Shown here: in pieces, positions 1 to 64,000 of the stretch
How the letters are laid out: each line of letters starts with the position of its first letter
Position numbering within the stretch: the first letter of the stretch is position 1
NCBI RefSeq assembly: GCF_030812335.1
Contig: NZ_JAUSSN010000001.1
Coordinates: 1-64,000, forward strand
Length of the DNA stretch: 64,000 nucleotides
From: Pseudarthrobacter oxydans
GTDB lineage: Bacteria > Actinomycetota > Actinomycetes > Actinomycetales > Micrococcaceae
Direction of reading: 5' to 3'
The notes under the pieces: generated by a model
What the model saw: only the letters and a program-made list of their open reading frames with translations
Databases searched by the model: none
Told to the model about the DNA's origin: nothing
Program-made: the position numbers and the translations under genes

Positions 1-128
1 TGGTATCAACAAACTTGGCACACTATTGAGTTCTCAAACAACAGACACACCCGGCACCACCACAACCTCAGCCGTGGATCGCTCCGGAGCAACTTCCCAA
101 ACTTACCCGAACCAGCGAAGCTTTGCAA
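1..128 (-). promoter_or_regulatory. rRNA operon promoter and 5' leader (minus strand)
   Basis: On the minus strand a -35 TTGCAA (123-128), a 17-bp spacer and a -10 TAAGTT (100-105) precede a leader that reads GTTGCTCCGGAGCGATCC and then TTTGAGAACTCAATAGTG and GTGCCAAGTTTGTTGATA at the left edge. This leader closely resembles the sequence upstream of 16S rRNA in Micrococcaceae, as I recall it, including the antitermination-type region. The 16S gene itself should lie just beyond position 1 and is not in the window. Confidence 0.75.
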
Positions 129-266
129 ACCAGCGTTTCCGCGACCAGCAACTCCACCAAACCAGGCCCCCACCCTCAAACAGCACGCAAAACCACGAAC
201 CATTTTCAGGATGTTTGTCAGGGGGTCGGTCGCAATCTCTCCGCATCAGCGGCGGCGACTCGAATT

Positions 267-296
267 ACTTTACACACCCCACCGACCACACACAAA
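267..296 (-). promoter_or_regulatory. Possible second, upstream rRNA promoter
   Basis: Reading the minus strand, TTTGTG (291-296) and TAAAGT (267-272) are separated by 18 bp, about 170 bp upstream of the main rRNA promoter. Tandem promoters are usual for rRNA operons, but the -35 is a poor match. The surrounding 280-350 is a C-rich tract on the plus strand with no credible gene. Confidence 0.3.
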
Positions 297-493
297 TCCA
301 CCCCCACACCACCCCCCACCCCCCCAAAAACCCCGCCACCACACGGAACCCAGGCCGCAGGACTCCGTGTTCTCCACCGGAAACCGGGAAAGCCCTTCAC
401 GTGTACTGGCTCACATCCACCGCCCTACCTGGCAGCCGGGGCCGGTTTCCCCTCCTGCAGACGCAACTGTCCGCCGTCGGGCCTTAAATGCAG

Positions 494-525
494 GAAGGGC
501 CGGCGCCAAGAGGCGCCGGCCCTTC
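494..525 (-). terminator. Hairpin terminator after rpsN
   Basis: Two perfect 14-bp arms (494-507 and 512-525) flank a 4-nt loop. The hairpin lies about 30 bp beyond the rpsN stop on the minus strand, and a T-rich stretch follows within 10 nt. It separates the ribosomal protein operon from the rRNA promoter region to its left. Confidence 0.7.
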
Positions 526-554
526 TTCAAGCCACTGGCTTCAGGGGTGCTGAA

Positions 555-860
555 TTACCAGGAAGACTTCGTGATGCCCGGGAGCTCACCGCGGTGAGCC
601 ATGTCGCGGAAGCGAACACGGGAGATGCCGAACTTCTGGAAGGTACCGCGCGGGCGGCCATCGATGATGTCGCGGTTACGCAGACGTACCGGTGAGGCGT
701 TGCGGGGCAGCTTCTGCAGGCCGAGGCGTGCAGCTTCGCGTGCCTCGTCGGTCGACGCGGGGTCAACCAGAGCCTTCTTCAGTTCGAGGCGCTTTGCAGC
801 ATAACGCTCGACGATGACTTTACGCTGTTCGTTCTTAGCGATCATTGACTTCTTAGCCAT
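555..860 (-). CDS. rpsN: 30S ribosomal protein S14, zinc-free form
   Basis: A protein of 101 aa, the long form of S14, ending with the family signature [19 protein letters not shown] and a KSSW tail. It contains no cysteine, so it is the C-minus paralogue that lacks the CxxC...CxxC zinc ribbon of the short actinobacterial S14. S14 helps assemble the head of the 30S subunit. It is last in the rpmB-rpmG-rpsN operon; an AGGAG lies about 10 nt before the ATG, inside the end of rpmG. In many actinobacteria such zinc-free copies are derepressed by Zur during zinc limitation. I found no clear Zur box here, so that regulation is inference. Confidence 0.95.
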
Positions 861-864
861 GTGT

Positions 865-1032
865 TTAGCGCTCCTCTCGGAATTCGACGTGCTTGCGGAT
901 GCGGGGGTCGTACTTCTTCAGAACCATGCGGTCCGGGTTGTTACGACGGTTCTTCCGCGTCACGTAGGTGTAACCCGTGCCCGCGGTCGACTTGAGCTTG
1001 ATGATCGGACGTACGTCCTTGTCCTTAGCCAT
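865..1032 (-). CDS. rpmG: 50S ribosomal protein L33, zinc-free form
   Basis: A 55-aa protein beginning [13 protein letters not shown] and containing the L33 core [19 protein letters not shown]. The four cysteines of the zinc-binding form are absent. L33 sits at the E-site side of the 50S subunit. Its ATG overlaps the rpmB stop codon (TAATG), implying translational coupling, and GAGGAG lies about 10 nt upstream. The C-terminus reads VEFREER. The gene is too short for many gene finders, but family, length and context agree. Confidence 0.95.
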
Positions 1033-1268
1033 TAGAGCTTCACTCCTCGTGCCAGGATGGCGGCTACGACTACGTCGATGCCACGCACGTCGATGGTCTT
1101 GATGCCCTTTGCAGAGAGCTGCAGAGTGACATTACGGCGCAGGGACGGAACCCAGTAGCGCTTCTTCTGGATGTTCGGGTCGAACCGGCGCTTGTTGCGA
1201 CGGTGCGAGTGCGAAATGCTGTGTCCAAAGCCCGGCTCGGCTCCGGTCACCTGGCAGTGTGCTGCCAT
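1032..1268 (-). CDS. rpmB: 50S ribosomal protein L28
   Basis: A 78-aa protein carrying the L28 core [20 protein letters not shown] and the [10 protein letters not shown] motif. Only one cysteine (Cys5) remains of the usual N-terminal CxxC, so this is the zinc-independent paralogue. The chosen ATG gives the standard N-terminus MAAHCQVTG and has GAGGAGA a few nucleotides upstream. It is the first gene of the rpmB-rpmG-rpsN operon, and its stop overlaps the rpmG start. Confidence 0.95.
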
Positions 1269-1742
1269 GACGACTCTCCTCAAAAATAAATGAAACGATC
1301 GGCGGAGTTCCCGCGTAACCGTGCGGCAGGCGGCGTCCGCATCCAGCGCCCACAGGGTTCCGGCAGTAGTCAGGCAGCGGTGTGAACCGACTGCTTTCCG
1401 CACTGCGGCGAAGATTGTGGGCCACGGTTACCGGGCGGCGGAATCCTTTCGGATGGCCACCGCGAAGTACCGGGATGCTGGGCGAATACAGGAGTGCACG
1501 CAACTTGAGCCCCTAACTACCGGCCATTAGGACTGCCAATTTTTCAGACAGATCCCGCCAACCGGAGCAATTGCACACGCTCCGCGCCACCTAGCGCCTA
1601 CCAAGTCTACGAGCTTGACGAATTAAAGACCAATCCGGCATCTGACGGTGTATAAGGGGCGAAGCCCGGTTCCGTGCGAAGTCACATCGACCCCCTAGCG
1701 GTTTCACAGCCAATTGATAGGCTGCGGGCGGACCGTGGAGCC
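1269..1742. other. Intergenic region upstream of rpmB
   Basis: 474 bp without a convincing gene. On the minus strand TTGGTC (1628-1633), 18 bp and TAGACT (1604-1609) form a possible promoter for rpmB, but it would leave a leader of over 300 nt. I found no clear Zur or IdeR operator. Sequence just before the plus-strand gene at 1743 contains TAGGCT but no good -35. Confidence 0.4.
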
Positions 1743-2489
1743 ATGAACTCCTCACGCCCGATGGCCGTGCCGGCCACGGCACGCCGCACTCCCGTGGAGC
1801 CGTTCCGCGGTCAGTCCCGGAGCCGCTTGTTCCGGGCGGACCTGCTGACCGTGCTCGCGTGGGCCTCCGTGGCCTTGACCGTCGCACTGTGGCTCGCCGA
1901 CGGCGGCGCCGCCGGATTCTCGACGCTGGCCGGCTCCTTCACGGCCCTGGGAGTCGTTGCCGGCCTCGCCGGCATGGATCTGGTGTTGCTGATGTTGCTG
2001 CTGGCGGCTCGTATCCCGGTGATCGACGGCGCCGTCGGGCATGACCGGGCGCTGGAATTTCACCGCCAGCTCGGCAAACCGTCGCTGTATCTGCTGCTCG
2101 CGCACGGAATCCTCATCGCAGTCGGATACGGGATGGCCGAAGGGCTCGATCCGGTCAGTGAGCTCGTGGCCCTGTGGGTGCTGGTCCCCGACATGTGGCT
2201 CGCCATCGTGTCGATCGGGTTGTTCATCGCCGTGGTGGCCGAGCGCGGCAATCACATCTGGCGGGCCGGGGCAGACCGGGCCGGAGCCGGCCGGACCGGG
2301 CTCGGACCCCTCGATTTCCGCCAGGTGTCGGTGGCCGCCGCGGACATTCTCACCGCGGATGTGCTCGCGACGGCGGTCGTCGCCGGCGGGAGGCGGTTGC
2401 TGAACTGGGCCACCGACAGCTGGGACGTCGAGGTGCTCGCCGTCCTCGGCAGCGGGGAACTGCTCGCGACGCCGGGGTTCCGTGCCTAG
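1743..2489 (+). CDS. Ferric-reductase-like transmembrane protein, C-terminally truncated
   Basis: 248 aa from the ATG at 1743. Four hydrophobic segments lie near residues 33-52, 62-90, 113-130 and 148-167. His107 (in FHRQLGK) and His121 (in LLAHGIL) match the paired haem-ligand histidines of the ferric reductase-like transmembrane domain that normally leads into an FAD/NAD oxidoreductase module. Here similarity fades after about residue 190; the second histidine pair and the whole flavin-binding half are missing, and the tail looks unrelated. No continuation was found in the other frames. It is probably a decayed or shortened membrane reductase. A GTG start at 1674 would add 23 aa. Confidence 0.6.
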   Translation: MNSSRPMAVPATARRTPVEPFRGQSRSRLFRADLLTVLAWASVALTVALWLADGGAAGFSTLAGSFTALGVVAGLAGMDLVLLMLLLAARIPVIDGAVGHDRALEFHRQLGKPSLYLLLAHGILIAVGYGMAEGLDPVSELVALWVLVPDMWLAIVSIGLFIAVVAERGNHIWRAGADRAGAGRTGLGPLDFRQVSVAAADILTADVLATAVVAGGRRLLNWATDSWDVEVLAVLGSGELLATPGFRA

Positions 2490-3247
2490 AGGTGCGTGAG
2501 CCGGGGGTAGCGCGGTGTCAGTCCGTCGCCGGAGGACTTCCCCGTGACGCGGCGGACCACCCACGGTCCGGCGAATTCGCGGACCCAGCGGGCGTTGGCG
2601 CGGATGGCCTCGGTCCGGCTGAGTTCCGGCACCGGGGTCATGGGCGGGACATCGATGGAGTGGTCGTGCTCCAGGACGGTGAGGACGCGCTTGGCCATGT
2701 TCGCGTGGCCCGCGGCGGACATGTGCATCCGGTCGGTCGCCCACATTCCCCAGTCGTAATACTCGCTGAAGCGCCAGTAGTCCACCAGGAGGGCGCCGTG
2801 GTCCCCGGCGATGCCGCGGACCAGTTCGTTGTAGATCGCGGTCCGGCCGCGCGTCGTGCTGAAGATCTTCGAGCCGCGGGAGTCGAAACCGGTGAACATC
2901 ACCACGGTTGCGCCGGTGGCCGTGAGTTTGCGGATGCCGGCGTCGTAGTCCACTAGCAGGTCATCGATGTCCACCTTGGGCCGGAGGATGTCGTTGGCCC
3001 CGGCGTAGATGCTCACCAGGGTCGGTTTGAGGGCGACGGCGGCGTCGACCTGTTCGGCCATGATCTGGCGCAGCTTCCGGCCGCGGATGGCGAGATTGGC
3101 GTACCCGAAGCCGGGGTCGGCGGCGCCCAGCTGCTCGGCCACGCGGTCCGCCCAGCCCCGGACGCCGTTGGGACGGGCGGGGTCGTCGTCGCCGACGCCT
3201 TCCGTGAAAGAGTCGCCAAGGGCTACATAACGCGACGTGAAATCCAT
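2486..3247 (-). CDS. SGNH/GDSL hydrolase
   Basis: 253 aa. Block I GDSFTEGVGD (nucleophile Ser) lies near residue 11, block III contains GANDI, and block V reads DRMHMSAAGH with the Asp-x-x-His pair, so the catalytic set is complete. No signal peptide is visible, so a cytoplasmic esterase or lipase is likely; the substrate is unknown. It is clearly paralogous to the hydrolase at 6109-6945 (shared GVRGWADRVAEQL and FTGFD motifs). The start was chosen at MDFTSRYVALGDS. CAGACT lies 6 nt upstream of the ATG with no Shine-Dalgarno, suggesting a leaderless mRNA. It meets the ferric-reductase-like gene tail to tail with a 4-bp overlap. Confidence 0.88.
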   Translation of the reverse strand: MDFTSRYVALGDSFTEGVGDDDPARPNGVRGWADRVAEQLGAADPGFGYANLAIRGRKLRQIMAEQVDAAVALKPTLVSIYAGANDILRPKVDIDDLLVDYDAGIRKLTATGATVVMFTGFDSRGSKIFSTTRGRTAIYNELVRGIAGDHGALLVDYWRFSEYYDWGMWATDRMHMSAAGHANMAKRVLTVLEHDHSIDVPPMTPVPELSRTEAIRANARWVREFAGPWVVRRVTGKSSGDGLTPRYPRLTHL

Positions 3248-3253
3248 GGATCC

Positions 3254-3259
3254 AGTCTG
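3254..3259 (-). promoter_or_regulatory. -10 box, SGNH hydrolase (leaderless)
   Basis: CAGACT on the minus strand ends 6 nt before the ATG at 3247, placing the transcription start at or next to the start codon. The first base deviates from TANNNT. Confidence 0.4.
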
Positions 3260-3317
3260 CCAGCAGTTGCCCCAAGCAAACAAAGCGGGGCGCAAACAAG
3301 CGGGCGCCGCAGAACCG

Positions 3318-5135
3318 CTATTCGCGGATCCGGACCGCCGTTTCGCGCAGGTACTGCTCCACGCGGGTGTAGGCGTCGCGGGTCAGGGCCTTCCAGAGGG
3401 CGATGGCCAGGCGCGGGTCGGCGGCTTCCAGCTCGGAGATTGCCTCCGCGCTGAGCACCATGACCTCCACCGGGCCGACCGCCCGGACGGTCGTTTCCTG
3501 CCGGTTCCCGCTGCCCAGCGCGAGTTCGCCAAAGGTCATGCCGGCGCTGAGTGTATTCAGCTTCACGCGGTCCGCGGTGGGTCCCGGGGACGTGCTGCTG
3601 ACGCGTCCCGAGGTGATGAAGTAGACCCCGCCGAACCGCAGCCCGACGCGCCGGATGACGTCGCCGTCGTCGTAGGACTTCGGGGTCATCAGCGCCTCCA
3701 GCGCCGCGGCGTCTGCCTCCTCCAGCGGCGCCAGCGCGGGTGACGCGGTGACCGGCACGTGGTCCGGGAGCAGCAGGTGGTCCCCGTGGCGCTCCAGCAG
3801 GCGGTTTTCACAGTATTCGACGGCGGCGCTCCGGGACGCGAAGGACGGCACCTGGCGCTGCGCGGACAGCCCCAGGGCTTCCGTGACGGCACCATCCGCC
3901 TCAATCAGCACCAGTTCCCGGCCGGCGTCGGTCATCCCCTGCCTGGCCTTGGCCAGCATGCGCACGGCAACCTCGCTGACCTGGTCGGTGCGGCGCACGT
4001 CCAGGACCACCAGCTCGACGTCGTCCGCCAGGCTGCTGAGTTCCCGCACCATGGACTCGGTTCCGGCGAAGAGGAGGTCGCCGTTGACTTCGATGACCCG
4101 CGCCCGGTGGCCGTGGGCACGCAGGACGTCGGCGGCCTCGTCGTTCCGGCGGATGCCCGAGGGCGTCTCGGTCACGTCGTACGCGGCGAGGATGGCGGAC
4201 CGGCCGGTCCGGGCCGCGCGGACGAAGTGGAGCTCCATGTCCCGGGAGAGGCGCTGTGCCGTTGCCAGGCCGCGGACGCTGCTGCCGTGCTCATCCAGCG
4301 GCGGCGAGTAGACGGCCAGGCCCACCTGGCCGGGCAGCACGGCGATGATTCCGCCGGCCACCCCGCTCTTTCCCGGCATCCCCACGCTGCTGATCCAGGC
4401 CCCGGCGTCGTCGTACATGCCGGAGGTCATCATGACGGACAGCACGCGTTCCACCGGCCCGATCTCCAGCACCTGTTTGCCGCTGAGCGGATTCCGGCCG
4501 CCGTTGGCCAGGGTGGCGGCCATGATCGAGAGGTCGAAGCAGTTCACCAGGACCGAGCACTGGCGGAAATAGTCCTCCAGGACCGGCGTCGGATCGTCCT
4601 CAATGATGTTGAAGGACCGCAGCAGGTACGCGAGCGCCGTGTTGCGGTGGCCGTGCTTGAGCTCGGATTCGAACACCTTCTCGCTGACCGAGAGCTGACG
4701 GCCGGCGAAGGCGGAGTAGGTGCTGAGGATCCGCTTGAACCCGGACTGCCCGCCGGATCCCCTGATCAGCGAAGTGGCGGTGAGGGCGCCGGCGTTGATC
4801 ATCGCGTTGGCCGGCCGGCCGGTCCCTTCGGCCAGGGAGATCTCGTTGAACGAGTCCCCGGACGGTTCCACGTCCACCTTGGCGTCCACGGCCTCGGCGC
4901 CGAGGTCTTCCAGGGCCAGCCCGTAGGTGAAGGGCTTGGAGATGGACTGGATGGTGAATTCCTCGCGGGTGTCACCGATCTCGTACACCGTGCCGTCCAC
5001 GGTCGCCAGGGCGATGCCGAAGTTGTCCGGGTCCACGGTGGCCATCGCCGGAATGGTGCTGTAGGGCTTGCCGTCCTTGAGCTCGGCGATCTCGGCGTGG
5101 ATCTGGCGCAGGTAGCTGTCGATCGGCGATTCCAT
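3318..5135 (-). CDS. glsA: Glutaminase fused to STAS and cyclic-nucleotide-binding-like domains
   Basis: 605 aa. Residues 1-310 are a serine-dependent glutaminase of the GlsA family: the SxxK motif Ser64-Ile-Ser-Lys67 (in QSISKPF), AMINAGALT, and GMPGKSGVAGG near the active site. It hydrolyses L-glutamine to glutamate and ammonia. About 325-430 is a STAS domain (ELVVLDVRRTDQVS) and about 470-590 a cNMP-binding fold (FGGVYFITSGRV, GMTFGELALGSG). Simple bacterial GlsA is about 310 aa, so the tail roughly doubles the protein. Such tri-domain glutaminases are known in actinobacteria; the ligand of the regulatory part is not. It lies 49 bp downstream of a MarR gene and has its own leaderless-type -10 box. 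Confidence 0.92.
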   Translation of the reverse strand: MESPIDSYLRQIHAEIAELKDGKPYSTIPAMATVDPDNFGIALATVDGTVYEIGDTREEFTIQSISKPFTYGLALEDLGAEAVDAKVDVEPSGDSFNEISLAEGTGRPANAMINAGALTATSLIRGSGGQSGFKRILSTYSAFAGRQLSVSEKVFESELKHGHRNTALAYLLRSFNIIEDDPTPVLEDYFRQCSVLVNCFDLSIMAATLANGGRNPLSGKQVLEIGPVERVLSVMMTSGMYDDAGAWISSVGMPGKSGVAGGIIAVLPGQVGLAVYSPPLDEHGSSVRGLATAQRLSRDMELHFVRAARTGRSAILAAYDVTETPSGIRRNDEAADVLRAHGHRARVIEVNGDLLFAGTESMVRELSSLADDVELVVLDVRRTDQVSEVAVRMLAKARQGMTDAGRELVLIEADGAVTEALGLSAQRQVPSFASRSAAVEYCENRLLERHGDHLLLPDHVPVTASPALAPLEEADAAALEALMTPKSYDDGDVIRRVGLRFGGVYFITSGRVSSTSPGPTADRVKLNTLSAGMTFGELALGSGNRQETTVRAVGPVEVMVLSAEAISELEAADPRLAIALWKALTRDAYTRVEQYLRETAVRIRE

Positions 5136-5142
5136 AGTGCCA

Positions 5143-5148
5143 ACACTA
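5143..5148 (-). promoter_or_regulatory. -10 box, glutaminase (leaderless)
   Basis: TAGTGT on the minus strand, 7 nt before the ATG at 5135, with no Shine-Dalgarno in between. Confidence 0.5.
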
Positions 5149-5184
5149 GGCGACGGCGGGTCGCGGCAGGCCTCGCGGCGGCCC

Positions 5185-5673
5185 TTACGCCTGCTTGCTC
5201 TCCCGCAGGATCCAGTGGTCCTTGTCCAGGCGGCCCACGATCTTCTCGCCGATCCGGGCGAGGTCAGCGACGTCCTTCTCGTTCAGGGCGTCCAGGAACA
5301 GCGACCTGACCGCCTCGACGTGTCCTGGGGCGAGCTCCTCGATAGTGGCCATTCCCGCGTCGGTAAGGTGCGCCGTCGTGACCCGGGCATCCCCGGGGTG
5401 CGGACGGCGCTCCACCCAGCCGCGGCTTTGCAGTTTGGTGACCACGTGGGACAGCCGGGACAGGGACGCGCTGGTGCGCGCGGCCAGTTCGCTCATGGGC
5501 AGGAAGCGGCCGTCGGCCTCGGAGAGCATCGCGAGGACGTTGTAGTCGAAAAGAGAGAGCTTGCGCGCATGGTGCAGCTGCGTGTCCAGTGCGGCCGGAA
5601 GCAGGGTGTTGATGCTCACTTGGGCCAGCCAGGCCCGGCGTTCGTCGGCGTTCAGCCAGCGCGGTTCAGTCAT
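5185..5673 (-). CDS. MarR-family transcriptional regulator
   Basis: 162 aa with a MarR winged helix: recognition region LAARTSASLSRLSHVVTKL and wing RRPHPGDARVTTAHLTDAG. It probably binds DNA as a dimer and responds to a small molecule or oxidant; no ligand can be assigned. It is transcribed toward the glutaminase gene and divergently from the YciI gene. Its ATG is 6 nt after TAGACT, implying a leaderless transcript, and a TTGAA/TTCAA inverted pair (5692-5710) just upstream is a candidate autoregulatory operator. Confidence 0.88.
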   Translation of the reverse strand: MTEPRWLNADERRAWLAQVSINTLLPAALDTQLHHARKLSLFDYNVLAMLSEADGRFLPMSELAARTSASLSRLSHVVTKLQSRGWVERRPHPGDARVTTAHLTDAGMATIEELAPGHVEAVRSLFLDALNEKDVADLARIGEKIVGRLDKDHWILRESKQA

Positions 5674-5679
5674 GGATAC

Positions 5680-5710
5680 AGTCTAGGAGCATTGAAGCTT
5701 GACGGTTCAA
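5680..5710 (-). promoter_or_regulatory. marR promoter with candidate operator
   Basis: Minus-strand TTGAAC (5705-5710), 19 bp and TAGACT (5680-5685), the latter 6 nt before the MarR ATG. The inverted pair TTGAA (5692-5696) / TTCAA (5706-5710) overlaps the promoter and could be the repressor's own site. The long spacer lowers confidence in the -35. Confidence 0.45.
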
Positions 5711-5764
5711 CTTCGCGGGATTCCATGACCGGGAGAATCCCGCCCGGGCGCCGCGGACAGACGC

Positions 5765-5770
5765 TAGGCT
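5765..5770 (+). promoter_or_regulatory. -10 box, YciI gene (leaderless)
   Basis: TAGGCT, 6 nt before the ATG at 5777. No Shine-Dalgarno and no recognisable -35. Confidence 0.45.
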
Positions 5771-5776
5771 GACCCT

Positions 5777-6064
5777 ATGTATGTAGTCTCCCTGACCTAT
5801 AAGGTCCCCGAAGAGATCGTTGACTTCCATCTTCCGGCGCACGTGACGTGGCTGCAGGACGCCTTCGACCAGGGCATCTTTATGGTCGCGGGGCGGAAGA
5901 TCCCGCGCACGGGAGCCCTGCTGCTCTCCAACGCGGACCGCGACGCCCTGGATGCCTCGCTGGCCAGGGACCCGTTCTATATCAACGGAGTGGCCGAGTT
6001 CGACGTCGAGGAGTTCCACGCGAGCCGGGTGGCGCCGGGCTACGAGAACCTGCTGGACAGCTGA
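5777..6064 (+). CDS. YciI-like protein
   Basis: 95 aa, the usual length for the family. The YciI ferredoxin-like fold is indicated by MYVVSLTY at the start, a conserved His22 in LPAHVTWL and the late ARDPFYINGVAEF motif. Biochemical roles vary and are mostly unproven; some members act as dehydrochlorinase-like or muconolactone-related enzymes. It stands alone, divergent from the MarR gene, so it could be that regulator's target. The ATG directly follows a -10 box, consistent with leaderless expression. Confidence 0.85.
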   Translation: MYVVSLTYKVPEEIVDFHLPAHVTWLQDAFDQGIFMVAGRKIPRTGALLLSNADRDALDASLARDPFYINGVAEFDVEEFHASRVAPGYENLLDS

Positions 6065-6108
6065 CGCCCGCTGGCCCCGCGTGGAGGAACCCCTGAAGAG
6101 GAATGGGG

Positions 6109-6945
6109 TCAGTCCGCGGGGACCTTGGCGGTGAGTTTCTTCAGTCCCGCCTTCGGCGGAACCCTGACCGGCGCCGGCCAGCGCGGGCTGAGCTCGTCCC
6201 CGAGCGTGACGCCCCGGAGCTTGCGCGCGAAGAGCGGCAGCACCCAGTCGCTGACCCAGCGCCGCTGTCCGCGCCCCCGGTCGCGGAGGCCGAGTTTCGC
6301 CGCGGGCGCCCATTCCTTGGGCTTGACCTTGTGCGCAACCCCGAGCTGGCCCAGGACCTGGCCGGCGAGATACTTGTGGCCGGCCTTGGACATGTGCAGA
6401 CGGTCCGAATCCCACATCCGCGGATCGTAGAACGCATCGAAGCACCAGTAATCCACCAGCACCGCCTCGTACCTCGCCGCCACCTCGCGGACCCGCTGGT
6501 TGTAGAGGGCGTTCCGCCGCTTGAGGGGTTCCAGCAGCGCCGAGACCCTGACGTCGAAACCGGTAAAGAGCACCACGGTGGCCCCGCTCGCGGCAAGCCT
6601 GGCGACGAGGTATTCGTAGTCCTTCATCAACGCGCGGATGTCGGTCCCGAGATCCAGGATGTCGTTCCCGCCCGCGTACAGGGTGATCAGGGTCGGTTCC
6701 ATGGCCAGCGCGGGTTCGAGCTGCTCCGCGATGATCTGCCGCAGTCTCTTGCTGCGGATGGCGAGGTTGGCGTATTGCCACCCCGGGTCCGCCCTGGCCA
6801 GCTGCTCCGCCACGCGGTCCGCCCAGCCGCGGACCCCGTTGGGCAGCCGGGAGTTGTAGTCCCCCACCCCCTCGGTGAAGGAATCCCCCAGTGCAACATA
6901 AACCCGCCGCCCGTCAGCGCCCGGGGACAGAAGCTTCTCGGCCAT
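6109..6945 (-). CDS. SGNH/GDSL hydrolase (second paralogue)
   Basis: 278 aa. Block I GDSFTEGVGD near residue 21, block III AGGNDI, and block V DRLHMSKAGH supply Ser, Asn and Asp/His of an SGNH esterase. It shares the GVRGWADRVAEQL stretch and overall plan with the hydrolase at 2486-3247, so the two arose by duplication. The C-terminus is basic and proline-rich. No signal peptide is seen. The start MAEKLLSPGADG was chosen because TAGCGT lies 7 nt upstream, a leaderless arrangement. Confidence 0.87.
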   Translation of the reverse strand: MAEKLLSPGADGRRVYVALGDSFTEGVGDYNSRLPNGVRGWADRVAEQLARADPGWQYANLAIRSKRLRQIIAEQLEPALAMEPTLITLYAGGNDILDLGTDIRALMKDYEYLVARLAASGATVVLFTGFDVRVSALLEPLKRRNALYNQRVREVAARYEAVLVDYWCFDAFYDPRMWDSDRLHMSKAGHKYLAGQVLGQLGVAHKVKPKEWAPAAKLGLRDRGRGQRRWVSDWVLPLFARKLRGVTLGDELSPRWPAPVRVPPKAGLKKLTAKVPAD

Positions 6946-6952
6946 ACCGCCC

Positions 6953-6958
6953 ACGCTA
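6953..6958 (-). promoter_or_regulatory. -10 box, second SGNH hydrolase (leaderless)
   Basis: TAGCGT on the minus strand, 7 nt before the ATG at 6945, with no Shine-Dalgarno. Confidence 0.45.
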
Positions 6959-7048
6959 GCCAACCCGGACGACGCCGGGGTGAACAAGCGGGGCACAGCA
7001 GGTGCGGGAGCGTCGGAACAATAGGCGCAACAGCTGCGGGAGCGTCGC

Positions 7049-8128
7049 CTAGAGCTCGGCCTTCCCCTGCCGCCAGTACCCCATAAACGCCACCTGCTTC
7101 CGGTCGATCCCGACATCCCGCACCAGGTACCGGCGCATCTCCTTGACGACTCCCGCTTCACCGGCAATCCAGGCGTAGAACGGCATTGCCCCCGCGGGCT
7201 TGTCCGGATTCCGGCTGGCGCTGATCGCCGCGGCGTCCATCCGGGCGGGGGTCTCCCAGAGGATGTCGTGGTCCACGTTGACGTCCTCGGGCTCGGGTCC
7301 CGCCGCAGGCTCAACGGAGGGCCGGAGCCCGACCCAGCCGGGGAGGGTCACGGCGGCCCGGACCGCTTCCTGCAGCATTTCGCCGTGCGGACGTGACCGG
7401 CCGATCGCCGCACCGCGCGCGAGCCAGGTGATCTCGACGTCGGCGGCTGTCGTGATGCCCTGGAAGTCGCCGGCCTCCGGAACCTCGAGGATGGCATGCC
7501 CGCTGAAGTACGGCGGCAGGCTCTCAAGAATGGCGCTGATGGCAGGGACGGCCGTCTCATCACCGGCCAGCAGGACCCGCTGGGCCATCCCCGGACGCCA
7601 TTCGATCCCCGAGTAGGTTTCGGCGGTGACGCAGTGCGCGGCCCGGTTGTTGGGTCCGATCAGGGTCAGGGTGTCCCCAGGTTTGGCGTTGCGGGCCCAG
7701 TTGGCGGCCGGTCCGCCGTGGCCGGCGGCGTCGAAGTGCATCACGAAGTCGACGTCGAGTTCCGGGTAGACGGCGTCGAGGCGTTCCTGCCGCACGGTGT
7801 AGGTGCGCATGGACCCGCGGGTTTCAGGATCCATGGCCAGCCACTCGCGGTACCAGCCGGCCTGCTCCGTCCGGAATTCCGGCAGCGGCAGCGCGGTGCC
7901 GTCGGGCGCCAGCGAGGGGATCATGAGTTTGATGCGCAGGTCCAGGGTGCTGCCATGGACACCGAAGTTCCGCAACGAATAGCCGCCCAGGGTGACCCGC
8001 CGGAAGTTCGGTCCGAGCTCCTGGACCGCCGTGACCTGGACGTCGAAGGCCTGGGTCATGGGCTCGGTGGCGGGTGCGGTTTTGAGGGCCGACCGGGTGC
8101 GGGCCGGGGTGGGGTTCGTGGCAGTCAT
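7049..8128 (-). CDS. Siderophore-interacting protein (NADPH-dependent ferric-siderophore reductase)
   Basis: 359 aa. An N-terminal FAD-binding barrel of the siderophore-interacting family (FRRVTLGGYSLRNFG; RTYTVRQER contacts FAD) is followed by a C-terminal SIP/NAD-binding half (VLLAGDETAVPAISAIL, FYAWIAGEAGVVKEMRRYL). It reduces imported Fe(III)-siderophore in the cytoplasm so that iron is released. Its ATG overlaps the stop of the ABC ATPase gene by 4 nt, and it is the last gene of the iron-uptake operon read from 12325 leftward. Confidence 0.92.
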   Translation of the reverse strand: MTATNPTPARTRSALKTAPATEPMTQAFDVQVTAVQELGPNFRRVTLGGYSLRNFGVHGSTLDLRIKLMIPSLAPDGTALPLPEFRTEQAGWYREWLAMDPETRGSMRTYTVRQERLDAVYPELDVDFVMHFDAAGHGGPAANWARNAKPGDTLTLIGPNNRAAHCVTAETYSGIEWRPGMAQRVLLAGDETAVPAISAILESLPPYFSGHAILEVPEAGDFQGITTAADVEITWLARGAAIGRSRPHGEMLQEAVRAAVTLPGWVGLRPSVEPAAGPEPEDVNVDHDILWETPARMDAAAISASRNPDKPAGAMPFYAWIAGEAGVVKEMRRYLVRDVGIDRKQVAFMGYWRQGKAEL

Positions 8129-8955
8129 GGGACCAGCTCCAGGGTTGTGGTTTGCGGGACGGCGGCATGGTGGCGGCCCACCGGGATGATCAGGGGTGCC
8201 CCCGACACCGGGTCCGAGAGCACCCGGGACTCCAGGCCGAACACCTCGCGGACGAGTTCCTCGGTGACGACCGACCGGGCGGCGCCTTCGGCGACGATCT
8301 GTCCGTTCTTCATCGCGATGATGTGGTCGGCGTACCGCGCGGCGAGGTTGAGGTCGTGCAGCACGATCGCCACGGTGGTGCCGCGCTGCTTGTTGAGGTC
8401 CGTGATGAGGTCCAGGACCTCCACCTGGTGGGTGAGGTCCAGGTAGGTGGTGGGCTCATCCAGCAGCAGCACTTCGGTCTCCTGGGCCAGGGCCATCGCG
8501 ATCCACACGCGCTGCCGCTGCCCGCCGGAGAGCTCGTCCACGTTCCGCCCGGCGAGTTCCAGCGTTTCGGTGGCGGCCATCGCCTGCTGCACCGCACGCT
8601 CGTCGTCCGGGGAGCCGCCCGCGGACCGGAAGAATCCCTGGTGCGGGTAGCGGCCGCGGCCCACCAGGTCCCGGACGGTGATGCCGTCCGGCGCCGTGGG
8701 ATGCTGCGGCAGCAGGCCCAGGGTGCGGGCCACCTCGCGGGCGGGTCTGCGGTGGATGTCCCGCCCGTCCAGGGTGACGGTGCCGGCGGCAGGCTTGAGC
8801 AGCCGGGCGAGGCCCCGGAGCAGGGTGGACTTTCCGCAGGCGTTGGCGCCGACGATCATGGTCACCTTGCCCTCCGGGATTTCCGCGGAGAGCCCCTCGA
8901 TCACGGTCCGCTGGTCGTATTTGAGCCGCAGGCCGGAGGTCTGGAGAGTTGCCAT
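8125..8955 (-). CDS. Iron-siderophore ABC transporter, ATP-binding protein
   Basis: 276 aa, FecE/FepC type. Walker A GANACGKST at residues 36-44, signature LSGGQRQRVWIAMALAQ, Walker B LLLDEPTTYLD with the D-loop, and H-loop VLHDLNLAARYAD. It energises import of ferric siderophores through the two neighbouring permeases. One base separates its start from the stop of the upstream permease gene, and it overlaps the downstream reductase by 4 bp, so the operon is tightly coupled. Confidence 0.95.
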   Translation of the reverse strand: MATLQTSGLRLKYDQRTVIEGLSAEIPEGKVTMIVGANACGKSTLLRGLARLLKPAAGTVTLDGRDIHRRPAREVARTLGLLPQHPTAPDGITVRDLVGRGRYPHQGFFRSAGGSPDDERAVQQAMAATETLELAGRNVDELSGGQRQRVWIAMALAQETEVLLLDEPTTYLDLTHQVEVLDLITDLNKQRGTTVAIVLHDLNLAARYADHIIAMKNGQIVAEGAARSVVTEELVREVFGLESRVLSDPVSGAPLIIPVGRHHAAVPQTTTLELVP

Positions 8956-8956
8956 C

Positions 8957-10144
8957 TCAGGCGTCCTTTCGGTTGGAAGTGACGAGCAGCCAGAGCAGGA
9001 ACGGGGCGCCGAGGGCCCCGGTCACCACCCCGACCGGCAGGACCGTTCCGGCCAGCAGGAGCGGCGCGATGTTGGCGGCAAAGTAGTCGGCGCTCAGCAC
9101 GATCAGCACCCCGGCCAGGGCCGACGCCGGCAGGCTCGCCTTGCGGACGAACCGGCGGGCGATCGGCCCGGCGAGAAACGCGACGAACGCCACGGGCCCG
9201 GCGGCCGCCGTCGCCGCGGCGGCAAGGCCGACGGCGGTGACCACGATGCCCAGCCGGGCCGCCCCGACCCGGACGCCCAGGCCCGCCGCGGTGTCGTCGC
9301 CGAGTTCGAGGATGCGCAGCGGCCCGGCGAGGACCGCGACGGCGGGCACCAGCACGAGCAGGGCGAGGCCGAGGACCCCGGCCCGGTCCCAGTTGGCCGA
9401 ATTGAGCGAGCCGTTGAGCCAGATCAGGACCTCGGCGGCGGTCCGGATGTCCGCCCGGGTCATCAGGAAGCTGACCACGGCGTGGAGGGCGGCGGCGATC
9501 CCCACTCCGGCGAGGATCAGCCGGCTGCCGGCGGCGTCGCCCCGCTGTCCCCCGGAGCCGAGGGATCCGCTGCGGGAGATGCCGTAGATCAGGGCGGCCA
9601 CGGCCAGGGCACCGGCGAAGGCGGCACCCGAAACCACGGCACCGGACGCGCCGAAGACGACAATCGCGGTCACCGCCGCGGCGCTGGCACCGTAGCTGAT
9701 CCCGATCACGTCCGGACTGGCCAGGGGGTTGCGGAGCATGGTCTGGAACAGCGCGCCGGACAGCCCGAACGCGGCCCCGATCAGCGTTCCCACAACGGCG
9801 CGCGGCAGCTTGTGCTCCATCACGATGAAGCTCGCGCCCGGAATCTTCTCGCCTGCGGTGAGGTGCGCGGCCAGGATCCTGAAGAAGTCGGGAATGGTGA
9901 CGGTATAGCTGCCCAGGAGCACGCTGGCCGCGAAGAGTGCCACGACGGCCAGGGCCAGGATGCCCGTGCGGTTGAGCACGGCCCCGCGAGGTGCGAGAAA
10001 ACGCCGATGCTTGGGCGGAACATGGGCGCCAAGTGTCACCTCGGCGGGGGATTCCCGGGCGGGGGGTGTCACGTCGGGGGCGGGCCGGACCTGCGCTGCG
10101 GGCCGGACCTGCGCTGCGGGCTGGGTCTGCGGGGCGGTTGTCAT
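8957..10144 (-). CDS. Iron-siderophore ABC transporter permease (FecCD family, FepG-like)
   Basis: 395 aa with about ten transmembrane helices. FecCD features: LPRAVVGTLIGAAFGLSGALFQTMLRNPLASPDVIGISYGAS and the C-terminal GPVAFVAFLAGPIARRFV followed by LPVGVVTGALGAPFLLWLL. The first 60 residues form a cytoplasmic extension rich in Pro, Ala and Gln, with a near-duplicated PAAQVRPAAQVRP stretch. It pairs with the permease at 10141-11214 to form the membrane channel; the start overlaps that gene's stop by 4 nt. Confidence 0.93.
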   Translation of the reverse strand: MTTAPQTQPAAQVRPAAQVRPAPDVTPPARESPAEVTLGAHVPPKHRRFLAPRGAVLNRTGILALAVVALFAASVLLGSYTVTIPDFFRILAAHLTAGEKIPGASFIVMEHKLPRAVVGTLIGAAFGLSGALFQTMLRNPLASPDVIGISYGASAAAVTAIVVFGASGAVVSGAAFAGALAVAALIYGISRSGSLGSGGQRGDAAGSRLILAGVGIAAALHAVVSFLMTRADIRTAAEVLIWLNGSLNSANWDRAGVLGLALLVLVPAVAVLAGPLRILELGDDTAAGLGVRVGAARLGIVVTAVGLAAAATAAAGPVAFVAFLAGPIARRFVRKASLPASALAGVLIVLSADYFAANIAPLLLAGTVLPVGVVTGALGAPFLLWLLVTSNRKDA

Positions 10145-11214
10145 AGCCCGGCCCCCTTGCTGCGCCGGACCAGCCAGACGAACACCGGGGCACCGACGAG
10201 GGCGGTCATGATCCCGGCAGGGACTTCACCCGGAAGCAGGATCACGCGGCCGATCATGTCGGCGGTCAACAGCAGTGCCGGGGCCAGGACCAGCGAAAAG
10301 GGCAGGATCCAGCGGTAGTCGGGGCCGGTGAGGAACCGGACGGCGTGCGGAATGATAAGTCCCACGAAGCCGATCGGGCCGGCCAGCGCCGTGGCCGAGC
10401 CGCAGAGCAGGACGATCCCAAGGGCGGTGATGCCGCGGGCCAGCCCGACGCGCTGGCCCAGGCCGCGGGCGATGTCGTCGCCGAGGGCGAGGTTGTTGAG
10501 GATCCGGCCGGTGGCGAGCACAATCACGGCCCCCAGCAGCAGGAACGGCAGGCCCGGGAGGATCACGGACCAGTCGCGGCCGGCGATCCCGCCGACCTGC
10601 CAGAACCTGAAGCGGTCCAGGGTGTCCCGGCTGGAGACCAGGATGACGTTCATGAGGGAAAAGAGACCGGCGCTCAGGGCGGCGCCGGCGAGGGCGAGCT
10701 TCACCGGCGTCGCGCCGTCCCGGCCGAGTGAGGCGATCAGGTAGACCACGACGGCGGCGGCCGCGGCGCCGACGAACGCGAACCAGATGTACCCGGTCAG
10801 CGAGGACACGCCGAAGATGTAGATTCCGGTGACGACGGCCAGCGCGGCGCCGGCGTTGATGCCGATAATGCCCGGGTCGGCGAGCGGATTGCGGGCAACG
10901 CCCTGCATCGCGGCTCCCGCGAGCCCGAGGGCGGCCCCGGCCAGCAGGCCCAGGACGGTGCGCGGGATGCGGGCATGGACAACGGCGTGGTCGCCGTCGG
11001 CCGGATCGAACCGGGTCAGCGCCTGCCAGACGGTGTCCAGGGCCAGGCCCCGGGCTCCGATGGCGAACGACGCCAGGGTCACGAGCGCCAGCACGACGAC
11101 GGCGGCCAGCAGCCAGAGCACGCGCGGTCCCCGGGCGGGGACGGCAACACCCGTGGGTGTCTCCGGGGCGGGCCGGGCGGCTGCGGAGACCGCCGTCGTC
11201 GTCAGTTGGCTCAT
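10141..11214 (-). CDS. Iron-siderophore ABC transporter permease (FecCD family, FepD-like)
   Basis: 357 aa, about nine or ten transmembrane helices. The family motif RIPRTVLGLLAGAALGLAG and the following NPLADPGIIGINAGA identify a BtuC/FecD permease; the C-terminal half carries GPIGFVGLIIPHAVRFLTG and EVPAGIMTALVGAPVFVWLV. It forms the translocation pathway with the second permease. It begins 10 nt after the stop of the binding-protein gene, in one operon. Confidence 0.93.
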   Translation of the reverse strand: MSQLTTTAVSAAARPAPETPTGVAVPARGPRVLWLLAAVVVLALVTLASFAIGARGLALDTVWQALTRFDPADGDHAVVHARIPRTVLGLLAGAALGLAGAAMQGVARNPLADPGIIGINAGAALAVVTGIYIFGVSSLTGYIWFAFVGAAAAAVVVYLIASLGRDGATPVKLALAGAALSAGLFSLMNVILVSSRDTLDRFRFWQVGGIAGRDWSVILPGLPFLLLGAVIVLATGRILNNLALGDDIARGLGQRVGLARGITALGIVLLCGSATALAGPIGFVGLIIPHAVRFLTGPDYRWILPFSLVLAPALLLTADMIGRVILLPGEVPAGIMTALVGAPVFVWLVRRSKGAGL

Positions 11215-11224
11215 GGGATTGTGC

Positions 11225-12325
11225 CTACTTCACCGCGGCAGTGACGTTGTCCGCTGCGGTGGCCAGCTGCGGCAGGAACGTGTCCAGCGACCACGGCAGG
11301 CTCAGCGGCGACGAAGCCGAGATGGACAGCGTCAGGGTGTTGTCCGAGTCGGCAACCAGGGTGCCCTTCTTGATGGCCGGGATCTGGCCGAGCAGCGGGT
11401 CTGCCTTGATGGAGTCGGTGGTGGCTGCGTCCGGAACCCAGGTGACGAAGATGTCGGATTCGAGTTCGTTGGCCTTCTCGGCGGACCACGGGATGAAGAA
11501 CTCCTTGGAGCCCTTGGAGTTATCTTCCACCACGGGGGCCAGCTTCATGCCGATCTCGCTGAGGAAGCGGGGGCGGTTGTCGTTGGCGGTGTAGACGTTG
11601 ACTCCGTCAGGCGAGGCGGGCTCCAGGTTGCCGTAGATGAAGCTCTTGCCGGCGATCTGCGGGTACTCGGAGACCTTTTCCTTGATGGTGGCCTCGGTGT
11701 CGGCGACCAGCTTGGTGGCTTCGGCGTCCTTGCCGAGGGCCTTGCCGATGATGGCGGTGGAATCCTGCCAGGAGGTTCCGTAGGCGATCTCAGGGTGGGC
11801 CACCACGGGGGCGATTTCGCTGAGCTTCTTGTAGTCCTCCTCCGTGAGGCCGGAGTAGGCACCGAGGATGACGTCCGGGTTGAGCTTGGCGATCTCGGTG
11901 AAGTTGACGCCGTCGGCCTCGGAGAACTGGACCGGGGCCTTGTCCGAACCGAAGCCGGCGCCGAGCTTTTGGAGTGCGGCATCCTTCCACGGGGTGGATC
12001 CCTGGTCGTTGCCGCCCCATTCGTTCTTCGGGACACCCACGGGAACCACACCAAGGGCGAGTGCCACATCGTCGTTGACCCAGGACACGGTGACGACGCG
12101 CGTCGGCTGTTCCTTGATGGTGGTCTCGCCGAACACGTGCTTGATGGTCACGGGGAAGGCGGAGCTGGCCGACTGGCTGGGGGCGTCCGCCGCCGTCGAG
12201 TTGGCCGGGCCGGTGGAGCAGGCCGTCAGGGACAGCGCGACGGCGGCGAGAGCAGCAGTTGCCTGGCCGGTGGCGCGGAGGAAGCGGCGTCTGGGCACGG
12301 TGCGGCCCGGGGCAGGGAGAGGCAT
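11225..12325 (-). CDS. Iron-siderophore ABC transporter substrate-binding lipoprotein
   Basis: 366 aa. The N-terminus combines a twin-arginine-like RRRFLRATGQ with a lipobox LTAC around residues 34-37, so it is an exported lipoprotein, possibly Tat-dependent. The rest is a FepB/FhuD-type type III binding protein (FGETTIKEQPTRVVTVSW; AVEDN region before the C-lobe). It captures ferric siderophore at the outer face of the membrane and is the first gene of the iron operon. AAGGAA precedes the ATG and an IdeR-like box lies about 30 bp upstream. Confidence 0.93.
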   Translation of the reverse strand: MPLPAPGRTVPRRRFLRATGQATAALAAVALSLTACSTGPANSTAADAPSQSASSAFPVTIKHVFGETTIKEQPTRVVTVSWVNDDVALALGVVPVGVPKNEWGGNDQGSTPWKDAALQKLGAGFGSDKAPVQFSEADGVNFTEIAKLNPDVILGAYSGLTEEDYKKLSEIAPVVAHPEIAYGTSWQDSTAIIGKALGKDAEATKLVADTEATIKEKVSEYPQIAGKSFIYGNLEPASPDGVNVYTANDNRPRFLSEIGMKLAPVVEDNSKGSKEFFIPWSAEKANELESDIFVTWVPDAATTDSIKADPLLGQIPAIKKGTLVADSDNTLTLSISASSPLSLPWSLDTFLPQLATAADNVTAAVK

Positions 12326-12352
12326 GGGATTCCTTAGGTCAATGATGCGAAC

Positions 12353-12371
12353 CCAAGTAAGGCTAGCCTAT
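12353..12371 (-). promoter_or_regulatory. IdeR/DmdR-type iron box
   Basis: The minus strand reads AAGGATAGGCTAGCCTTAC, matching about 14 of 19 positions of the IdeR/DtxR consensus TTAGGTTAGGCTAACCTAA. A half-site TTAGGTTA lies about 45 bp farther upstream. TAGGCT in the box could serve as the -10 of the siderophore operon, so Fe-bound repressor would block polymerase directly. Position and family knowledge support iron repression. Confidence 0.75.
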
Positions 12372-12441
12372 CCTTGCGGAAATTACGCAAACCTTTCGTA
12401 ACCTAATAGGCGGAACCGCAGCCCTACCCCCGCTTTAAATA

Positions 12442-12506
12442 GCAACGCGGGGTCACCTACGGCCCATCCCGGCGGGGATTATGGGCGGCTGGTGACCCCG
12501 CGTTGC
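12442..12506 (-). repeat. 65-bp palindromic repeat, copy 1
   Basis: Begins GCAACGCGGGGTCA and ends with its perfect complement TGACCCCGCGTTGC. An inner pair CGCCCAT / ATGGGC forms a second stem. The reverse complement matches copies 2 (58532-58596) and 3 (59236-59300), all exactly 65 bp. It starts 12 bp past the jetC stop in the orientation of jetC, suggesting a 3'-end structure. Confidence 0.85.
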
Positions 12507-12518
12507 TTGGGGCGGAGG

Positions 12519-15500
12519 TCAGCGGAGGACGATGTCCACCGGGTTCGCCTCGGAGCGCCAGGTCCCCTCGGTGCCGGGCCGCGGTCCGATGACGGGAGCG
12601 GTGAGCACGCCGGAACGATTGGTGCGCTTGTCCCGCAGGATCTCCGTGACGGAACCAAGGTGCCGGGACAGGTCGATCACGTTCTCGGGTGCGGCCAGGA
12701 GCAGCTGGAAACCGAACTCATGCAGCGCCTTGATCCCGGCGCCGGCGAATTCCTCCGAAGCCAGCACGAAGGCCTCGTCCATCATCACGGTGCCGTAGGT
12801 GGTGAAGCCCTGCTCGGCGATGCCCAGCTGGTAGCTCAGCGCCGCGGCCATGATGAATGCCGTGAAGCGCTGCCGCTCGCCGCCGGACATCGATCCGGTG
12901 TCCGCGTGCATAAAGACCTCGGTCTTCTTCCGCCCGCCCTTCGCCGCCCGCGAACCCTGGACCTCGCGGTGCTCCTTGCACTGGATAAAGAGGTGCCCGC
13001 GGACGTCCAGCACTTCGGCACGCCAGCGCCGGTCCTCGGGGGTCTGCGAGCCGAGCCGCTTGACGAGCGTTTCGAGCGACTTGTAGCGGTTGCCGAGCTC
13101 GGCGTCGTCGTCCGCTTCCGCGCCGGAAGCACCGGACGCCGGAGCGGCCGCCTTTCCGGGGCGGGTGTGCCGGACCTTCAGCGCGTTCTGGATCGCATCC
13201 TTGAACTGCTTGGCGGTGGCGGGCAGGGTCTGCTTGATGTCGAGTTCCAGGAAGCTGCCCTCATGGAAGTTCACCTCGGAGAGGATCCCGTTGAGCGGCA
13301 GGATGCGGCTGCTGATCGAGCGGCGCTCCTCGTCCAGCAGGTGCAGCAGGGTGCTGAAGGATTCGTGCGTGCGCTGGTTGAAGAACTGCCGGAATTCGGC
13401 TTCCTGCGCGGGAAGGCCGTCGCTGACGATGGCGTGGTAGCGGGCTTCGAACTCCCCCGCCGCGCCGATCGAGGTGCCGTGGTCCGCGGAAATCGCCGTT
13501 CCCCACTCGCGGACGAAGCCCTCGAAGATGCGCATGAGCCGCTCCGAGGTCGCCTGCCCGCGGGATTCGGCCGCGTGCAGCTCGGCGAGGAGCCGGGTCC
13601 GGACCTGGTTGGCGAGGTTGTCCAGCTCGTGCATTTCCAGGACGTCGCCGAAGTCCGCGAAGTACGGTTCCAGTGCCGTGACGGTGGCGTCCGACGGCGG
13701 CGCCTGCGCCAGGCGGTCCCTTGCGGCGTCCAGCAGCGAATCGGCGGAGGTCAGCTGCGCGTCAACTGCCTTGTATTCGCTTTGCAGCACGGCCGCGGCC
13801 TCGGTGCTGGACTGGTGCTTGTGCCGGGCCGCCTCGATGTTGGCCCGCAGCGGTTCCAGATCCGCCTGCGCGGCGAGGGCGTCCTTGAGCCGCTGCTCGA
13901 TCCGGGCGAGTTCGTCCGCGGCCACGGCGGCCGAGACCTGTTCCCAGGGCCGGTGGTCGTCGGCAACGCGGCGCAGGGCCTCGAGCTGCCGGCTCATTCC
14001 CTGGTGCGATTCCTCCCGGCTCTGCGCCAGCTCGGCGGCCTTGGCGAGTTCCTGCTGCAGGTCCTCGACCTGCGCGGCCACCAGCTCCAGTTTGGCGGCG
14101 TTGTCGAAGCCGAGGACATAGTCCTGCCGGCCGGTGAAACGGTCATCCTTTTCCACGGTATGGCGGTTGCGCTTGACCACACCGCCCAGGCTCAGGCCCT
14201 TGTCCAGCCGTGCCAGCTCGTCCGGGTCCTCAACGCAGGGGTAGGCGAAATCGAGGGCGATCCGTTCCCGGATCCACTCGCCCGCTTCCGCGGACGGTCC
14301 CATGATGAGGATGTCCAGTTTGGTGAGCAGATCGCCGTCGGCCGCGTCCTGCACGGCCAGCGCCCCGCCGGCGAGCGGCTTCGAGACGTCCACCGCCCGC
14401 AGCGCTCCGCGGACGGAATGGTCGTTGAGGTAGCGGGTCACGGCGCCGAAGTGCTCGCCGGGGACCAGCAGCGTGGTGGCGAGGCTGCGCAGCGCCCGCT
14501 CGGCGGCCGGCCGCCACCGTTCCTGGCCCTCCGCAAGGTCGATCAGCTCGCCGCCGAACGGCATCTGCTCCTCGGGCACGCCCGTGGCCGCGGCGATGGC
14601 GCTGCGGTTTTCAATGCTCGACGGCGGCAGCAGGGACTTGCGCGTCCTGAGCGACCCCAGTTCCTGCTGGGCCGCGGCGAGCTCGCGCTTCCTGGTCGCG
14701 TGGCCGTCGAACGCCTCGAAACGAAGCTCCTTGAGCGCCTCCGAATCGTCTTTCAGCTCGGCCGAGCGGGCGGCCGCATGCTCGTGGGCCTGCTCCCAGC
14801 CGGCCGCGGACCACTGAAGTTCCAGGCCGGCGTCGGAGAGGGCCTTCCGGGCCGATTCCTCGACCTGCTGGCGGAGCTTGAGCCCCACCCGGGCGTTCTC
14901 CAGCGCCTGCTCGATCGCGGAGATCGCGTTGCCGCCCTGGTTGTTGTAGTCCGCCTCGAGCTGCCGCAGTTCCTTGGCCAGGCCGTCCCGGATGCCGCGC
15001 TCGGCGCCGAGTTCCTTGGCCTTCGCCTGGGCCAGGTCCTTGAACCGGGCGAGCGTTTTCTCGTGGACCGTGACGGCCAGCTGCTGCCGGTAGGCCTCGA
15101 ATTCCTCGCCGGCCAGCTCCCGCAGGCGGTTCGCGTCCAGCAGCGACTGGGCATACTCCTTGTTCAGCCCGGGGACCGGGGCCAGCTGGTCGCGCTGCTG
15201 CCGGACGTCCTCGAGGCGCTGCCGGATCGACATCAGGTTGCTGAATTCCTCGACGACGTCATCGGCCGCCGTCAGCGTGGCGGGCGCGTCCAGGACCTGG
15301 TCCCGGAAGAAGTTGTTGACGCTGCCGCCGAGGCCCTTGCCGGCCTGGATGACCCGCAGCAGCGGCAGGGCCTGGTCCGAATTGATCCCGAGCAGGCGCC
15401 GGAAGCGTTCCGCGAAGGCCTTGTGCACGTCGAAGATCTGGGCGTCCGGGAAGAGCACGTCCAGCGCCGACTTGGTAAAGCGCTTCTCCGCGATGCCCTC

Positions 15501-15995
15501 GATTGCCGCGAGGTCCAGCGGCTTGTTGTCGATCAGGTAGTACCGGCCGACGCTGGACTCCGTGCCGTTCTTGGGCAGGTCGAACAGCGCCGATACGGTC
15601 ACCCGGGTGCCGGCGGCGTTGTCGAAGGTCAGCGCGACCGCGGACCAGGTGGCGCCGGGGCGCTGGAACGCACTCGCCGAGCCTTCGCCGACGGCTTTGT
15701 CCCCCACCTTGCCGCGCATGTAGGTGAAGGTGGTCCGCTTGTCCTCGACCGCGCCGCCCGCGCGCTGGGCCGCGGCCTCGTTGGAGCGCGGCCTGGCGTC
15801 GAAGACCCGGAGCATCGCGTCGAACAGCGTGGACTTGCCGACGCCGGAATTGCCGGTCAGCAGGGTGCCGTTGCGGTCCACGTGCATCGTGTGGGCGCCG
15901 TGGAAGGTGCCCCAGTTGACGACCTGGACCAGGGCGAGGCGCATCTGGCCAGGGTTCGTGAGCTCGCCCATCGGGAGCATGGTGGCGATGCTCAT
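12519..15995 (-). CDS. jetC: JetC/MksF: SMC-like ATPase of a Wadjet/MksBEF-type complex
   Basis: 1158 aa. The N-terminal ATPase half has Walker [10 protein letters not shown] at residues 48-56. The centre is a long charged, coiled-coil-forming region (about 260-850). The C-terminal half has the ABC signature MSGGERQR (about 1035) and Walker B VMMDEAF (about 1070), followed by the LLLAAPENV region. This is the domain plan of the SMC-like motor of the Wadjet/condensin-like family, which extrudes and recognises small circular DNA in known systems. All ATPase motifs look intact. Its ATG overlaps the jetB stop by 4 nt. The partner nuclease gene jetD normally found alongside is absent downstream, where only a 65-bp repeat and the iron operon follow. 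Confidence 0.9.
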
Positions 15996-17026
15996 TTGGC
16001 TGCCTCTGCTTCGGTGTGGCTGGGTGACGCCGACGGCGATGCCGCCCCCGCCCCTTCGCCGCGCAGCTGATCTTCGATCAGCTCAGCGCGCGACTCCGAC
16101 AGGCCCGATGCCACTCCCTGGGCGGCATCGCCATCGTCGTCTTCGTCGCTCAGCTCACCTTGGGCGGCATCGCCGTCGTCGTCTTCGCTGTCCGTGTCGG
16201 CTGCTTCGTCGTTGTCGTCGTCACCTTCGGCGTCCTCATCCGCGCGAGCTGGCTTGTCGCCGTCGAACTCCAGCAGGGGTTCGGTGCCGGACTGGTCGGT
16301 GCTGGCGGCTACCAGGGCGTCGATTTGGGCGGGGATGTCGCCGATGTTTTCGAAGGGGAGGGCCAGGGGGAGGGCGTTGGAGATGGTGTAGACGTCGTCG
16401 AGGCCGGTGGCGAGGAGGAGCTGGCGGGCCAGGAGTTTGGTGATGGCGCGGTTGACGACGTCGGAATCGCGCAGGGCGTCCTGCTGGCCGGCCGGCTGGT
16501 AGTGGGCCACGAGTTCGGCGATTTCCTCGCGCGTGATCGTGGGGTCGGTCTGTGCCGTGACGTGGCGGTCCAGGAGCAGGCGCAGGCGGAGCAACACGAT
16601 GGTTTCGACCCGGCTCAGGGCCCGCTGCTGGCGCAGGATGCTGGAGCGGGTGCTGCCGCCGATGGCCTCGGGGTCCACCGGGCGCAGGACGGCCACCTTG
16701 CGTTCGTGGTCCAGCTGCAGGGTCAGGAAGAGTTCGGACAGGCGGCTGCGCAGGATCAGCTGGTTGTCCAGGAGCGTGGTCCAGAGCTTTTCGTCCCGGC
16801 CGCCGTCGATGTACGGGCCTTTGAGGAGCTTCACGAGGGCCTGGCGGACCTTCATCGGGAGCACGCCGGTGTCACCCGGGAAGAGCGCAGCGCCGTCGAC
16901 GAACGTGTCCCGCGGGGTGACCGTGAACGGGGCGGCGTGGACATGCCGGGCGGGCTCCGCGGCCGCGGGGGCACCCTCGGCTGCCTCGGCCGTGTCTTCC
17001 ACTGCCGCGTGGGAAAGTTCAGTCAT
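15992..17026 (-). CDS. jetB: JetB/MksE: DUF4194 subunit of the SMC-like complex
   Basis: 344 aa. A DUF4194 winged-helix kite-like core spans about residues 40-240 ([34 protein letters not shown]). Family members bridge the kleisin and the SMC-like ATPase. The last 100 residues are highly acidic and contain an imperfect 14-aa tandem repeat with core [10 protein letters not shown] twice (DNA about 16120-16190). The ATG lies 2 nt after the jetA stop with AAGGA upstream; the end overlaps jetC. The acidic tail is unusual and may be a disordered or DNA-mimicking segment; this is inference. Confidence 0.85.
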
Positions 17027-17028
17027 CT

Positions 17029-18477
17029 TCAGTCCTTCTTGAGCGTGACGACCGGCAGGTACGCGGTGCGCGTGGAGCCGTCGATCTGTTCGAAGTCGAG
17101 GGTGTCCCACGCCTCACGGTCAAAGCCGGCACCCTCGTGCAGGGCGTGGGAGAGCAGGGCGCGGATCGAGTTGATGTGGCGTTCGCCGGGCGGGAGCTGC
17201 TCCCAGGCCTCGGCCAGGGTGGAGGCGCCGGCGAACGCGGCGCGGATCCCCGCGGGGCTGGCTTTGCCGGTCCGCGGCGAGCGCACCCGGTCCGAGTCGC
17301 TGAAGGCGATCGGGTCGGCCAGCTTGGGCGGGGCCGCGAACTCGTCCGGATCGAACAGCTTGACCATGGACAGGGACTCGAAGCCGGCGTTGAACAGCAC
17401 CGGGCCGCGGACCAGTCCGGGGCGTTCGCGCTCGTACGGCAGCGACCGGATGGCCTGCTCGGCCTCCCGGAGGACCTTGCGGAGCCGGACCGACTGGCGG
17501 AAGTCGTCGCTCTGGACGTACGTGTTCAGGCTTTCGCTGAGCTTGCCGTAAATCCGCTGGATCTGGCTGTGCTGGGTCCGCAGTTCCGCGACCAGGTTCT
17601 TCAGGGTCTCGCGTTCCTCATGGCTGAGGTCATCGGCGAACTGCCTGCTGAGCACCTCGCCGATCGCAGACCGGAACCGGAGCTGCTGTTGCGGATCCTC
17701 CAGGAACGCCGTGAAGGAACGGAACGTCCGCCCCTCGGGGCTCTGCCGGAGCCGCTTGTCTGCTTCCAGGACCTGGGCCATCGTGGCGCCCTTGCTGAGG
17801 GACTCCTCGATGATCTGGTTGCGGAGCTCGCCCACCAGTTCCTCGATCCGGTCACGCATCTTCTTGTAGTCCGCGGGCAGGCTCCCGGCGAGGTCCAGGA
17901 TATTCCCGGCGGCCTCCACGGCCTCCTCGTCGTCGAGCAGCCCGTCGAAGTCCCCCGAGCTGATGTCCTCGATCAGCTGGCGCCGTTCACCGATCTCTTC
18001 CTCCAGGGACTCCAGCCGGGCGCTCTGGTCCGGGTTCGTCTCATTGGCGAGCTTCTCGACGTCGCCCAGCAGCGTGCCGAGCCGCGACCCGTTGAGCGTG
18101 GAGCGTTCGCTGGAGAGGCTGTCCAGGAAAGCGATGACACGGGCGGCCGGTTCGGTGACCTCGTACACGATCTGCCCGGACTGGTTCCGCCGGGTCAGAA
18201 AGTTCTTGCGGGTCCACTCATCGCCGAACGTCTTCCCGTTCGCGGCGCCGCCCAGCCCCGGGTCCTGGCGGCGGAGCTGTTCAAGGAAGGCGTCGACGTC
18301 GGCGTGGAACTGTTCCAGCGGAAGCTGCGGCCGGGTGCGGGTGAAGGACGCCTGCAGCACGGCGATGACCCACGGCGCCGAGCGGGTCAGCGCCCAGGCG
18401 GGACCCTTGGTGAGGAGTTCGAGGTCCCTCAGCCGGGCGCTGATGGCGTCGGCGGAGGACAGGGCGGAGCGGGACAC
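17029..18477 (-). CDS. jetA: JetA/MksB: DUF3375 kleisin-like subunit
   Basis: 482 aa, matching the DUF3375 family length. The start [20 protein letters not shown] and the middle [20 protein letters not shown] are typical. It is the kleisin-like member that links SMC heads in Wadjet type I/MksB complexes. The GTG start is preceded by AGGAGG at the right spacing. It opens the jetA-jetB-jetC operon; tight spacing implies stoichiometric production. Confidence 0.88.
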
Positions 18478-18664
18478 GCACCCTCCTTACGGCTGCCGTG
18501 GGATCTGGATCGGGCAGCGGATCAGGAAAACTGCCAGCTACAAGGTTAACGCAGGCCCCGGCTGTCCTCCCCGGCCGAGCGGCAGCGGCCCGCCGAAACC
18601 TCCCCGTGAGGCTACCGCAACCGCCCCGTGACCTACGCCCCGGTAGCATTTCGATCCCGTATCA

Positions 18665-18691
18665 AGAGTGACGGCACAGGCCGTCGACTCT
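18665..18691. repeat. Small inverted repeat between divergent genes
   Basis: AGAGTGACGGC (18665-18675) and GCCGTCGACTCT (18680-18691) pair with one extra base and a 4-nt loop. It lies between jetA and the plus-strand gene at 18761 and could be a regulatory or structural hairpin; no T-run follows. Confidence 0.4.
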
Positions 18692-18760
18692 GGCTAGCGC
18701 ACCTCCCGCACCCTACGCTCGGGCTACTGATTCAGCCGAAGCAATGGTGCAGGGGGAAGA

Positions 18761-19099
18761 ATGCAGTTCGACTTAAGCGCAGTGGAAACGGGAACGCTGG
18801 TGTTCATGGGAACGCTCGTGTTTGCCCTGGTGATCACCCTCTTTATGATGACGGCGTCGTTCGCGGCCCTCGTGCTGGTCGGCGTCGGGCGGCTTGCCTG
18901 GATCATCGCCTCGACGGTGCTGCTGGGCCTGGTCCATGGCATCAACCACCTCTGGGACCGGCTGGTCCACCACGCCTCCACGGTGGAGCTTCCGGGCGAC
19001 TTCGCCGGTGACTTCGTGGGGGATATCGCGGCGGAGATTATGGGCCAATCGGCCCCTAGTACCGGCACCTACCCGCGGGTAGTATTGCGGGACAGCTGA
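18761..19099 (+). CDS. Small two-helix membrane protein
   Basis: 112 aa. Two hydrophobic segments (about 11-38 and 41-62) are followed by a short cytoplasmic or external tail. The FMGTLVFALV...GVGRLAW pattern is shared with the protein at 22994-23677 (FLGTLAVALV...GLGRLAA), so they are paralogues. Function unknown. AGGGGGAAGA precedes the ATG. It is followed by an acyl-CoA dehydrogenase gene but with a 65-bp gap. Confidence 0.7.
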   Translation: MQFDLSAVETGTLVFMGTLVFALVITLFMMTASFAALVLVGVGRLAWIIASTVLLGLVHGINHLWDRLVHHASTVELPGDFAGDFVGDIAAEIMGQSAPSTGTYPRVVLRDS

Positions 19100-19164
19100 A
19101 GGGTCCTCCACCCACGGCGGATCCAGGGCTCGAGCCGGTGACCCCCGGTTAGAGGAGATGCCCG

Positions 19165-21177
19165 ATGAGCTCCGCCGTTGAGAATCCAGCAACCGACAAT
19201 CCCGCCGACAGCCCCGCCTCGGATGTCCCGGTCCCGCCCGAGACGATCGGCCCCGACGCCACCGCGGCCGACGCGCGGGCCATCAGCGAAGCCGCCCGCG
19301 AGACCAGCTGGGACCGGCCCAGTTTCGCCAAGGGCCTGTACCTGGGCAGCTTTGACCTCAGCCTGATCCACCCCTGGCCGGAAGCGCCGGCGGACGACGT
19401 CGAACGCGGGGAAGCGTTCATGGCCCGCCTGACCGCCTTCTGCCGCACGATGTCCGGGCGCGCCATCGAGCGCGATGCGCTGATCCCGGACGAGTACCTC
19501 AAGGGCCTCGCGGAACTCGGGGTCTTCGGCATGAAGATCCCCCGCGACTACGGCGGACTGGGCCTCTCGCTGGTGTACTACGGACGGGCGCTGGCGCTGC
19601 TGGGCTCCGTGCACCCCAGCCTCGGCGCGCTGATCTCCGCACACCAGTCCATTGGCGTCCCCGAGCCGGTCAAAGTCTTCGGCACCCCCGCGCAGAAACA
19701 GGAATACCTGCCGCGCTGCGCCGCCGGCGCCATCACCGCGTTCCTGCTGACCGAGCCCGACGTCGGCAGCGACCCCGCCCGGATGGGCAGCACCGCCGTC
19801 CCTTCGGACGACGGCGAGTCCTACGTCCTGGACGGCGTGAAGCTCTGGACCACCAACGGGGTCATCGCCGAACTCGTGGTGGTCATGGCGGTGGTCCCCT
19901 CCCGCACCGACGCTGACGGCACGGTCCACAAGGGCGGCATCAGCGCCTTCGTCGTCGAGATGGACTCCCCCGGTATCACGGTGGAAAACCGCAACGCCTT
20001 CATGGGCCTGCGCGGCATCGAGAACGGCGTCACCCGCTTCCACCAGGTCCGGGTGCCCGCGGCCAACCGGCTGGGCCGCGAGGGCCAGGGCCTGAAAATC
20101 GCCCTCACCACGCTCAACACCGGCCGGCTCGCGCTTCCGGCGCTCTGCGTCGGCTCCGGGCGGTGGAGCCTGAAGATCGCCCGTCAGTGGTCCAATGCCC
20201 GCACCCAGTGGGGCCGGCCGGTGGGCCAGCATGAAGCCGTCGGCAAGAAAATCGCCTTCATTGCGGCCAGCGCGTTCGCCCTGGACGCCGTCTTCGAGCT
20301 GTCCGCCGAAATGGCCGACGCCGGGCAGAAGGACGTCCGGATCGAGGCGGCCCTGGCCAAGCTGTGGTCCACCGAGATCAGCTGCCGGATCGCCGACGAG
20401 CTGGTGCAGATCCGCGGCGGCCGCGGCTTCGAAACGGCGGACTCACTGGAGGCCCGCGGCGAGCGCGCCGTGCCGGCCGAGCAGCAGCTCCGCGACTTGC
20501 GGATCAACCGGATTTTCGAGGGATCCTCGGAGATCATGAAACTGCTGATCGCCCGGGAGGCCGTGGACGCGCACCTCGCAGCCGCCGGCGACCTCGCCTC
20601 CGAGGACGCGAGCCTGTCCAACAAAGCCCGCGCCGCCGTCGGCGCGTCCGGTTTCTACGCGAAGTGGCTGCCCAAGCTCGTCGCCGGCGCGGGCATGGAC
20701 CCGCGTTCCTACAGCGACTTCGGCCGGCTCGCGAAGCAGCTGCGCTTCGTCGAGCGGTCCTCCCGGCGGCTGGCCCGGCAGACCTTCTACGGGATGGGAC
20801 GGTGGCAGGCGAAGCTGGAGCACAAGCAGGCATTCCTGGGCCGGATTGTGGACATCGGGGCCGAACTGTTCGCGATGGCCGCCGCCTGCTCCCGGGCGGA
20901 AATGCTGCTGCGGACCTCCCCGGAGAAAGGCGCCTCCGCCTATGAACTTGCCGAGGCGTTCTGCGAACAGGCCCGGGTGCGGGTGGATGAATACTTCGAC
21001 CAGCTCTGGAGGAATACCGACGACGGCGACCATGTGCTCGCCCGCAAGGTCCTGGCCGGCGACTACGAGTGGCTGGAGGCCGGAGTCCTGGACCAGTCCG
21101 AAGGCACCGGACCCTGGATTGCCGACGCCGGCCCCCGCGCGTCGGTGAAGGCGAACCTGCACCGGAAGTACCGCTGA
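19165..21177 (+). CDS. Acyl-CoA dehydrogenase family protein
   Basis: 670 aa, longer than the usual 380-400 because of an N-terminal extension of about 90 residues and a C-terminal domain after about 470, as in FadE-like and very-long-chain types. The core shows MKIPRDYGGLGLS, FLLTEPDVGSDP, WTTNG (flavin contact), LNTGRLALPALC and IRGGRGFETADS with IFEGSSEIMKLLIAREAVD. It would catalyse FAD-dependent alpha,beta-dehydrogenation of an acyl-CoA. Chain-length preference cannot be read from sequence. Start ATG preceded by GAGGAGATGCCCG. Confidence 0.92.
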   Translation: MSSAVENPATDNPADSPASDVPVPPETIGPDATAADARAISEAARETSWDRPSFAKGLYLGSFDLSLIHPWPEAPADDVERGEAFMARLTAFCRTMSGRAIERDALIPDEYLKGLAELGVFGMKIPRDYGGLGLSLVYYGRALALLGSVHPSLGALISAHQSIGVPEPVKVFGTPAQKQEYLPRCAAGAITAFLLTEPDVGSDPARMGSTAVPSDDGESYVLDGVKLWTTNGVIAELVVVMAVVPSRTDADGTVHKGGISAFVVEMDSPGITVENRNAFMGLRGIENGVTRFHQVRVPAANRLGREGQGLKIALTTLNTGRLALPALCVGSGRWSLKIARQWSNARTQWGRPVGQHEAVGKKIAFIAASAFALDAVFELSAEMADAGQKDVRIEAALAKLWSTEISCRIADELVQIRGGRGFETADSLEARGERAVPAEQQLRDLRINRIFEGSSEIMKLLIAREAVDAHLAAAGDLASEDASLSNKARAAVGASGFYAKWLPKLVAGAGMDPRSYSDFGRLAKQLRFVERSSRRLARQTFYGMGRWQAKLEHKQAFLGRIVDIGAELFAMAAACSRAEMLLRTSPEKGASAYELAEAFCEQARVRVDEYFDQLWRNTDDGDHVLARKVLAGDYEWLEAGVLDQSEGTGPWIADAGPRASVKANLHRKYR

Positions 21178-21344
21178 TCGGGCGCCCCGGGCACTCCCCC
21201 GCCACTCCAAAAATAGTAAGCATCCTTGCTACCTTTGACTGCCCGTGATTAGGTGGACCCGAGGCCTGCAACAACGGCCTCCGCCTTGCGGTGCCCGGCC
21301 CAAACAATGGGTGCGGGTCATTCATTGAAAGTGAGCAGTCCCCC

Positions 21345-22214
21345 ATGAGCAACCCAACAGGCCCCGAAGATCGCACTTCCCGGCCCGCCCGTGACGAGGA
21401 TGGGGCTGTGAACCAGGACGCCCGGATCCACGACGCCCGGCAGGATGCTGCCCGCCCCGACACCGCCGGCACCAGCGACACCCGCGTCATCCCGACCGGA
21501 GCAGCGACCGAGGCCCCCACGCGGAGCCATGCCGCGGTCCGCCCGGAACCGACCCGCAGCCAGCCCGTCACCGCCGTGCGCCATGACGAGCCCGCTCGGG
21601 CCACCCCCGCCGCGGACACCATGGTCGAAGAGGTGCCCACCCGGGAAACCGTGGTGGCCCGTGAAAGGGAGCAGTTCGGCGGCATCCAGGTCGGATCAGC
21701 GTTCTTCGGCTGGCTCGCCGCCACCGGCATGGCTGTGCTGCTGACCGCCCTCGTGGCCGCCGCCGGCACCGCCGTCGGCCTCGCCACCAACACGGACGTC
21801 AACGCTACGGTCGCCTCCGGCAACGAAACCGTGGGACTCGTCGGCATCATTGTGCTGCTGGTGATCCTGTTCGTGTCCTACTTCGCCGGCGGCTACGTCG
21901 CCGGCCGGATGGCCCGCTTCAACGGCGCCAAGCAGGGGTTCATGGTGTGGGTCTGGGCCCTCATCGCCGCGGTCGTCATCGCGATTCTCGGCGTGGTGGC
22001 GGGCCAGCAGTACAACATCCTGGCCCAGCTCAACGCCTTCCCTCGCATCCCGGTCAACGAGGGCGAACTGACCACCACGAGCATCATCGCAGCAGTTGTG
22101 GTGGCCGCGGTGGCCCTGGTCGGCGCCGTCCTCGGCGGCACCGCCGGCATGCATTTCCACCGCAAGGTGGATCGGGCCGGGTTCGCCCCGGTCGACACCG
22201 TCGAGGATCGCTAG
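21345..22214 (+). CDS. Conserved membrane protein with disordered N-terminal half
   Basis: 289 aa. Residues 1-110 are hydrophilic, proline/alanine/arginine-rich and probably disordered. About 115-285 carry four transmembrane helices (GWLAATGMAVLLTALVAA; IIVLLVILFVSYFAGGYVAG; VWVWALIAAVVIAILGVV; AAVVVAAVALVGAVLGGTAG). No catalytic motif was recognised. The start MSNPTGPEDR was preferred over an upstream in-frame start at 21291. A strong bidirectional hairpin terminator follows. Confidence 0.65.
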   Translation: MSNPTGPEDRTSRPARDEDGAVNQDARIHDARQDAARPDTAGTSDTRVIPTGAATEAPTRSHAAVRPEPTRSQPVTAVRHDEPARATPAADTMVEEVPTRETVVAREREQFGGIQVGSAFFGWLAATGMAVLLTALVAAAGTAVGLATNTDVNATVASGNETVGLVGIIVLLVILFVSYFAGGYVAGRMARFNGAKQGFMVWVWALIAAVVIAILGVVAGQQYNILAQLNAFPRIPVNEGELTTTSIIAAVVVAAVALVGAVLGGTAGMHFHRKVDRAGFAPVDTVEDR

Positions 22215-22235
22215 GCCGGCAGGCAGCCGTCCACG

Positions 22236-22279
22236 ACCTGCCGGACGCCGGGCAAAACGTTGCCCGGCGTCCGGCAGGT
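22236..22279. terminator. Bidirectional hairpin terminator
   Basis: Two perfect 20-bp arms (22236-22255 and 22260-22279) around the loop AACG, with GTTT to the right. It lies between two convergent genes ending at 22214 and 22310, so it can terminate both. Confidence 0.8.
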
Positions 22280-22309
22280 GTTTAAGCGTCGGGCGCCCAG
22301 CCCGGCCGT

Positions 22310-22768
22310 TCAGCCGAACTCAACGGCGCCTGGGTCTGTGACAACGTCCACGTAATACCAGCGGCGCTCGACCCGCGCGAAGCGGCTCGTCTCGTGGTGG
22401 ACGCCGCGTTCGCCGCCGTGCCGGAAGTGGGCCTTGAACTCAACCGTCCCTTCGCTGTCCAGAGGGCCGCCGCGGGACGTGGACAGGATGTCCAGCCGCC
22501 GCCACTGCAGGTCCGGGTCCAGGTCAAGTTCGGCAGGCCGGGTCTCCGGGTGCCAGGTCCGCAGGAGGTAGCCGGCGTCCAGCACGACGAAAGCGCTGTA
22601 GCGGGAGCGCATCAGTTGTTCCGCCGTCGGGGCCTCAGCCAGGCCGTCGTGGAAGCGCCCGCAGCACTCGCCGTACTGTTCCCCGGACAGGCAGGGGCAG
22701 TTGCCCCGGAACGGGGCCCGCGCAGGCTGGGCATTGGCTTCCGGAGGGCCGGCGGCTGGGGGCGTCAC
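22310..22768 (-). CDS. YchJ-family SEC-C protein
   Basis: 152 aa. The N-terminal SEC-C zinc-binding motif NCPCLSGEQYGECC is followed by the YchJ-type domain with LMRSRYSAFV, TWHPETRP and VEFKAHFRHGG. Function is unproven; SEC-C motifs bind zinc and often mediate protein or RNA contacts. The GTG start was chosen because AAAGGA lies 5 nt before it; no in-frame ATG fits better. Stand-alone gene, convergent with the membrane protein to its left. Confidence 0.85.
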   Translation of the reverse strand: MTPPAAGPPEANAQPARAPFRGNCPCLSGEQYGECCGRFHDGLAEAPTAEQLMRSRYSAFVVLDAGYLLRTWHPETRPAELDLDPDLQWRRLDILSTSRGGPLDSEGTVEFKAHFRHGGERGVHHETSRFARVERRWYYVDVVTDPGAVEFG

Positions 22769-22993
22769 ATGTGTCCTTTCCGGAGGCCGGACGACGCCGG
22801 CAGGGCTCCCTCCGACTATAGACGCACGGTCCCGCGGGGCCGACGCGGCGGAACGGATAACAGCTTTGACACGACTCCGTGAAGAGGCCGCGGGGCTGCG
22901 TGTCCGTGGGAAAAAGTCCGTATGGTTAAGGGGTGTTGTTGCCCGCCGGTTGTGGCGGGAAGCGTCGCGGTAAGGCCAGCCAGGAGAGGTGAA

Positions 22994-23677
22994 ATGGAAG
23001 ATCCGACAACCATCGCCCTCAATCTGACTTTCCTCGGGACCCTGGCAGTGGCGCTCGTCATGTTCTTCGGCCTTTTCCTTGTCTTTGTGGCCACGCTGGT
23101 GTTCGCGGGCCTCGGCCGGCTGGCCGCCGTGACCGTCATGGCGGTGGGACGCGGGCTGTTCCGCACCGCGCGCAGCACCGCCGAAACCGTCCAGCGGGAC
23201 CGCCCGGTCCGGACTCCGGGGGCCACCCAAGAGTCCCGGCCGCCGAAAGCTGTTCAACCGGCAAAGGCGGCCAGGCCGGCCAAACCCGCCAAGACGGAAC
23301 CCGCCCTGTCGCCGGACTGGGTTGCCGCCGTCGCGCAGGCCGATGCCCGCGCCGCTGCCCGGGCCAAGGCGGAAGCAGCCCCGGCCGTCAAGGTCTCGGT
23401 CCGCGAACTGCCCAGCCCCACGGCTCCGGCGCAGGACGTCGCGGCAGTGGCACCGCTCGTGGAGTCAGCCACGGACCGGAACGGCCAGCTCGGCACAGTC
23501 CCGCCGGCCTTCAAGAAGGCCCCGATGCCCGTTGCGCAGTCAGTGCTGGACACCGGCTCGCTGGTCTCCCTGCACGGCCGTCCCCCGCTGCCCCGGAAGC
23601 CCCTGAACGAACAACCGTCCACGCCCCAAATCAATCAGGCACCCGAGTCGCGGGCCCAGGAGCGCAAAGCCGGCTGA
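22994..23677 (+). CDS. Small membrane protein with long disordered tail
   Basis: 227 aa. One long hydrophobic region (about 8-58, likely two helices) is followed by about 160 residues rich in Ala, Pro, Lys and Arg. The membrane part matches the 112-aa protein at 18761-19099 (F[LM]GTL..ALV... G.GRLA). Function unknown. GGAGAGG lies 3 nt before the ATG. The tail looks disordered and is likely cytoplasmic by the positive charge rule, which is inference. Confidence 0.65.
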   Translation: MEDPTTIALNLTFLGTLAVALVMFFGLFLVFVATLVFAGLGRLAAVTVMAVGRGLFRTARSTAETVQRDRPVRTPGATQESRPPKAVQPAKAARPAKPAKTEPALSPDWVAAVAQADARAAARAKAEAAPAVKVSVRELPSPTAPAQDVAAVAPLVESATDRNGQLGTVPPAFKKAPMPVAQSVLDTGSLVSLHGRPPLPRKPLNEQPSTPQINQAPESRAQERKAG

Positions 23678-23705
23678 GGCCTTACCCCCAGGCAGTCAAG
23701 TCGGC

Positions 23706-23711
23706 TAGGTT
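23706..23711 (+). promoter_or_regulatory. -10 box, aldo/keto reductase (leaderless)
   Basis: TAGGTT, 7 nt before the ATG at 23719, with no Shine-Dalgarno. Confidence 0.45.
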
Positions 23712-23718
23712 GAAACCC

Positions 23719-24723
23719 ATGGAATTCAGATACCTCGGGAACAGCGGCTTCAAGATCTCGGAAATCACCTTCGGCAACTGGCTCACGCACGGCTCGCAGG
23801 TGGAAAACGAGGTCGCCACCCAGTGCGTCCGGGCAGCCCTCGACGCCGGTATCAGCACCTTCGACACCGCCGACGTCTACGCCAACACGGCCGCGGAGAC
23901 CGTGCTGGGCAAGGCCCTCCAGGACGAGCGGCGCGAGTCGCTGGAAATCTTCACGAAGGTCTTCGGCCCCACCGGCCCCAAGGGCCACAACGATCTTGGC
24001 CTGTCCCGCAAGCACATCCTGGAGGCCATCAACGGCTCCCTCACCCGGCTGCAGACCGACTACGTGGACCTCTACCAGGCCCACCGCTACGACTACGAAA
24101 CCCCGCTGGAAGAGACCATGCAGGCCTTCGCGGACGTCGTGCGGCAGGGCAAGGCCCTCTACATCGGCGTCAGCGAGTGGACGGCCGGCCAGATCCGCGA
24201 CGGCCATGCCCTGGCCAAGGAACTCGGCTTCCAGCTGATCTCCAACCAGCCGCAGTACTCCATGCTGTGGCGGGTCATCGAGGCTGAGGTGATTCCGACG
24301 TCCGAGGAACTGGGCCTTTCCCAGATCGTCTGGTCGCCGATGGCGCAGGGGGTGCTGAGCGGGAAGTACCACCCCGGCAAGCCGTCCCCGGAGGGCAGCC
24401 GCGCCACGGATGACAAGGGCGGCTCGAAGATGATCGAGCGCTGGATGTCCACCGAGGTCCTCACCGGCGTGCAGCAGCTCAAGCCCATCGCCGAGGAGGC
24501 CGGGCTCACCATGGCCCAGTTGAGCATCGCCTGGGTGTTGCAGAACCAGAACGTGGCCTCCGCCATCATGGGCGCTTCCCGGCCGGAGCAGATCGAGAAG
24601 AACGTGGCGGCCGCGGGCGTGAAACTGGACGCCGGGATCATGGAGAAAATCGACGCCGCGATCGGCTCACTGGCCGAACGCGACCCGGCGCAGACCAAGT
24701 CGCCCGCGTCCCGGGAGGGTTAG
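23719..24723 (+). CDS. Aldo/keto reductase, KCNAB/YghZ-like
   Basis: 334 aa. The catalytic tetrad is visible: Asp and Tyr in FDTADVYANT, Lys in EIFTKVFGP and His in YQAHRYD. NADPH-contact residues occur in the C-terminal NVASAIMGASRPEQIEKN. Similar to beta-subunit-like aldo/keto reductases such as YghZ, which reduce aldehydes including methylglyoxal. The start MEFRYLGNSG is the family N-terminus; a TTG three codons upstream is less likely. It is followed 4 nt later by an NmrA-type gene, probably co-transcribed. Confidence 0.9.
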   Translation: MEFRYLGNSGFKISEITFGNWLTHGSQVENEVATQCVRAALDAGISTFDTADVYANTAAETVLGKALQDERRESLEIFTKVFGPTGPKGHNDLGLSRKHILEAINGSLTRLQTDYVDLYQAHRYDYETPLEETMQAFADVVRQGKALYIGVSEWTAGQIRDGHALAKELGFQLISNQPQYSMLWRVIEAEVIPTSEELGLSQIVWSPMAQGVLSGKYHPGKPSPEGSRATDDKGGSKMIERWMSTEVLTGVQQLKPIAEEAGLTMAQLSIAWVLQNQNVASAIMGASRPEQIEKNVAAAGVKLDAGIMEKIDAAIGSLAERDPAQTKSPASREG

Positions 24724-24727
24724 GCCC

Positions 24728-25582
24728 GTGACCGCCGGGCCCTCGCTCGCCGTCACCGGTTCCACCGGGCACCTGGGCGGCCTGGTGGCCCGGCAGCTGG
24801 CCGACGCTGGCAGCCCGCAGCGGCTGCTCGTGCGCGACCTCGGCCGGGCGCCGGAGCTGGAAGACGCCGTCCCCGCCGTCGTGACCTACGCCGATCCGGT
24901 CCTCGCCAGGGCAGCCCTCGAGGGGGTGAAGACGCTCTTTATGGTCTCCGCCGCCGAGGCCGAGGACCGGCTGCAGCAGCACTGCACCTTTGTGGACGCG
25001 GCGGCCGCTGCCGGCGTGCAGCACATCGTCTACACCTCATTCTTCGGCGCGGCAGCGGATTCGACCTTCACCCTGGGCCGGGACCACTTCGCCACCGAGG
25101 AGCGGATCAAGGGCTCGGGGATGGACTACACCTTCCTGCGGGACAACTTCTACCTGGACTTCCTGCCGCTGCTGGCCGGCGAGGACGGCGTTATCCGCGG
25201 ACCGGCCGGGGACGGCGTCATGGCGGCCGTTGCCCGGGCGGACGTCGCCCGTTCCGCCGTGACCGTGCTCCGGGACCCGGCCCTGCACATCGGCAGGACC
25301 TACGACCTCACCGGCCCCGAGGATCTCTCCCTGGCCCGGGCCGCGGAACTCCTCACTGCCGGGACCGGCCGGACCATCACGTTCCACAACGAGACGGTCG
25401 AGGAGGCCTACGCCTCGCGGGCACCCTATGGCGCGCCGCGCTGGCAGGTGGACGCCTGGGTGAGCACCTACACGGCGATCGCCGCCGGAGAACTCGCCGG
25501 GCCGACGTCAGCCGTGCACGAGCTCACCGGCCGCGAACCGCTGGGCCTGGCGCAGTTCCTGGCCGAGTCGCACACGATCTAA
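24728..25582 (+). CDS. NmrA-like NAD(P)-binding oxidoreductase (QorB-like)
   Basis: 284 aa. Glycine-rich nucleotide-binding motif TGSTGHLGGLVARQL near residues 9-23, then VVTYADPVLARAALEGV, and YTSFFGAAADSTFTLGRDH, typical of atypical SDRs of the NmrA/QorB type acting on quinones or sensing the redox state. The classical Tyr-x-x-x-Lys is not evident. The GTG start lies 4 nt after the preceding aldo/keto reductase, pointing to a two-gene operon. Confidence 0.87.
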   Translation: MTAGPSLAVTGSTGHLGGLVARQLADAGSPQRLLVRDLGRAPELEDAVPAVVTYADPVLARAALEGVKTLFMVSAAEAEDRLQQHCTFVDAAAAAGVQHIVYTSFFGAAADSTFTLGRDHFATEERIKGSGMDYTFLRDNFYLDFLPLLAGEDGVIRGPAGDGVMAAVARADVARSAVTVLRDPALHIGRTYDLTGPEDLSLARAAELLTAGTGRTITFHNETVEEAYASRAPYGAPRWQVDAWVSTYTAIAAGELAGPTSAVHELTGREPLGLAQFLAESHTI

Positions 25583-25701
25583 CCGCCTGCGGGCGGCTAC
25601 CGGGCCGGGCCAGTATTGACGGCTTCCGGGCTGCGGCGTAGACCTGAAGACAGGTGTCACCGGTCCACAACCGGGCCGGTCCGGAGCAGAATCGCAGTGC
25701 C

Positions 25702-26832
25702 ATGCCAAAGCAGATGTCCCGACACTCGTCCATCCTGAAGACCCCGCGGGCCAGCCGGAAACTCACGCCGCACCCCGGCGAGCCGAGCCACGGCCCGCTG
25801 ACGGCGGAGGAACTGCAGCTTGCCGCGCGGAACCACTCCATGCCGCTGGAGGCGCTGCGGCAGGACACTACCCCGCCCGGGCTGCATTACCTGCTGAACC
25901 ATTTCGACATCCCGTTCATCGACGCCGAGCAATGGCACCTGCGGATCAACGGCGCCGTGCAGCGGTCCCTGGAGCTGAACCTCAAGGCGCTCCGCCGGTC
26001 GCCCAGGATCAGCATCCCCGTGACCCTGGAGTGCGCCGGCAACGGCCGCTCGCTGCTGCGGCCACGCCCGCTGAGCCAGCCCTGGCGGCTTGAGGCCGTC
26101 GGCACCGCCGTCTGGACCGGGGTTCCGCTCGCCTACCTGCTGGCCCAGGCCGGGGTGGAGGACGATGCCGCGGAGGTGGTGTTCACCGGCGCCGACAGCG
26201 GGATCCAGGGTGGCGTCCGGCAGCAGTACGCCCGGAGCCTTCCGATCGCGGAAGCCCTGCGGCCCGACATCGTGCTGGCCTACCGGATGAACGGCAACGA
26301 CCTGCCCCCGCAGCACGGCTACCCGCTGCGGCTGGTGGTCCCCGGCTGGTACGGCATGGCGAGCGTCAAGTGGCTCTCCTCCATCAAGGTGCTCACCAAG
26401 CCGTTCGACGGTTTCCAGCAGGCCGTCGCGTACCGCTACCAGCAGGACGCTGACGACGCCGGCATCCCCGTCACCTGGATCAAGGTCCGCTCGCTGATGG
26501 TCCCGCCGGGCGTCCCGGACTTCTTCACCCGGAGCCGGATCGTGCCGGCCGGGCCGGTGCTGCTGACCGGCCGGGCCTGGTCCGGGGAGGGTACGGTGCA
26601 GCGTGTCGAGGTGGGAATCGACGGCAAGTGGGCGACCGCGCACCTGGAACATCCGCCGGCGCCCTTCGCCTGGTGCGCCTGGTCCCTGCCCTGGGTGGCC
26701 GACCCCGGCGAACACGAGCTGGCTTGTCGAGCCACGGACGCCAGCGGCGCCACCCAGCCGCTGGAGCAGGTCTGGAACTACCAGGGCATGGGCAACAACG
26801 TGGTCCAGCGGGTCAAGGTGACGGTGGAGTAG
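25702..26832 (+). CDS. Sulfite-oxidase-like molybdopterin enzyme
   Basis: 376 aa. An N-terminal molybdopterin domain (about 60-245) has the molybdenum-ligand cysteine in TLECAGNGRS, and VPGWYGMASVKWLSSIK is a cofactor-binding signature. The C-terminal half (about 265-376) is the dimerisation beta-sandwich, ending WNYQGMGNNVVQRVKV. No Tat signal is visible at the chosen ATG, which suggests a cytoplasmic location, unlike many homologues. Likely oxidises sulfite or another small substrate, but there is no cytochrome subunit next to it. Confidence 0.87.
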   Translation: MPKQMSRHSSILKTPRASRKLTPHPGEPSHGPLTAEELQLAARNHSMPLEALRQDTTPPGLHYLLNHFDIPFIDAEQWHLRINGAVQRSLELNLKALRRSPRISIPVTLECAGNGRSLLRPRPLSQPWRLEAVGTAVWTGVPLAYLLAQAGVEDDAAEVVFTGADSGIQGGVRQQYARSLPIAEALRPDIVLAYRMNGNDLPPQHGYPLRLVVPGWYGMASVKWLSSIKVLTKPFDGFQQAVAYRYQQDADDAGIPVTWIKVRSLMVPPGVPDFFTRSRIVPAGPVLLTGRAWSGEGTVQRVEVGIDGKWATAHLEHPPAPFAWCAWSLPWVADPGEHELACRATDASGATQPLEQVWNYQGMGNNVVQRVKVTVE

Positions 26833-26883
26833 GCGGCGCTCAGCAGCACTCCAAGTCGGTGAGCACCTGGATCTTGAACCCTG

Positions 26884-27660
26884 CTAGTGGATGTGGCTTC
26901 CGCCGTTGATGTCGATGGTGGTTCCGGTGAGGTAGGCGGATTCCTCGGAGGACAGGAACGTGATGACGGCCGCGATTTCCTCGGTGCTGGCGTTGCGGCC
27001 CACGGGAATGCCGGCGTTGATGGCGGCTTCCTGCTCCTCCGTGCTGCCGACCCGGATGTTGGTGTCCACCGCGCCGGGGGTGATGGCGTTGACGGTCACG
27101 CCGGTGCTGCCGATTTCACGGGCCAGCGCCTTGGTGAAGCCGAGGATGGCGGCTTTGGCGGCGGAGTAGGGGACTTTCCCGAATACGCCGCCGCCGCGCT
27201 GTGCCGAGACGGAGGACATGTTGACGATCCGGCCCCAGCCGCTGGCAATCATGTCCGGCAGGAAGGCCTTGGTGACGAGGTAGGTGCCCGTGGAATTCAC
27301 TGCCATGACCTTGTTCCACAGCTCGAGGGTGGTTTCCAGGAACGGCACCGGCGAGGTGATGCCGGCGATGTTGGCCAGGGCGCCGACCGGGGGAAGGTTG
27401 CCGGCACCGACTTCGGCCGCGACGGCCCGGTAGGCGGCGCTGACGGATTCTTCGTTGGCGACGTCGACCTCGTGCCCGAACGCGGGAACGTTGAATTCGT
27501 TGCCGATGTCCGCGGCGACCTTGGCGGACTTCTCGCCGTCGAGGTCCAGGATGACGACCGCCCAGCCGTCGCTGGCGTAGCGGCGTGCGGTGGTGATGCC
27601 GATGCCGCGGTCCGAGGTGGCTCCGGTCAGGACGGCGGTGCGCTGGATGGTGTTGCTCAT
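26884..27660 (-). CDS. SDR-family oxidoreductase
   Basis: 258 aa, classical SDR: TGATSDRGIGITTA cofactor motif near residue 13, NIAG, SSVSAQRGG with catalytic Ser and YSAAK catalytic Tyr/Lys. The end YLTGTTIDINGGSHIH is usual for FabG-like enzymes. NAD(P)-dependent alcohol/ketone conversion; within this cluster it probably oxidises a polyol or sugar acid. The start was chosen at MSNTIQRTAV because AAGGAG lies 5 nt before the ATG. It is downstream of the isomerase gene, with a strong palindrome between the two. Confidence 0.9.
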   Translation of the reverse strand: MSNTIQRTAVLTGATSDRGIGITTARRYASDGWAVVILDLDGEKSAKVAADIGNEFNVPAFGHEVDVANEESVSAAYRAVAAEVGAGNLPPVGALANIAGITSPVPFLETTLELWNKVMAVNSTGTYLVTKAFLPDMIASGWGRIVNMSSVSAQRGGGVFGKVPYSAAKAAILGFTKALAREIGSTGVTVNAITPGAVDTNIRVGSTEEQEAAINAGIPVGRNASTEEIAAVITFLSSEESAYLTGTTIDINGGSHIH

Positions 27661-27700
27661 GATGCTCCTTGAATGGTGTGTTGTAACTTCTTGCTGGGAT

Positions 27701-27756
27701 CGGTTGCTCCGTAACTGCCGTTTTGAGGGGTCAAAACGGCAGTTACGGAGCAATCG
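27701..27756. repeat. Long near-perfect palindrome
   Basis: Two 26-bp arms with one mismatch (27701-27726 and 27731-27756) flank a GGGG loop. It starts 5 nt beyond the stop of the isomerase gene, on the same transcript as the SDR gene. It could be a partial terminator, an mRNA-stabilising stem or a dispersed palindromic element. Confidence 0.8.
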
Positions 27757-27760
27757 GTGG

Positions 27761-28585
27761 TCAGATGAGGTCGGTGATGAAGCTGGCGGCCTTGGCGGCC
27801 GCGGCAGGGCGTTCCCCGTGGGTGACATCCCGGGTTTCGAGTTCGAGCGAGAAGTGGCCGGTGTAGCCCTGCGCCGCGAGTCCGCGGAGTCCCGCGGCGA
27901 AGTCCGCGTGGCCGTTGCCGATGCTGAGATTGATGTTCCCCGGAACTGCGTCGCGCAGGTGGACGTGCGAGATCCGCCCCGTGTGGCGCCGGAGGTACTC
28001 GAGGGGATCCTCGCCGGCGGCCACGATGTGGCTGAAGTCCATGACGATTCCGACGCGGGACCCGGCCAGCCGCCGGGCGAGCAGTTCGGCGCGCTCGAGG
28101 TTCCAGCAAAACCGCAAGTAGTGCAGCGATTCGGTCCAGACCTCGACGCCGAACCCAGCCGCGCGCTGCCCGGCGTGGATCAGCGTGGCAGCGACAGCGT
28201 CCAGGTCCTCCTCGACGCTCCGGACGGGATCGTGGCTGAGGGCTCCGCAGGGAAGGACCAGCGCCTTGGCTCCGGTGTCGGCCGTGAGTGTGAGCAGCGC
28301 CGTCAGGTGCCGCTCTCGGGCCGCCTCACCGTCGGCGTCGAGGACGGCGTTGAGGTCCCCGATGTCCCCGTTGACCGAGCGCACCCGGAGTCCGGAGGCC
28401 GCGACCTCGCCTGCCACGAGCGCGACGGCGGGCAGGTCCAGTTCGTAGGGGACGTGGTCACAGACACCGGGCAGGGCGCCCAGGTCGATTTCCTCGAAGC
28501 CGAGGTCAGCGATGGTGCGGAGCGCCGTGGACAGGTCCTGGTGCCGGAAGCTGATGGACGAGCAGCCGAGTCGGGAGTTGAACAT
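27761..28585 (-). CDS. Sugar phosphate isomerase/epimerase family (TIM barrel)
   Basis: 274 aa, xylose-isomerase-like TIM barrel. Probable metal ligands are Glu in VEVWTESLHYL, Asp in IVMDFSHIV, His in SHVHLRDA and Glu in HFSLELETRD. Such enzymes isomerise or epimerise sugars and keto-acids. Substrate not determinable. The start MFNSRLGCSSISF lies downstream of a strong divergent promoter with a GntR operator. It is the first gene of a minus-strand unit followed by the SDR. Confidence 0.87.
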   Translation of the reverse strand: MFNSRLGCSSISFRHQDLSTALRTIADLGFEEIDLGALPGVCDHVPYELDLPAVALVAGEVAASGLRVRSVNGDIGDLNAVLDADGEAARERHLTALLTLTADTGAKALVLPCGALSHDPVRSVEEDLDAVAATLIHAGQRAAGFGVEVWTESLHYLRFCWNLERAELLARRLAGSRVGIVMDFSHIVAAGEDPLEYLRRHTGRISHVHLRDAVPGNINLSIGNGHADFAAGLRGLAAQGYTGHFSLELETRDVTHGERPAAAAKAASFITDLI

Positions 28586-28632
28586 CGTCGTTGATCCTCT
28601 GGTCATGCCCGGGGGCGGTGGTGATGCAGACC

Positions 28633-28662
28633 ACACTACGGAACTTCACTGTCAACAGTCAA
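28633..28662 (-). promoter_or_regulatory. Promoter of the isomerase-SDR unit
   Basis: On the minus strand, TTGACT (28657-28662), 18 bp and TAGTGT (28633-28638). The -35 lies inside the left arm of the inverted operator. Confidence 0.6.
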
Positions 28663-28684
28663 CCCTTGAAGTTGACTGTTGACA
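28650..28684. promoter_or_regulatory. GntR operator: perfect 14-bp inverted repeat
   Basis: TGTCAACAGTCAAC (28650-28663) and its exact complement GTTGACTGTTGACA (28671-28684) are separated by 7 bp, between the divergent isomerase and transporter genes. A related site TGTTAACAGTCGAC lies at 28722-28735, and similar half-sites occur before the GntR gene at 32147. The arrangement suggests regulation of both directions by that regulator. Confidence 0.7.
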
Positions 28685-28721
28685 TTGCTGTATGGCGCGG
28701 GTCACACTGGGTGGCATCAGT

Positions 28722-28735
28722 TGTTAACAGTCGAC
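28722..28735. promoter_or_regulatory. Second GntR-type operator site
   Basis: TGTTAACAGTCGAC matches 12 of 14 bases of the operator arm at 28650. It lies about 50 bp before the transporter start and may act as a roadblock or a cooperative site. Confidence 0.5.
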
Positions 28736-28781
28736 AGCGCCGGGCGGCACCGCTTCGGTTGCAAATCGAAAGGGATACACC

Positions 28782-30119
28782 ATGAGCAACGAAGCTCTGA
28801 AAATGCGCGGCCACGTGCATGGCACCAAGGACGCAAAGCGGGTCGCCGTCGGATCCGGCGTCGGCGCGGTGATCGAGACCTATGACTTCATCGGTTTCGG
28901 CACGGCAGCTGCCCTGTACTTTGGCACGGCCTTCTTCCCCACCGGCGACCCGGTCACGGGCACCCTCGCCGCTTTCGCCACCCTGGGCGTCGGCTTCGCC
29001 GCCCGGCCTATCGGCGGCATCATCGGCGGCCACCTCGGCGACAAAGTGGGCCGCAAGCCCGTCCTCGTGGCCTCGCTGATCCTCATGGGTGTGGCCACAT
29101 TCATGATCGGCCTGCTCCCCACCTACGAGCAGGTGGGCCTGCTGGCCCCGGCCCTGCTCGTGTTCGTCCGCATCGTCCAGGGCCTGGCCTTCGGCGCCGA
29201 ATGGGGCGGCGCGATCCTGATGAGCTACGAGCACGCCCCGTGGAAATCCAAGGGCAAGTACACCGGCATCGTGCAGGCCGGCTTCCCCGTTGGCCTGCTC
29301 CTGGCGAACCTGGTCTTCCTGGTCAGCGTGAACCTCGGCGGCGAACTCGCCTGGCGCGTCCCGTTCCTGGCCAGCATCGTCCTGGTCGCCGTCGGCCTGA
29401 TCATCCGCGCCAAAGTCCCCGAGTCCCCCGTCTTCGACGAGGTCAAGGAAAGCGGCGCCATCGTCAAGTCCCCGATCACCGAAGTCATCAAGACCGACTG
29501 GCGCAACATCGTCAAGGGCATCGGCCTGCGCATCGCCGAGACCGCCGGGTACGCCGTGTCCATCACGTACATGATTTCCTACCTCCACACCGAGCAGCTC
29601 GCGGACAAGACCCAGACCCTGGTGGCCCTCTGCATCGCCTCTGCCATCGGCATCTTCGCCACCCAGGCCTGGGCCCGGCTCACGGACAGGATCGGCCGCC
29701 GCCCCCTCTACATCTGGTCCTGCGCCTTCGCCCTGCTGTTCGGCATCCCGATGTTCCTGCTGGTCAACACCGGCATGTTCATCGCCATCATCGCCACCGT
29801 CGCCATCTCCTACGCCGTCTGCCAGAACTCCCTCGCCGGCGCCCAGGGCGCCTGGTTCCCCGAACTGTTCCAGGCCAAGACCCGCTCCTCCGGAGCCTCA
29901 CTGGCCTACCAGATCTCGGCCATGGTCTCCGGCTTCACCCCCTTCATCACCACGCTGCTGTTCGTCAGCTTCGGCTGGATGGGCCCGGCACTGCTCTTCA
30001 GCTTCTACGCCGCGATCGGCCTCTGGGCCGCCCTCGTCACCCGGGAAACCTGGGGCAAGCGTGAGCGCCAGCTCGCGGACGAGGCCACCAAAAGCACCCC
30101 AGAGTCGGTGAACGTCTGA
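28782..30119 (+). CDS. MFS transporter, metabolite:H+ symporter (MHS) family
   Basis: 445 aa with about twelve membrane helices. The loop motif GGHLGDKVGRKPVLV and GAVIETYDFIGFG identify the MHS group (ShiA, KgtP, ProP), proton-coupled importers mainly of organic acids and zwitterions. In the GntR cluster it probably brings in an unphosphorylated sugar acid or polyol-like carbon source. AAAGGGA precedes the ATG. The stop overlaps a candidate ATG of the next gene (TGATG), so the transporter and transketolase genes form an operon. Confidence 0.9.
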   Translation: MSNEALKMRGHVHGTKDAKRVAVGSGVGAVIETYDFIGFGTAAALYFGTAFFPTGDPVTGTLAAFATLGVGFAARPIGGIIGGHLGDKVGRKPVLVASLILMGVATFMIGLLPTYEQVGLLAPALLVFVRIVQGLAFGAEWGGAILMSYEHAPWKSKGKYTGIVQAGFPVGLLLANLVFLVSVNLGGELAWRVPFLASIVLVAVGLIIRAKVPESPVFDEVKESGAIVKSPITEVIKTDWRNIVKGIGLRIAETAGYAVSITYMISYLHTEQLADKTQTLVALCIASAIGIFATQAWARLTDRIGRRPLYIWSCAFALLFGIPMFLLVNTGMFIAIIATVAISYAVCQNSLAGAQGAWFPELFQAKTRSSGASLAYQISAMVSGFTPFITTLLFVSFGWMGPALLFSFYAAIGLWAALVTRETWGKRERQLADEATKSTPESVNV

Positions 30120-30163
30120 TGACCACGACCGAAGAAGCGCACATGACCCGCACGGAGGAAACC

Positions 30164-31027
30164 ATGGCTAACACCAGCACACAACGCGTTGCCAGCGTCT
30201 CGGCCGCCGCATACCGGATCCGGCACCACGCCCTGACCATGGGCGAAGTCCAGGGCCAGGGCTACGTGGGCCAGGCCCTGGGCGCGGCGGACATGCTCGC
30301 CGCCGTGTACGCGGACCAGCTCCGGTTCCGCGCCGACGACCCGGAGTGGGCGGAACGCGACCGGTTCCTGCTCTCCACCGGGCACTACGCCATCGGGCAC
30401 TACGCGGCCCTGGCCGAGGCCGGAGTCATCCCGGTCGAGGAACTGGACACCTACGGCTCGGACGATTCCCGGCTGCCGATGTCCGGGATGTCCACCTACA
30501 CCCCCGGGATGGAAATCTCCGGCGGCTCCCTGGGCCACGGGCTCTCCATCGCGGTCGGCATCGCCCTGGGCCTGCGCCACCAGGGCTCCGCGGCGAGGGT
30601 CTACAACTTCCTCTCCGACGGCGAACTCGACGAAGGCTCCACCTGGGAGGCCGCGATGGGCGCCCACCACCACCAGCTCGGCAACCTGACCGCCATGGTG
30701 GACATCAACGCCCTGCAGGCCGACGGCAAGACGGACACCGTGCTCCGCACCGAACCCGTCACAGAAAAGTGGGAGGCCTTCGGCTGGTACACCCAGCGCG
30801 TCGACGGCAACGATATGGCAGCCTTGCTGACCGCGTTCGACAACGCCGCCGCCCAGGCGGCCCTCACCGGACGGCCCTCCGTGATCCTGTGCGACACGAA
30901 GGTCGGTCGCGGCGTGCCGCTGCTGGAGGACCGGGAAAAGGCGCACTTCATGCGCATCGAGGAACACGAATGGCAGACCTGCCGCGAGCAGCTGACCGCC
31001 GGATACGAAGAAAGGACCAGCTCATGA
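30164..31027 (+). CDS. Transketolase, N-terminal (thiamine-binding) subunit
   Basis: 287 aa from the ATG at 30164; it covers only the pyrophosphate-binding half of transketolase. The motif SDGELDEGSTWEAAMGAHHH...VDINALQADG is the Mg/ThDP signature and GHGLSIAVGIALG is typical. GGAGG lies 5 nt before this ATG; in-frame ATGs at 30119 (overlapping the transporter stop) and 30143 are alternatives. It needs the partner at 31024-32016, which overlaps it by 4 nt. Split two-subunit transketolases include AptA/AptB of apiose catabolism and SqwG/H of sulfoquinovose breakdown; the substrate here is unknown. Confidence 0.9.
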   Translation: MANTSTQRVASVSAAAYRIRHHALTMGEVQGQGYVGQALGAADMLAAVYADQLRFRADDPEWAERDRFLLSTGHYAIGHYAALAEAGVIPVEELDTYGSDDSRLPMSGMSTYTPGMEISGGSLGHGLSIAVGIALGLRHQGSAARVYNFLSDGELDEGSTWEAAMGAHHHQLGNLTAMVDINALQADGKTDTVLRTEPVTEKWEAFGWYTQRVDGNDMAALLTAFDNAAAQAALTGRPSVILCDTKVGRGVPLLEDREKAHFMRIEEHEWQTCREQLTAGYEERTSS

Positions 31028-32016
31028 GCACCACCGCCGCACCCAAGCTGAAGACCTCGGCCATGATCGCGTCCTTCGCGGACCCGGGCCAGAAGACCGC
31101 CTCGGCACCGTTCGGACACGCCCTGGTGAAGGCAGCACAGGAGAACGAGAAAATCGTGGGCCTGACCGCGGACCTGGGCAAGTACACCGACATGCACATC
31201 TTCGCCCAGGCCTACCCGGAACGGTTCTTCCAGATGGGCATGGCCGAGCAGCTGCTCTTCGGGGCCGCGGCCGGCCTGGCCGAGACCGGCCTGGTGCCCT
31301 TCGCATCGACGTATTCCGTTTTCGCGGCGCGGCGCGCCTACGACTTCCTCTGCCTGGACGCCGCCGAACCGAACCTGAACGTCAACATCGTCGGAGGCCT
31401 CCCCGGCCTGACCACGGGGTACGGCCCCAGCCATCAGGCCACCGAGGACATGGCGATTTTCCGCGGCATGCCCAACCTGACCATCGTGGATCCGTGCGAT
31501 TCCCTGGACATCGAACAGGCCGTCCCGCAGCTCGCCGCCAGCCCGGGACCCAGCTACCTGAGGCTGCTGCGCGGCAACGTCCCGACGGTGCTGGACGAGT
31601 ACGACTACAGTTTCGAACTCGGCAAAGCCAAGGTCCTGCGCGGCGGCGCCGACGTCGTCTTCATTTCCAGCGGCCTGATGACCATGCGGGCGCTCCAGGC
31701 CGCCGAGGCCCTGGCTGCCCACCACGTCGATGTCGCCGTCGTCCACGCCCCCACCATCAAACCCTTCGACGCCGCAACGGTTCTCGCCGAACTCAACACC
31801 GACCGCCTTGCTGTGACGCTGGAAAACCACAGCGTGGTCGGCGGGCTCTTCGAAACCGTCGCGTCCGCCGTCGTCACCGCCGGCCTCGGCAAGCGCGTCG
31901 TACCGGTCGCCCTGCCGGACCAGTTCCTCGACGCCGGCGCCCTGCCCACCCTGCACGACCGCTACGGGCTCACCGTCCAGAAAATCGTCGCGAAAGTCCT
32001 CGCGGAACTGGGCTAA
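31024..32016 (+). CDS. Transketolase, C-terminal subunit
   Basis: 330 aa covering the pyrimidine-binding and C-terminal domains. FFQMGMAEQLLFGAAAGLA supplies the catalytic Glu that activates thiamine, followed by PFASTYSVFAARRAYDFL and GPSHQATEDMAIFRGMPN. With the preceding subunit it forms a complete enzyme that transfers two-carbon units between sugars. ATGA overlap with the upstream gene. A stable hairpin follows. Confidence 0.92.
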   Translation: MSTTAAPKLKTSAMIASFADPGQKTASAPFGHALVKAAQENEKIVGLTADLGKYTDMHIFAQAYPERFFQMGMAEQLLFGAAAGLAETGLVPFASTYSVFAARRAYDFLCLDAAEPNLNVNIVGGLPGLTTGYGPSHQATEDMAIFRGMPNLTIVDPCDSLDIEQAVPQLAASPGPSYLRLLRGNVPTVLDEYDYSFELGKAKVLRGGADVVFISSGLMTMRALQAAEALAAHHVDVAVVHAPTIKPFDAATVLAELNTDRLAVTLENHSVVGGLFETVASAVVTAGLGKRVVPVALPDQFLDAGALPTLHDRYGLTVQKIVAKVLAELG

Positions 32017-32026
32017 CACGCGGCAG

Positions 32027-32070
32027 CGGGAGAAGCGCGGCACGGGCACCGGCCTGTGCCGCGCTTCCCG
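32027..32070 (+). terminator. Hairpin after the transketolase genes
   Basis: The arms CGGGAGAAGCGCGGCAC and GTGCCGCGCTTCCCG pair with a 2-nt bulge around a 12-nt loop. It starts about 10 nt beyond the transketolase stop. There is no clear T-run, so termination would be weak or factor-assisted. Confidence 0.5.
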
Positions 32071-32075
32071 TAAGA

Positions 32076-32119
32076 TCAACCGTTAACACACCAACGGTCG
32101 ACAGTAAGTTGTCAACCGT
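32076..32119. promoter_or_regulatory. Candidate operator before the GntR gene
   Basis: TCAACCGTTAAC (32076-32087), then ACGGTCGACA (32094-32103) and TGTCAACCGT (32110-32119), the latter two forming a 9-of-10 inverted repeat. They share the TGTCAAC/GTCGAC core with the sites at 28650-28735, so autoregulation is likely. Confidence 0.6.
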
Positions 32120-32146
32120 CGCCCCGCAATATTGAGGACACCTGCC

Positions 32147-32806
32147 ATGGCCGGAGCTACAGCACCGCTGCTCGGACTCGAGAAGAAGAGTCTCCGCGAA
32201 CAAGCCCTGTCCGCGCTGCGCATCGCCATTACCAGCGGCGAACTGGAGCCCGGACGGCACCTCGTGGAGACCGAGTTGTCGGACATGCTGCAGATCAGCC
32301 GCGGGACCCTGCGGGAGGCACTGCGGCAGCTGGAGCAGGAGGGCCTGCTCTCGGCCGGGCCGCGGGGCCGGTTGTCGGTGCGCCACCTCGACGCCAAGGA
32401 AATCCGCGACATCTTCGCGGTGCGGGCCGCGCTCGAATCGCTCGCGGCGCGAACCTTGTGCGAACTGCCGGACCGTGTCCAGGTCACCGCTTCGCTGCGG
32501 ACCGCGATCGAAGCCATGGCCGCGGCCGCCGAGGGCAGCCTGGAAGAGCGGATTGAATCCGACCTCGAGTTCCATCGGACGATGTGCCGCCTCACCGGCA
32601 ACGAAACCCTGCTGCACTCCTGGGAGTCCCTGGAGGGTTCCATCCGGATGTCGATCATGTTCGCGGGTCTGGAGCGGGCTGTCAGCAACATGAGCGTCGA
32701 CAGGCATTACGACATCGTCACGGCCATCGAGTCCGGCGACGCCTCGCTCGCGCGGCAGACGATCCTTGAGCACATGGACGGCGCCGCCGCGAACCTGGTG
32801 TCCTAG
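32147..32806 (+). CDS. GntR-family regulator (FCD domain)
   Basis: 219 aa. Winged helix at about 15-85 (LETELSDMLQISRGTLREALRQLEQEGLLS) and an all-helical FCD sensor domain (EIRDIFAVRAALESLAA, LEFHRTMCRLTGNETLL with metal-ligand-type Asp/His residues). Most FCD regulators are repressors released by an organic acid or sugar-derived effector. The start MAGATAPLLG was preferred over an upstream TTG. It follows the transketolase genes, and matching operator sequences occur before it and in the divergent promoter region. Confidence 0.9.
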   Translation: MAGATAPLLGLEKKSLREQALSALRIAITSGELEPGRHLVETELSDMLQISRGTLREALRQLEQEGLLSAGPRGRLSVRHLDAKEIRDIFAVRAALESLAARTLCELPDRVQVTASLRTAIEAMAAAAEGSLEERIESDLEFHRTMCRLTGNETLLHSWESLEGSIRMSIMFAGLERAVSNMSVDRHYDIVTAIESGDASLARQTILEHMDGAAANLVS

Positions 32807-32809
32807 CCC

Positions 32810-33589
32810 CTAATAGTCCACAATCGCGCCGGCGGAGATGTTGACCGTGGCGTCGGTGATGGCGCCGGCCTTGTCCGAGGCCACAAAGCAGGCGACATTC
32901 CCGACGTCGGCCAGCGTAGCGGTGCGGTTCAGGTGGGCGGACTTGGCTATCTCCACGATGATCTCGTCACGGCCCTCCATCTGCCACGGGATCGTCTCGA
33001 TGATGCCGCCGGACACCATGGTGACCACCCGGACGCCGTGTTTGCCGAGTTCCATGGCCCATTGCCGGCGCAGCCCCTCCATGGCATCCAGGGCCACCTT
33101 GAAGCCGCCGAGCCCGGGCGCGGTCTGGGGGCCGGAGCCGCCGAACATCAGCACCACACCCGAGCGCTGCTTGATCATGTGCGTCGCCGCGGCCCTGGTG
33201 GTGAGGAAATGGGTGCGGGTAGCCAGGCTGATGGGCTGCGTGAAGTCGTTGACGTCAATGTCCATCAGCGGCTGCTGGATGTCGCCGAAGGAAATGACGT
33301 TGAAGGAAATGTCGATCCGCTTGTTCTTCTTGGCCACCCGGTCCACGAACGCGTCGACCTGTTCCTCGTCCAGGGCATCGACGACGGACGTTTCCGCCCG
33401 GCCGCCGTCCTCCTGGATGTCCCGGGCCACCTTTTCCAGCCGCGACTCGGTGCGGCCGGCGAGGTGGACGAAGGCCCCCTCCGCCGCGAAGGCCCGTGCC
33501 ACGGCTCCGCCGATGGATCCCCCCGCACCGTAGATCAGCGCGGTTTTGCCCTGCAGCAGTCCGTTTCCCTGCACCTCGTTGTTCAGCAT
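32810..33589 (-). CDS. SDR-family protein with atypical active site
   Basis: 259 aa. The cofactor motif YGAGGSIGGAVARAFA (about 20-35) and AGRTESRLEKVA fit a Rossmann SDR. The usual Tyr-x-x-x-Lys is altered: Lys remains in GGFKVALDAMEG but the position four before it is Leu. FGGSGP keeps a Ser near the catalytic site. It may be inactive, use another base, or serve a different reaction. GGAGG lies 11 nt before the ATG. Its stop is 4 bp from that of the GntR gene (tail to tail), and it likely belongs to the same pathway. Confidence 0.82.
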   Translation of the reverse strand: MLNNEVQGNGLLQGKTALIYGAGGSIGGAVARAFAAEGAFVHLAGRTESRLEKVARDIQEDGGRAETSVVDALDEEQVDAFVDRVAKKNKRIDISFNVISFGDIQQPLMDIDVNDFTQPISLATRTHFLTTRAAATHMIKQRSGVVLMFGGSGPQTAPGLGGFKVALDAMEGLRRQWAMELGKHGVRVVTMVSGGIIETIPWQMEGRDEIIVEIAKSAHLNRTATLADVGNVACFVASDKAGAITDATVNISAGAIVDY

Positions 33590-33670
33590 GGTCGCCTGCC
33601 TCCCGCGGTGGAGTGGTGAATTCCCTCCACTATGTTCTCGCCCGGGTCCGCTGGCAAGGGGCGGACCGGT

Positions 33671-34534
33671 TTACGAGGCCAGGGTTCCGCGGACAATGCT
33701 CACGCTGGAGTGCGCGGGATTGCCGTCGACCGGCTCGTCCGAGACGTCCACAATCGGGTACTCGCCCAGATCCAGGCCCGCCGGCACCGCGAAAGTCCCG
33801 GACTCGGAGGTCATGACGCCCAGGCTCACCAGCCGGGACAGATCCGGCGCGATCAGCCAGACCTCCTGGTACCCGCGGGCCTCGTTCTTGTCGACCCGGA
33901 CCTCCAGGGTGCGCTGCCCGTCCTGGGTCTCGACGACCCGCGCCGAGCCGGTGGCGGAATGCTGGTCCACGGGCGCAAGTTCGGCCTGGGCGAGCGGGGT
34001 CACCGCCGGCTGGTTCTGCTGCACGGACCAGAAGACCCCTGCCGCCAGCAGTGCCGTGGACGCTGCGGCCGCCAGCCACACCCCGGGCCGGCGGATCCAG
34101 CCGGAGCCCCCGCGTGGTTCCCGCTTTCGCGCGGCCCGTTCCTCCCGGGACGGGAGCGGCGTCGGGGAGCCGGCCGCTGACTGAGGCGGCTGCGTCTCCC
34201 CCTGCGGCGGCTGTGTCTGTGTCTGCGGCGGCTGTGTCTGTGCCGGAGCCGGTGCCGGCGTGCGGGAGTCCGACACAGCCGGGGATCCCAGCGGGTCGGC
34301 GGCGACGGCGGCGGAAAGCCCCAGGGTGCGGTGGATTCCTGCCCACACCTGGGGTCCCGGCGACTCCAGCACGGAGGCGTCGGGTGGTCCGGGCTTCGCC
34401 GCCACGACGGCTCGGCGGAAGCCGGCGTAGTCTGCCGCACAGCTGGGGCAGGAACGGAGGTGGTCCGCGGCGTCGTCTCCGAGCTCTTCGCCGAGGGCCA
34501 GCAGGCTCAGGGACTCCGGGTCAAGATGTTGCAC
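33671..34534 (-). CDS. rskA: Anti-sigma factor, RskA family
   Basis: 287 aa. The N-terminal zinc-binding anti-sigma motif is HLRSCPSC (HxxxCxxC) near residues 25-32. A disordered Pro/Gln/Thr-rich linker with QTQPPQ repeats, one transmembrane helix (VWLAAAASTALLAAGVFW) and the extracytoplasmic RskA domain (EVWLIAPDLSRLVSLGVM; GLDLGEYPIVDVSDEP) follow. It holds the ECF sigma factor encoded just upstream at the membrane. The GTG start overlaps the sigma gene by 14 nt, so synthesis is coupled. Confidence 0.92.
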   Translation of the reverse strand: MQHLDPESLSLLALGEELGDDAADHLRSCPSCAADYAGFRRAVVAAKPGPPDASVLESPGPQVWAGIHRTLGLSAAVAADPLGSPAVSDSRTPAPAPAQTQPPQTQTQPPQGETQPPQSAAGSPTPLPSREERAARKREPRGGSGWIRRPGVWLAAAASTALLAAGVFWSVQQNQPAVTPLAQAELAPVDQHSATGSARVVETQDGQRTLEVRVDKNEARGYQEVWLIAPDLSRLVSLGVMTSESGTFAVPAGLDLGEYPIVDVSDEPVDGNPAHSSVSIVRGTLAS

Positions 34535-35150
34535 GGTCTACCTCCAATCGGGTTCTGAGCTGGGACAGGCTGCGGCGGATGTGGCTTTTGACCGTACCAA
34601 GGGGCAGGTCCAGTTTCTGTGAAATCTGCGAATGCGTCAGGTCATCGTAGAAGGCGAGCTTGAGGATGGATCCTTGAGGCTCCCCGAGCCTTTCCAGTTC
34701 CCCGTCCAGCAGCAGACGGTCGGCCAGGACCTCCGCGGCTGCGTGCCCGGCCGCCTGTTCCGGGTCCGGAGAGAGTTCGACGGCGGCAAGCACCTTCCGG
34801 GTTTCCCGCATCGAAGCCGCCTGCGCGTCCGTGATCGCGTTCCGGGTGATGCCCACGATCCACGCCGGCAGCCGCGATTTCGAGGGGTCGAACGCAGACC
34901 GCGAGCGCCAGACCCGGATGAACACTTCCTGGGTGACATCATCCGCGGCGGAGTTGTCGCGCAGCGAGCGCAGCGCCAGCGTGTGCACCAGGGGCGCGAA
35001 CTGCCGGTACGCCTCTGCCAGAGCGCTTTCGTCACCGGCGGCGAAGGACTCGTTGAGTCGCGCGTCCCAAGCGGAAGAGGCGTCGAAAGGTGCCAAGCCC
35101 GGCTCCTTCCCCCTGCTGGTGGCGACGATGAGCGCGGCATCCTGAGTCAT
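34521..35150 (-). CDS. sigK: ECF RNA polymerase sigma factor, SigK-like
   Basis: 209 aa. Region 2 spans about 42-105 (FAPLVHTLALRSLRDNSAADDVTQEVFIRVWRS) and region 4 about 150-200 (LAFYDDLTHSQISQKLDLPLGTVKSHIRRSL). It directs RNA polymerase to a small regulon when released by the membrane anti-sigma factor encoded downstream. The ATG overlaps the sortase stop by 4 nt, so DUF4397 protein, sortase, sigma and anti-sigma form one unit. Confidence 0.92.
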   Translation of the reverse strand: MTQDAALIVATSRGKEPGLAPFDASSAWDARLNESFAAGDESALAEAYRQFAPLVHTLALRSLRDNSAADDVTQEVFIRVWRSRSAFDPSKSRLPAWIVGITRNAITDAQAASMRETRKVLAAVELSPDPEQAAGHAAAEVLADRLLLDGELERLGEPQGSILKLAFYDDLTHSQISQKLDLPLGTVKSHIRRSLSQLRTRLEVDRATS

Positions 35151-35893
35151 GCCGGCACCGCCGTGACAATCACATTGTCGCCGTAGTCCTGTTGTTCGTC
35201 CAGCCATCGGCCACCGCAGGTCACCAGCTTCAGTTCGGGCGGGCCGTCGCGCCGGAAGATGGATGCGCCGTCGAACGCGTCCTTGGCCATGAGCTCCACC
35301 CCGGTCACCCGGAACGTCACGGGCGCTGCCCCCTCGCGCTGCACCGTCACGAGGGTGCCGGGCTCGAGCGATTTGAGCTGGGAAAAGGGCGCCGTATCGG
35401 AGGTCGTGTCGACGTGCGCCGCGACCACCGCGGTGCCGGCGGCGGCTCCGGGGGCCGGGCCGAAGCGGTACCAGCCGGCCTCATTGAACGGCTCTGGGAT
35501 CTCCATCGCCCCGTCCGGGCTGACACCCACCTCCACGATCGGCATGTTGATGGTGGTTCCCGCCACGGTCAGGAAGCGCGGGGCCGGGTCCTTGGGCGTC
35601 TGGGCCTGTGGGGTGGCCGGCCGGACCGGGATGGCCGGAGCCGGGACCGGACCGGCAGTGGCCTGCGTCGGGGGCTGCGGGGCGGCTGTCTCCGTCACGG
35701 TACTCCCAGTGCCCGTACTCTCCGTGGACAGGGGCTGCGGCGGCGCGGTTTCCTGGGGTGCGGTGCATCCCGCAATCAGGATCGCCATCGAGACAGCTGT
35801 GGCCGCGATCGGGGCGGCGGAGACTTGTTCGGAGATCCGCGGACCACGAGTCGGTGGCCGCCGGGTGGCTTCCGCCGTCGTCGTGGGCTTCAT
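35147..35893 (-). CDS. Class F sortase
   Basis: 248 aa. An N-terminal membrane anchor or lipoprotein-like signal (ATAVSMAILIAGC) is followed by a Pro/Thr-rich linker and a sortase beta-barrel (about 115-248). Catalytic His in VVAAHVDT and Cys in LVTCGG are present. The Arg usually found shortly before the final strand (YRDN-type motif) is replaced: here the sequence is DYGDNVIV, so the third catalytic residue is unclear. AGGAGG lies 7 nt before the ATG. It probably attaches or polymerises secreted proteins, perhaps the DUF4397 neighbour, although that lacks a clear LPxTG. Confidence 0.87.
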   Translation of the reverse strand: MKPTTTAEATRRPPTRGPRISEQVSAAPIAATAVSMAILIAGCTAPQETAPPQPLSTESTGTGSTVTETAAPQPPTQATAGPVPAPAIPVRPATPQAQTPKDPAPRFLTVAGTTINMPIVEVGVSPDGAMEIPEPFNEAGWYRFGPAPGAAAGTAVVAAHVDTTSDTAPFSQLKSLEPGTLVTVQREGAAPVTFRVTGVELMAKDAFDGASIFRRDGPPELKLVTCGGRWLDEQQDYGDNVIVTAVPA

Positions 35894-35972
35894 GTCCGTC
35901 CTCCTGCCGTGTTGAAGCTCGTGTGCCGGCCGCCCGGCGGGTAGCCTGGCGGCCGGCACTAGCGGGTGCGGC

Positions 35973-36806
35973 CTAGCGGGTGCGGCGGAGCGCCGGCTGC
36001 TTGCGGGACACGGCGACCCCGCCGGCAAGCAACAGGAGGACCGCGGCGCCGATGCCTACCGTGGCGGCTGTCTGGCCGGCTGATGCGGTTCCGTCAGCGG
36101 CGCCGGAGCGTGCTCCGGGGACGCCGGCGGGGGCGGAGTGCAGGCCCTCAATGTTCTGCACGGCCACCGCCAGGTTGTTGTCCGCGAGGCTGCCCCACGC
36201 GTACACGACCGTGTGGGTGCCCTCGGCGACCGTCACATCTGCCGGGCCGATGACCGGAGCCGTGGTGCCGGCGGCGGCCACCGCAACGGACAACGTGCCG
36301 GGATCCAGCGTGAGGGTCTCCTCATTGGGGTTGGCCAGGCCGGAGATGACGGGCGTACCGCCAGCGAGGACATCCACGGCCGGCGCCGCTGCCGTGTGGC
36401 GGACCGTGAGTTTGCCCTTGCCGGGGTCGATCTGCGAAACGTCGTTCGTGAAGAAGTTGGCCGTCGGTGCGCCTGCAGCGTCGAGGTTGGCCACGGCGGT
36501 GTAGTTGCCGCTGGCGGCGAGGGTGACCTTCACGGGCCCGATCACGGGGGCGGAGGCGTCCGCGGCATCGGCGGCGGTGATGGCCAGGTCGTAGTCGCCG
36601 GCCGGCAGAGCCAGGGGACCGGCCAGGGTCCCGGGGGCGAAATCGTCGAGGGTGCGTTCGCCGTTGACCCAGACGTCAACGGTCAGACCCGGAACGCCAT
36701 GAAGAACGGACAGCTGGGCGTCGGACTCGGCCGCCCGGGCGGGGCCGGCAAGGGTAAGAGCTGCCGCGATTGCCACGGCGCCTGCTGTGAAAAGGCTGGT
36801 ACGCAT
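35973..36806 (-). CDS. Secreted DUF4397 protein with C-terminal membrane anchor
   Basis: 277 aa. The signal peptide MRTSLFTAGAVAIAAALTLA ends near AARA. Two DUF4397 beta-sandwich repeats span about 30-220 (LSVLHGVPGLTVDVWVNGE; LTVRHTAAAPAVDVLAGG). The C-terminus has a transmembrane helix (VGIGAAVLLLLAGGVAV) and a basic tail SRKQPALRRTR, the layout of a cell-wall-sorted protein, but no LPxTG motif is evident. It is the first gene of the sortase/ECF sigma operon. Function unknown. Confidence 0.85.
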   Translation of the reverse strand: MRTSLFTAGAVAIAAALTLAGPARAAESDAQLSVLHGVPGLTVDVWVNGERTLDDFAPGTLAGPLALPAGDYDLAITAADAADASAPVIGPVKVTLAASGNYTAVANLDAAGAPTANFFTNDVSQIDPGKGKLTVRHTAAAPAVDVLAGGTPVISGLANPNEETLTLDPGTLSVAVAAAGTTAPVIGPADVTVAEGTHTVVYAWGSLADNNLAVAVQNIEGLHSAPAGVPGARSGAADGTASAGQTAATVGIGAAVLLLLAGGVAVSRKQPALRRTR

Positions 36807-36861
36807 TTACATCTCCTTCAACGGCCCGTCAGGCGGGCGATTTTTGCTTACACCCCTACTA

Positions 36862-36885
36862 CCGACGCACGGGCGCGTTTGGATG
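36862..36885 (-). promoter_or_regulatory. Possible ECF-type promoter before the DUF4397 operon
   Basis: The minus strand has GCATCCAAAC followed 13 nt after CATCC by CGTCGG. The elements resemble those of ECF19/SigK-like promoters, but the spacing is shorter than usual. Autoregulation by the operon's own sigma factor would fit the context. Confidence 0.3.
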
Positions 36886-37051
36886 CACATGCATGTAGAT
36901 ATCTTTTTGAAGAATTTGCGGGCGCGGCCACGGGGCGCAGCGGCGAAGACTTTGGGAGACCCGCGATCGGCAAAAATCTACGGCGCAGCAAAGCGGCCGG
37001 GCCGCTCTGGTGAGTTGCCCGGCCGCTGCCGGAGATGCTGCCTCCGGTGTC

Positions 37052-38842
37052 CTAGGGGCGCGGCGGGCTGTCCGCCTTGGCGGGAGCTTCCGGTTTGTCC
37101 GGGCCGGAGGCGGCTGGCCCGCCGATTCCGTGGAAGCCTGTCTGGCCCTCGGCCGGCCCCGCCGTGGCCGCGCCCATCCCGCCGGCGCCTGCCCCACCCG
37201 GGACTGGCTGGCCTGTCCCACCCGGGACGGACCCGCCCGGACCGGTCTGGCCATAGATGGGCGGGGCGGCGGCGGGGCCGCCAGGAACAGGGGCGTACCC
37301 CGGGCCGGCCGGAGGCACCGCCGGCGGAATCGCAGGGGCGTCTCCCGGATCCCGCGGCCCCATATCCAGGCGGAACGGCGGGTATTCGTCACGCATCAGG
37401 GAAACGTAGGCAACCACGCGGTAGATCCAGCGGTTCAGGCCCATGAGGAAGTCGAAAAGACCCCGCGAGTACACGCCGGTGAACAGCAGGATGATCCCGG
37501 CAATGAAGACGAGCAGCCCGAACAGGGAGAGCCCCGTGCTCACCTGCACCCATTCGCCGTCGCGGTTCACCCAAGTCTGGGCGGTCCCGGTCAGCAGCGA
37601 GATGATCAGCAGGTGCGGGATGGCCAGCAGCCAGGACTTCACGAGCACCAGGCCGCGGGAGAGCTTCTCCGGATAGTCGACGTCGAAGTCGGCCGGGTAG
37701 TCGGTGCGCTCCAAGGTGAAGGGCGGATAGGTGTCCGTGCCGAGCGCCCCGTACGAGTAGAAGGCCACCCGCCAGCTCCAGCGGATCACCCCGACGTTGA
37801 AGTTGAACAGCGAGCGCGGGTAGCGCCCGGTGAAGAGGATCGCGAACCACGCCACGATTGTGACTACTCCGAAGGCAAACCAGAGGAAGAAGAGGACGAT
37901 GAAGTGCGGGATCGCCAGGAGCCACTTAACCAGCCACTTCCAGCGGGACAGGTTCGGGTCCAGGTAGCCGCTGAGTCGGGCCGGGTAGACGACGCCGGCA
38001 CCCGGCGGGACACCCGCCGCGGCGCCTGCTGGGGAACCCTGCACCGCACCCGGCACCGCACCGGCCGTATAGAGCTGGGGTGCGGAGGCCGCGGACGAGG
38101 GCTGCAGCTCGCCCGGCAGGGGCTGTGGCTGTCCGGGCTGCAGCTGGCCGGGCTGAGGAGGTCCTCCCTTGCCGCGGCCCAGCCCTGCGGCCCCAAGCAC
38201 GATCAGGGGTACGCCGATGAGCAGGAACAATATTCCGCCGACCAGCAGCCCGACAAAGACGGGCCACAGCAGGTTGGACCGGGCGCCGGCTTTCATGTCC
38301 ACAACCACCGGGGCACTGGCGTCGGCGTTCATGATCACCACAGCCCAGCTGCCGGACCGCAGGTCCCATTCGAGCTGCTGCTCCCCCGGGCCGCTGGCGG
38401 ATGCGGCCCAGAACCCCTGGTCCGCGGGCATCGCCGGAACCTGGGTGCCGGCTACGTCCCGGTAGTCCACCCGGAAGGGGTTGAACCGCACGTCGGTGAT
38501 CTCTGAGTGGCTGACGCCGTTCAGGTAGGCCGCCACGTCGCTGCGCGGCCCGATGCCGATGAAGATTTCCTTGCCGGCCGCGGCCGATCCGCCGATCATG
38601 ACACTTCCGACCACGCCGACCGGGGCCGTGTCCGGCACGCCCTCGTCGGCCATGATGTCGAGGCGCGGTGTCGTCAGGGCATAGGAGTTCGTGGCATACC
38701 GTTCCGACGGGGTCGTGAAGTAGCCGTTGTCGCGTTGCAGGTAGTTGGCGAACCCTGCGGCGCCGGCAGCAGCCAGCAGCCCCAGTCCGAGAAGTGCGCT
38801 GAGCGTGCCCAGCACCAGCATGACTATCCGGCCTGGTCGCAT
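37052..38842 (-). CDS. DUF4389 membrane protein (two-domain)
   Basis: 596 aa. An N-terminal transmembrane helix (about 8-30) precedes an extracytoplasmic beta-rich domain and a second membrane segment (WPVFVGLLVGGILFLLIGVPL). A Pro/Gln/Gly-rich linker is followed by two DUF4389 units, each with WLLAIPH, F(L/T)GRYPR or GVYSRGLFDF and (R/I)W..RV. motifs, in about 300-500. The C-terminus is Pro/Gly-rich. Function unknown; the duplicated core suggests a pseudo-dimeric membrane fold. Confidence 0.82.
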   Translation of the reverse strand: MRPGRIVMLVLGTLSALLGLGLLAAAGAAGFANYLQRDNGYFTTPSERYATNSYALTTPRLDIMADEGVPDTAPVGVVGSVMIGGSAAAGKEIFIGIGPRSDVAAYLNGVSHSEITDVRFNPFRVDYRDVAGTQVPAMPADQGFWAASASGPGEQQLEWDLRSGSWAVVIMNADASAPVVVDMKAGARSNLLWPVFVGLLVGGILFLLIGVPLIVLGAAGLGRGKGGPPQPGQLQPGQPQPLPGELQPSSAASAPQLYTAGAVPGAVQGSPAGAAAGVPPGAGVVYPARLSGYLDPNLSRWKWLVKWLLAIPHFIVLFFLWFAFGVVTIVAWFAILFTGRYPRSLFNFNVGVIRWSWRVAFYSYGALGTDTYPPFTLERTDYPADFDVDYPEKLSRGLVLVKSWLLAIPHLLIISLLTGTAQTWVNRDGEWVQVSTGLSLFGLLVFIAGIILLFTGVYSRGLFDFLMGLNRWIYRVVAYVSLMRDEYPPFRLDMGPRDPGDAPAIPPAVPPAGPGYAPVPGGPAAAPPIYGQTGPGGSVPGGTGQPVPGGAGAGGMGAATAGPAEGQTGFHGIGGPAASGPDKPEAPAKADSPPRP

Positions 38843-38878
38843 GGCCGCCGTCCTTTCAGATGACTCAGATCAGCTCAC

Positions 38879-39325
38879 TCAGCTCCTGAGTGAGGTGAGG
38901 AGGGCTCCTGCCCAGCTTCCCGCTTTCTCGATTTCGCCGTCGCGCAGGGGCCCTTCGGTTCCCTTCACGTAGAAGGGCATGGGTTCGGCGATGATGTCCG
39001 CCCCGCCCGCCTTCAGGGCATGCGCGATCTTCTTGGCGGCATCACCGTGAATAAACATCCGGACGCGGGTGTCGAACGCCGCGGCTTTCACCCCCTTGAG
39101 GGAACCGTCTCCCAGGGCCGCGAGCAGCGCGGTGATCTTCGGCGTCGGGCTCCACCCGTTGATGGGGCTGCCGACCACGAGGAGGTCTCCGGCTGCGAGC
39201 GTGTCAGGCTTGAAGTCGCCGACCGGGACGGAGCTCGCCTGGACTCCGTCAAGCGAACCGGCGATCGCCTCGGCTACCGATCTGGTGTTGCCGTGCGCCG
39301 AATCGTAGACGACCAGGGCTTTCAT
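38879..39325 (-). CDS. Flavodoxin-domain protein
   Basis: 148 aa. Flavodoxin fold: the FMN phosphate loop is in DSAHGNTRSVAEAIA near residues 8-22, and VVGSPINGWSPTPK is a second FMN loop. The length is near classical flavodoxins. A one-electron redox carrier or protoporphyrinogen-oxidase-like protein. The ATG overlaps the stop of the alcohol dehydrogenase gene by 4 nt, so the two are coupled. Confidence 0.87.
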   Translation of the reverse strand: MKALVVYDSAHGNTRSVAEAIAGSLDGVQASSVPVGDFKPDTLAAGDLLVVGSPINGWSPTPKITALLAALGDGSLKGVKAAAFDTRVRMFIHGDAAKKIAHALKAGGADIIAEPMPFYVKGTEGPLRDGEIEKAGSWAGALLTSLRS

Positions 39326-40377
39326 GCCGTGATCACGACCTTGAGGGCTTTGGTTTCCGCGGCCCGGGCGAACGTGTCGTAGGCCTCCAGGAACTGGTCG
39401 AAGCTGAAGTGGTGGGTGGCGAACTTCTCCGCCGGCACCTTCTTCTGGGCCACGAGTTTGAGCAGCATCGGGGTGGTGTTGGCATTCACCAGGCCCATGC
39501 TGATGTTGATGTTCTGGATCCAAAGGTTTTCCACATGCAGCTCCACGGACTTGCCGTGCACGCCGACGTTGGCCACATTGCCGCCCGGGCGGACGATGTC
39601 CGTGCACATGCTGAAAGTCGCCGGGATGCCGACCGCCTCGATTGCCACGTCCACGCCCTGCCCGTCGGTCAGCGCGAGCACCTGTTCCTTCCAGTCGGCG
39701 TCGCCGGAAAGAATGACGTCGGTGGCGCCGAATTCGCGGGACTTGTCCAGCCGGTTCGAGTCAAGATCGATGGCGATGATGGTGGCGGCTCCGTAGAGTC
39801 CGGCGGTTGCGATGGCGGCGAGGCCCACCGGTCCGGCTCCGACGACGGCGACCGTGTCGCCGGGCTTGACGCGACCGTACTGCACGCCGATCTCGAAGCC
39901 GGTGGGGAGGATGTCGGAGAGCATGACGGCCTGTTCGTCGGTGACGCCCTCCGGGAGCAGGTGGAGCGAGTTTTCCGCGTAGGGGACGCGGACGTACTCG
40001 GCCTGCGTGCCGTCGATCAGGTGGCCGAAGACCCAGCCGATGCCGGAGGCCCCTTCCTCGCCCATGCAGTGCGAGTACAGGCCGGTCTTGCAGTTGGCGC
40101 AGTGGCCGCAGGACTTGATGCAGGAGATGATGACGCGGTCCCCCACTTTAAGGCTGGTGACCGAGGAGCCGACGTCGGTGATGGTTCCGACGCCTTCGTG
40201 GCCCAGGATCCGGCCCTTGGTCACGGCCGGAACATCCCCCTTGAGGATGTGGAGGTCCGTTCCGCAGATCGTGGTGGTCTCCACTTTGACGATCACGTCA
40301 CTGGGATTCTGGATCTTCGGATCGGGAACGTCCGTCCAGGACTTCGCACCGGGACCGCCATAGACGAGGGCTTTCAC
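39322..40377 (-). CDS. Zinc-dependent alcohol dehydrogenase
   Basis: 351 aa, medium-chain dehydrogenase. Catalytic zinc ligands are Cys in CGTDLHIL and His/Glu in GHEGVGTI; the structural zinc lobe has CIKSCGHCANCKTGLYSHC. The Rossmann motif is GAGPVGLAAIATAG. Acts on alcohols or aldehydes with NAD; the QYGRVKPGDTVAV region and overall plan resemble glutathione-independent formaldehyde and isopropanol dehydrogenase-like enzymes, without proof. AAGGAGA precedes the GTG start. Coupled to a STAS-like gene upstream and flavodoxin downstream. Confidence 0.92.
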   Translation of the reverse strand: MKALVYGGPGAKSWTDVPDPKIQNPSDVIVKVETTTICGTDLHILKGDVPAVTKGRILGHEGVGTITDVGSSVTSLKVGDRVIISCIKSCGHCANCKTGLYSHCMGEEGASGIGWVFGHLIDGTQAEYVRVPYAENSLHLLPEGVTDEQAVMLSDILPTGFEIGVQYGRVKPGDTVAVVGAGPVGLAAIATAGLYGAATIIAIDLDSNRLDKSREFGATDVILSGDADWKEQVLALTDGQGVDVAIEAVGIPATFSMCTDIVRPGGNVANVGVHGKSVELHVENLWIQNINISMGLVNANTTPMLLKLVAQKKVPAEKFATHHFSFDQFLEAYDTFARAAETKALKVVITA

Positions 40378-40745
40378 GCGTTCTCCTTGATTCTGAGGAT
40401 GCTCGGCGGATCCACGATGCGCAACCGGCACGGGGTGACCGTGCCGTCGATGCCGGATGACACGACCGAGCGACTGGCATGGTCGTGCAGTTCTTCTATG
40501 GCCTCGGCTGTTACGCGGGCATGGGCGAGGTCCACCACGATTTCGTAACCGGGAAGTTTCGCGGTCACGCGGCGGCAGACGACATAAAGCGCCCTGATAT
40601 TCGCCGGCGTCACGACGCCGCGCACGTTGACCCGAGCAGACTCCTCATTTGCGTCAATCCGGATGAGCACCCTAATGCGCGGATCCCCGTGCGAGGGGTG
40701 CGCGTAGTAGGCGCTGGACCGGCTTCCGTGCTGCCTGTGCGTCAT
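40374..40745 (-). CDS. STAS-like small protein
   Basis: 123 aa. The core IRIDANEESARVNVRGVVTPAN and YEIVVDLAHARVTAEAIEEL resemble the STAS fold of anti-sigma antagonist proteins, though the phosphorylatable Ser/Thr position is not clear. A 30-residue polar N-terminus precedes it. Its stop overlaps the ADH start, making a STAS-ADH-flavodoxin unit. Role unknown; a regulatory or scaffold function is inference. Confidence 0.65.
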   Translation of the reverse strand: MTHRQHGSRSSAYYAHPSHGDPRIRVLIRIDANEESARVNVRGVVTPANIRALYVVCRRVTAKLPGYEIVVDLAHARVTAEAIEELHDHASRSVVSSGIDGTVTPCRLRIVDPPSILRIKENA

Positions 40746-40813
40746 GCGGGGTCAGAGCTCCCGCGCAGCCCGTGGTCGGTCTCAAGAATGTAAGAATCGC
40801 TGATAACAGTCAT
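40742..40813 (-). CDS. Possible 23-aa leader peptide
   Basis: A short ORF, MTVISDSYILETDHGLRGSS plus three residues, has an AGGAGA upstream of its ATG, and its stop overlaps the ATG of the STAS-like gene (ATGA). It could couple translation of the operon or be a chance ORF. No homologue is recognised. Confidence 0.25.
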   Translation of the reverse strand: MTVISDSYILETDHGLRGSSDPA

Positions 40814-41077
40814 AGTGGCTGCGGTCTCCTGCCGTCTGCCCGCAGACACGGGCAGTGCAGAATGCCTTTTCCTTCCCCAAGGTTCGAGCGAGACCGTACA
40901 ACTGATAAGCAAGCGGTTCATCCCCAATGGCCGTGCAGGAACCGCCCCAAATTCAGCTTGGTGTGTGCGTCTTCCCTGGGCAAGGGGCGAAAGTCCCTTG
41001 TCCGGGGGACAACCGGAATCCGGCCGCTGCGGCGGTCCGGATTGGCGCGGCGCGCTCCGGCCCATAGCCTGTGTCCT
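40814..41077. other. Intergenic region between divergent operons
   Basis: About 260 bp between the STAS-like operon and the amidohydrolase. Apart from the -10 box at 41065 it holds no clear gene, repeat or operator. Confidence 0.4.
41065..41070 (+). promoter_or_regulatory. -10 box, amidohydrolase (leaderless)
   Basis: TAGCCT ends 7 nt before the ATG at 41078. There is no Shine-Dalgarno. Confidence 0.45.
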
Positions 41078-42586
41078 ATGCCTGAGACTCCAGCCGCTGC
41101 CGTGACCCGCCACCTCGTGGTCGCCTCGGCGCGGATCCCCGGTTACACCGCGCTGTACGACGTGCACGTGGCCAACGGGGTGGTTTCGCGGATCGCTCCC
41201 GCCGGAACGGTTGTTCGTCCCGATTCCCAGGTGGTCGACCTGGACGGCCGCTTCGTTATCCCGGGGCTGTGGGATGAGCATGTCCACATGACGCAGTGGG
41301 CCCTCGCCGCCAACCGGATCGACGTCTCCGGGGCCGCCTCGGCGCGCGAGGCGGCCGAAGTCGTACATTCCGCCCTGTCCGGCCTCGGCCCCGCCGGTGA
41401 GGGAGGAGGCGGCCTGACCGTCGTGGGTGTCGGTTTCCGGGACGCCGTCTGGGCGGATGTTCCCAGCCTGGAGCTGCTCGACGGCGCCACCGGCGGCCTG
41501 CCGACGGCGCTGCTCAGCCATGACCTGCACTGCGTGTGGCTCAACAGCGCGGCAGCGACCCGCTACGGCGTGCCGGTGGACTCCTCCGGGCTGCTGCGCG
41601 AGGAGCCTGCCTTTGAACTGACCCGTGAGCTGGGTAGGCTGCCGGACGCGGTGGTGGATGCCTGGGTGCGGGAGTCCGCGCAGGCGGCGGCCGCACGCGG
41701 GATCGTGGGGATTGTCGATTTCGAAATGACCTGGAACCGCGAGGTGTGGCTGCGCCGCGTGGCGGGCGGGTTCGATTCCTTCCGGGTCGACGCAGGCGTC
41801 TATCCGCAGGACCTGGCGCGGGCCGTCGCGGAGGGGATGCGGACCGGGCAGGAGCTCGACGGCGGGGCGGGGCTGCTGCGGGTGGGCCCGCTCAAGGTGC
41901 TGATTGACGGCTCGCTGAACACGCGGACCGCGTACTGTGTGGACCCGTATCCGCATGGCGGCCGCGGGCTGCTGACCGTGAGCGAGGCAGAACTGCTGGA
42001 GCTGCTGGTCCGGGCCCGGGAGTGCGGCTTTGTGCCGGCGGTGCACGCGATCGGCGACGGCGCGAATGAGGTGGCGCTGAATGCCTTCGCGGCGGCCGGG
42101 ATCGCCGGTCGGATTGAGCATGCCCAGTTTGTCCGGGAACAGGACTTCGCGCGCTTCGGCGAGCTGGGGCTGACCGCGAGTGTCCAGCCCGCCCACGCCC
42201 TCGATGACCGTGATGCTGCCGATTCCAACTGGGCCGGGCGAACGGAGCGGGCGTTCCCGCTGCGGTCGCTGCTGGCTGCCGGTGCCACGCTGGCGCTGGG
42301 CTCCGATGCGCCGGTGGCGCCACTGGAGCCGTGGACCGCCATGGCGGCGGCCACCACACGGGCGCGGCAGGACGGGCGGGCGCCCTGGCATCCGGAGCAG
42401 GCGCTCACGCGGCAGGAGGCCCTGGCCGCGTCAACGCGCGGGCGGGGCAGGATCCGGGTCGGGGATACGGCGGATCTCGTGGCGCTCGACGGCGACCCGC
42501 TGGGAGTAGCGGACGCCGTCTTTGCGGCGATGCCCGTGGCCGCGACGCTCGTGGCCGGGCGGTTCACGTTCCGGGACGGCGTCTGA
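41078..42586 (+). CDS. Amidohydrolase family protein (YtcJ-like)
   Basis: 502 aa. The metal-binding HxH lies in WDEHVHM after FVIPGL, and later ligands occur in PAVHAIGD and RIEHAQF; LGSDAPVAPLEPWTAM supplies the final Asp. Deacylase or amidohydrolase of the YtcJ group; substrate unknown. The start is preceded by a -10 box at 7 nt, suggesting leaderless mRNA. Single gene. Confidence 0.9.
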   Translation: MPETPAAAVTRHLVVASARIPGYTALYDVHVANGVVSRIAPAGTVVRPDSQVVDLDGRFVIPGLWDEHVHMTQWALAANRIDVSGAASAREAAEVVHSALSGLGPAGEGGGGLTVVGVGFRDAVWADVPSLELLDGATGGLPTALLSHDLHCVWLNSAAATRYGVPVDSSGLLREEPAFELTRELGRLPDAVVDAWVRESAQAAAARGIVGIVDFEMTWNREVWLRRVAGGFDSFRVDAGVYPQDLARAVAEGMRTGQELDGGAGLLRVGPLKVLIDGSLNTRTAYCVDPYPHGGRGLLTVSEAELLELLVRARECGFVPAVHAIGDGANEVALNAFAAAGIAGRIEHAQFVREQDFARFGELGLTASVQPAHALDDRDAADSNWAGRTERAFPLRSLLAAGATLALGSDAPVAPLEPWTAMAAATTRARQDGRAPWHPEQALTRQEALAASTRGRGRIRVGDTADLVALDGDPLGVADAVFAAMPVAATLVAGRFTFRDGV

Positions 42587-42595
42587 CCTGCTAAA

Positions 42596-43105
42596 TCAGC
42601 TCGCCTTAACCCGCGACTGGACCAGGTTGGCGAACGGCAGCCGGCCGTATTCCTCCACGAACGCGGCGTGGTATCCGGCTTCGGCCGCGTTGAGCTGCTC
42701 AACGGGCAGCTCCTTCCACGCGACGGTCAGCGACCCGGCCGCGGCGAGCTGCCAGATCAGCCGGCCGTCCCAGTGGCCAGGCGGCTTGCCCTTGCCGAAG
42801 TCGACGAACTCCTGGATCTGCCGGCGCAGCCCGCGGTTGCCCTTGCTCCCGGGGCCGGCCTTGCCCAGATAGAGGACGTCGGCCCCGTTGACCCATTCGG
42901 CGGCGAGTGCGTCCGTCTTCAGGGTGGGGTCCTTCTTCTTGAAGATGCCGGCGGTGCTCCTGGCCAGGAACTGCGCCCGAAAGCCCTCGGGCTGCAGCAC
43001 CGCGAAGATCCCGGGTTTCTGCGGGATCCGGTTGATATCCAGATCCCCGAGCGGCCGGAATCCGGTGAACCCGTCCTGCTTCAGTGACTGTCTGTTGATC
43101 GGCAT
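42596..43105 (-). CDS. GIY-YIG-like small protein
   Basis: 169 aa. PGIFAVL, then VLYLGKAGPGSKGNRGLRRQIQEF, resemble the GIY and YIG strands with a following Arg. The catalytic Glu may be in VEQLNAAEAGYHAAFVEEYG. It is predicted to be a small GIY-YIG domain protein, possibly a nuclease, but the motif is degenerate. AAGGAA precedes the ATG. Its stop is 9 bp from that of the amidohydrolase gene, convergently. Confidence 0.6.
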   Translation of the reverse strand: MPINRQSLKQDGFTGFRPLGDLDINRIPQKPGIFAVLQPEGFRAQFLARSTAGIFKKKDPTLKTDALAAEWVNGADVLYLGKAGPGSKGNRGLRRQIQEFVDFGKGKPPGHWDGRLIWQLAAAGSLTVAWKELPVEQLNAAEAGYHAAFVEEYGRLPFANLVQSRVKAS

Positions 43106-43192
43106 GGGTTCCTTGGGTTGGGGGCGCTGCGTTCCTTCAAAGCTTACGGACGCGCGGCTTCCGTGGCCGCTCCAAATGTCGGACGTGCCCGA

Positions 43193-43198
43193 TAGCGT
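43193..43198 (+). promoter_or_regulatory. -10 box, HNH endonuclease gene (leaderless)
   Basis: TAGCGT, 6 nt before the ATG at 43205, with no Shine-Dalgarno. Confidence 0.4.
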
Positions 43199-43204
43199 GG
43201 TTCC

Positions 43205-44659
43205 ATGGACGGCAATCAGGGGCCCGACCAGCCTCAGCCAAAACAGGCTCAGCCAGAACAGGTGACAGTCATGGATGCGGCCCGTTCGCTGGCCGCTGTC
43301 CGGCCGTCCGGGAACGTGCCCGAGCTGGACGGTGCGCGTTTGATTGCTGAAATCCGGTCCCTGGAAGACCACAAGTCTGCCCTGGCTGCCCGTCAGGCCC
43401 GGCTGTCCGTCGCCTTCGACCTGATCCAGCGCCGCGAACAGCGGGACCGTGGGATACCGGCCGGGGAGCTGGGCTCCGGGGCCGGCGCGCAGATCGCCCT
43501 GGCCCGGCGGGAATCCCCGGCCCGCGGCGGCCGGCTCCTGGGCCTGGCGAAGGCCCTCGTCACCGAAATGCCCCACACCCTCGCGGCCCTGGAGACCGGA
43601 CAGCTCAACGAATGGCGCGCCACCCTGCTGGTGAAGGAAACCGCCTGTCTCTCCGCGGAGGACCGGGCCGCCGTCGACGCCGAACTCGCCCCCGACACCG
43701 GGACCTTCGACGGCGCCGGGGACCGGGGAATCATCGCCGCGGCCCGCACCGCCGCGTACCGGCGGGACCCGCGCTCGGTCACCCAGCGCGCCAGCCACGC
43801 GAGCACCGAACGGCACGTCAGCCTCCGCCCGGCCCCGGACACCATGTGCTACCTCACCGCCCTGCTCCCCGTCGCCGCCGGGGTTGCCGTCTATGCCGGC
43901 CTCACCCGGCACGCCGACACCCTGCGGGCCGCCGGGGACCCCCGGACCCGCGGGCAGCTCGTGGCCGACACCCTGGTCGAACGCACCACCGGCACGGCCG
44001 GCGGGATCAGCGGGATCGAGATCCAGCTCGTCATGACCGACCGCACCCTCTTCCAGGCCGACAGCGAACCCGCACGCCTCCCCGGCTACGGCATCGTCCC
44101 CGCCGGCTGGGCCCGGGACCTCCTCACCACCACCGGGGACACCACCGGGAACACTGCCGGGGACGCCGCCGGTGACAGGGCCATGAACGTCTGGCTGCGC
44201 CGGCTCTACACCGCCCCCGGCACCGGCGAGCTCACCGCGGTGGATTCCCGTGCACGGCTCTTCCCGGCCGGGCTCCGCCGTTTCCTCACCGCCCGCGACG
44301 ACACGTGCCGCACGCCCTACTGCGACGCCCCCATCCGCCACTTCGACCACATCATCCCCTGGCACCGTGGCGGCACCACCACCCAGGACAACGGGGCCGG
44401 GCTCTGCGAAGCCTGCAACCACACCAAAGAAACCCCCGGCTGGTCCTCCCGGCCACGCCCCGGCCCCCGACACACCCTCGACGTCACCACCCCCACCGGC
44501 CACACCTACCAAGCCACCGCCCCGCCCCTGCCGGGAACCCCGGCCCGCCAGCCGGAACCGGACCTGGCCGCAGCAAAGAGCCCGGACCACCGCCGCCAAC
44601 GCCACCGCCGAGCCAACGACCTCCACCGCACCCGAAGACAAAACCAACCCGCAGCCTGA
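43205..44659 (+). CDS. DUF222/HNH endonuclease-signature protein
   Basis: 484 aa. A DUF222 helical domain (about 35-330) is followed by an HNH nuclease module, [20 protein letters not shown]...CEACNHTKE, in which Cys pairs bind zinc and DHIIPWH is the catalytic beta-beta-alpha strand. The C-terminus is Pro- and Arg-rich. These 13E12-type genes are repeated in actinobacterial genomes; function unproven. A 3' stretch from about 44440 is markedly C- and A-rich. It ends 22 bp from the convergent glycosidase gene. Confidence 0.85.
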
Positions 44660-44681
44660 ACGTTGCCGGACAAAGGGGCGG

Positions 44682-46814
44682 CTACTGCCCAAACCACGAC
44701 TCGGCCAAAGCCACATCAGCCTCCATGGTGTAGTTGCCGGCCGAATGCCCGAGCGCCAGGCGGTAGCTGCCGGTCGAGGTGTGCCACTGCCCGCCGTCGG
44801 TGTCGTAGGACGCGAACAGCCGAGGGTCAACGTCCAGCGCGACGGTCCGTGATTCGCCGGGTTCGAGGTCCACGCGTTCGAAGCCGAGCAGCCGCATCCG
44901 GGGACCCGCGGGGTCCTCGAGGAGGTAGAGCTGGGGCACGTCGGCCCCGCGGCGTGGTCCGGCATTGGTGACGGTGAACTCGGCCCGTACCCCGTCCCGG
45001 TCCTGCACTGTCAGCTCCGCATAGCTGAACCGGGTGTAGCTGAGACCGTGGCCGAAGGGAAAGAGGGGCTCCTGCGCCGTCTTCGCGAACCAGCGGTAGC
45101 CGACGTCGGATCCCTCGTTGTAGGTGATCGTCGTCGGGGTCCCCCACGGCGTGCCGAGGCCCGGAAGCTCCGGCCGCGGTGTCTGGTCCAGGGCGGCCGG
45201 GAAGGTCAGCGGGAGTTTCCCGGAGGGGTTGGTGACGCCGGTGAGGATTTCGGCGATCGCCTGGCCGCCGCACTGCCCGGGGTACCAGGCCGCGAGGACG
45301 GCCCGGACCTTCGGCAGCCACGGCATCGCCACGGGGTTGCCGGTCTCAAGGACGACGACGGTGTTCGGGTTGGCGTCCGCGACCGCCTCGATCACGGCGT
45401 CCTGGCCCCATGGCAGGGACAGGTCCGCGTTGTCGTAGCCCTCGCCCTCCACTCGGATGCCGAAAACGACCGTGACATCACAACGGCGTGCCAGCAGCCC
45501 CGCCTCGGCAGGGCTCATTCCGGGGTCGTATTCGATCTCCGCGCCGGGCAGCAGCTTCTGCAGTTCCGCCAGCGGCGAGGAGGGCAGCAGGTACAAGTTC
45601 CGCATGCTGCCCATGATGCCCGGGCCGCCGACCGTATGGACCTCGGCGTAGCCGCCGGGCGGGGTGACGGCACTGGAGCCGCAGCCGGTGGGTACGCCGA
45701 GCTGGGCATGTCCCCCGATGACCGCAATCGTGAGCGGCGCGCCCGGAGGAGACGGCGAGTTCAGCGGAAGCACGCCGTCGTTCTTGAGCAGGACAATGCC
45801 CTGCCGCGCCGTCTCCAGCGCGATGTCGGCATGGGCGGACAGGTCGACGTCGGGTGTCCCCTCCCAGCGGTCGATGCCGACGTCGAAAATGGCGTACAGG
45901 ATGCGCTGCACCATCCCGGTCAGGCGTTCCTTAGGGAATTCGCCCGCCTCGTAGGCGGCCCGCAGCGGAGCGGTGAAGGTTTCCTTCCCCCACATCATGA
46001 CGTCGATCTGCACACCGGATTCCTGGTCCTGGCCACGCAGCGCGAAGTCCCAGCCCGGCGTCGCGCCCCAGTCGGACATCACCCAGCCGGGGAAGCCCCA
46101 GGCGCCCTTCAGGATGCCCTCCAGCAGCGCCTCGTTGCCGCCTGCGTAGGTGCCGTTGATCTTGTTGTAGCCGGTCATGACCGAGCCGGGTCCGGCGCGT
46201 TCGATGGCGATTTCGAACGCGAGCAAGTCGGCTTCCCGGTGGGCGGCCGGGTCGATGACGGCGTCCAGCCAGTGCCGGTTGGTCTCGTTGCAGTTCAGGG
46301 AAAAGTGCTTGACCGTAGAGATGACCTGCTCGCCCTGGATTCCCCGGACCGACTCCGCGCCGAGGACCCCGGTAAGCCAGGGGTCCTCGGAGAGGTACTC
46401 GAAGTTCCGGCCGTTGCGCGGGTCGCGGTGCAAGTTGAGGCCACCGGCGAGCTGGACATTGAGCCCTTTGCTCCGGGCCTCCCTGCCCACCAGTTGCCCG
46501 GATCGGCGGGCGAGTTCGGGGTTGAAGCTGGCCCCTAGGGCGATCGACGCCGGGAGCGCGGTGGCGGTGTCGCCCTCCCGGTAGCCCGGGTTGGTGACGC
46601 CCAGGCTCGCGTCGCTCATCAGCAGGGCCGGGATGCCAAGCCGCGGGATTCCGGGCGTGTAGCCGGCGCTCATCGGGACGCCGTCCGGGATGCGCGGATC
46701 CTTCTCCGTGAGGACCTCGTTGGTGCCCATGACGCTGATCAGGAGGGAAAACCGCTCCTCATCCGTCAGTTGTGCCTCGACTTCACGGGCCCGTGCCATC
46801 GCTTCTGAATTCAC
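44682..46814 (-). CDS. Glycoside hydrolase family 3, beta-glucosidase-like
   Basis: 710 aa. The nucleophile Asp is in WVMSDWGATPGWD, the substrate-binding motif is NLHRDPRNGRNFEYLSEDP and KHFSLNCNETNR fits family 3. The middle alpha/beta sandwich (VIGGHAQLGVPTG) and C-terminal fibronectin-III-like domain (about 610-700, LYLLEDPAGPRMRLLGFERVDL) are present. No signal peptide, so it probably acts inside the cell on imported oligosaccharides. The GTG start at 46814 has a GCAGG-like Shine-Dalgarno; an ATG at 46799 is possible. Confidence 0.92.
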   Translation of the reverse strand: MNSEAMARAREVEAQLTDEERFSLLISVMGTNEVLTEKDPRIPDGVPMSAGYTPGIPRLGIPALLMSDASLGVTNPGYREGDTATALPASIALGASFNPELARRSGQLVGREARSKGLNVQLAGGLNLHRDPRNGRNFEYLSEDPWLTGVLGAESVRGIQGEQVISTVKHFSLNCNETNRHWLDAVIDPAAHREADLLAFEIAIERAGPGSVMTGYNKINGTYAGGNEALLEGILKGAWGFPGWVMSDWGATPGWDFALRGQDQESGVQIDVMMWGKETFTAPLRAAYEAGEFPKERLTGMVQRILYAIFDVGIDRWEGTPDVDLSAHADIALETARQGIVLLKNDGVLPLNSPSPPGAPLTIAVIGGHAQLGVPTGCGSSAVTPPGGYAEVHTVGGPGIMGSMRNLYLLPSSPLAELQKLLPGAEIEYDPGMSPAEAGLLARRCDVTVVFGIRVEGEGYDNADLSLPWGQDAVIEAVADANPNTVVVLETGNPVAMPWLPKVRAVLAAWYPGQCGGQAIAEILTGVTNPSGKLPLTFPAALDQTPRPELPGLGTPWGTPTTITYNEGSDVGYRWFAKTAQEPLFPFGHGLSYTRFSYAELTVQDRDGVRAEFTVTNAGPRRGADVPQLYLLEDPAGPRMRLLGFERVDLEPGESRTVALDVDPRLFASYDTDGGQWHTSTGSYRLALGHSAGNYTMEADVALAESWFGQ

Positions 46815-47287
46815 GCGTTGCCTGCTTTCGGGGTCTCCCGGGGGCGTTGGGCGCCGCGGCGGAGTGGGCACCTGGGATCGGTTCCATCATGCCCGTGGCG
46901 GTGAGGCGGGGCCAGAGGTTCGCGCGGGTTTTGGTGCCCGGGCGCCGGGGGACACGACCGACGGCTGTGACAGCTCAGTCGCGCGCGTCTGGACCAGGTG
47001 GGCGAAGGAAGTCGGCCCTGTGCGGTGCGCTCGGCGCTTTCGCCTTAAACGCAAGGCCTGCAGGTACTTTCGCGATCTCGCTATGAGACGGCTCGGACAT
47101 TCTCATGTCCAGAACGACCCGGCTTAATCCAGTGGTTACCTGCAGGCGCTTTAAGCGTACGCCCGCCCATTCAGCGTGACTAGGGGTCCGTGGCCTCTTC
47201 CGGAGTCCGAAAAAACGCCCCGGCGCCCGAAAGCGTAGAGTGGAACCAGACGCCTGATTCTGGACGCCGAGCGCTGAGGGAGAAATC
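46815..47287. other. Intergenic region with large imperfect inverted repeat
   Basis: 473 bp between the divergent family 3 glycosidase and UDG-like genes. It contains the inverted repeat at 47041-47157, listed separately; the flanks are otherwise without a recognised gene. The stretch is less GC-rich than its neighbours. Confidence 0.5.
47041..47157. repeat. Imperfect inverted repeat, about 117 bp in total
   Basis: CGCCTTAAACGCAAGGCCTG plus CAGGTA (47041-47066) faces TACCTGCAGGCGCTTTAAGC plus G (47137-47157). The inner 11 bp (GCCTGCAGGTA) match perfectly and the outer parts share CGC..TTAAA.GC. About 70 bp lie between. It could be a remnant of a small mobile element or a large regulatory palindrome. 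Confidence 0.6.
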
Positions 47288-47905
47288 GTGACGATTGACT
47301 GGGACGAAAAGAAGACCCTGCTGCAGGAACCGAACATCGCCGCCGTAACGCAGCTTTGCGACGAACTGATGGAAAAGAAGCCGGGGTCGGTCGTCCCCTA
47401 CATCGATCCCGTCCATGACGAGGACGAGTGCCGGATCGTCAGCCTCCACATCGCCCCGGGCAAGGGCACCGAATCGGGCTTCGTTTCCCACTTCAACGAT
47501 GACGAGGCCGCCCGCCGCGCCACCTCCATCTACGAGGCCGTCGAGCTTGACCCCCGGTACGTGATGCCGTGGAACGCCTACCCCTGGGTGCGCGATCCCG
47601 AGCTCCCCTCCGCGCTGAACGTCCAGGAGAAGACGGACGGGCTGCGGCCATTCCGCCAGTTCCTCAAGATCAACAGGCGCGTCTCGGCCGTCATCGCCCA
47701 CGGCGCCGACGCCCACGCCTTCCTGACACTCTTCGAGAAGACCTACCACTCCTCCCTGAAGAACCGCGGAGTCAAAATCTACAAGGCCACCGCCCTGGGC
47801 GGCCGCGCCTTCGCAGTCTCGGCCGTCAAGCAGGAAGAACTCCTGAGCAAGAACGTCGAGGTCTACAAGGACGCCATGCAGCGGGCAGGCATCCAGCACC
47901 TCTGA
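47288..47905 (+). CDS. Uracil-DNA-glycosylase-like protein
   Basis: 205 aa. VVPYIDPVHDEDECRIVSLH, then VMPWNAYPWVRD (a motif resembling the UDG N-x-x-P-W loop) and FEKTYHSSLKN near the C-terminus. The first half fits the UDG superfamily fold, but the classic GQDPY is not present; the catalytic role is therefore uncertain. GAGGGAG precedes the GTG start. Stand-alone gene. Confidence 0.55.
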   Translation: MTIDWDEKKTLLQEPNIAAVTQLCDELMEKKPGSVVPYIDPVHDEDECRIVSLHIAPGKGTESGFVSHFNDDEAARRATSIYEAVELDPRYVMPWNAYPWVRDPELPSALNVQEKTDGLRPFRQFLKINRRVSAVIAHGADAHAFLTLFEKTYHSSLKNRGVKIYKATALGGRAFAVSAVKQEELLSKNVEVYKDAMQRAGIQHL

Positions 47906-48060
47906 TCCGCCGGTATAGGACAGGCACGACGGCGGTTCGCCACCCCCGGTCCGCGTAGGGTCCAACGGCCCTGCCCAAGCCGGGCGGTGCTTGGTGAGCT
48001 TGAGTCGGGCCCGGACGGACGCGTCCCCTGGTGCGGCTCGCTCCCGAAAAGGACTCGGCG

Positions 48061-48252
48061 ATGGGACAGTTGGGCGGCAAGGTGGCCCTCACCGGCGTCT
48101 TCAACGGCATCAATGCCGCCGCCCCGGCTATGCCAGGCGCAGCGCCCGCCTCTATCATCAACATCCCCTCGATCGCGGGACTCCAGGCCTACGAGACCCT
48201 TTCCGGCTGCACCGCCTCGAAGTTCGCGGCGGTAGCGCCGCCCGCCGTCTAA
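48061..48252 (+). pseudogene. Remnant of a short-chain dehydrogenase gene
   Basis: A 63-residue ORF begins [10 protein letters not shown], as in many SDR enzymes, and continues with [26 protein letters not shown] and TASKFA, which in intact SDRs lie about 100-150 residues later. The intervening cofactor-binding and central part is missing, and the C-terminal half is lost. This looks like an internal deletion followed by truncation; the Shine-Dalgarno AAAAGGA still precedes the ATG. It lies 17 bp before ldh and may still be transcribed. Confidence 0.7.
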
Positions 48253-48269
48253 CCGGAAAGAAGAATCCC

Positions 48270-49226
48270 ATGTCCCAGAGTCCCGGCTCAAAGCTCGCAA
48301 TTGTCGGCGCCGGCAGCGTCGGCACGTCCCTCGCCTACGCCGCCCTGATCCGCGGCTCGGCCAGCAGCGTCGCCCTCTTCGACGTCAATGCCACCAAGGC
48401 CGAGGCCGAAGTGCTGGACCTGGCCCACGGCACCCAGTTCGCCGCCGCCGCGGCAACCGTCACCGGCGGCGGGGACATCACCGCGGTGGAGGGCGCCGAC
48501 GTCGTCGTCATCACCGCCGGGGCCAAACAGGCACCGGGCCAGACGCGGCTGGACCTGGCCGGCACGAACGTTCGCATCCTCGAGCAGCTCATGCCGCAGC
48601 TGCTCACGCACGCCCCGGACGCGGTCTACGTCCTGGTGACCAACCCCTGCGATGTGCTGACCGTCGCGGCGCAGAAGATCTCCGGTCTGCCTTCCTCGCG
48701 AATTTTCTCCTCCGGCACCGTGCTGGATACGTCCCGGCTGCGGTGGCTGCTGGCGCGCAAGGCCGGGGTCTCCCTCACCAGCGTGCACGCCAGCATGGTG
48801 GGCGAGCACGGCGACACCGAGTTCCCCATCTGGTCCGGCGCCACGATCGGGCCGGTCCCGATCCGCAACTGGACGGTCGACGGCGAACGCGTCTTCACCC
48901 CCGACTACCTCGCCGAAACCGCTAGTGAAGTGACGCACGCAGCCTACAAGGTGATCGCGGGCAAGGGCGCCACGAACTACGCGATCGGCCTGTCCGGCGC
49001 GCGCATCGTGGAGGCGCTGCTGCGCGCGGAAAACGCGGTCCTGCCGGTGTCGACCGTGCTGGACGGGCAGTACGGGATCACCGGGGTGGCGCTGTCGCTG
49101 CCCAGCATTGTGGGGCATGGCGGGGTCCGCGCCGTGCTGGATACCCCCATGGACGACGGCGAACTGGCCTCCCTGCAGCATTCGGCGGAGACACTGCAGC
49201 AGAGTCTGGCGACGCTGGGGATTTAG
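48270..49226 (+). CDS. ldh: L-lactate dehydrogenase
   Basis: 318 aa. Dinucleotide-binding [12 protein letters not shown] near the start, NPCDVLT, catalytic His in [14 protein letters not shown], and [15 protein letters not shown] with the substrate Arg. The residue pattern TLDTSR-like and absence of the malate-specific Arg in the active-site loop support lactate rather than malate. Converts pyruvate to L-lactate with NADH. GGAAAGAAGA precedes the ATG. Its 3' end overlaps the convergent CDF gene by 4 bp. Confidence 0.93.
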
Positions 49227-50371
49227 GCGGCCTGCGGCGACCCTGCTGCGGCGAAGTCGGGCACAATCGTCACCGGTCCGACGTGCGGGAGGGCGCGGCG
49301 GACGCCGCGTTCCAGATTGGCCGTCACCGAGGCGAGCTCCACCAGGTGCGCGTCCGTCGGGATCGGCACCGTGATTTCCACGTGCAGCCGGTGGCCGGAC
49401 CAGCGCAGCCGGGCTGTGCCGCCCGAACGGGAGTGTTCCGCTACGACGGCCTCGACCCTCCGGGTCAGTCCAGGGTCGACACCGTCCATCAGCCGCCGCC
49501 CGACGTCGCGCACGGTGCCCCAGAGGAGGACGGCGATGGCGGCGGAAATCAGCAGGCCAACGATCGGATCCGCCAGCGGGAACCCGAGCCAGACGCCGAT
49601 GACGCCGACAACGACGGCCAGCGAGGTGAAGCCGTCCGTCCGGGCATGGACGCCATCAGCCACCAGCGCTGCGGAACCGATCCGCCGGCCGACACGGATC
49701 CGGTAGATCGCCACGAGTTCGTTGCCGGCGAAGCCCACCAGTCCCGCGGCGAGCACCCAGCCGAGGTTGTGCACGGGCTGGGGTTCGAAGAAGCGGCGGA
49801 TCGATTCGACGGCAGCCACCACCGCGGAGAGGGCGATCATCGCCACGATGAACAGCCCGGCGAGGTCCTCGGCCCGACCGAACCCGTAGGTGTAAGTCCG
49901 GGTGGCCTTCCGGCGGCCCAGCAGGAACGCGATCCACAGCGGGACCGCGGTCAGCGCGTCGGAGAAGTTGTGTACGGTGTCCGCCAGCAGCGCCACGGAG
50001 CCGCTGATCAGCACGATCACGAGCTGGAAGAGCGCGGTGGCGCCGAGGCCGAGCAGGGATATCTTGACGGCGCGGATGCCCTGGGAGCTGGATTCGAGCG
50101 CCTCATCGATGGAGTCCGCAGCGTCGTGCGAGTGCGGGACGAAGACTGACTGAAGCCAGCCCTTCAGGCCGGTGGCGTACGTGTGGTTGTGACCGGGCGC
50201 GCCGTGGTCGTGCGCGTCGTGGCCGTGCGCGCCGTGGTCATGGTCATGCACGTGGCCGTCCGGGCCGTGGTCATGGCCATGCGGGTGGGCGTGGACGTGC
50301 CCGTCGTCGTGGCTGTGCTCCTGACCCTCGCCGTGGCTGTGTTCGTCCACGGCATCAGACTGGCGGTTCAT
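49223..50371 (-). CDS. Cation diffusion facilitator (Zn/Co/Cd exporter)
   Basis: 382 aa. The N-terminal 70 residues are extremely His/Asp/Gly-rich ([12 protein letters not shown] type), a metal-binding region. Six transmembrane helices follow, with the metal site HNFSDA in [14 protein letters not shown] and a second [10 protein letters not shown]. The C-terminal domain about 300-382 is the cytosolic dimer domain. It expels Zn(II) or related ions by proton antiport. Its start overlaps the ArsR-type gene stop by 4 nt, so repressor and pump are co-transcribed. Confidence 0.93.
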
Positions 50372-50703
50372 GCGCCGTGCCGCGGGGCCGTGCCGAGCGC
50401 GTGCTCGGCCTGATGGATGGCATCCATCACCAGTTGGCGTGCGTGGTCATTCTGCAACCGATAGAAGACTTTCGTGCCTTCCTGCCGTGTGGCGACCATG
50501 CCGCCCAGCCGCATTTTGGCCAGGTGCTGCGAGACTGCTGAGGCCGGCTTCCCGACGCAGTCTGCCAGGGCGTTGACCGGCAGCTCACCTTCTCCCAAAG
50601 CGAGGATCAAGCGGACACGCGTGGCGTCGGCCAGCATGGAGAACACTTCGACGGCCAGCTCCACGTGGGGGCTGTCGACCTCAATCCGCATATCTGCATT
50701 CAT
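50368..50703 (-). CDS. ArsR/SmtB-family metal-responsive repressor
   Basis: 111 aa. Winged helix with LADATRVRLILALGEGELPV and the DNA-recognition helix PASAVSQHLAKMRLGG. The last helix carries DH and HQAEH, resembling the alpha-5 metal site of CzrA/NmtR-type sensors of Zn, Ni or Co. It represses itself and the exporter until metal binds. A near-palindromic operator overlaps the start codon (50691-50712). Confidence 0.9.
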   Translation of the reverse strand: MNADMRIEVDSPHVELAVEVFSMLADATRVRLILALGEGELPVNALADCVGKPASAVSQHLAKMRLGGMVATRQEGTKVFYRLQNDHARQLVMDAIHQAEHALGTAPRHGA

Positions 50704-50712
50704 ACGCAGATA
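50691..50712. promoter_or_regulatory. ArsR/SmtB operator
   Basis: TATCTGC (50691-50697) and GCAGATA (50706-50712) are exact inverted copies with an 8-bp spacer, the arrangement of SmtB-type sites. The site covers the first codons of the ArsR gene, so the bound repressor blocks initiation. Confidence 0.7.
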
Positions 50713-50846
50713 CTGTCACAGTTGTCCCCTCCGGCCAATTGCGCCCTGCGCCGCCGGAACACAATCCCGCGGGCAGGCGTTGAAGACAGGTAGCCTGAGT
50801 GCTTCTCGACCCTGCCCAAAGCCGTAACTGCGAAAGGAGGGTGACG

Positions 50847-51410
50847 ATGTCCGCAGCCGCCGCGGCCAATCCCGTCGCCGTCCTCCGCCGTGCCGCACTG
50901 CTGGCCGGACTGCTCGCCCTGATTGCCGGTTTCCTGGGGATGCACATCATCTCCGGCTCCCATGGCCCGCACGCCCAATCGTCCCCTCCCGGCGGCATCC
51001 ACACTGCGCCGCACGCGACGGCGCCGCACGCCGCCGGCCAGGCGGCCGCCGACCAAACCGCCGGCGATCCTGCCGGGCACTCCAGCCACAGCGCCGCCGG
51101 CACTTTTTCGCAGGCCGACGAGGGCCCCGCTGCGGCGGAGACCGCGTCTGCGGTGGCACCCGCCACGGCGACAGTCGGCGGAACCCAGGTCCCGCCGTCG
51201 TGCACCTGCCAGGGCGGATGCGCCGAGACGCCAGCGGTTCATGTCGGCTGCATGCCGTCGCTGTCAGGGGCCCCGATGAGCGCCACTCATCCCGGGCCCG
51301 CCCTGCTGGAGGGCCGGCCCTGGACCGCAGAGGGGGCTGACCGCCCGTCCGGCTACGTTTACGTGCCGGGGACGCCCACGCCCCGGGACCTGTCCATCAG
51401 CCGCACGTAG
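50847..51410 (+). CDS. DUF6153-like membrane protein
   Basis: 187 aa. One N-terminal transmembrane helix (about 15-32, LLAGLLALIAGFLGMHII) is followed by a His/Ala/Ser-rich region and a Cys cluster SCTCQGGC plus a later HVGC, possibly metal-binding. The pairing with a downstream DUF305 gene is common in actinobacteria. Function unknown; the metal-exporter operon next door suggests a copper or metal theme. GAAAGGAGGG precedes the ATG. Confidence 0.7.
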   Translation: MSAAAAANPVAVLRRAALLAGLLALIAGFLGMHIISGSHGPHAQSSPPGGIHTAPHATAPHAAGQAAADQTAGDPAGHSSHSAAGTFSQADEGPAAAETASAVAPATATVGGTQVPPSCTCQGGCAETPAVHVGCMPSLSGAPMSATHPGPALLEGRPWTAEGADRPSGYVYVPGTPTPRDLSISRT

Positions 51411-51542
51411 GACCGGGCATGTGCCGTGACGACGCCGGCGCACCACCATCCGCCCCCAGCGCACGGCCGCCGATTCCAGCAGCCTCCGCGCGGCTCCAAC
51501 CCGCCGGCGTCCACCGCCGGATCACGAAGGACACGACCTCCC

Positions 51543-52145
51543 ATGAAGAAGACCCTCCCTATTTCCGCCGCCGCCCTCGCCGCCGTGATGGCACTGGCCG
51601 GCTGCTCCACCCCCGGCACCTCCGGCGGAAGCAGCAGCATGCCCGGCATGGACCACAGCACCATGGGCTCAAGTGCCGCACCCGCGGCCGCGAACCACAG
51701 CGGCTCGGACACAATGTTCGTCCAGGGAATGATCCCGCACCACGCCCAGGCCGTGGAGATGAGCGACATCATCCTGAAGAAGCAGGGCATCGACGCCAGG
51801 ATCACCGCGCTGGCCACGAAGATCAAGGCCGCCCAGGCGCCCGAGATCGAGAAGATGACCGGCTGGCTCAAGGCCTGGAATGAACCCACGCAGGCACCGG
51901 GCGGCCACTCTATGACGGGCATGATGAGCGGCGAGGACCTCACCCAGCTCGACGCCGCCCAGGGAACCGAGGCCGCGAAGCTGTTTCTCCGCCAGATGAT
52001 CGCGCACCACGAGGGCGCCGTCGAGATGGCCAACGCCGAGGTCCGCAGCGGCAAGAACGCCGAAGCCATCCAGCTGGCCAAGGACATCGCGGCCTCCCAG
52101 ACGGACGAAATCCAGGAAATGCAGGAACTGCTCGCGGGGCTGTAG
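51543..52145 (+). CDS. DUF305 lipoprotein
   Basis: 200 aa. Lipoprotein signal MKKTLPISAAALAAVMALAGC with lipobox ALAGC. The DUF305 (CopM-like) domain has two repeats with His pairs, GMIPHHAQAVEMS and QMIAHHEGAVEMA, and several Met-rich stretches (MPGMDHSTMG), typical of metal-binding ferritin-like proteins linked to copper. It is likely anchored outside the membrane. It follows the DUF6153-like gene. Confidence 0.9.
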   Translation: MKKTLPISAAALAAVMALAGCSTPGTSGGSSSMPGMDHSTMGSSAAPAAANHSGSDTMFVQGMIPHHAQAVEMSDIILKKQGIDARITALATKIKAAQAPEIEKMTGWLKAWNEPTQAPGGHSMTGMMSGEDLTQLDAAQGTEAAKLFLRQMIAHHEGAVEMANAEVRSGKNAEAIQLAKDIAASQTDEIQEMQELLAGL

Positions 52146-52201
52146 ACGAGCACCCGAGCTCAGGATGACGGCGGCCTCCGACACAGGGGCCGCCGTCACA
52201 G

Positions 52202-52231
52202 TTGACACGCCGATGTGACCCGTGCCATATT
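52202..52231 (+). promoter_or_regulatory. Promoter of the asparagine operon regulator
   Basis: TTGACA (52202-52207), 18 bp, CATATT (52226-52231), then 7 nt to the GTG start, so the message is probably leaderless. Confidence 0.7.
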
Positions 52232-52238
52232 TTGAAGC

Positions 52239-52946
52239 GTGAACCTGTCAGACAGCCGGACAGCAGGACAGCCCCTCGCCCGCCTTAGTGCAGCCGAAGC
52301 AGTCTTCAATGTCCTCCGCTCCGAAATCGAATCCGGCCAGCTCGGCGTTGGCGCCAAGCTGAGCTCCGAGGCCACTCTTGCCCAGCAGTACGGCGTGAGC
52401 CGCTCCGTGGTGCGAGAGGCCCTGCGTTCCTGCACCGCCCTGGGGCTGACCGTCACCAGGACCGGGCGGGGCACATTCGTCGTCGCCGACCGCGTGGCCA
52501 AGGACCTGGTCCTGGGACAATACTCGGCGCGCGACCTCACCGAGGCACGTCCCCACATCGAGGTCCCGGCCGCCGGGCTGGCGGCGGAACGCCGTACGTC
52601 CGAGGAGCTGGAGACCATGCGGGACGTTGTTGCCGCGATGACCGCCGAGGACGACCCCGAAGTGTGGGTGGGGCTGGACTCGAGCTTCCACGCGCTGATC
52701 GCGCGGGCCAGCCGGAACAAGGTGTTCGAAAACGTCGTTGCGGACATCCGGGACGCCCTGGCCCACCAGTCCGAGACCCTGAACATGGTGGCGGACCGGC
52801 AACACGCCTCCGATGCGGAGCACCGGCGGATCCTGTCCGCCATCGAGGCCGGCGACGCGGCAACGGCGCGCATCGCCATGAGCCAGCACCTGCATGCCGT
52901 TGGCCTTGCCCTCGACTCGATTCTCAACTCGCCTGCAGGCTCCTGA
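52239..52946 (+). CDS. GntR-family regulator of the asparagine operon
   Basis: 235 aa. Winged helix at about 10-85 (LSSEATLAQQYGVSRSVVREALRS) and FCD domain (ELETMRDVVAAMTAED, DSSFHALIARAS, HRRILSAIEAGDAATA). It probably senses asparagine, aspartate or a derived acid. A GntR-type palindrome TGTCAGACA lies at 52246-52254, inside its first codons, suggesting autoregulation. The GTG start follows the promoter without a leader. Heads a cluster of asparaginase, aspartase and permease genes. Confidence 0.9.
   Translation: MNLSDSRTAGQPLARLSAAEAVFNVLRSEIESGQLGVGAKLSSEATLAQQYGVSRSVVREALRSCTALGLTVTRTGRGTFVVADRVAKDLVLGQYSARDLTEARPHIEVPAAGLAAERRTSEELETMRDVVAAMTAEDDPEVWVGLDSSFHALIARASRNKVFENVVADIRDALAHQSETLNMVADRQHASDAEHRRILSAIEAGDAATARIAMSQHLHAVGLALDSILNSPAGS
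52245..52255. promoter_or_regulatory. Candidate FCD-GntR operator inside the coding start
   Basis: CTGTCAGACAG, with the core TGTCnGACA typical of FadR-subfamily regulators. It starts 6 nt into the message, which would block elongation or initiation. Confidence 0.5.
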
Positions 52947-53019
52947 CGCCCGCGCCAAGAAGAGCAGATTCAGCAGCGGCTTGACCAGCGACAACCGACA
53001 CCACCGCCCAGAGGACGCA

Positions 53020-54060
53020 ATGATTCTTACTGCCCCCACGCACTCCCCGGCTCCGCTGGCTCCGCGGAGCCTCCCTGAACACGTCCCGCTCGCGGTCCAG
53101 ACCCGCGACGGCCTGGTCGAGAGTGTCCACTGCGGCTCGGTAATCGCTACCGCGGCGGACGCCACGACCCTCCTGACCGCCGGCCAGCCCCTCGCTCCGT
53201 TCTACCCGCGCTCGGCCCTGAAGCCCCTGCAGGCCGTTGCCATGGTCCGTGCCGGCCTGGAACTCCCGGTCGAGCTCCTCGCCCTCGCGTCCGCCAGCCA
53301 CTCCGGGTCGGCCGCCCACCGCGACGGCGCACTGCGCATCTTGGAACTGCATGGACTGACCCCTGAAGACCTCGAGAACAATACCGACCTCCCTTATGGC
53401 GTGCCTGAGCGCGAGGAATGGCTCGGCGGCGGCGGGCAGGCCACCCAACTGGCGCAGAACTGCTCCGGAAAGCACGCCGCGATGGCGGCCACCTGTGTCA
53501 TCAACGGCTGGCCGGTCCGGGGATACCTGGACCCGGCGCACCCGCTCCAGCAGCTTGTGGCCCGGACCGTGGCGGACCTGACCGGCGAGGACCCCGAACG
53601 CACCTCCACTGATGGCTGCGGCACGCCGCTGTTCGCCCTTACACTGCGCGGCATGGCCCGCGCCTTTGGCCGACTGGCCTCGGCAACGGGACCCGGCAGT
53701 GCGGAAGCCGCCGTCGCTGACGCCATGCGCCGCAAGCCTGAGATGGCCGCGGGCGAGGACCGGGATGTCACCGCGCTGATGCGACTGGTCCCCGGGCTTC
53801 TGGCCAAGGACGGCTTCGAGGGCGTCCAGCTGGTGGGCCTGCCCGACGGCCGCGGCGTTGCCGTGAAGATCTCCGACGGCGGAGACCGCGCCAGGATGCC
53901 AGCCACCGTGCGGGTCCTGGCCGCCCTCGACGTCGACACCTCTTCCCTGGCGCGCATCGCCGCGGCACCTGTGCTGGGCGGCGGCCGGCCCGTCGGGCTG
54001 CTGCAGGCCACCGATTTCCTCGCTTCCCCCGCAACCTCCAACGCCCCCGACGCCCCGTAA
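53020..54060 (+). CDS. ansA: Asparaginase (Rhizobium etli type II-like)
   Basis: 346 aa. The NCSGKHAAMAATC motif holds the Ser-Lys catalytic pair of the R. etli-type (class 3) L-asparaginase, distinct from the classical bacterial type. PRSALKPLQAVAM near residue 60 also fits. It hydrolyses L-asparagine to aspartate and ammonia. AGAGGACGCA precedes the ATG. It lies between the GntR gene and aspA; an ATG 8 bp beyond its stop starts aspA. Confidence 0.9.
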   Translation: MILTAPTHSPAPLAPRSLPEHVPLAVQTRDGLVESVHCGSVIATAADATTLLTAGQPLAPFYPRSALKPLQAVAMVRAGLELPVELLALASASHSGSAAHRDGALRILELHGLTPEDLENNTDLPYGVPEREEWLGGGGQATQLAQNCSGKHAAMAATCVINGWPVRGYLDPAHPLQQLVARTVADLTGEDPERTSTDGCGTPLFALTLRGMARAFGRLASATGPGSAEAAVADAMRRKPEMAAGEDRDVTALMRLVPGLLAKDGFEGVQLVGLPDGRGVAVKISDGGDRARMPATVRVLAALDVDTSSLARIAAAPVLGGGRPVGLLQATDFLASPATSNAPDAP

Positions 54061-54068
54061 GGACCGCC

Positions 54069-55484
54069 ATGACCACGCTCGACGAACGCGCAGAATTCCG
54101 TTCCGAACATGACCTGCTGGGCGACCGGGAGGTTCCCGCCGACGCCTACTGGGGTGTGCACACGCTCCGGGCCGTGGAGAACTTCCCGATCACGGGCCAG
54201 CCGCTGTCCTCCAATATGCATCTGGTCCGCGGGCTGGCCGCCGTCAAACTGGCCGCGGCCCGCACCAACCACGAGTTCGGGCTGCTCGACGCCGGCCGCG
54301 CCCGGGCCATCGAGGAAGCCTGCACCGACGTCATGAACGGCAAGCTCAGCGAGCAGTTCGTGGTGGACGTGATCCAGGGCGGCGCCGGGACGTCCTCGAA
54401 CATGAACGCCAACGAGGTGATCGCCAACCGTGCCCTGGAAATCCTCGGCCACCCCAAGGGCGACTACGCGCGGCTGCACCCCAACGACCACGTCAACCTC
54501 AGCCAGTCCACCAACGACGTCTACCCCACCGCCGTCAAGCTCGGCACGATCTTCGCCGCCCGGGAACTGCTCGAAGCCCTCACCGAACTCGAAGACGCCT
54601 TCGCCGCCAAGGCCCTGGAATTCCGCACCGTCGTGAAGATGGGCCGCACCCAGCTGCAGGACGCCGTCCCCATGACGCTCGGCCAGGAATTCGGCACCTA
54701 CGCCGTCACGATCGGCGAGGACCGGCTCCGCCTGGCCGAAGCCGACCTGCTGATCCACGAAATCAACCTCGGCGCCACCGCGATCGGCACCGGCCTCAAC
54801 GCACCGGCCGGGTACGCCGGAGCCGCCTGCCGGCACCTGGCCGAGATCACCGGCCTGCCGCTCGTCACCGCGGTGGACCTGATCGAGGCCACCCAGGACG
54901 TCGGCGCCTTCGTGCACCTCTCCGGCGTACTCAAGCGCGTCGCGGTGAAACTCTCCAAAATCTGCAACGACCTCCGGCTGCTCTCCTCCGGACCACGCGC
55001 CGGCTTCGGCGAAATCAACCTCCCCGCCGTGCAGTCCGGCTCCTCGATCATGCCCGGCAAGATCAACCCCGTCATCCCGGAAGTGGTCAGCCAGGTCGCC
55101 TACGAGGTCATCGGCAACGACGTCACCATCACCATGGCCGCCGAAGCCGGCCAGCTCCAGCTCAACGCCTTCGAACCCATCATCGTCCACAGCCTCCACA
55201 AGAGCATCTCCCACCTCGAAGCCGCCTGCCGCACCCTCACGGCCCGCTGCGTCCGGGGCATCACCGCCAACACCGAACACCTCCGCCTCACAGTGGAACA
55301 ATCCATCGGCCTCGTCACCGCCCTCAACCCGCACCTGGGCTACGCCACGGCCACCGCCATCGCCCAGGAAGCCCTCGCCACCGGCAAGGGCGTCGCGGAA
55401 CTCGTCCTCGAACACGGACTGCTCACCGCCGAGCAGCTCACCGACCTCCTCAGCCCCCAGCGCCTCGCCAACCTGAGCCAATAG
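54069..55484 (+). CDS. aspA: Aspartate ammonia-lyase (aspartase)
   Basis: 471 aa. Lyase signature SGSSIMPGKINPV near residue 320 contains the catalytic SS loop; GGAGTSSNMNANEVIANRA and QSTNDVYPTA are substrate-binding. It deaminates aspartate to fumarate and ammonia. It begins 8 bp after ansA ends and is followed after 27 bp by the permease gene. Confidence 0.93.
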   Translation: MTTLDERAEFRSEHDLLGDREVPADAYWGVHTLRAVENFPITGQPLSSNMHLVRGLAAVKLAAARTNHEFGLLDAGRARAIEEACTDVMNGKLSEQFVVDVIQGGAGTSSNMNANEVIANRALEILGHPKGDYARLHPNDHVNLSQSTNDVYPTAVKLGTIFAARELLEALTELEDAFAAKALEFRTVVKMGRTQLQDAVPMTLGQEFGTYAVTIGEDRLRLAEADLLIHEINLGATAIGTGLNAPAGYAGAACRHLAEITGLPLVTAVDLIEATQDVGAFVHLSGVLKRVAVKLSKICNDLRLLSSGPRAGFGEINLPAVQSGSSIMPGKINPVIPEVVSQVAYEVIGNDVTITMAAEAGQLQLNAFEPIIVHSLHKSISHLEAACRTLTARCVRGITANTEHLRLTVEQSIGLVTALNPHLGYATATAIAQEALATGKGVAELVLEHGLLTAEQLTDLLSPQRLANLSQ

Positions 55485-55511
55485 CGCACCCTCGAAACCC
55501 GAAGGACCCCC

Positions 55512-57083
55512 ATGACTTACCCCGAAACTGCCCGCGCCCAAAAACAACCGGCCGCACAGCCACCGGCCGTCTCCGACCACACCATTCCGGCGCACGCCCA
55601 TGCCTCCGAGGCCGCGCTCCACGCCGAGGACCAGGGCTACCACAAGGGCCTGAAGCCCCGACAGGTGCAGATGATCGCGATCGGCGGTGCGATCGGCACC
55701 GGCCTGTTCATGGGCGCCGGTGGCCGCCTCGCCGCTGCCGGCCCGGCCCTGGTCATCAGCTATGCCGTCTGCGGGTTCTTCGCCTTCATGATCCTGCGCG
55801 CCCTCGGCGAACTCGTGATGCACCGGCCGTCGTCGGGCTCGTTCGTCTCCTACGCCCGCGAATTCTTCGGCGAGAAGGCCGCGTTCGTCACCGGCTGGCT
55901 GTACTGGCTGAACTGGGCCATGACGGCGATCGTGGACATCACCGCCGTCGCGCTGTACATGAACTTCTTCAAGAAGTACTGGGCGCCGATCGCGGACGTA
56001 CCGCAGTGGGTGTGGGCCCTGGCCGCCCTGATCCTGGTCCTGGGCCTCAACCTCATCAGCGTTAAGGTGTTCGGCGAGCTCGAATTCTGGTTCGCGCTGA
56101 TCAAGGTTGTGGCGCTCGTGTCCTTCCTGATCGTCGGCATCTACTTCGTCATCTTCGGCACCCCCGTCGCCGGCCAAGAGGTCGGGTTCAGCCTCATCGC
56201 GGACAACGGCGGCGTGTTCCCCAACGGCCTGCTGCCCGCCATCGTGGTGATGCAGGGTGTCGTGTTCGCCTACGCCTCGATCGAGCTCATTGGCACCGCC
56301 GCCGGCGAGACGGAAAACCCGGAAAAGATCATGCCGCGGGCCATCAACACGGTGATCGTCCGCATCGCGGTGTTCTACGTCGGCTCGCTGCTGCTGCTCT
56401 CGCTGCTGCTGCCCTATAGCTCCTACAAGGCCGGCGAAAGCCCGTTCGTGACGTTCTTCGGCTCCATCGGCGTCGACGGCGTGGACGCGATCATGAACCT
56501 CGTGGTCCTGACCGCGGCACTGTCCTCGCTCAACGCCGGCCTCTACTCCACCGGCCGGATCATGCGCTCCATGTCCGTTTCAGGTTCAGCGCCGAAGTTC
56601 GCCGGCCGGATGAACAAGTCCGGTGTCCCCTACGGCGGCATCGCCCTCACCGCCGGCGTGGCCGGCCTGGGCGTCATCCTGAACGCCCTGGTCCCGGCCG
56701 AGGCCTTCGAGATCGTCCTGAACGTGGCATCGCTGGGCATCATCTGCACCTGGGCCATGATCGTCCTGTGCCAGATGCAGCTTGCCCGGCTCGCAGCCCG
56801 CGGGGAACTGCTCCGGCCCGCTTTCCGGATGCCCGGCGCTCCCGTCACCGGCTGGATCACGCTGGCCTTCCTCCTGGCGGTCCTGATCCTGATGGCATTC
56901 GACTCGCCCGTGGGCACGTGGACCATCGCGTCCGTCGTGGTCATTGTTCCGCTCCTGATGCTCGGCTGGCGCCTCAGCCGGCACCGCATCCTGGAAATCG
57001 CCGCAGTCCGCGAGGGCTTCACCGGACCGTATCCGCTCGCGGACTCCCGGCCTGCAGGGAGCACCGGCGGAGATCCGGAGTAG
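55512..57083 (+). CDS. ansP: Amino acid permease (AnsP/GabP type)
   Basis: 523 aa with about twelve helices. [22 protein letters not shown] is the APC signature in helix 1 and [18 protein letters not shown]-like and [20 protein letters not shown] features recur. A 50-residue hydrophilic N-terminus and a short C-terminal tail. In this operon it most likely imports asparagine with protons. GAAGGACCCCC precedes the ATG. Confidence 0.9.
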
Positions 57084-57204
57084 CCTTCCGGCGTTCCCCC
57101 TCCCCGTAACGCAACGTCCCCGCAACCTCGCCCGGAGGCGGTTCGCATATGCTCGACGGACAGCTTCACACTGGCTCAGCGACGAACCACCCGGGAGACA
57201 CCTC

Positions 57205-58521
57205 ATGACCAACTGGCGAATCAGGGATTTCCATTCCGCCGATCTCGACGGCATCCTGCACCTCTGGGAGTCGCTCAAGGCCACCGATGTCGAACCGGTC
57301 TACGCGCTCTCCGAGGTGCTGGCCTCCTGCGAGAAGGACCACGCCGTCGTCGCAGTGCAGGGCGATCAGGTCGTGGGCGCCGCCGTCGGCCGCGCCGCCC
57401 ACGACCAGGGCTGGATCGTCTTCCTGGCCACCCTCCCCGAGTACCGGGGGCGCGGCATCGGCACTTCGCTGCTGGCCGCCGTCGAGAACCGGATGGCGCC
57501 GCACGGGCTGAACAAGCTCTCCGCACTGATGCCGGAGGCCGAGACCCGCGTCGAGGCATTCCTGGGTCGCGGCTTTGTGCTGAAAAAGAACCTGCGCTAC
57601 TTCGAGCGGAAAATCCCGGTGCAGCGCCAGGAACTCGAACCCCTGAGCCTGCTCGGCGGCCGGATCCTGGCCCGCGACCTCTGGGAAAACGTCGCCGGCA
57701 TGCGGAATGAGAAGGAACTGCTGGAACGCCGCCTCGTTCTTCCGCTGGCCGAGGCTGACCTCGCCGACGAGTACGGTGTGGTGCCGCCGCGCGCCGTCGT
57801 CCTCTTTGGCCCTCCCGGCACGGGCAAGACCACGTTCGCGAAGGCCATCGCCTCACGCCTGGAGTGGCCGTTCGTGGAGGTCTTCCCCTCCCGCCTCGCC
57901 GCCGATCCCAAGGGCCTCGCCGGTGCGCTGCGCGAGACTTTCCTGGAGATCGCCGAACTCGAACATGCGGTCGTGTTCATCGACGAGGTGGAGGAAATCG
58001 CCTCCCAGCGCTCCGGCGAGCCGCCGTCCCCGCTGCAGGGCGTCACCAACGAACTCCTCAAGATCATTCCGGCCTTCCGCGAACAGCCCGGCCGGCTGCT
58101 GGTCTGCGCCACCAACTTCATCCGGGCCCTGGACACCGCGTTCCTGCGCCACGGACGCTTCGACTACGTCATCCCCATCGGGCTGCCCGACCGTCAGGCC
58201 CGGGAGGCCATGTGGCAGCGGTTCATTCCCGCCACGGTGGTGGACGACGTGGACGTGGAGCTGCTCGTGGACCGGACCGAGGGTTTCTCCCCCGCGGACA
58301 TCGAGTACGCCGCCCGGAGCGCGTCCCAGCGGGCGCTGGAGAAGGCGGTGTACGACGACGGCGGGCTCGCCTCCAGCGGCAGCCCCTCCGTCCGCGACGC
58401 CGTCCGGAAGGGCCCCGCGACACAGGATTACCTCGACGCGATCGCCGAGACCCGGACCACGGTCAGCGACGAGGTCCACCAGCAGTTCCTCGAGGACATC
58501 GACGCCCTGGGCCGGGTCTAA
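57205..58521 (+). CDS. GNAT acetyltransferase fused to AAA+ ATPase
   Basis: 438 aa. Residues 1-145 form a GNAT domain: FLATLPEYRGRGIGTSLLAAVE binds acetyl-CoA, and the later AFLGRGFV motif fits. About 170-400 is an AAA+ module: Walker A GPPGTGKTT (202-210), Walker B VVFIDEVEE (about 257), sensor 1 CATNFIRALD and arginine-finger candidate RHGRFD. The ATPase resembles FtsH/ClpX-like or classical AAA regulators. The combination is unusual; its role (modification-controlled unfoldase or protein quality control) is inference. GGGAGACACCTC precedes the ATG. Confidence 0.87.
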   Translation: MTNWRIRDFHSADLDGILHLWESLKATDVEPVYALSEVLASCEKDHAVVAVQGDQVVGAAVGRAAHDQGWIVFLATLPEYRGRGIGTSLLAAVENRMAPHGLNKLSALMPEAETRVEAFLGRGFVLKKNLRYFERKIPVQRQELEPLSLLGGRILARDLWENVAGMRNEKELLERRLVLPLAEADLADEYGVVPPRAVVLFGPPGTGKTTFAKAIASRLEWPFVEVFPSRLAADPKGLAGALRETFLEIAELEHAVVFIDEVEEIASQRSGEPPSPLQGVTNELLKIIPAFREQPGRLLVCATNFIRALDTAFLRHGRFDYVIPIGLPDRQAREAMWQRFIPATVVDDVDVELLVDRTEGFSPADIEYAARSASQRALEKAVYDDGGLASSGSPSVRDAVRKGPATQDYLDAIAETRTTVSDEVHQQFLEDIDALGRV

Positions 58522-58531
58522 CCCCCTTCAG

Positions 58532-58596
58532 GCAACGCGGGGTCAGCCATCGCCCGTGGTGGGCGCCGGGATGGGCCGGAAATGAACCCGCGTTGC
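58532..58596 (+). repeat. 65-bp palindromic repeat, copy 2
   Basis: GCAACGCGGGGTCA...TGAACCCGCGTTGC with one mismatch in the outer arms and the inner pair CGCCCGT/ATGGGC. It begins 10 bp beyond the stop of the GNAT-AAA gene, in the gene's orientation. See 12442-12506. Confidence 0.85.
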
Positions 58597-58623
58597 AGCG
58601 AGTAGAGAGTCAAAGGGGAATCC

Positions 58624-59289
58624 GTGGTCCTGTTCCTGACGGTGGTGAGCGGCCTCGCCTGGACCGCGGTGTACGTCGATGCCATCCGAATCGGGTTCCG
58701 GGACAGAAGCTACGCGATCCCGGCCGCGGCGCTCGGACTCAATTTCGCCTGGGAGACCATTTATGCCGCCCGCTCCGTTGCGACCGGCATCTCCACCCAG
58801 GGGGTCTTCAACATCGTGTGGGCCCTCGCCGACGTCGTGATTGTGTACACCTTCCTCAGGTTCGGCCGGTCCGAGCTGCCAGCGTGGGTGACGCGGAGGC
58901 TCTTCATCGGCTGGGCGCTCCTGTTGGGCGCCACGTCGTTCGCGGTTCAGCTGCTTTTCGTGGTCGAGTTCGGCTGGGAGGACGCGCCGCGTTACGCGGC
59001 GTTCCTGCAGAACCTGCTGATGTCCGGGCTGTTCATCGCCTTGTTTGTTGCCCGCCAGGGACCCCGCGGCCAGACACTGCTGATCGCCGTGGCAAAGTGG
59101 ATCGGGACACTGGCACCCACCATCGTGTTCGGCTGGTACGGCAACTCGCCGCTGATTCTGGGCGTCGGCGTCCTCTGCAGCGTCTTCGATCTGGCCTACA
59201 TCGGCCTGCTGTGGCGGGCAAGATCCCCGGCAAACGCAACGCGGGGTCAGCTTTCGCCCATGGCCGGCCCCGGGATGGGCGCCAGATGA
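58624..59289 (+). CDS. Membrane protein resembling Pyr4/PaxB-type terpene cyclases
   Basis: 221 aa with about seven transmembrane helices. The N-terminus VSGLAWTAVYVDAIRIGFRD, then ALGLNFAWETIYAA with conserved Trp-Glu and LADVVIVYTFLRFG, and the final VFDLAYIGLLW resemble the Pyr4/PaxB family, in which a Glu and an Asp are essential. Fungal and some bacterial members cyclise polyprenyl chains; that function is not shown here and no prenyltransferase lies nearby. The GTG start follows AAAGGGGAATCC. The stop codon and the last residues lie inside repeat copy 3. Confidence 0.6.
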   Translation: MVLFLTVVSGLAWTAVYVDAIRIGFRDRSYAIPAAALGLNFAWETIYAARSVATGISTQGVFNIVWALADVVIVYTFLRFGRSELPAWVTRRLFIGWALLLGATSFAVQLLFVVEFGWEDAPRYAAFLQNLLMSGLFIALFVARQGPRGQTLLIAVAKWIGTLAPTIVFGWYGNSPLILGVGVLCSVFDLAYIGLLWRARSPANATRGQLSPMAGPGMGAR

Positions 59290-59300
59290 CCCCGGGTTGC
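59236..59300 (+). repeat. 65-bp palindromic repeat, copy 3
   Basis: GCAACGCGGGGTCA...TGACCCCGGGTTGC, with one outer mismatch and the inner pair CGCCCAT/ATGGGC. It overlaps the end of the membrane protein gene and supplies its stop codon (59287-59289). Confidence 0.85.
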
Positions 59301-59364
59301 TATCAGGGGACGACGGCGGACGCGGCTTCGGAACTGAACCCGGCCGGCCCTGCGGTGTGCCGGG

Positions 59365-60051
59365 TCAGGCCCGGTGCGGCTCGGACTCGGCGGCGGAGGT
59401 CTCGCCGGGCCCGGCCTCGGGCCTGGCCTCGGTCGATTCCTCCGTGGCGTCCTCGTACGAGAGGTTCTCGTAGTCGGTGTCGTCAGCCTCGTCAAGCAGA
59501 TCGTCGAGTTCATCCAGCAGCCACGGGTTGATCCGGGCCAGGATCTTGCGGGTTTCCTCCACCGGAACCGCGGCATAAAGCACCGGGCGGGCCTCGTTGT
59601 AGCGGGTGACCGGCGGCTTGTCCGGCCACTTTTCGGCCAGTGCCCTGACGCGCTCCGGCAGGGAGTTGTGGGCGTTGTCCGCGATTTTCACCAGGGTGGC
59701 GTCGTGGTCCTCGGCGATGTAGCGGATGCCTGCCTGGTAGTCGTCCGGGTTCTCGTGCAGGCGCTTGGTAACGCGCTCAATGATGTCCACGGCACGCTCG
59801 GTGACGCCCATGTCCAGCAGCGCCTGCCGGGTCATCGGGGTGTCCTCGGCGATGTCGTGCAGGTAGCCGGCAATCCTGATGTCGTCGTCGAAGTCCGCCA
59901 GGGCATCCCCGACCGCGATCACGTGATCGCGGTAGGGCCGCTTGAGCTTGTCCTTCTGGCGGTTGTGGGCCACTTCCGCGAGGATCTTCGCTGTCTCGAC
60001 GGTAAAACTCGGCTGCGGGGTGTGCGCTTCCCTGAACTCTGGTTCTGACAT
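59365..60051 (-). CDS. HD-domain phosphohydrolase
   Basis: 228 aa. The HD motif is in GYLHDIAEDT, with an upstream His in RDHVIAVGDA and a later Asp/Asn in VKIADNAHN, giving the metal site of HD hydrolases. About residues 15-135. The C-terminal 50 residues are acidic and rich in Glu/Ala. Substrate unknown; nucleotides such as (p)ppGpp are plausible for this type. TAGGCT lies 6 nt before the ATG and overlaps the gluQRS stop; GGAAG may also serve as a Shine-Dalgarno. Confidence 0.87.
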   Translation of the reverse strand: MSEPEFREAHTPQPSFTVETAKILAEVAHNRQKDKLKRPYRDHVIAVGDALADFDDDIRIAGYLHDIAEDTPMTRQALLDMGVTERAVDIIERVTKRLHENPDDYQAGIRYIAEDHDATLVKIADNAHNSLPERVRALAEKWPDKPPVTRYNEARPVLYAAVPVEETRKILARINPWLLDELDDLLDEADDTDYENLSYEDATEESTEARPEAGPGETSAAESEPHRA

Positions 60052-60057
60052 GCTTCC

Positions 60058-60063
60058 AGCCTA
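60058..60063 (-). promoter_or_regulatory. -10 box, HD-domain gene (possibly leaderless)
   Basis: TAGGCT on the minus strand, 6 nt before the ATG at 60051; it overlaps the gluQRS stop codon. GGAAG in the gap could alternatively act as a Shine-Dalgarno. Confidence 0.35.
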
Positions 60064-60957
60064 CGCGTCCGGCCCGGCCATCCCGGGCCAGATCCACGGC
60101 TCCCGCGGCAGCGCGGCGGGCTCAAACACGGCGAGTGCCTGTTCCACCGGACCGGCCGGCAGCCCCACCGATGCCAGCAGGGTGTCCCGCACCTGACCTA
60201 CGGGAATGCCGGCGGCCGCAAGGTCCGCGAGCGTGACAGCACCGTCGCGCTTGGCCAGCCGGGCGCCGTCGGCGTTTACGACCAGCGGAACGTGCGCATA
60301 TTCCGGAACAGGAATATTCAGCAGCGAGGCGAGGTAAGCCTGCCGGGGCGTGGAGGGCAGCAGGTCGTCGCCGCGGACCACCTGGTCGATGCCCTGGGCC
60401 GCGTCGTCCACCACGACGGCGAGGTTGTAGGCCGTCACGCCGTCGTTGCGGCGGAGCACAAAGTCATCCACCACTCCGGTGTAGCTGCCGTGCAGCACGT
60501 CCTGCACTGTCGCCGCGGTCACGGCGGACCGGAGCCGGACGGCGGCGGGACGGACGGCGCGCTTGACCGCGCGTTCGGCCTCAGACAGGTTACGGCAGGT
60601 GCCCGGATAGGCCCCCTGCGGAGCGTGCGGAGCGGACGGCGCCTCCTGGATTTCGCGGCGGGTGCAGAAGCACTCATAGGTCAGGCCCGCCGCGGTCAGC
60701 CCGGCGATTGCCTCGGCGTAGAGGGGCCCGCGGTCGGTCTGGCGGACGATTCCGCCGTCCCAGGTGATGCCGATCGCGGCGAGGTCCCTGAGCTGTTCCG
60801 CCTCGGCACCGGCCCGGGCCCGGTCCAGGTCCTCAACCCGCATGAGAAACTTCCTGCCGGTGGACCGGGCGAAGAGCCAGGCGAGGATGGCGGTGCGGAG
60901 GTTGCCGACATGCAGTTCGCCGGAGGGGCTGGGGGCGAAACGGCCGGCAGAAGTCAT
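60061..60957 (-). CDS. gluQ: Glutamyl-Q tRNA(Asp) synthetase
   Basis: 298 aa. The HIGH-like SGELHVGN motif, KMSKS-like ARLAKRD, and a Cys cluster near YECFCTRREI, with CRNLSEAE beyond, fit GluQRS, a truncated glutamyl-tRNA synthetase without the anticodon-binding domain. It attaches glutamate to queuosine in tRNA(Asp). The HD-domain gene starts 9 bp downstream. A TAGGCT box 6 nt before the ATG suggests a leaderless mRNA. Confidence 0.93.
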   Translation of the reverse strand: MTSAGRFAPSPSGELHVGNLRTAILAWLFARSTGRKFLMRVEDLDRARAGAEAEQLRDLAAIGITWDGGIVRQTDRGPLYAEAIAGLTAAGLTYECFCTRREIQEAPSAPHAPQGAYPGTCRNLSEAERAVKRAVRPAAVRLRSAVTAATVQDVLHGSYTGVVDDFVLRRNDGVTAYNLAVVVDDAAQGIDQVVRGDDLLPSTPRQAYLASLLNIPVPEYAHVPLVVNADGARLAKRDGAVTLADLAAAGIPVGQVRDTLLASVGLPAGPVEQALAVFEPAALPREPWIWPGMAGPDA

Positions 60958-60963
60958 GGCACC

Positions 60964-60969
60964 AGCCTA
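60964..60969 (-). promoter_or_regulatory. -10 box, gluQRS (leaderless)
   Basis: TAGGCT on the minus strand, 6 nt before the ATG at 60957, with no Shine-Dalgarno. Confidence 0.5.
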
Positions 60970-60982
60970 TGCGCCGCCAGCA

Positions 60983-61043
60983 CAAGAGCCCCTCAGCTAC
61001 CGATGACTTCGGAAATCCGACGTCGGTGGCTCAGGGGCTCTTG
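60983..61043. repeat. Inverted repeat between gluQRS and lrp genes
   Basis: Two 23-bp arms (60983-61005 and 61021-61043) match with three mismatches around a 15-nt loop. It lies between divergent genes, upstream of the gluQRS -10 box, so it is not a terminator of either gene; an unseen small RNA or a dispersed element are possible. Confidence 0.7.
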
Positions 61044-61231
61044 CCGTGCCGGGCCCGGGGCGTTGCTCCGGGCCATGGCACTGCGAATGCGGAGATTGGT
61101 GCGGAAAGACGATGGTGTGAACAAGGGTCAATCAGCGGGCGGGTTCCTTGCGGGAAGCCTCATCCAAGATCCGGGTGGTGTGCCGGGGTACTTGTAGCCG
61201 TTGGGATCCGGCGGTGGCCTTCGTCCCTTTG

Positions 61232-61261
61232 TTGTCACTATTTCAACAGAAGTCCTACAGT
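61232..61261 (+). promoter_or_regulatory. Promoter of the first Lrp-type gene
   Basis: TTGTCA (61232-61237), 18 bp and TACAGT (61256-61261), giving a leader of about 65-70 nt to the proposed TTG at 61336. Confidence 0.55.
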
Positions 61262-61335
61262 TGGTGCAACGGACATCGTCTCCATTGGTCAATCTGATCA
61301 ATCACGGCCCGGACAGCAAACAGGAAGTGGTCACT

Positions 61336-61794
61336 TTGCAGGAACTCGACGCGACCGACCGGCGAATCCTCCTCGCCCTCGACCAGGATCCCCGGCTGCC
61401 CATCATGGTGCTGGCCCAGAAACTGGGCCTGGCCCGCGGCACCGTGCAGTCCCGCCTGGAGCGGATGGCGGCCTCGGGCGCGCTCCGGCCGAACAGCAGC
61501 CGGGTGCTGCCCTCAGCGCTGGGCCGCGGCGTCGCGGCGTCGGTCAGCGCCGAACTGGACCAGAGCCACCTGAACGAGGCGATCGCTGCCCTGCGGAACA
61601 TCCCGGAGGTGCTGGAATGTCACGCTCCGGCCGGCGAGACGGACCTGCTGATCCGGGTGGTGGCGAAAAGCCCGGACGACTTGTACCGCGTCTCGGAGGA
61701 AATCCGGCTCTGCCCCGGAATCGTGCGGACGTCCACCAGCATGTTCCTGCGCGAGGTCATCCCCTACCGGACCACGGGCCTGCTGGGCACCTGA
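61336..61794 (+). CDS. Lrp/AsnC-family regulator
   Basis: 152 aa from a TTG at 61336, which has AGGAAG 8 nt upstream and gives the family N-terminus MQELDATDRRILLAL. The winged helix MVLAQKLGLARGTVQSRLERM is at about 22-42 and the ligand-binding RAM domain at about 68-140 (ECHAPAGETDLLIRVVAKSPDDLY). It may sense an amino acid. A GTG at 61327 is an alternative start. It faces the second Lrp gene tail to tail. Confidence 0.87.
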   Translation: MQELDATDRRILLALDQDPRLPIMVLAQKLGLARGTVQSRLERMAASGALRPNSSRVLPSALGRGVAASVSAELDQSHLNEAIAALRNIPEVLECHAPAGETDLLIRVVAKSPDDLYRVSEEIRLCPGIVRTSTSMFLREVIPYRTTGLLGT

Positions 61795-61811
61795 GCGTCG
61801 GCTCCGCCGAA

Positions 61812-62267
61812 CTAGACAGGCGGACCCGTGTTGGACTTCAGGTTCTTCATCACCAGCGTCGACGTCAGCCGCTCGACGCCGGGCAGCGAGGTCAGCTCGC
61901 TGTCGTAGAAGCGCTGGTAGGCGGGCAGGTCCTCGGCGATGACCTTCAGCAGGTAGTCGGGGGAACCGAACAGCCGCTGCGCCTCGACGATGTTCGGGTT
62001 GTCCGCCACGCGGTTCTCGAAAATCTCCATCGTGGCCCGGTCCACCTGGCGCAGCGTGACAAAGACGATCGCCTCGAACCCCAGCCCGAGGGCCGAGGGA
62101 TCGATGTCGGCACGGTAGCCGCGGATCACGCCGGCGGCCTCCAGGTCACGGAGCCGCCGGTGGCAGGGCGCCACGGTCAATCCCACCTTCGCGGCGAGCG
62201 CCGTCGCAGTCATGCGGCCGTCCTCTTTGAGGTAGCGCAAAATACTTCTGTCCAACCGGTCTATCAC
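61812..62267 (-). CDS. Lrp/AsnC-family regulator
   Basis: 151 aa. Helix-turn-helix ALAAKVGLTVAPCHRRLRDLE near 23-43 and RAM domain from about 65 (IVFVTLRQVDRATME, VEAQRLFGSPDYLLKVIAED). It is divergent from the LysE exporter and a likely regulator of it, as in other Lrp-LysE pairs. The GTG start is 6 nt after TAAAAT, so the mRNA is probably leaderless. Confidence 0.9.
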   Translation of the reverse strand: MIDRLDRSILRYLKEDGRMTATALAAKVGLTVAPCHRRLRDLEAAGVIRGYRADIDPSALGLGFEAIVFVTLRQVDRATMEIFENRVADNPNIVEAQRLFGSPDYLLKVIAEDLPAYQRFYDSELTSLPGVERLTSTLVMKNLKSNTGPPV

Positions 62268-62273
62268 GCAATA

Positions 62274-62279
62274 ATTTTA
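62274..62279 (-). promoter_or_regulatory. -10 box, second Lrp gene (leaderless)
   Basis: TAAAAT on the minus strand, 6 nt before the GTG at 62267. Confidence 0.5.
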
Positions 62280-62293
62280 CCCCTCAGCGGCAA

Positions 62294-62340
62294 TTCCCCG
62301 CGAAAAAGGGGAACACTTACGGCAGTTAATTTCCTAGACT
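62294..62340 (+). promoter_or_regulatory. lysE promoter region with candidate Lrp site
   Basis: TTCCCC (62294-62299) and GGGGAA (62308-62313) form an inverted repeat 22 bp upstream of the -10 box TAGACT (62335-62340). No clear -35 is seen, as expected for an activator-dependent promoter. Confidence 0.4.
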
Positions 62341-62370
62341 TTTCCTGTACCCGGACCACAGGAGACCGCC

Positions 62371-63021
62371 ATGAACCCCCAGCTTTTCCTCGCCTTTCTG
62401 CTGGTCGCCGGCGCCCTGGCCTGCACGCCGGGGGTGGACTGGGCGTATTCCATCAGCGCAGGGCTGAAGCAGCGCAGTTTCGTGCCCGCAGTTGCGGGAC
62501 TCTGCGGAGGCTACGTGCTGCACACGGTGCTGCTGGTGGCGGGTCTGGCCGCCCTGCTCACCGGGGTCCCCGGCATGCTGGGCTGGCTGACCGTCGCCGG
62601 CGCGGCCTACCTCCTGTGGCTCGGGCTGACGACCATCCGGACCTGGCGCGGGGCAAGTTTCGGCGGCGCGGAGGTGCCGGCACCGGCGAACCAGTTCCGG
62701 ACCTTCCTGCAGGGCATGGGCACGAGTGGCATCAACCCCAAGGGCCTGCTGTTCTATGTGGCCCTGGTGCCGCAGTTTGTCAGCCCCGAGGCGTCCCTGC
62801 CTGTGCCCGTGCAGTCAGGCCTCCTCGGCCTGACATTTGTTCTCCTGGCCGGCATGGTCTACAGCGCCGTTGCCTTGCTGGCGCGCAGGCTGCTGCACTC
62901 CCGGCCGGGGGCGGCGCGGAAAGTGACGCTCGCCAGCGGCATCATCATGGTGGCCCTGGGCACCGTCCTGCTGTCCGAGCAGCTGGTGCCGCTCCTGGGC
63001 CAGGCCCTGTCCCGCGGCTGA
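62371..63021 (+). CDS. LysE-family amino acid exporter
   Basis: 216 aa with about six transmembrane helices. The motif LACTPGVDWAYSISAGL near the start and INPKGLLFYVALVPQFV are typical of the LysE/RhtB family, which export amino acids or derivatives. CAGGAGACCGCC precedes the ATG. It is divergent from an Lrp-type regulator gene. Confidence 0.92.
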   Translation: MNPQLFLAFLLVAGALACTPGVDWAYSISAGLKQRSFVPAVAGLCGGYVLHTVLLVAGLAALLTGVPGMLGWLTVAGAAYLLWLGLTTIRTWRGASFGGAEVPAPANQFRTFLQGMGTSGINPKGLLFYVALVPQFVSPEASLPVPVQSGLLGLTFVLLAGMVYSAVALLARRLLHSRPGAARKVTLASGIIMVALGTVLLSEQLVPLLGQALSRG

Positions 63022-63023
63022 AC

Positions 63024-63389
63024 TCAGCCGGCCGCCGCGCGCGGCATGTACCACTCGGTGAACGCTGTGGCGCGGCCGTCGCCCGCGAGCTGGATGATCC
63101 AGAGGTTGTCGTAGCTCCGGCTGTCGCCGCGGTAGTTGGTGCGGCCCTGCACGAAAGCCCTTCCGCCGTCGACGCCGAGGAGTTCCCACTCGAACGTCCA
63201 GTCCCCCGGCTCATCATGGCTGGCGATCCAGCGCTCCACGATCTGCTCGCGCCCGGTCCACGGTTCGGGATCATCCGGGCGGGTGGAGTAGACGGCATCC
63301 TCTGTGAACAGCGCCCGGATATCCTCCGGCTCGTTCGACGTCCAGGCAATGATGTAGTGCTGCATCCAGCGCGCTGCCGCATCTCTCAT
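63024..63389 (-). CDS. NTF2-like/SnoaL-like protein
   Basis: 121 aa, the usual size of a single NTF2 fold. WMQHYIIAWTSNEPEDIRALFTEDAVYST and ERWIASHDEPGDWTFEW fit the SnoaL-like group of small cone-shaped barrels with diverse roles. The start MRDAAARWMQHY was preferred over a TTG 12 codons upstream. Convergent with lysE. Confidence 0.8.
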   Translation of the reverse strand: MRDAAARWMQHYIIAWTSNEPEDIRALFTEDAVYSTRPDDPEPWTGREQIVERWIASHDEPGDWTFEWELLGVDGGRAFVQGRTNYRGDSRSYDNLWIIQLAGDGRATAFTEWYMPRAAAG

Positions 63390-63461
63390 CCCTCGGTTGT
63401 ACTCCCTGTTTCCGGGGACCCGCAAGGGTCATTGATCCGGGCCGGAACACTTCGCCTCGGT

Positions 63462-64000
63462 TCAGTCGTCGTCGGCCCGGCCGTATTCGCGGTCCCAGAG
63501 TTCGTGGAGTTCCGCGTCCCTGCGGATGGCCCGGACCGTCTCCAGGTCTGCGGACTGGCGGTGCTGCCGCTCCAGCCGGTTCAGCGCCTTCCGTCCGTTG
63601 TCCAGAAGCAGGAGCGCCCGGTCCGTCAGGGCATCGCTGCGGAGCGTAAAGTCGGTCCCGCGTCGGCGCAGGACCTCCTGCAGGGCGGCACGGGCGGCCG
63701 CATTGGCACCAAATTTCCGCAGCGAGCGTGCCCGCACCAGGAGCAGCGCCGCCGAGAGGTCGTCCCCGTTGAGCAGCCCTTCCGTGTCCGCCACCACCTC
63801 CTCGTGCCGTCCCAGCGAGGCGGCCAGCGTGCAGCGCGCCAGGGCCATCGGCAACGACGGCGGCAGTCCGTTCAGCGCCGCGAGGGCAGTCTCCGTCTGG
63901 CCGGTCTCGCGCAGTGAGTGGGACAGCGCCAGGAACACCGCCTCCTCGCTGAACAGGACCGGAACGTCGACGCGCTCGGCGACGGCCACGCGGGTGATGA
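63462..64000 (-). CDS. TPR-like helical protein, partial at right edge
   Basis: At least 179 aa. The reading frame stays open to the right edge (ITRVAVAERVDVPVLF at the junction), so the start is probably outside the window. Alternating helices such as AVFLALSHSLRETGQTETALAALNGLP and AALLLVRARSLRKFGANAAARAALQEVL indicate tetratricopeptide-like repeats. The C-terminus is charged (HELWDREYGRADDD). Function unknown. Confidence 0.7.
   Translation of the reverse strand, partial: ITRVAVAERVDVPVLFSEEAVFLALSHSLRETGQTETALAALNGLPPSLPMALARCTLAASLGRHEEVVADTEGLLNGDDLSAALLLVRARSLRKFGANAAARAALQEVLRRRGTDFTLRSDALTDRALLLLDNGRKALNRLERQHRQSADLETVRAIRRDAELHELWDREYGRADDD

Follow-up and report, generated by a model that had tools for sequence, protein, structure and literature searches.

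The window, by which the whole analysed stretch of 64,000 nucleotides from Pseudarthrobacter oxydans is meant, contains three adjacent genes, jetA, jetB and jetC, which are followed by an inverted repeat and by genes of iron uptake (Table 1). They form a tight operon with a gap of 2 bp between jetA and jetB and an overlap of 4 bp (ATGA) between jetB and jetC.

Table 1. Features of the jetABC locus in the window.
Feature	Position	Strand	Remarks
jetA / mksF-like kleisin	17029..18477	-	482 aa, GTG start; Pfam DUF3375, PADLOC JetA1, PDB JetA chains
jetB / mksE-like KITE subunit	15992..17026	-	344 aa from ATG at 17026; Pfam DUF4194, PADLOC JetB1
jetC / mksB-like SMC ATPase	12519..15995	-	1158 aa; Pfam, PADLOC JetC1, PDB JetC chains
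palindrome between jetC and iron operon	12441..12507	.	dispersed element copy, not part of complex

The Pfam matches reached 1.7e-86 in JetA and 7.6e-29 (101 bits) in JetB, and JetC showed a P-loop (AAA_29) as well as an SbcC_Walker_B match. PADLOC models scored 861 bits (JetA1), 523 bits (JetB1) and 1160 bits (JetC1), and solved chains in the PDB were matched by JetA (best 4.2e-22) and JetC (best 1.1e-55); for JetB the PDB sequence search returned no chain at E <= 1. With the MksE model PF21980, which we take to stand for the Pseudomonas aeruginosa type of MksE, JetB attained 24.8 bits and stayed below the cut-off of 27. MukB, MukE and MukF families were not among the matches reported for the three proteins. 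A DUF3375 JetA, a DUF4194 JetB and an SMC-like JetC are thus combined in one operon, and, judged from these matches, jetABC represents an intact and apparently complete SMC gene set of putative SMC ATPase (JetC), kleisin (JetA) and KITE subunit (JetB). Coordinates, Pfam and PADLOC agree here with an earlier note on this DNA, in which the three genes had been described as intact and tightly coupled.

Downstream of jetC the same note had seen a 65-bp repeat leading directly into an iron operon. The latter was retained, as the next genes on the same strand encode a periplasmic binding protein, two FecCD permeases, an ABC ATPase and a siderophore-interacting protein, a content by which the cluster is recognised as a putative siderophore-uptake operon. 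The repeat had to be redescribed: it consists of a single inverted repeat, 67 bp long, with arms at 12441-12467 and 12481-12507, which in RNA folding performs much better than shuffled sequences (z -8.7). Its half-sites had 64 matches genome-wide (35 forward, 29 reverse) at up to two mismatches, compared with 2 for a reversed control pattern, which makes the palindrome a member of a dispersed family.

No jetD follows jetC in the operon, as had been noted before, and JetD_C (PF09983) and DUF3322 (PF11795) were without a match in the genome assembly (4,626,412 bases, 30 contigs, 99.99% complete), so that the suggestion of a jetD gene elsewhere in the genome finds no support. Among 14 control genomes, Corynebacterium glutamicum gave matches to both families. 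Relatives were taken from an even draw of 245 genomes of the family, in which JetA matches of at least 341 bits defined the focal type, the next score down being 154.5. Of the 114 focal genomes besides the window's own, 85 supplied operons, and a profile search yielded 0 jetD matches in them, five (L127, L134, L135, L142 and L146, with fewer than 300 bases after jetC or with jetC cut) offering too little downstream sequence to judge. The profile matched all 24 JetD-bearing control loci, a control that is partly circular, because some of its 11 seeds came from the same genomes. A jetD gene hidden downstream of jetC was rejected on the basis of these searches. It was likewise found in 0 of 81 operons comprising the window and the best 80 of 208 named relatives, 77 of which extend 3 kb or more downstream and four, all named relatives, less than 1.1 kb. 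In the same 81 operons the palindrome lies within 600 bases of jetC in 17 and is absent near jetC in 64; hence the absence of the gene is not attributable to it. In the operons examined, the absence of jetD spans the focal clade of 11 genus groups. Consistent absence in relatives, which the earlier note had itself named as an outcome that would count against its reading, is what the comparison of junctions shows, and the name Wadjet used there is not supported, because the focal-clade operons examined showed no jetD and jetABC thereby falls outside the definition of a JetABCD system.

A cryptic fourth gene was also considered. Among the flanking open reading frames of 86 loci, compared all against all with BLAST, the most widespread one occurred in six of 11 genus groups (20 loci), and no flanking gene was common to all groups within these flanks, which reach only about 3 kb upstream and thereby include the nuclease-helicase gene discussed below only in part.

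The three genes are under purifying selection, with a median dN/dS of 0.079 for jetA, 0.237 for jetB, the ends of which are variable, and 0.091 for jetC in comparison with the best 80 of the 208 named relatives. The functional appearance of the JetC ATPase motifs proposed earlier was confirmed by alignment, in which Walker A, signature and Walker B of the window are intact; in focal JetC as a whole they were found in 86/86, 85/86 and 85/86 sequences, and the single miss is a sequence ended by the edge of its locus. Two jetC genes are not full-length (L291, at a contig end, and L261, read in two frames). The signature reads SGGE in focal JetC and SGGQ in most sampled JetD-bearing JetC, a split that tracks the clades and so is not independent evidence. 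The JetB region that aligns with the JetD-contacting motif, given as IFDR at the JetB N-terminus in the available part of a review (PMC10586767), is conserved in both sorts, as LFxGDxG in focal JetB and mostly as LWxGDxG in JetD-bearing systems. Overall, jetABC is not a damaged Wadjet, it is real, intact and old.

In the genus, a JetA match was present in 197 of 198 genomes and in all 187 of good quality. The one genome without a match (G629) is 68% complete, and in another (G712, 63% complete) the match is weak and may be a fragment or belong to another type. jetABC is core in the genus. Across the family draw some JetA match was obtained in 141 of the 245 genomes; the focal type occurred in 115 and was missing in 130. 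The order contributed 19 matches at focal level in 396 genomes, all of them within this family (next score 155). Arthrobacter, Pseudarthrobacter and Paenarthrobacter are among the carriers that have a name (best 80 of 208). ScpB, the part of Smc-ScpAB that was searched for in the window's own genome, coexists with jetABC. JetD_C was detected in 61 of the 245 family genomes and, in a patchy pattern, in 87 of the 198 genus genomes, several of these matches being fragments or containing stops.

Trees were calculated quickly and without bootstrap for JetA (67 rows) and JetC (65 rows), including 21 of the 86 focal operons, and carry a long-branch warning. In both, the focal rows formed one clade (100), next to which (96 and 98) stood a further group of 20 rows, mostly without JetD, that came partly from other families and partly from two genus groups of the present one. 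A single row of these, L187, has jetD, a proportion that means little, since mostly JetD-less members had been picked on purpose. The trees cannot separate loss of jetD from gain; loss is the likelier, as jetD, where present, comes after jetC in the same order, and we infer an ancestor that had JetD and lost it. Inside a genus group the distances between jetA and dnaA resemble one another, spanning 43-63 kb for g24, 235-245 kb for g32, 438-519 kb for g7 and 192-440 kb for g1, which points to vertical inheritance of jetABC.

Taken together, these data make it probable that jetABC is a Wadjet-derived, nuclease-free and MksBEF-like SMC complex with a housekeeping role in DNA organisation beside Smc-ScpAB. 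Of the three explanations offered in the earlier note, a chromosome-organising role like that of nuclease-less MksBEF appears to be the best supported. Housekeeping is favoured over defence by the core presence, the vertical-looking descent, the constraint and the coexistence with ScpB and, in many cases, with a JetD gene located elsewhere. By homology, JetC would use ATP to load onto DNA and to extrude loops, and JetA and JetB, as kleisin and KITE, would by their family membership link and gate the JetC heads. Without JetD a DNA motor would remain that organises DNA and does not cleave it, and jetABC would serve the chromosome as a second condensin next to Smc-ScpAB, in the manner of P. aeruginosa MksBEF. 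Against such a housekeeping function stand the conserved JetB region, the Wadjet scores in PADLOC, the nuclease-helicase gene upstream in 39 of the 115 focal genomes and the 130 family genomes without focal JetA.

With Wadjet type I (JetABCD, also MksBEFG or EptABCD) the complex shares the JetA, JetB and JetC families, the order jetA-jetB-jetC and the ATPase motifs, but jetD is missing from operon and genome and the signature is SGGE instead of mostly SGGQ. MksBEF of P. aeruginosa is, as far as the available text of the sources goes, likewise a three-gene SMC complex without nuclease alongside Smc-ScpAB (here represented by ScpB); it serves in chromosome organisation and segregation (PMC7485682) and, in the view of a review, has come about through JetD loss (PMC10586767). 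The present JetB differs from its MksE in being a DUF4194 protein under the MksE cut-off, and the chromosome role is a predicted one here. Nearer in taxonomy is MksBEFG of Corynebacterium glutamicum, an actinobacterial complex of the same kind, also found alongside Smc-ScpAB. However, it possesses the nuclease MksG (JetD), and the accessible portions of two studies describe action on plasmids and no folding of the chromosome (PMC7083940, PMC10123090). Wadjet was recorded in 42% of Actinobacteria in the part of a survey that could be consulted (PMC10482375). In the related genus Paenarthrobacter, the 2024 genome paper on P. lasiusi S21 lists ‘Wadjet: JetA, JetB, JetC’ as a defence system in its Table 6, with a complete type I system on a different contig; these are the same three genes without JetD, the likeness resting on the listed gene names, and the missing JetD is not discussed in the sections of the paper at hand (PMC11719660). 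Within the literature covered, to which subscription papers mostly did not belong, no account was found in which this family has a core JetABC devoid of JetD.

A wider proposal is more tentative, and we regard it as possible rather than probable: a plasmid-defence SMC complex in the ancestor of a large part of the family became a second, core chromosomal condensin by nuclease loss, separately from MksBEF of P. aeruginosa, while JetD-bearing Wadjets come and go in the same genomes. If true, this would be a case within one family of the origin from defence systems that was proposed for condensins of the MukBEF/MksBEF type. The Arthrobacter group, with a core nuclease-free JetABC and with JetD_C in a good part of the genus genomes, allows both kinds to be compared in close relatives, and it shows that a core complex gets labelled Wadjet by a defence finder.

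The main rival is defence against plasmids or phages without cleavage. jetABC would then compact or silence circular DNA, as was proposed for Smc5/6 acting on viral circles, or hand the DNA over to an unlinked host nuclease. Its subunits are closest to those of Wadjet type I in PADLOC, and the consulted part of a review describes a non-cleaving model for Smc5/6 (PMC10586767). However, the near-universal and apparently vertical occurrence of jetABC in the genus stands against the patchy and partly fragmentary JetD-bearing systems, and JetA of the focal type was found on only two of 72,556 plasmid records, both large (754 kb and 1.35 Mb); from the 50,697 phage records it was absent, the single match there being divergent. 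We consider this explanation unlikely.

Another candidate, and the strongest lead that speaks against a housekeeping role, is a protein that joins a TM0106-type RecB-like nuclease to an IGHMBP2-like helicase and that might have replaced JetD; its gene was first noticed beside jetA on an Arthrobacter megaplasmid. In the 39 focal genomes mentioned, none of which belongs to this genus, the gene is found upstream of jetA and in the same orientation, 70-119 bp away from the jetA match in five genomes of g24 and up to 14.8 kb away elsewhere. The linkage is, however, restricted to g17, g22, g23, g24 and g30, five genus groups in which 39 of 49 genomes show it, against 0 of 66 others, and inherited neighbourhood would account for it. 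In the window's genome the gene is located on a different contig from the operon, no match at E 1e-60 was obtained in g19 and g32, both of which carry the operon, and in g23 the match is interrupted by an in-frame stop in six of 15 copies. Given this restriction, the missing matches and the stops, the nuclease-helicase is no general substitute for JetD, and a replacement seems improbable; a new partnership in that branch is possible, and the protein may have become newly coupled to the complex there.

JetD could furthermore act in trans, coming from the second Wadjet system, one with JetD, that some genomes possess. A JetD_C match does exist in 37 of the 115 focal family genomes, on the same contig as jetA in 12 (at least 267 kb apart) and on another contig in 25, and no less than 959 kb separates the two in the 34 genus genomes with both listed on a single contig. 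This source is lacking in the remaining 78 focal genomes, the window's among them, and of fourteen JetD_C loci in focal genomes those with full context have a jetABC of their own, so that we hold supply in trans to be very improbable. A recent deletion of jetD by recombination at the repeat, with the remaining genes decaying, can practically be dismissed: the repeat does sit at the junction, but most relatives lack both repeat and jetD, the absence is clade-wide, and the genes are intact and under purifying selection.

The nuclease-free complex favoured here shows two further traits that do not set it apart. In all 31 genomes compared, from nine genus groups, jetA is no further from dnaA than 0.38 of the half-chromosome, a count made without a control gene set and after exclusion of six of 37 genomes (G000, G236, G159, G172, G156, G190). 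For G182, G192 and G180 the distance from JetD to dnaA is likewise only some 310-350 kb, and proximity to the origin was rejected as a specific sign of jetABC, as a JetD-bearing system is near it too in some genomes. Similarly, the C-terminal tail of JetB is acidic, and this tail occurs in every focal genus group, yet it is not diagnostic of the focal type, being shared by most of the JetD-bearing JetB proteins measured.

A second JetABC clade, found in other families of the order and sampled mostly from JetD-less members, includes the single JetD-bearing locus L187, which is nested within it; jetD seems to have been lost or gained more than once. Within the genus, matches to JetD_C, a Pfam domain of the JetD nuclease, were short or contained stops in genomes G622, G664, G665, G668, G699, G722, G748, G774 and G775, as if JetD-bearing systems had decayed frequently there.

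In another JetD-less set (loci L173, L174, L176-L178 and L180-L182, order group f11) jetA and jetB are separated by about 1.5-5.6 kb, a gap that in L173 is occupied by an MFS transporter together with an MmyB-like regulator. Among the fetched focal operons, L127 (genome G210) is the sole such case, with jetA about 5.3 kb from jetB. The jetC of one of the 80 named loci, L261, reads as two overlapping ORFs, with a frameshift that is either genuine or assembly-derived.

Upstream of jetA, 39 of the 115 focal genomes carry a RecB-like nuclease of TM0106 type fused to a helicase, as also seen in loci L130, L133 and L137; it is possibly a new partner of the nuclease-free JetABC, or a neighbour by inheritance. 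A strongly folding palindromic element, scattered across the genome with 64 half-site matches, is perhaps REP-like.

Locations of the features in the window and in fetched loci (L)
Feature	Location	Remark
Palindromic element, copies or matches	12441-12507; 58531-58546; 59235-59301	window
TM0106-type RecB-like nuclease-helicase fusion	L293:5181-8801	upstream of jetA
Split jetC	L261:12338-15891	
Second JetABC clade, mostly JetD-less members	L166, L167, L184-L186, L188-L197, L208-L212
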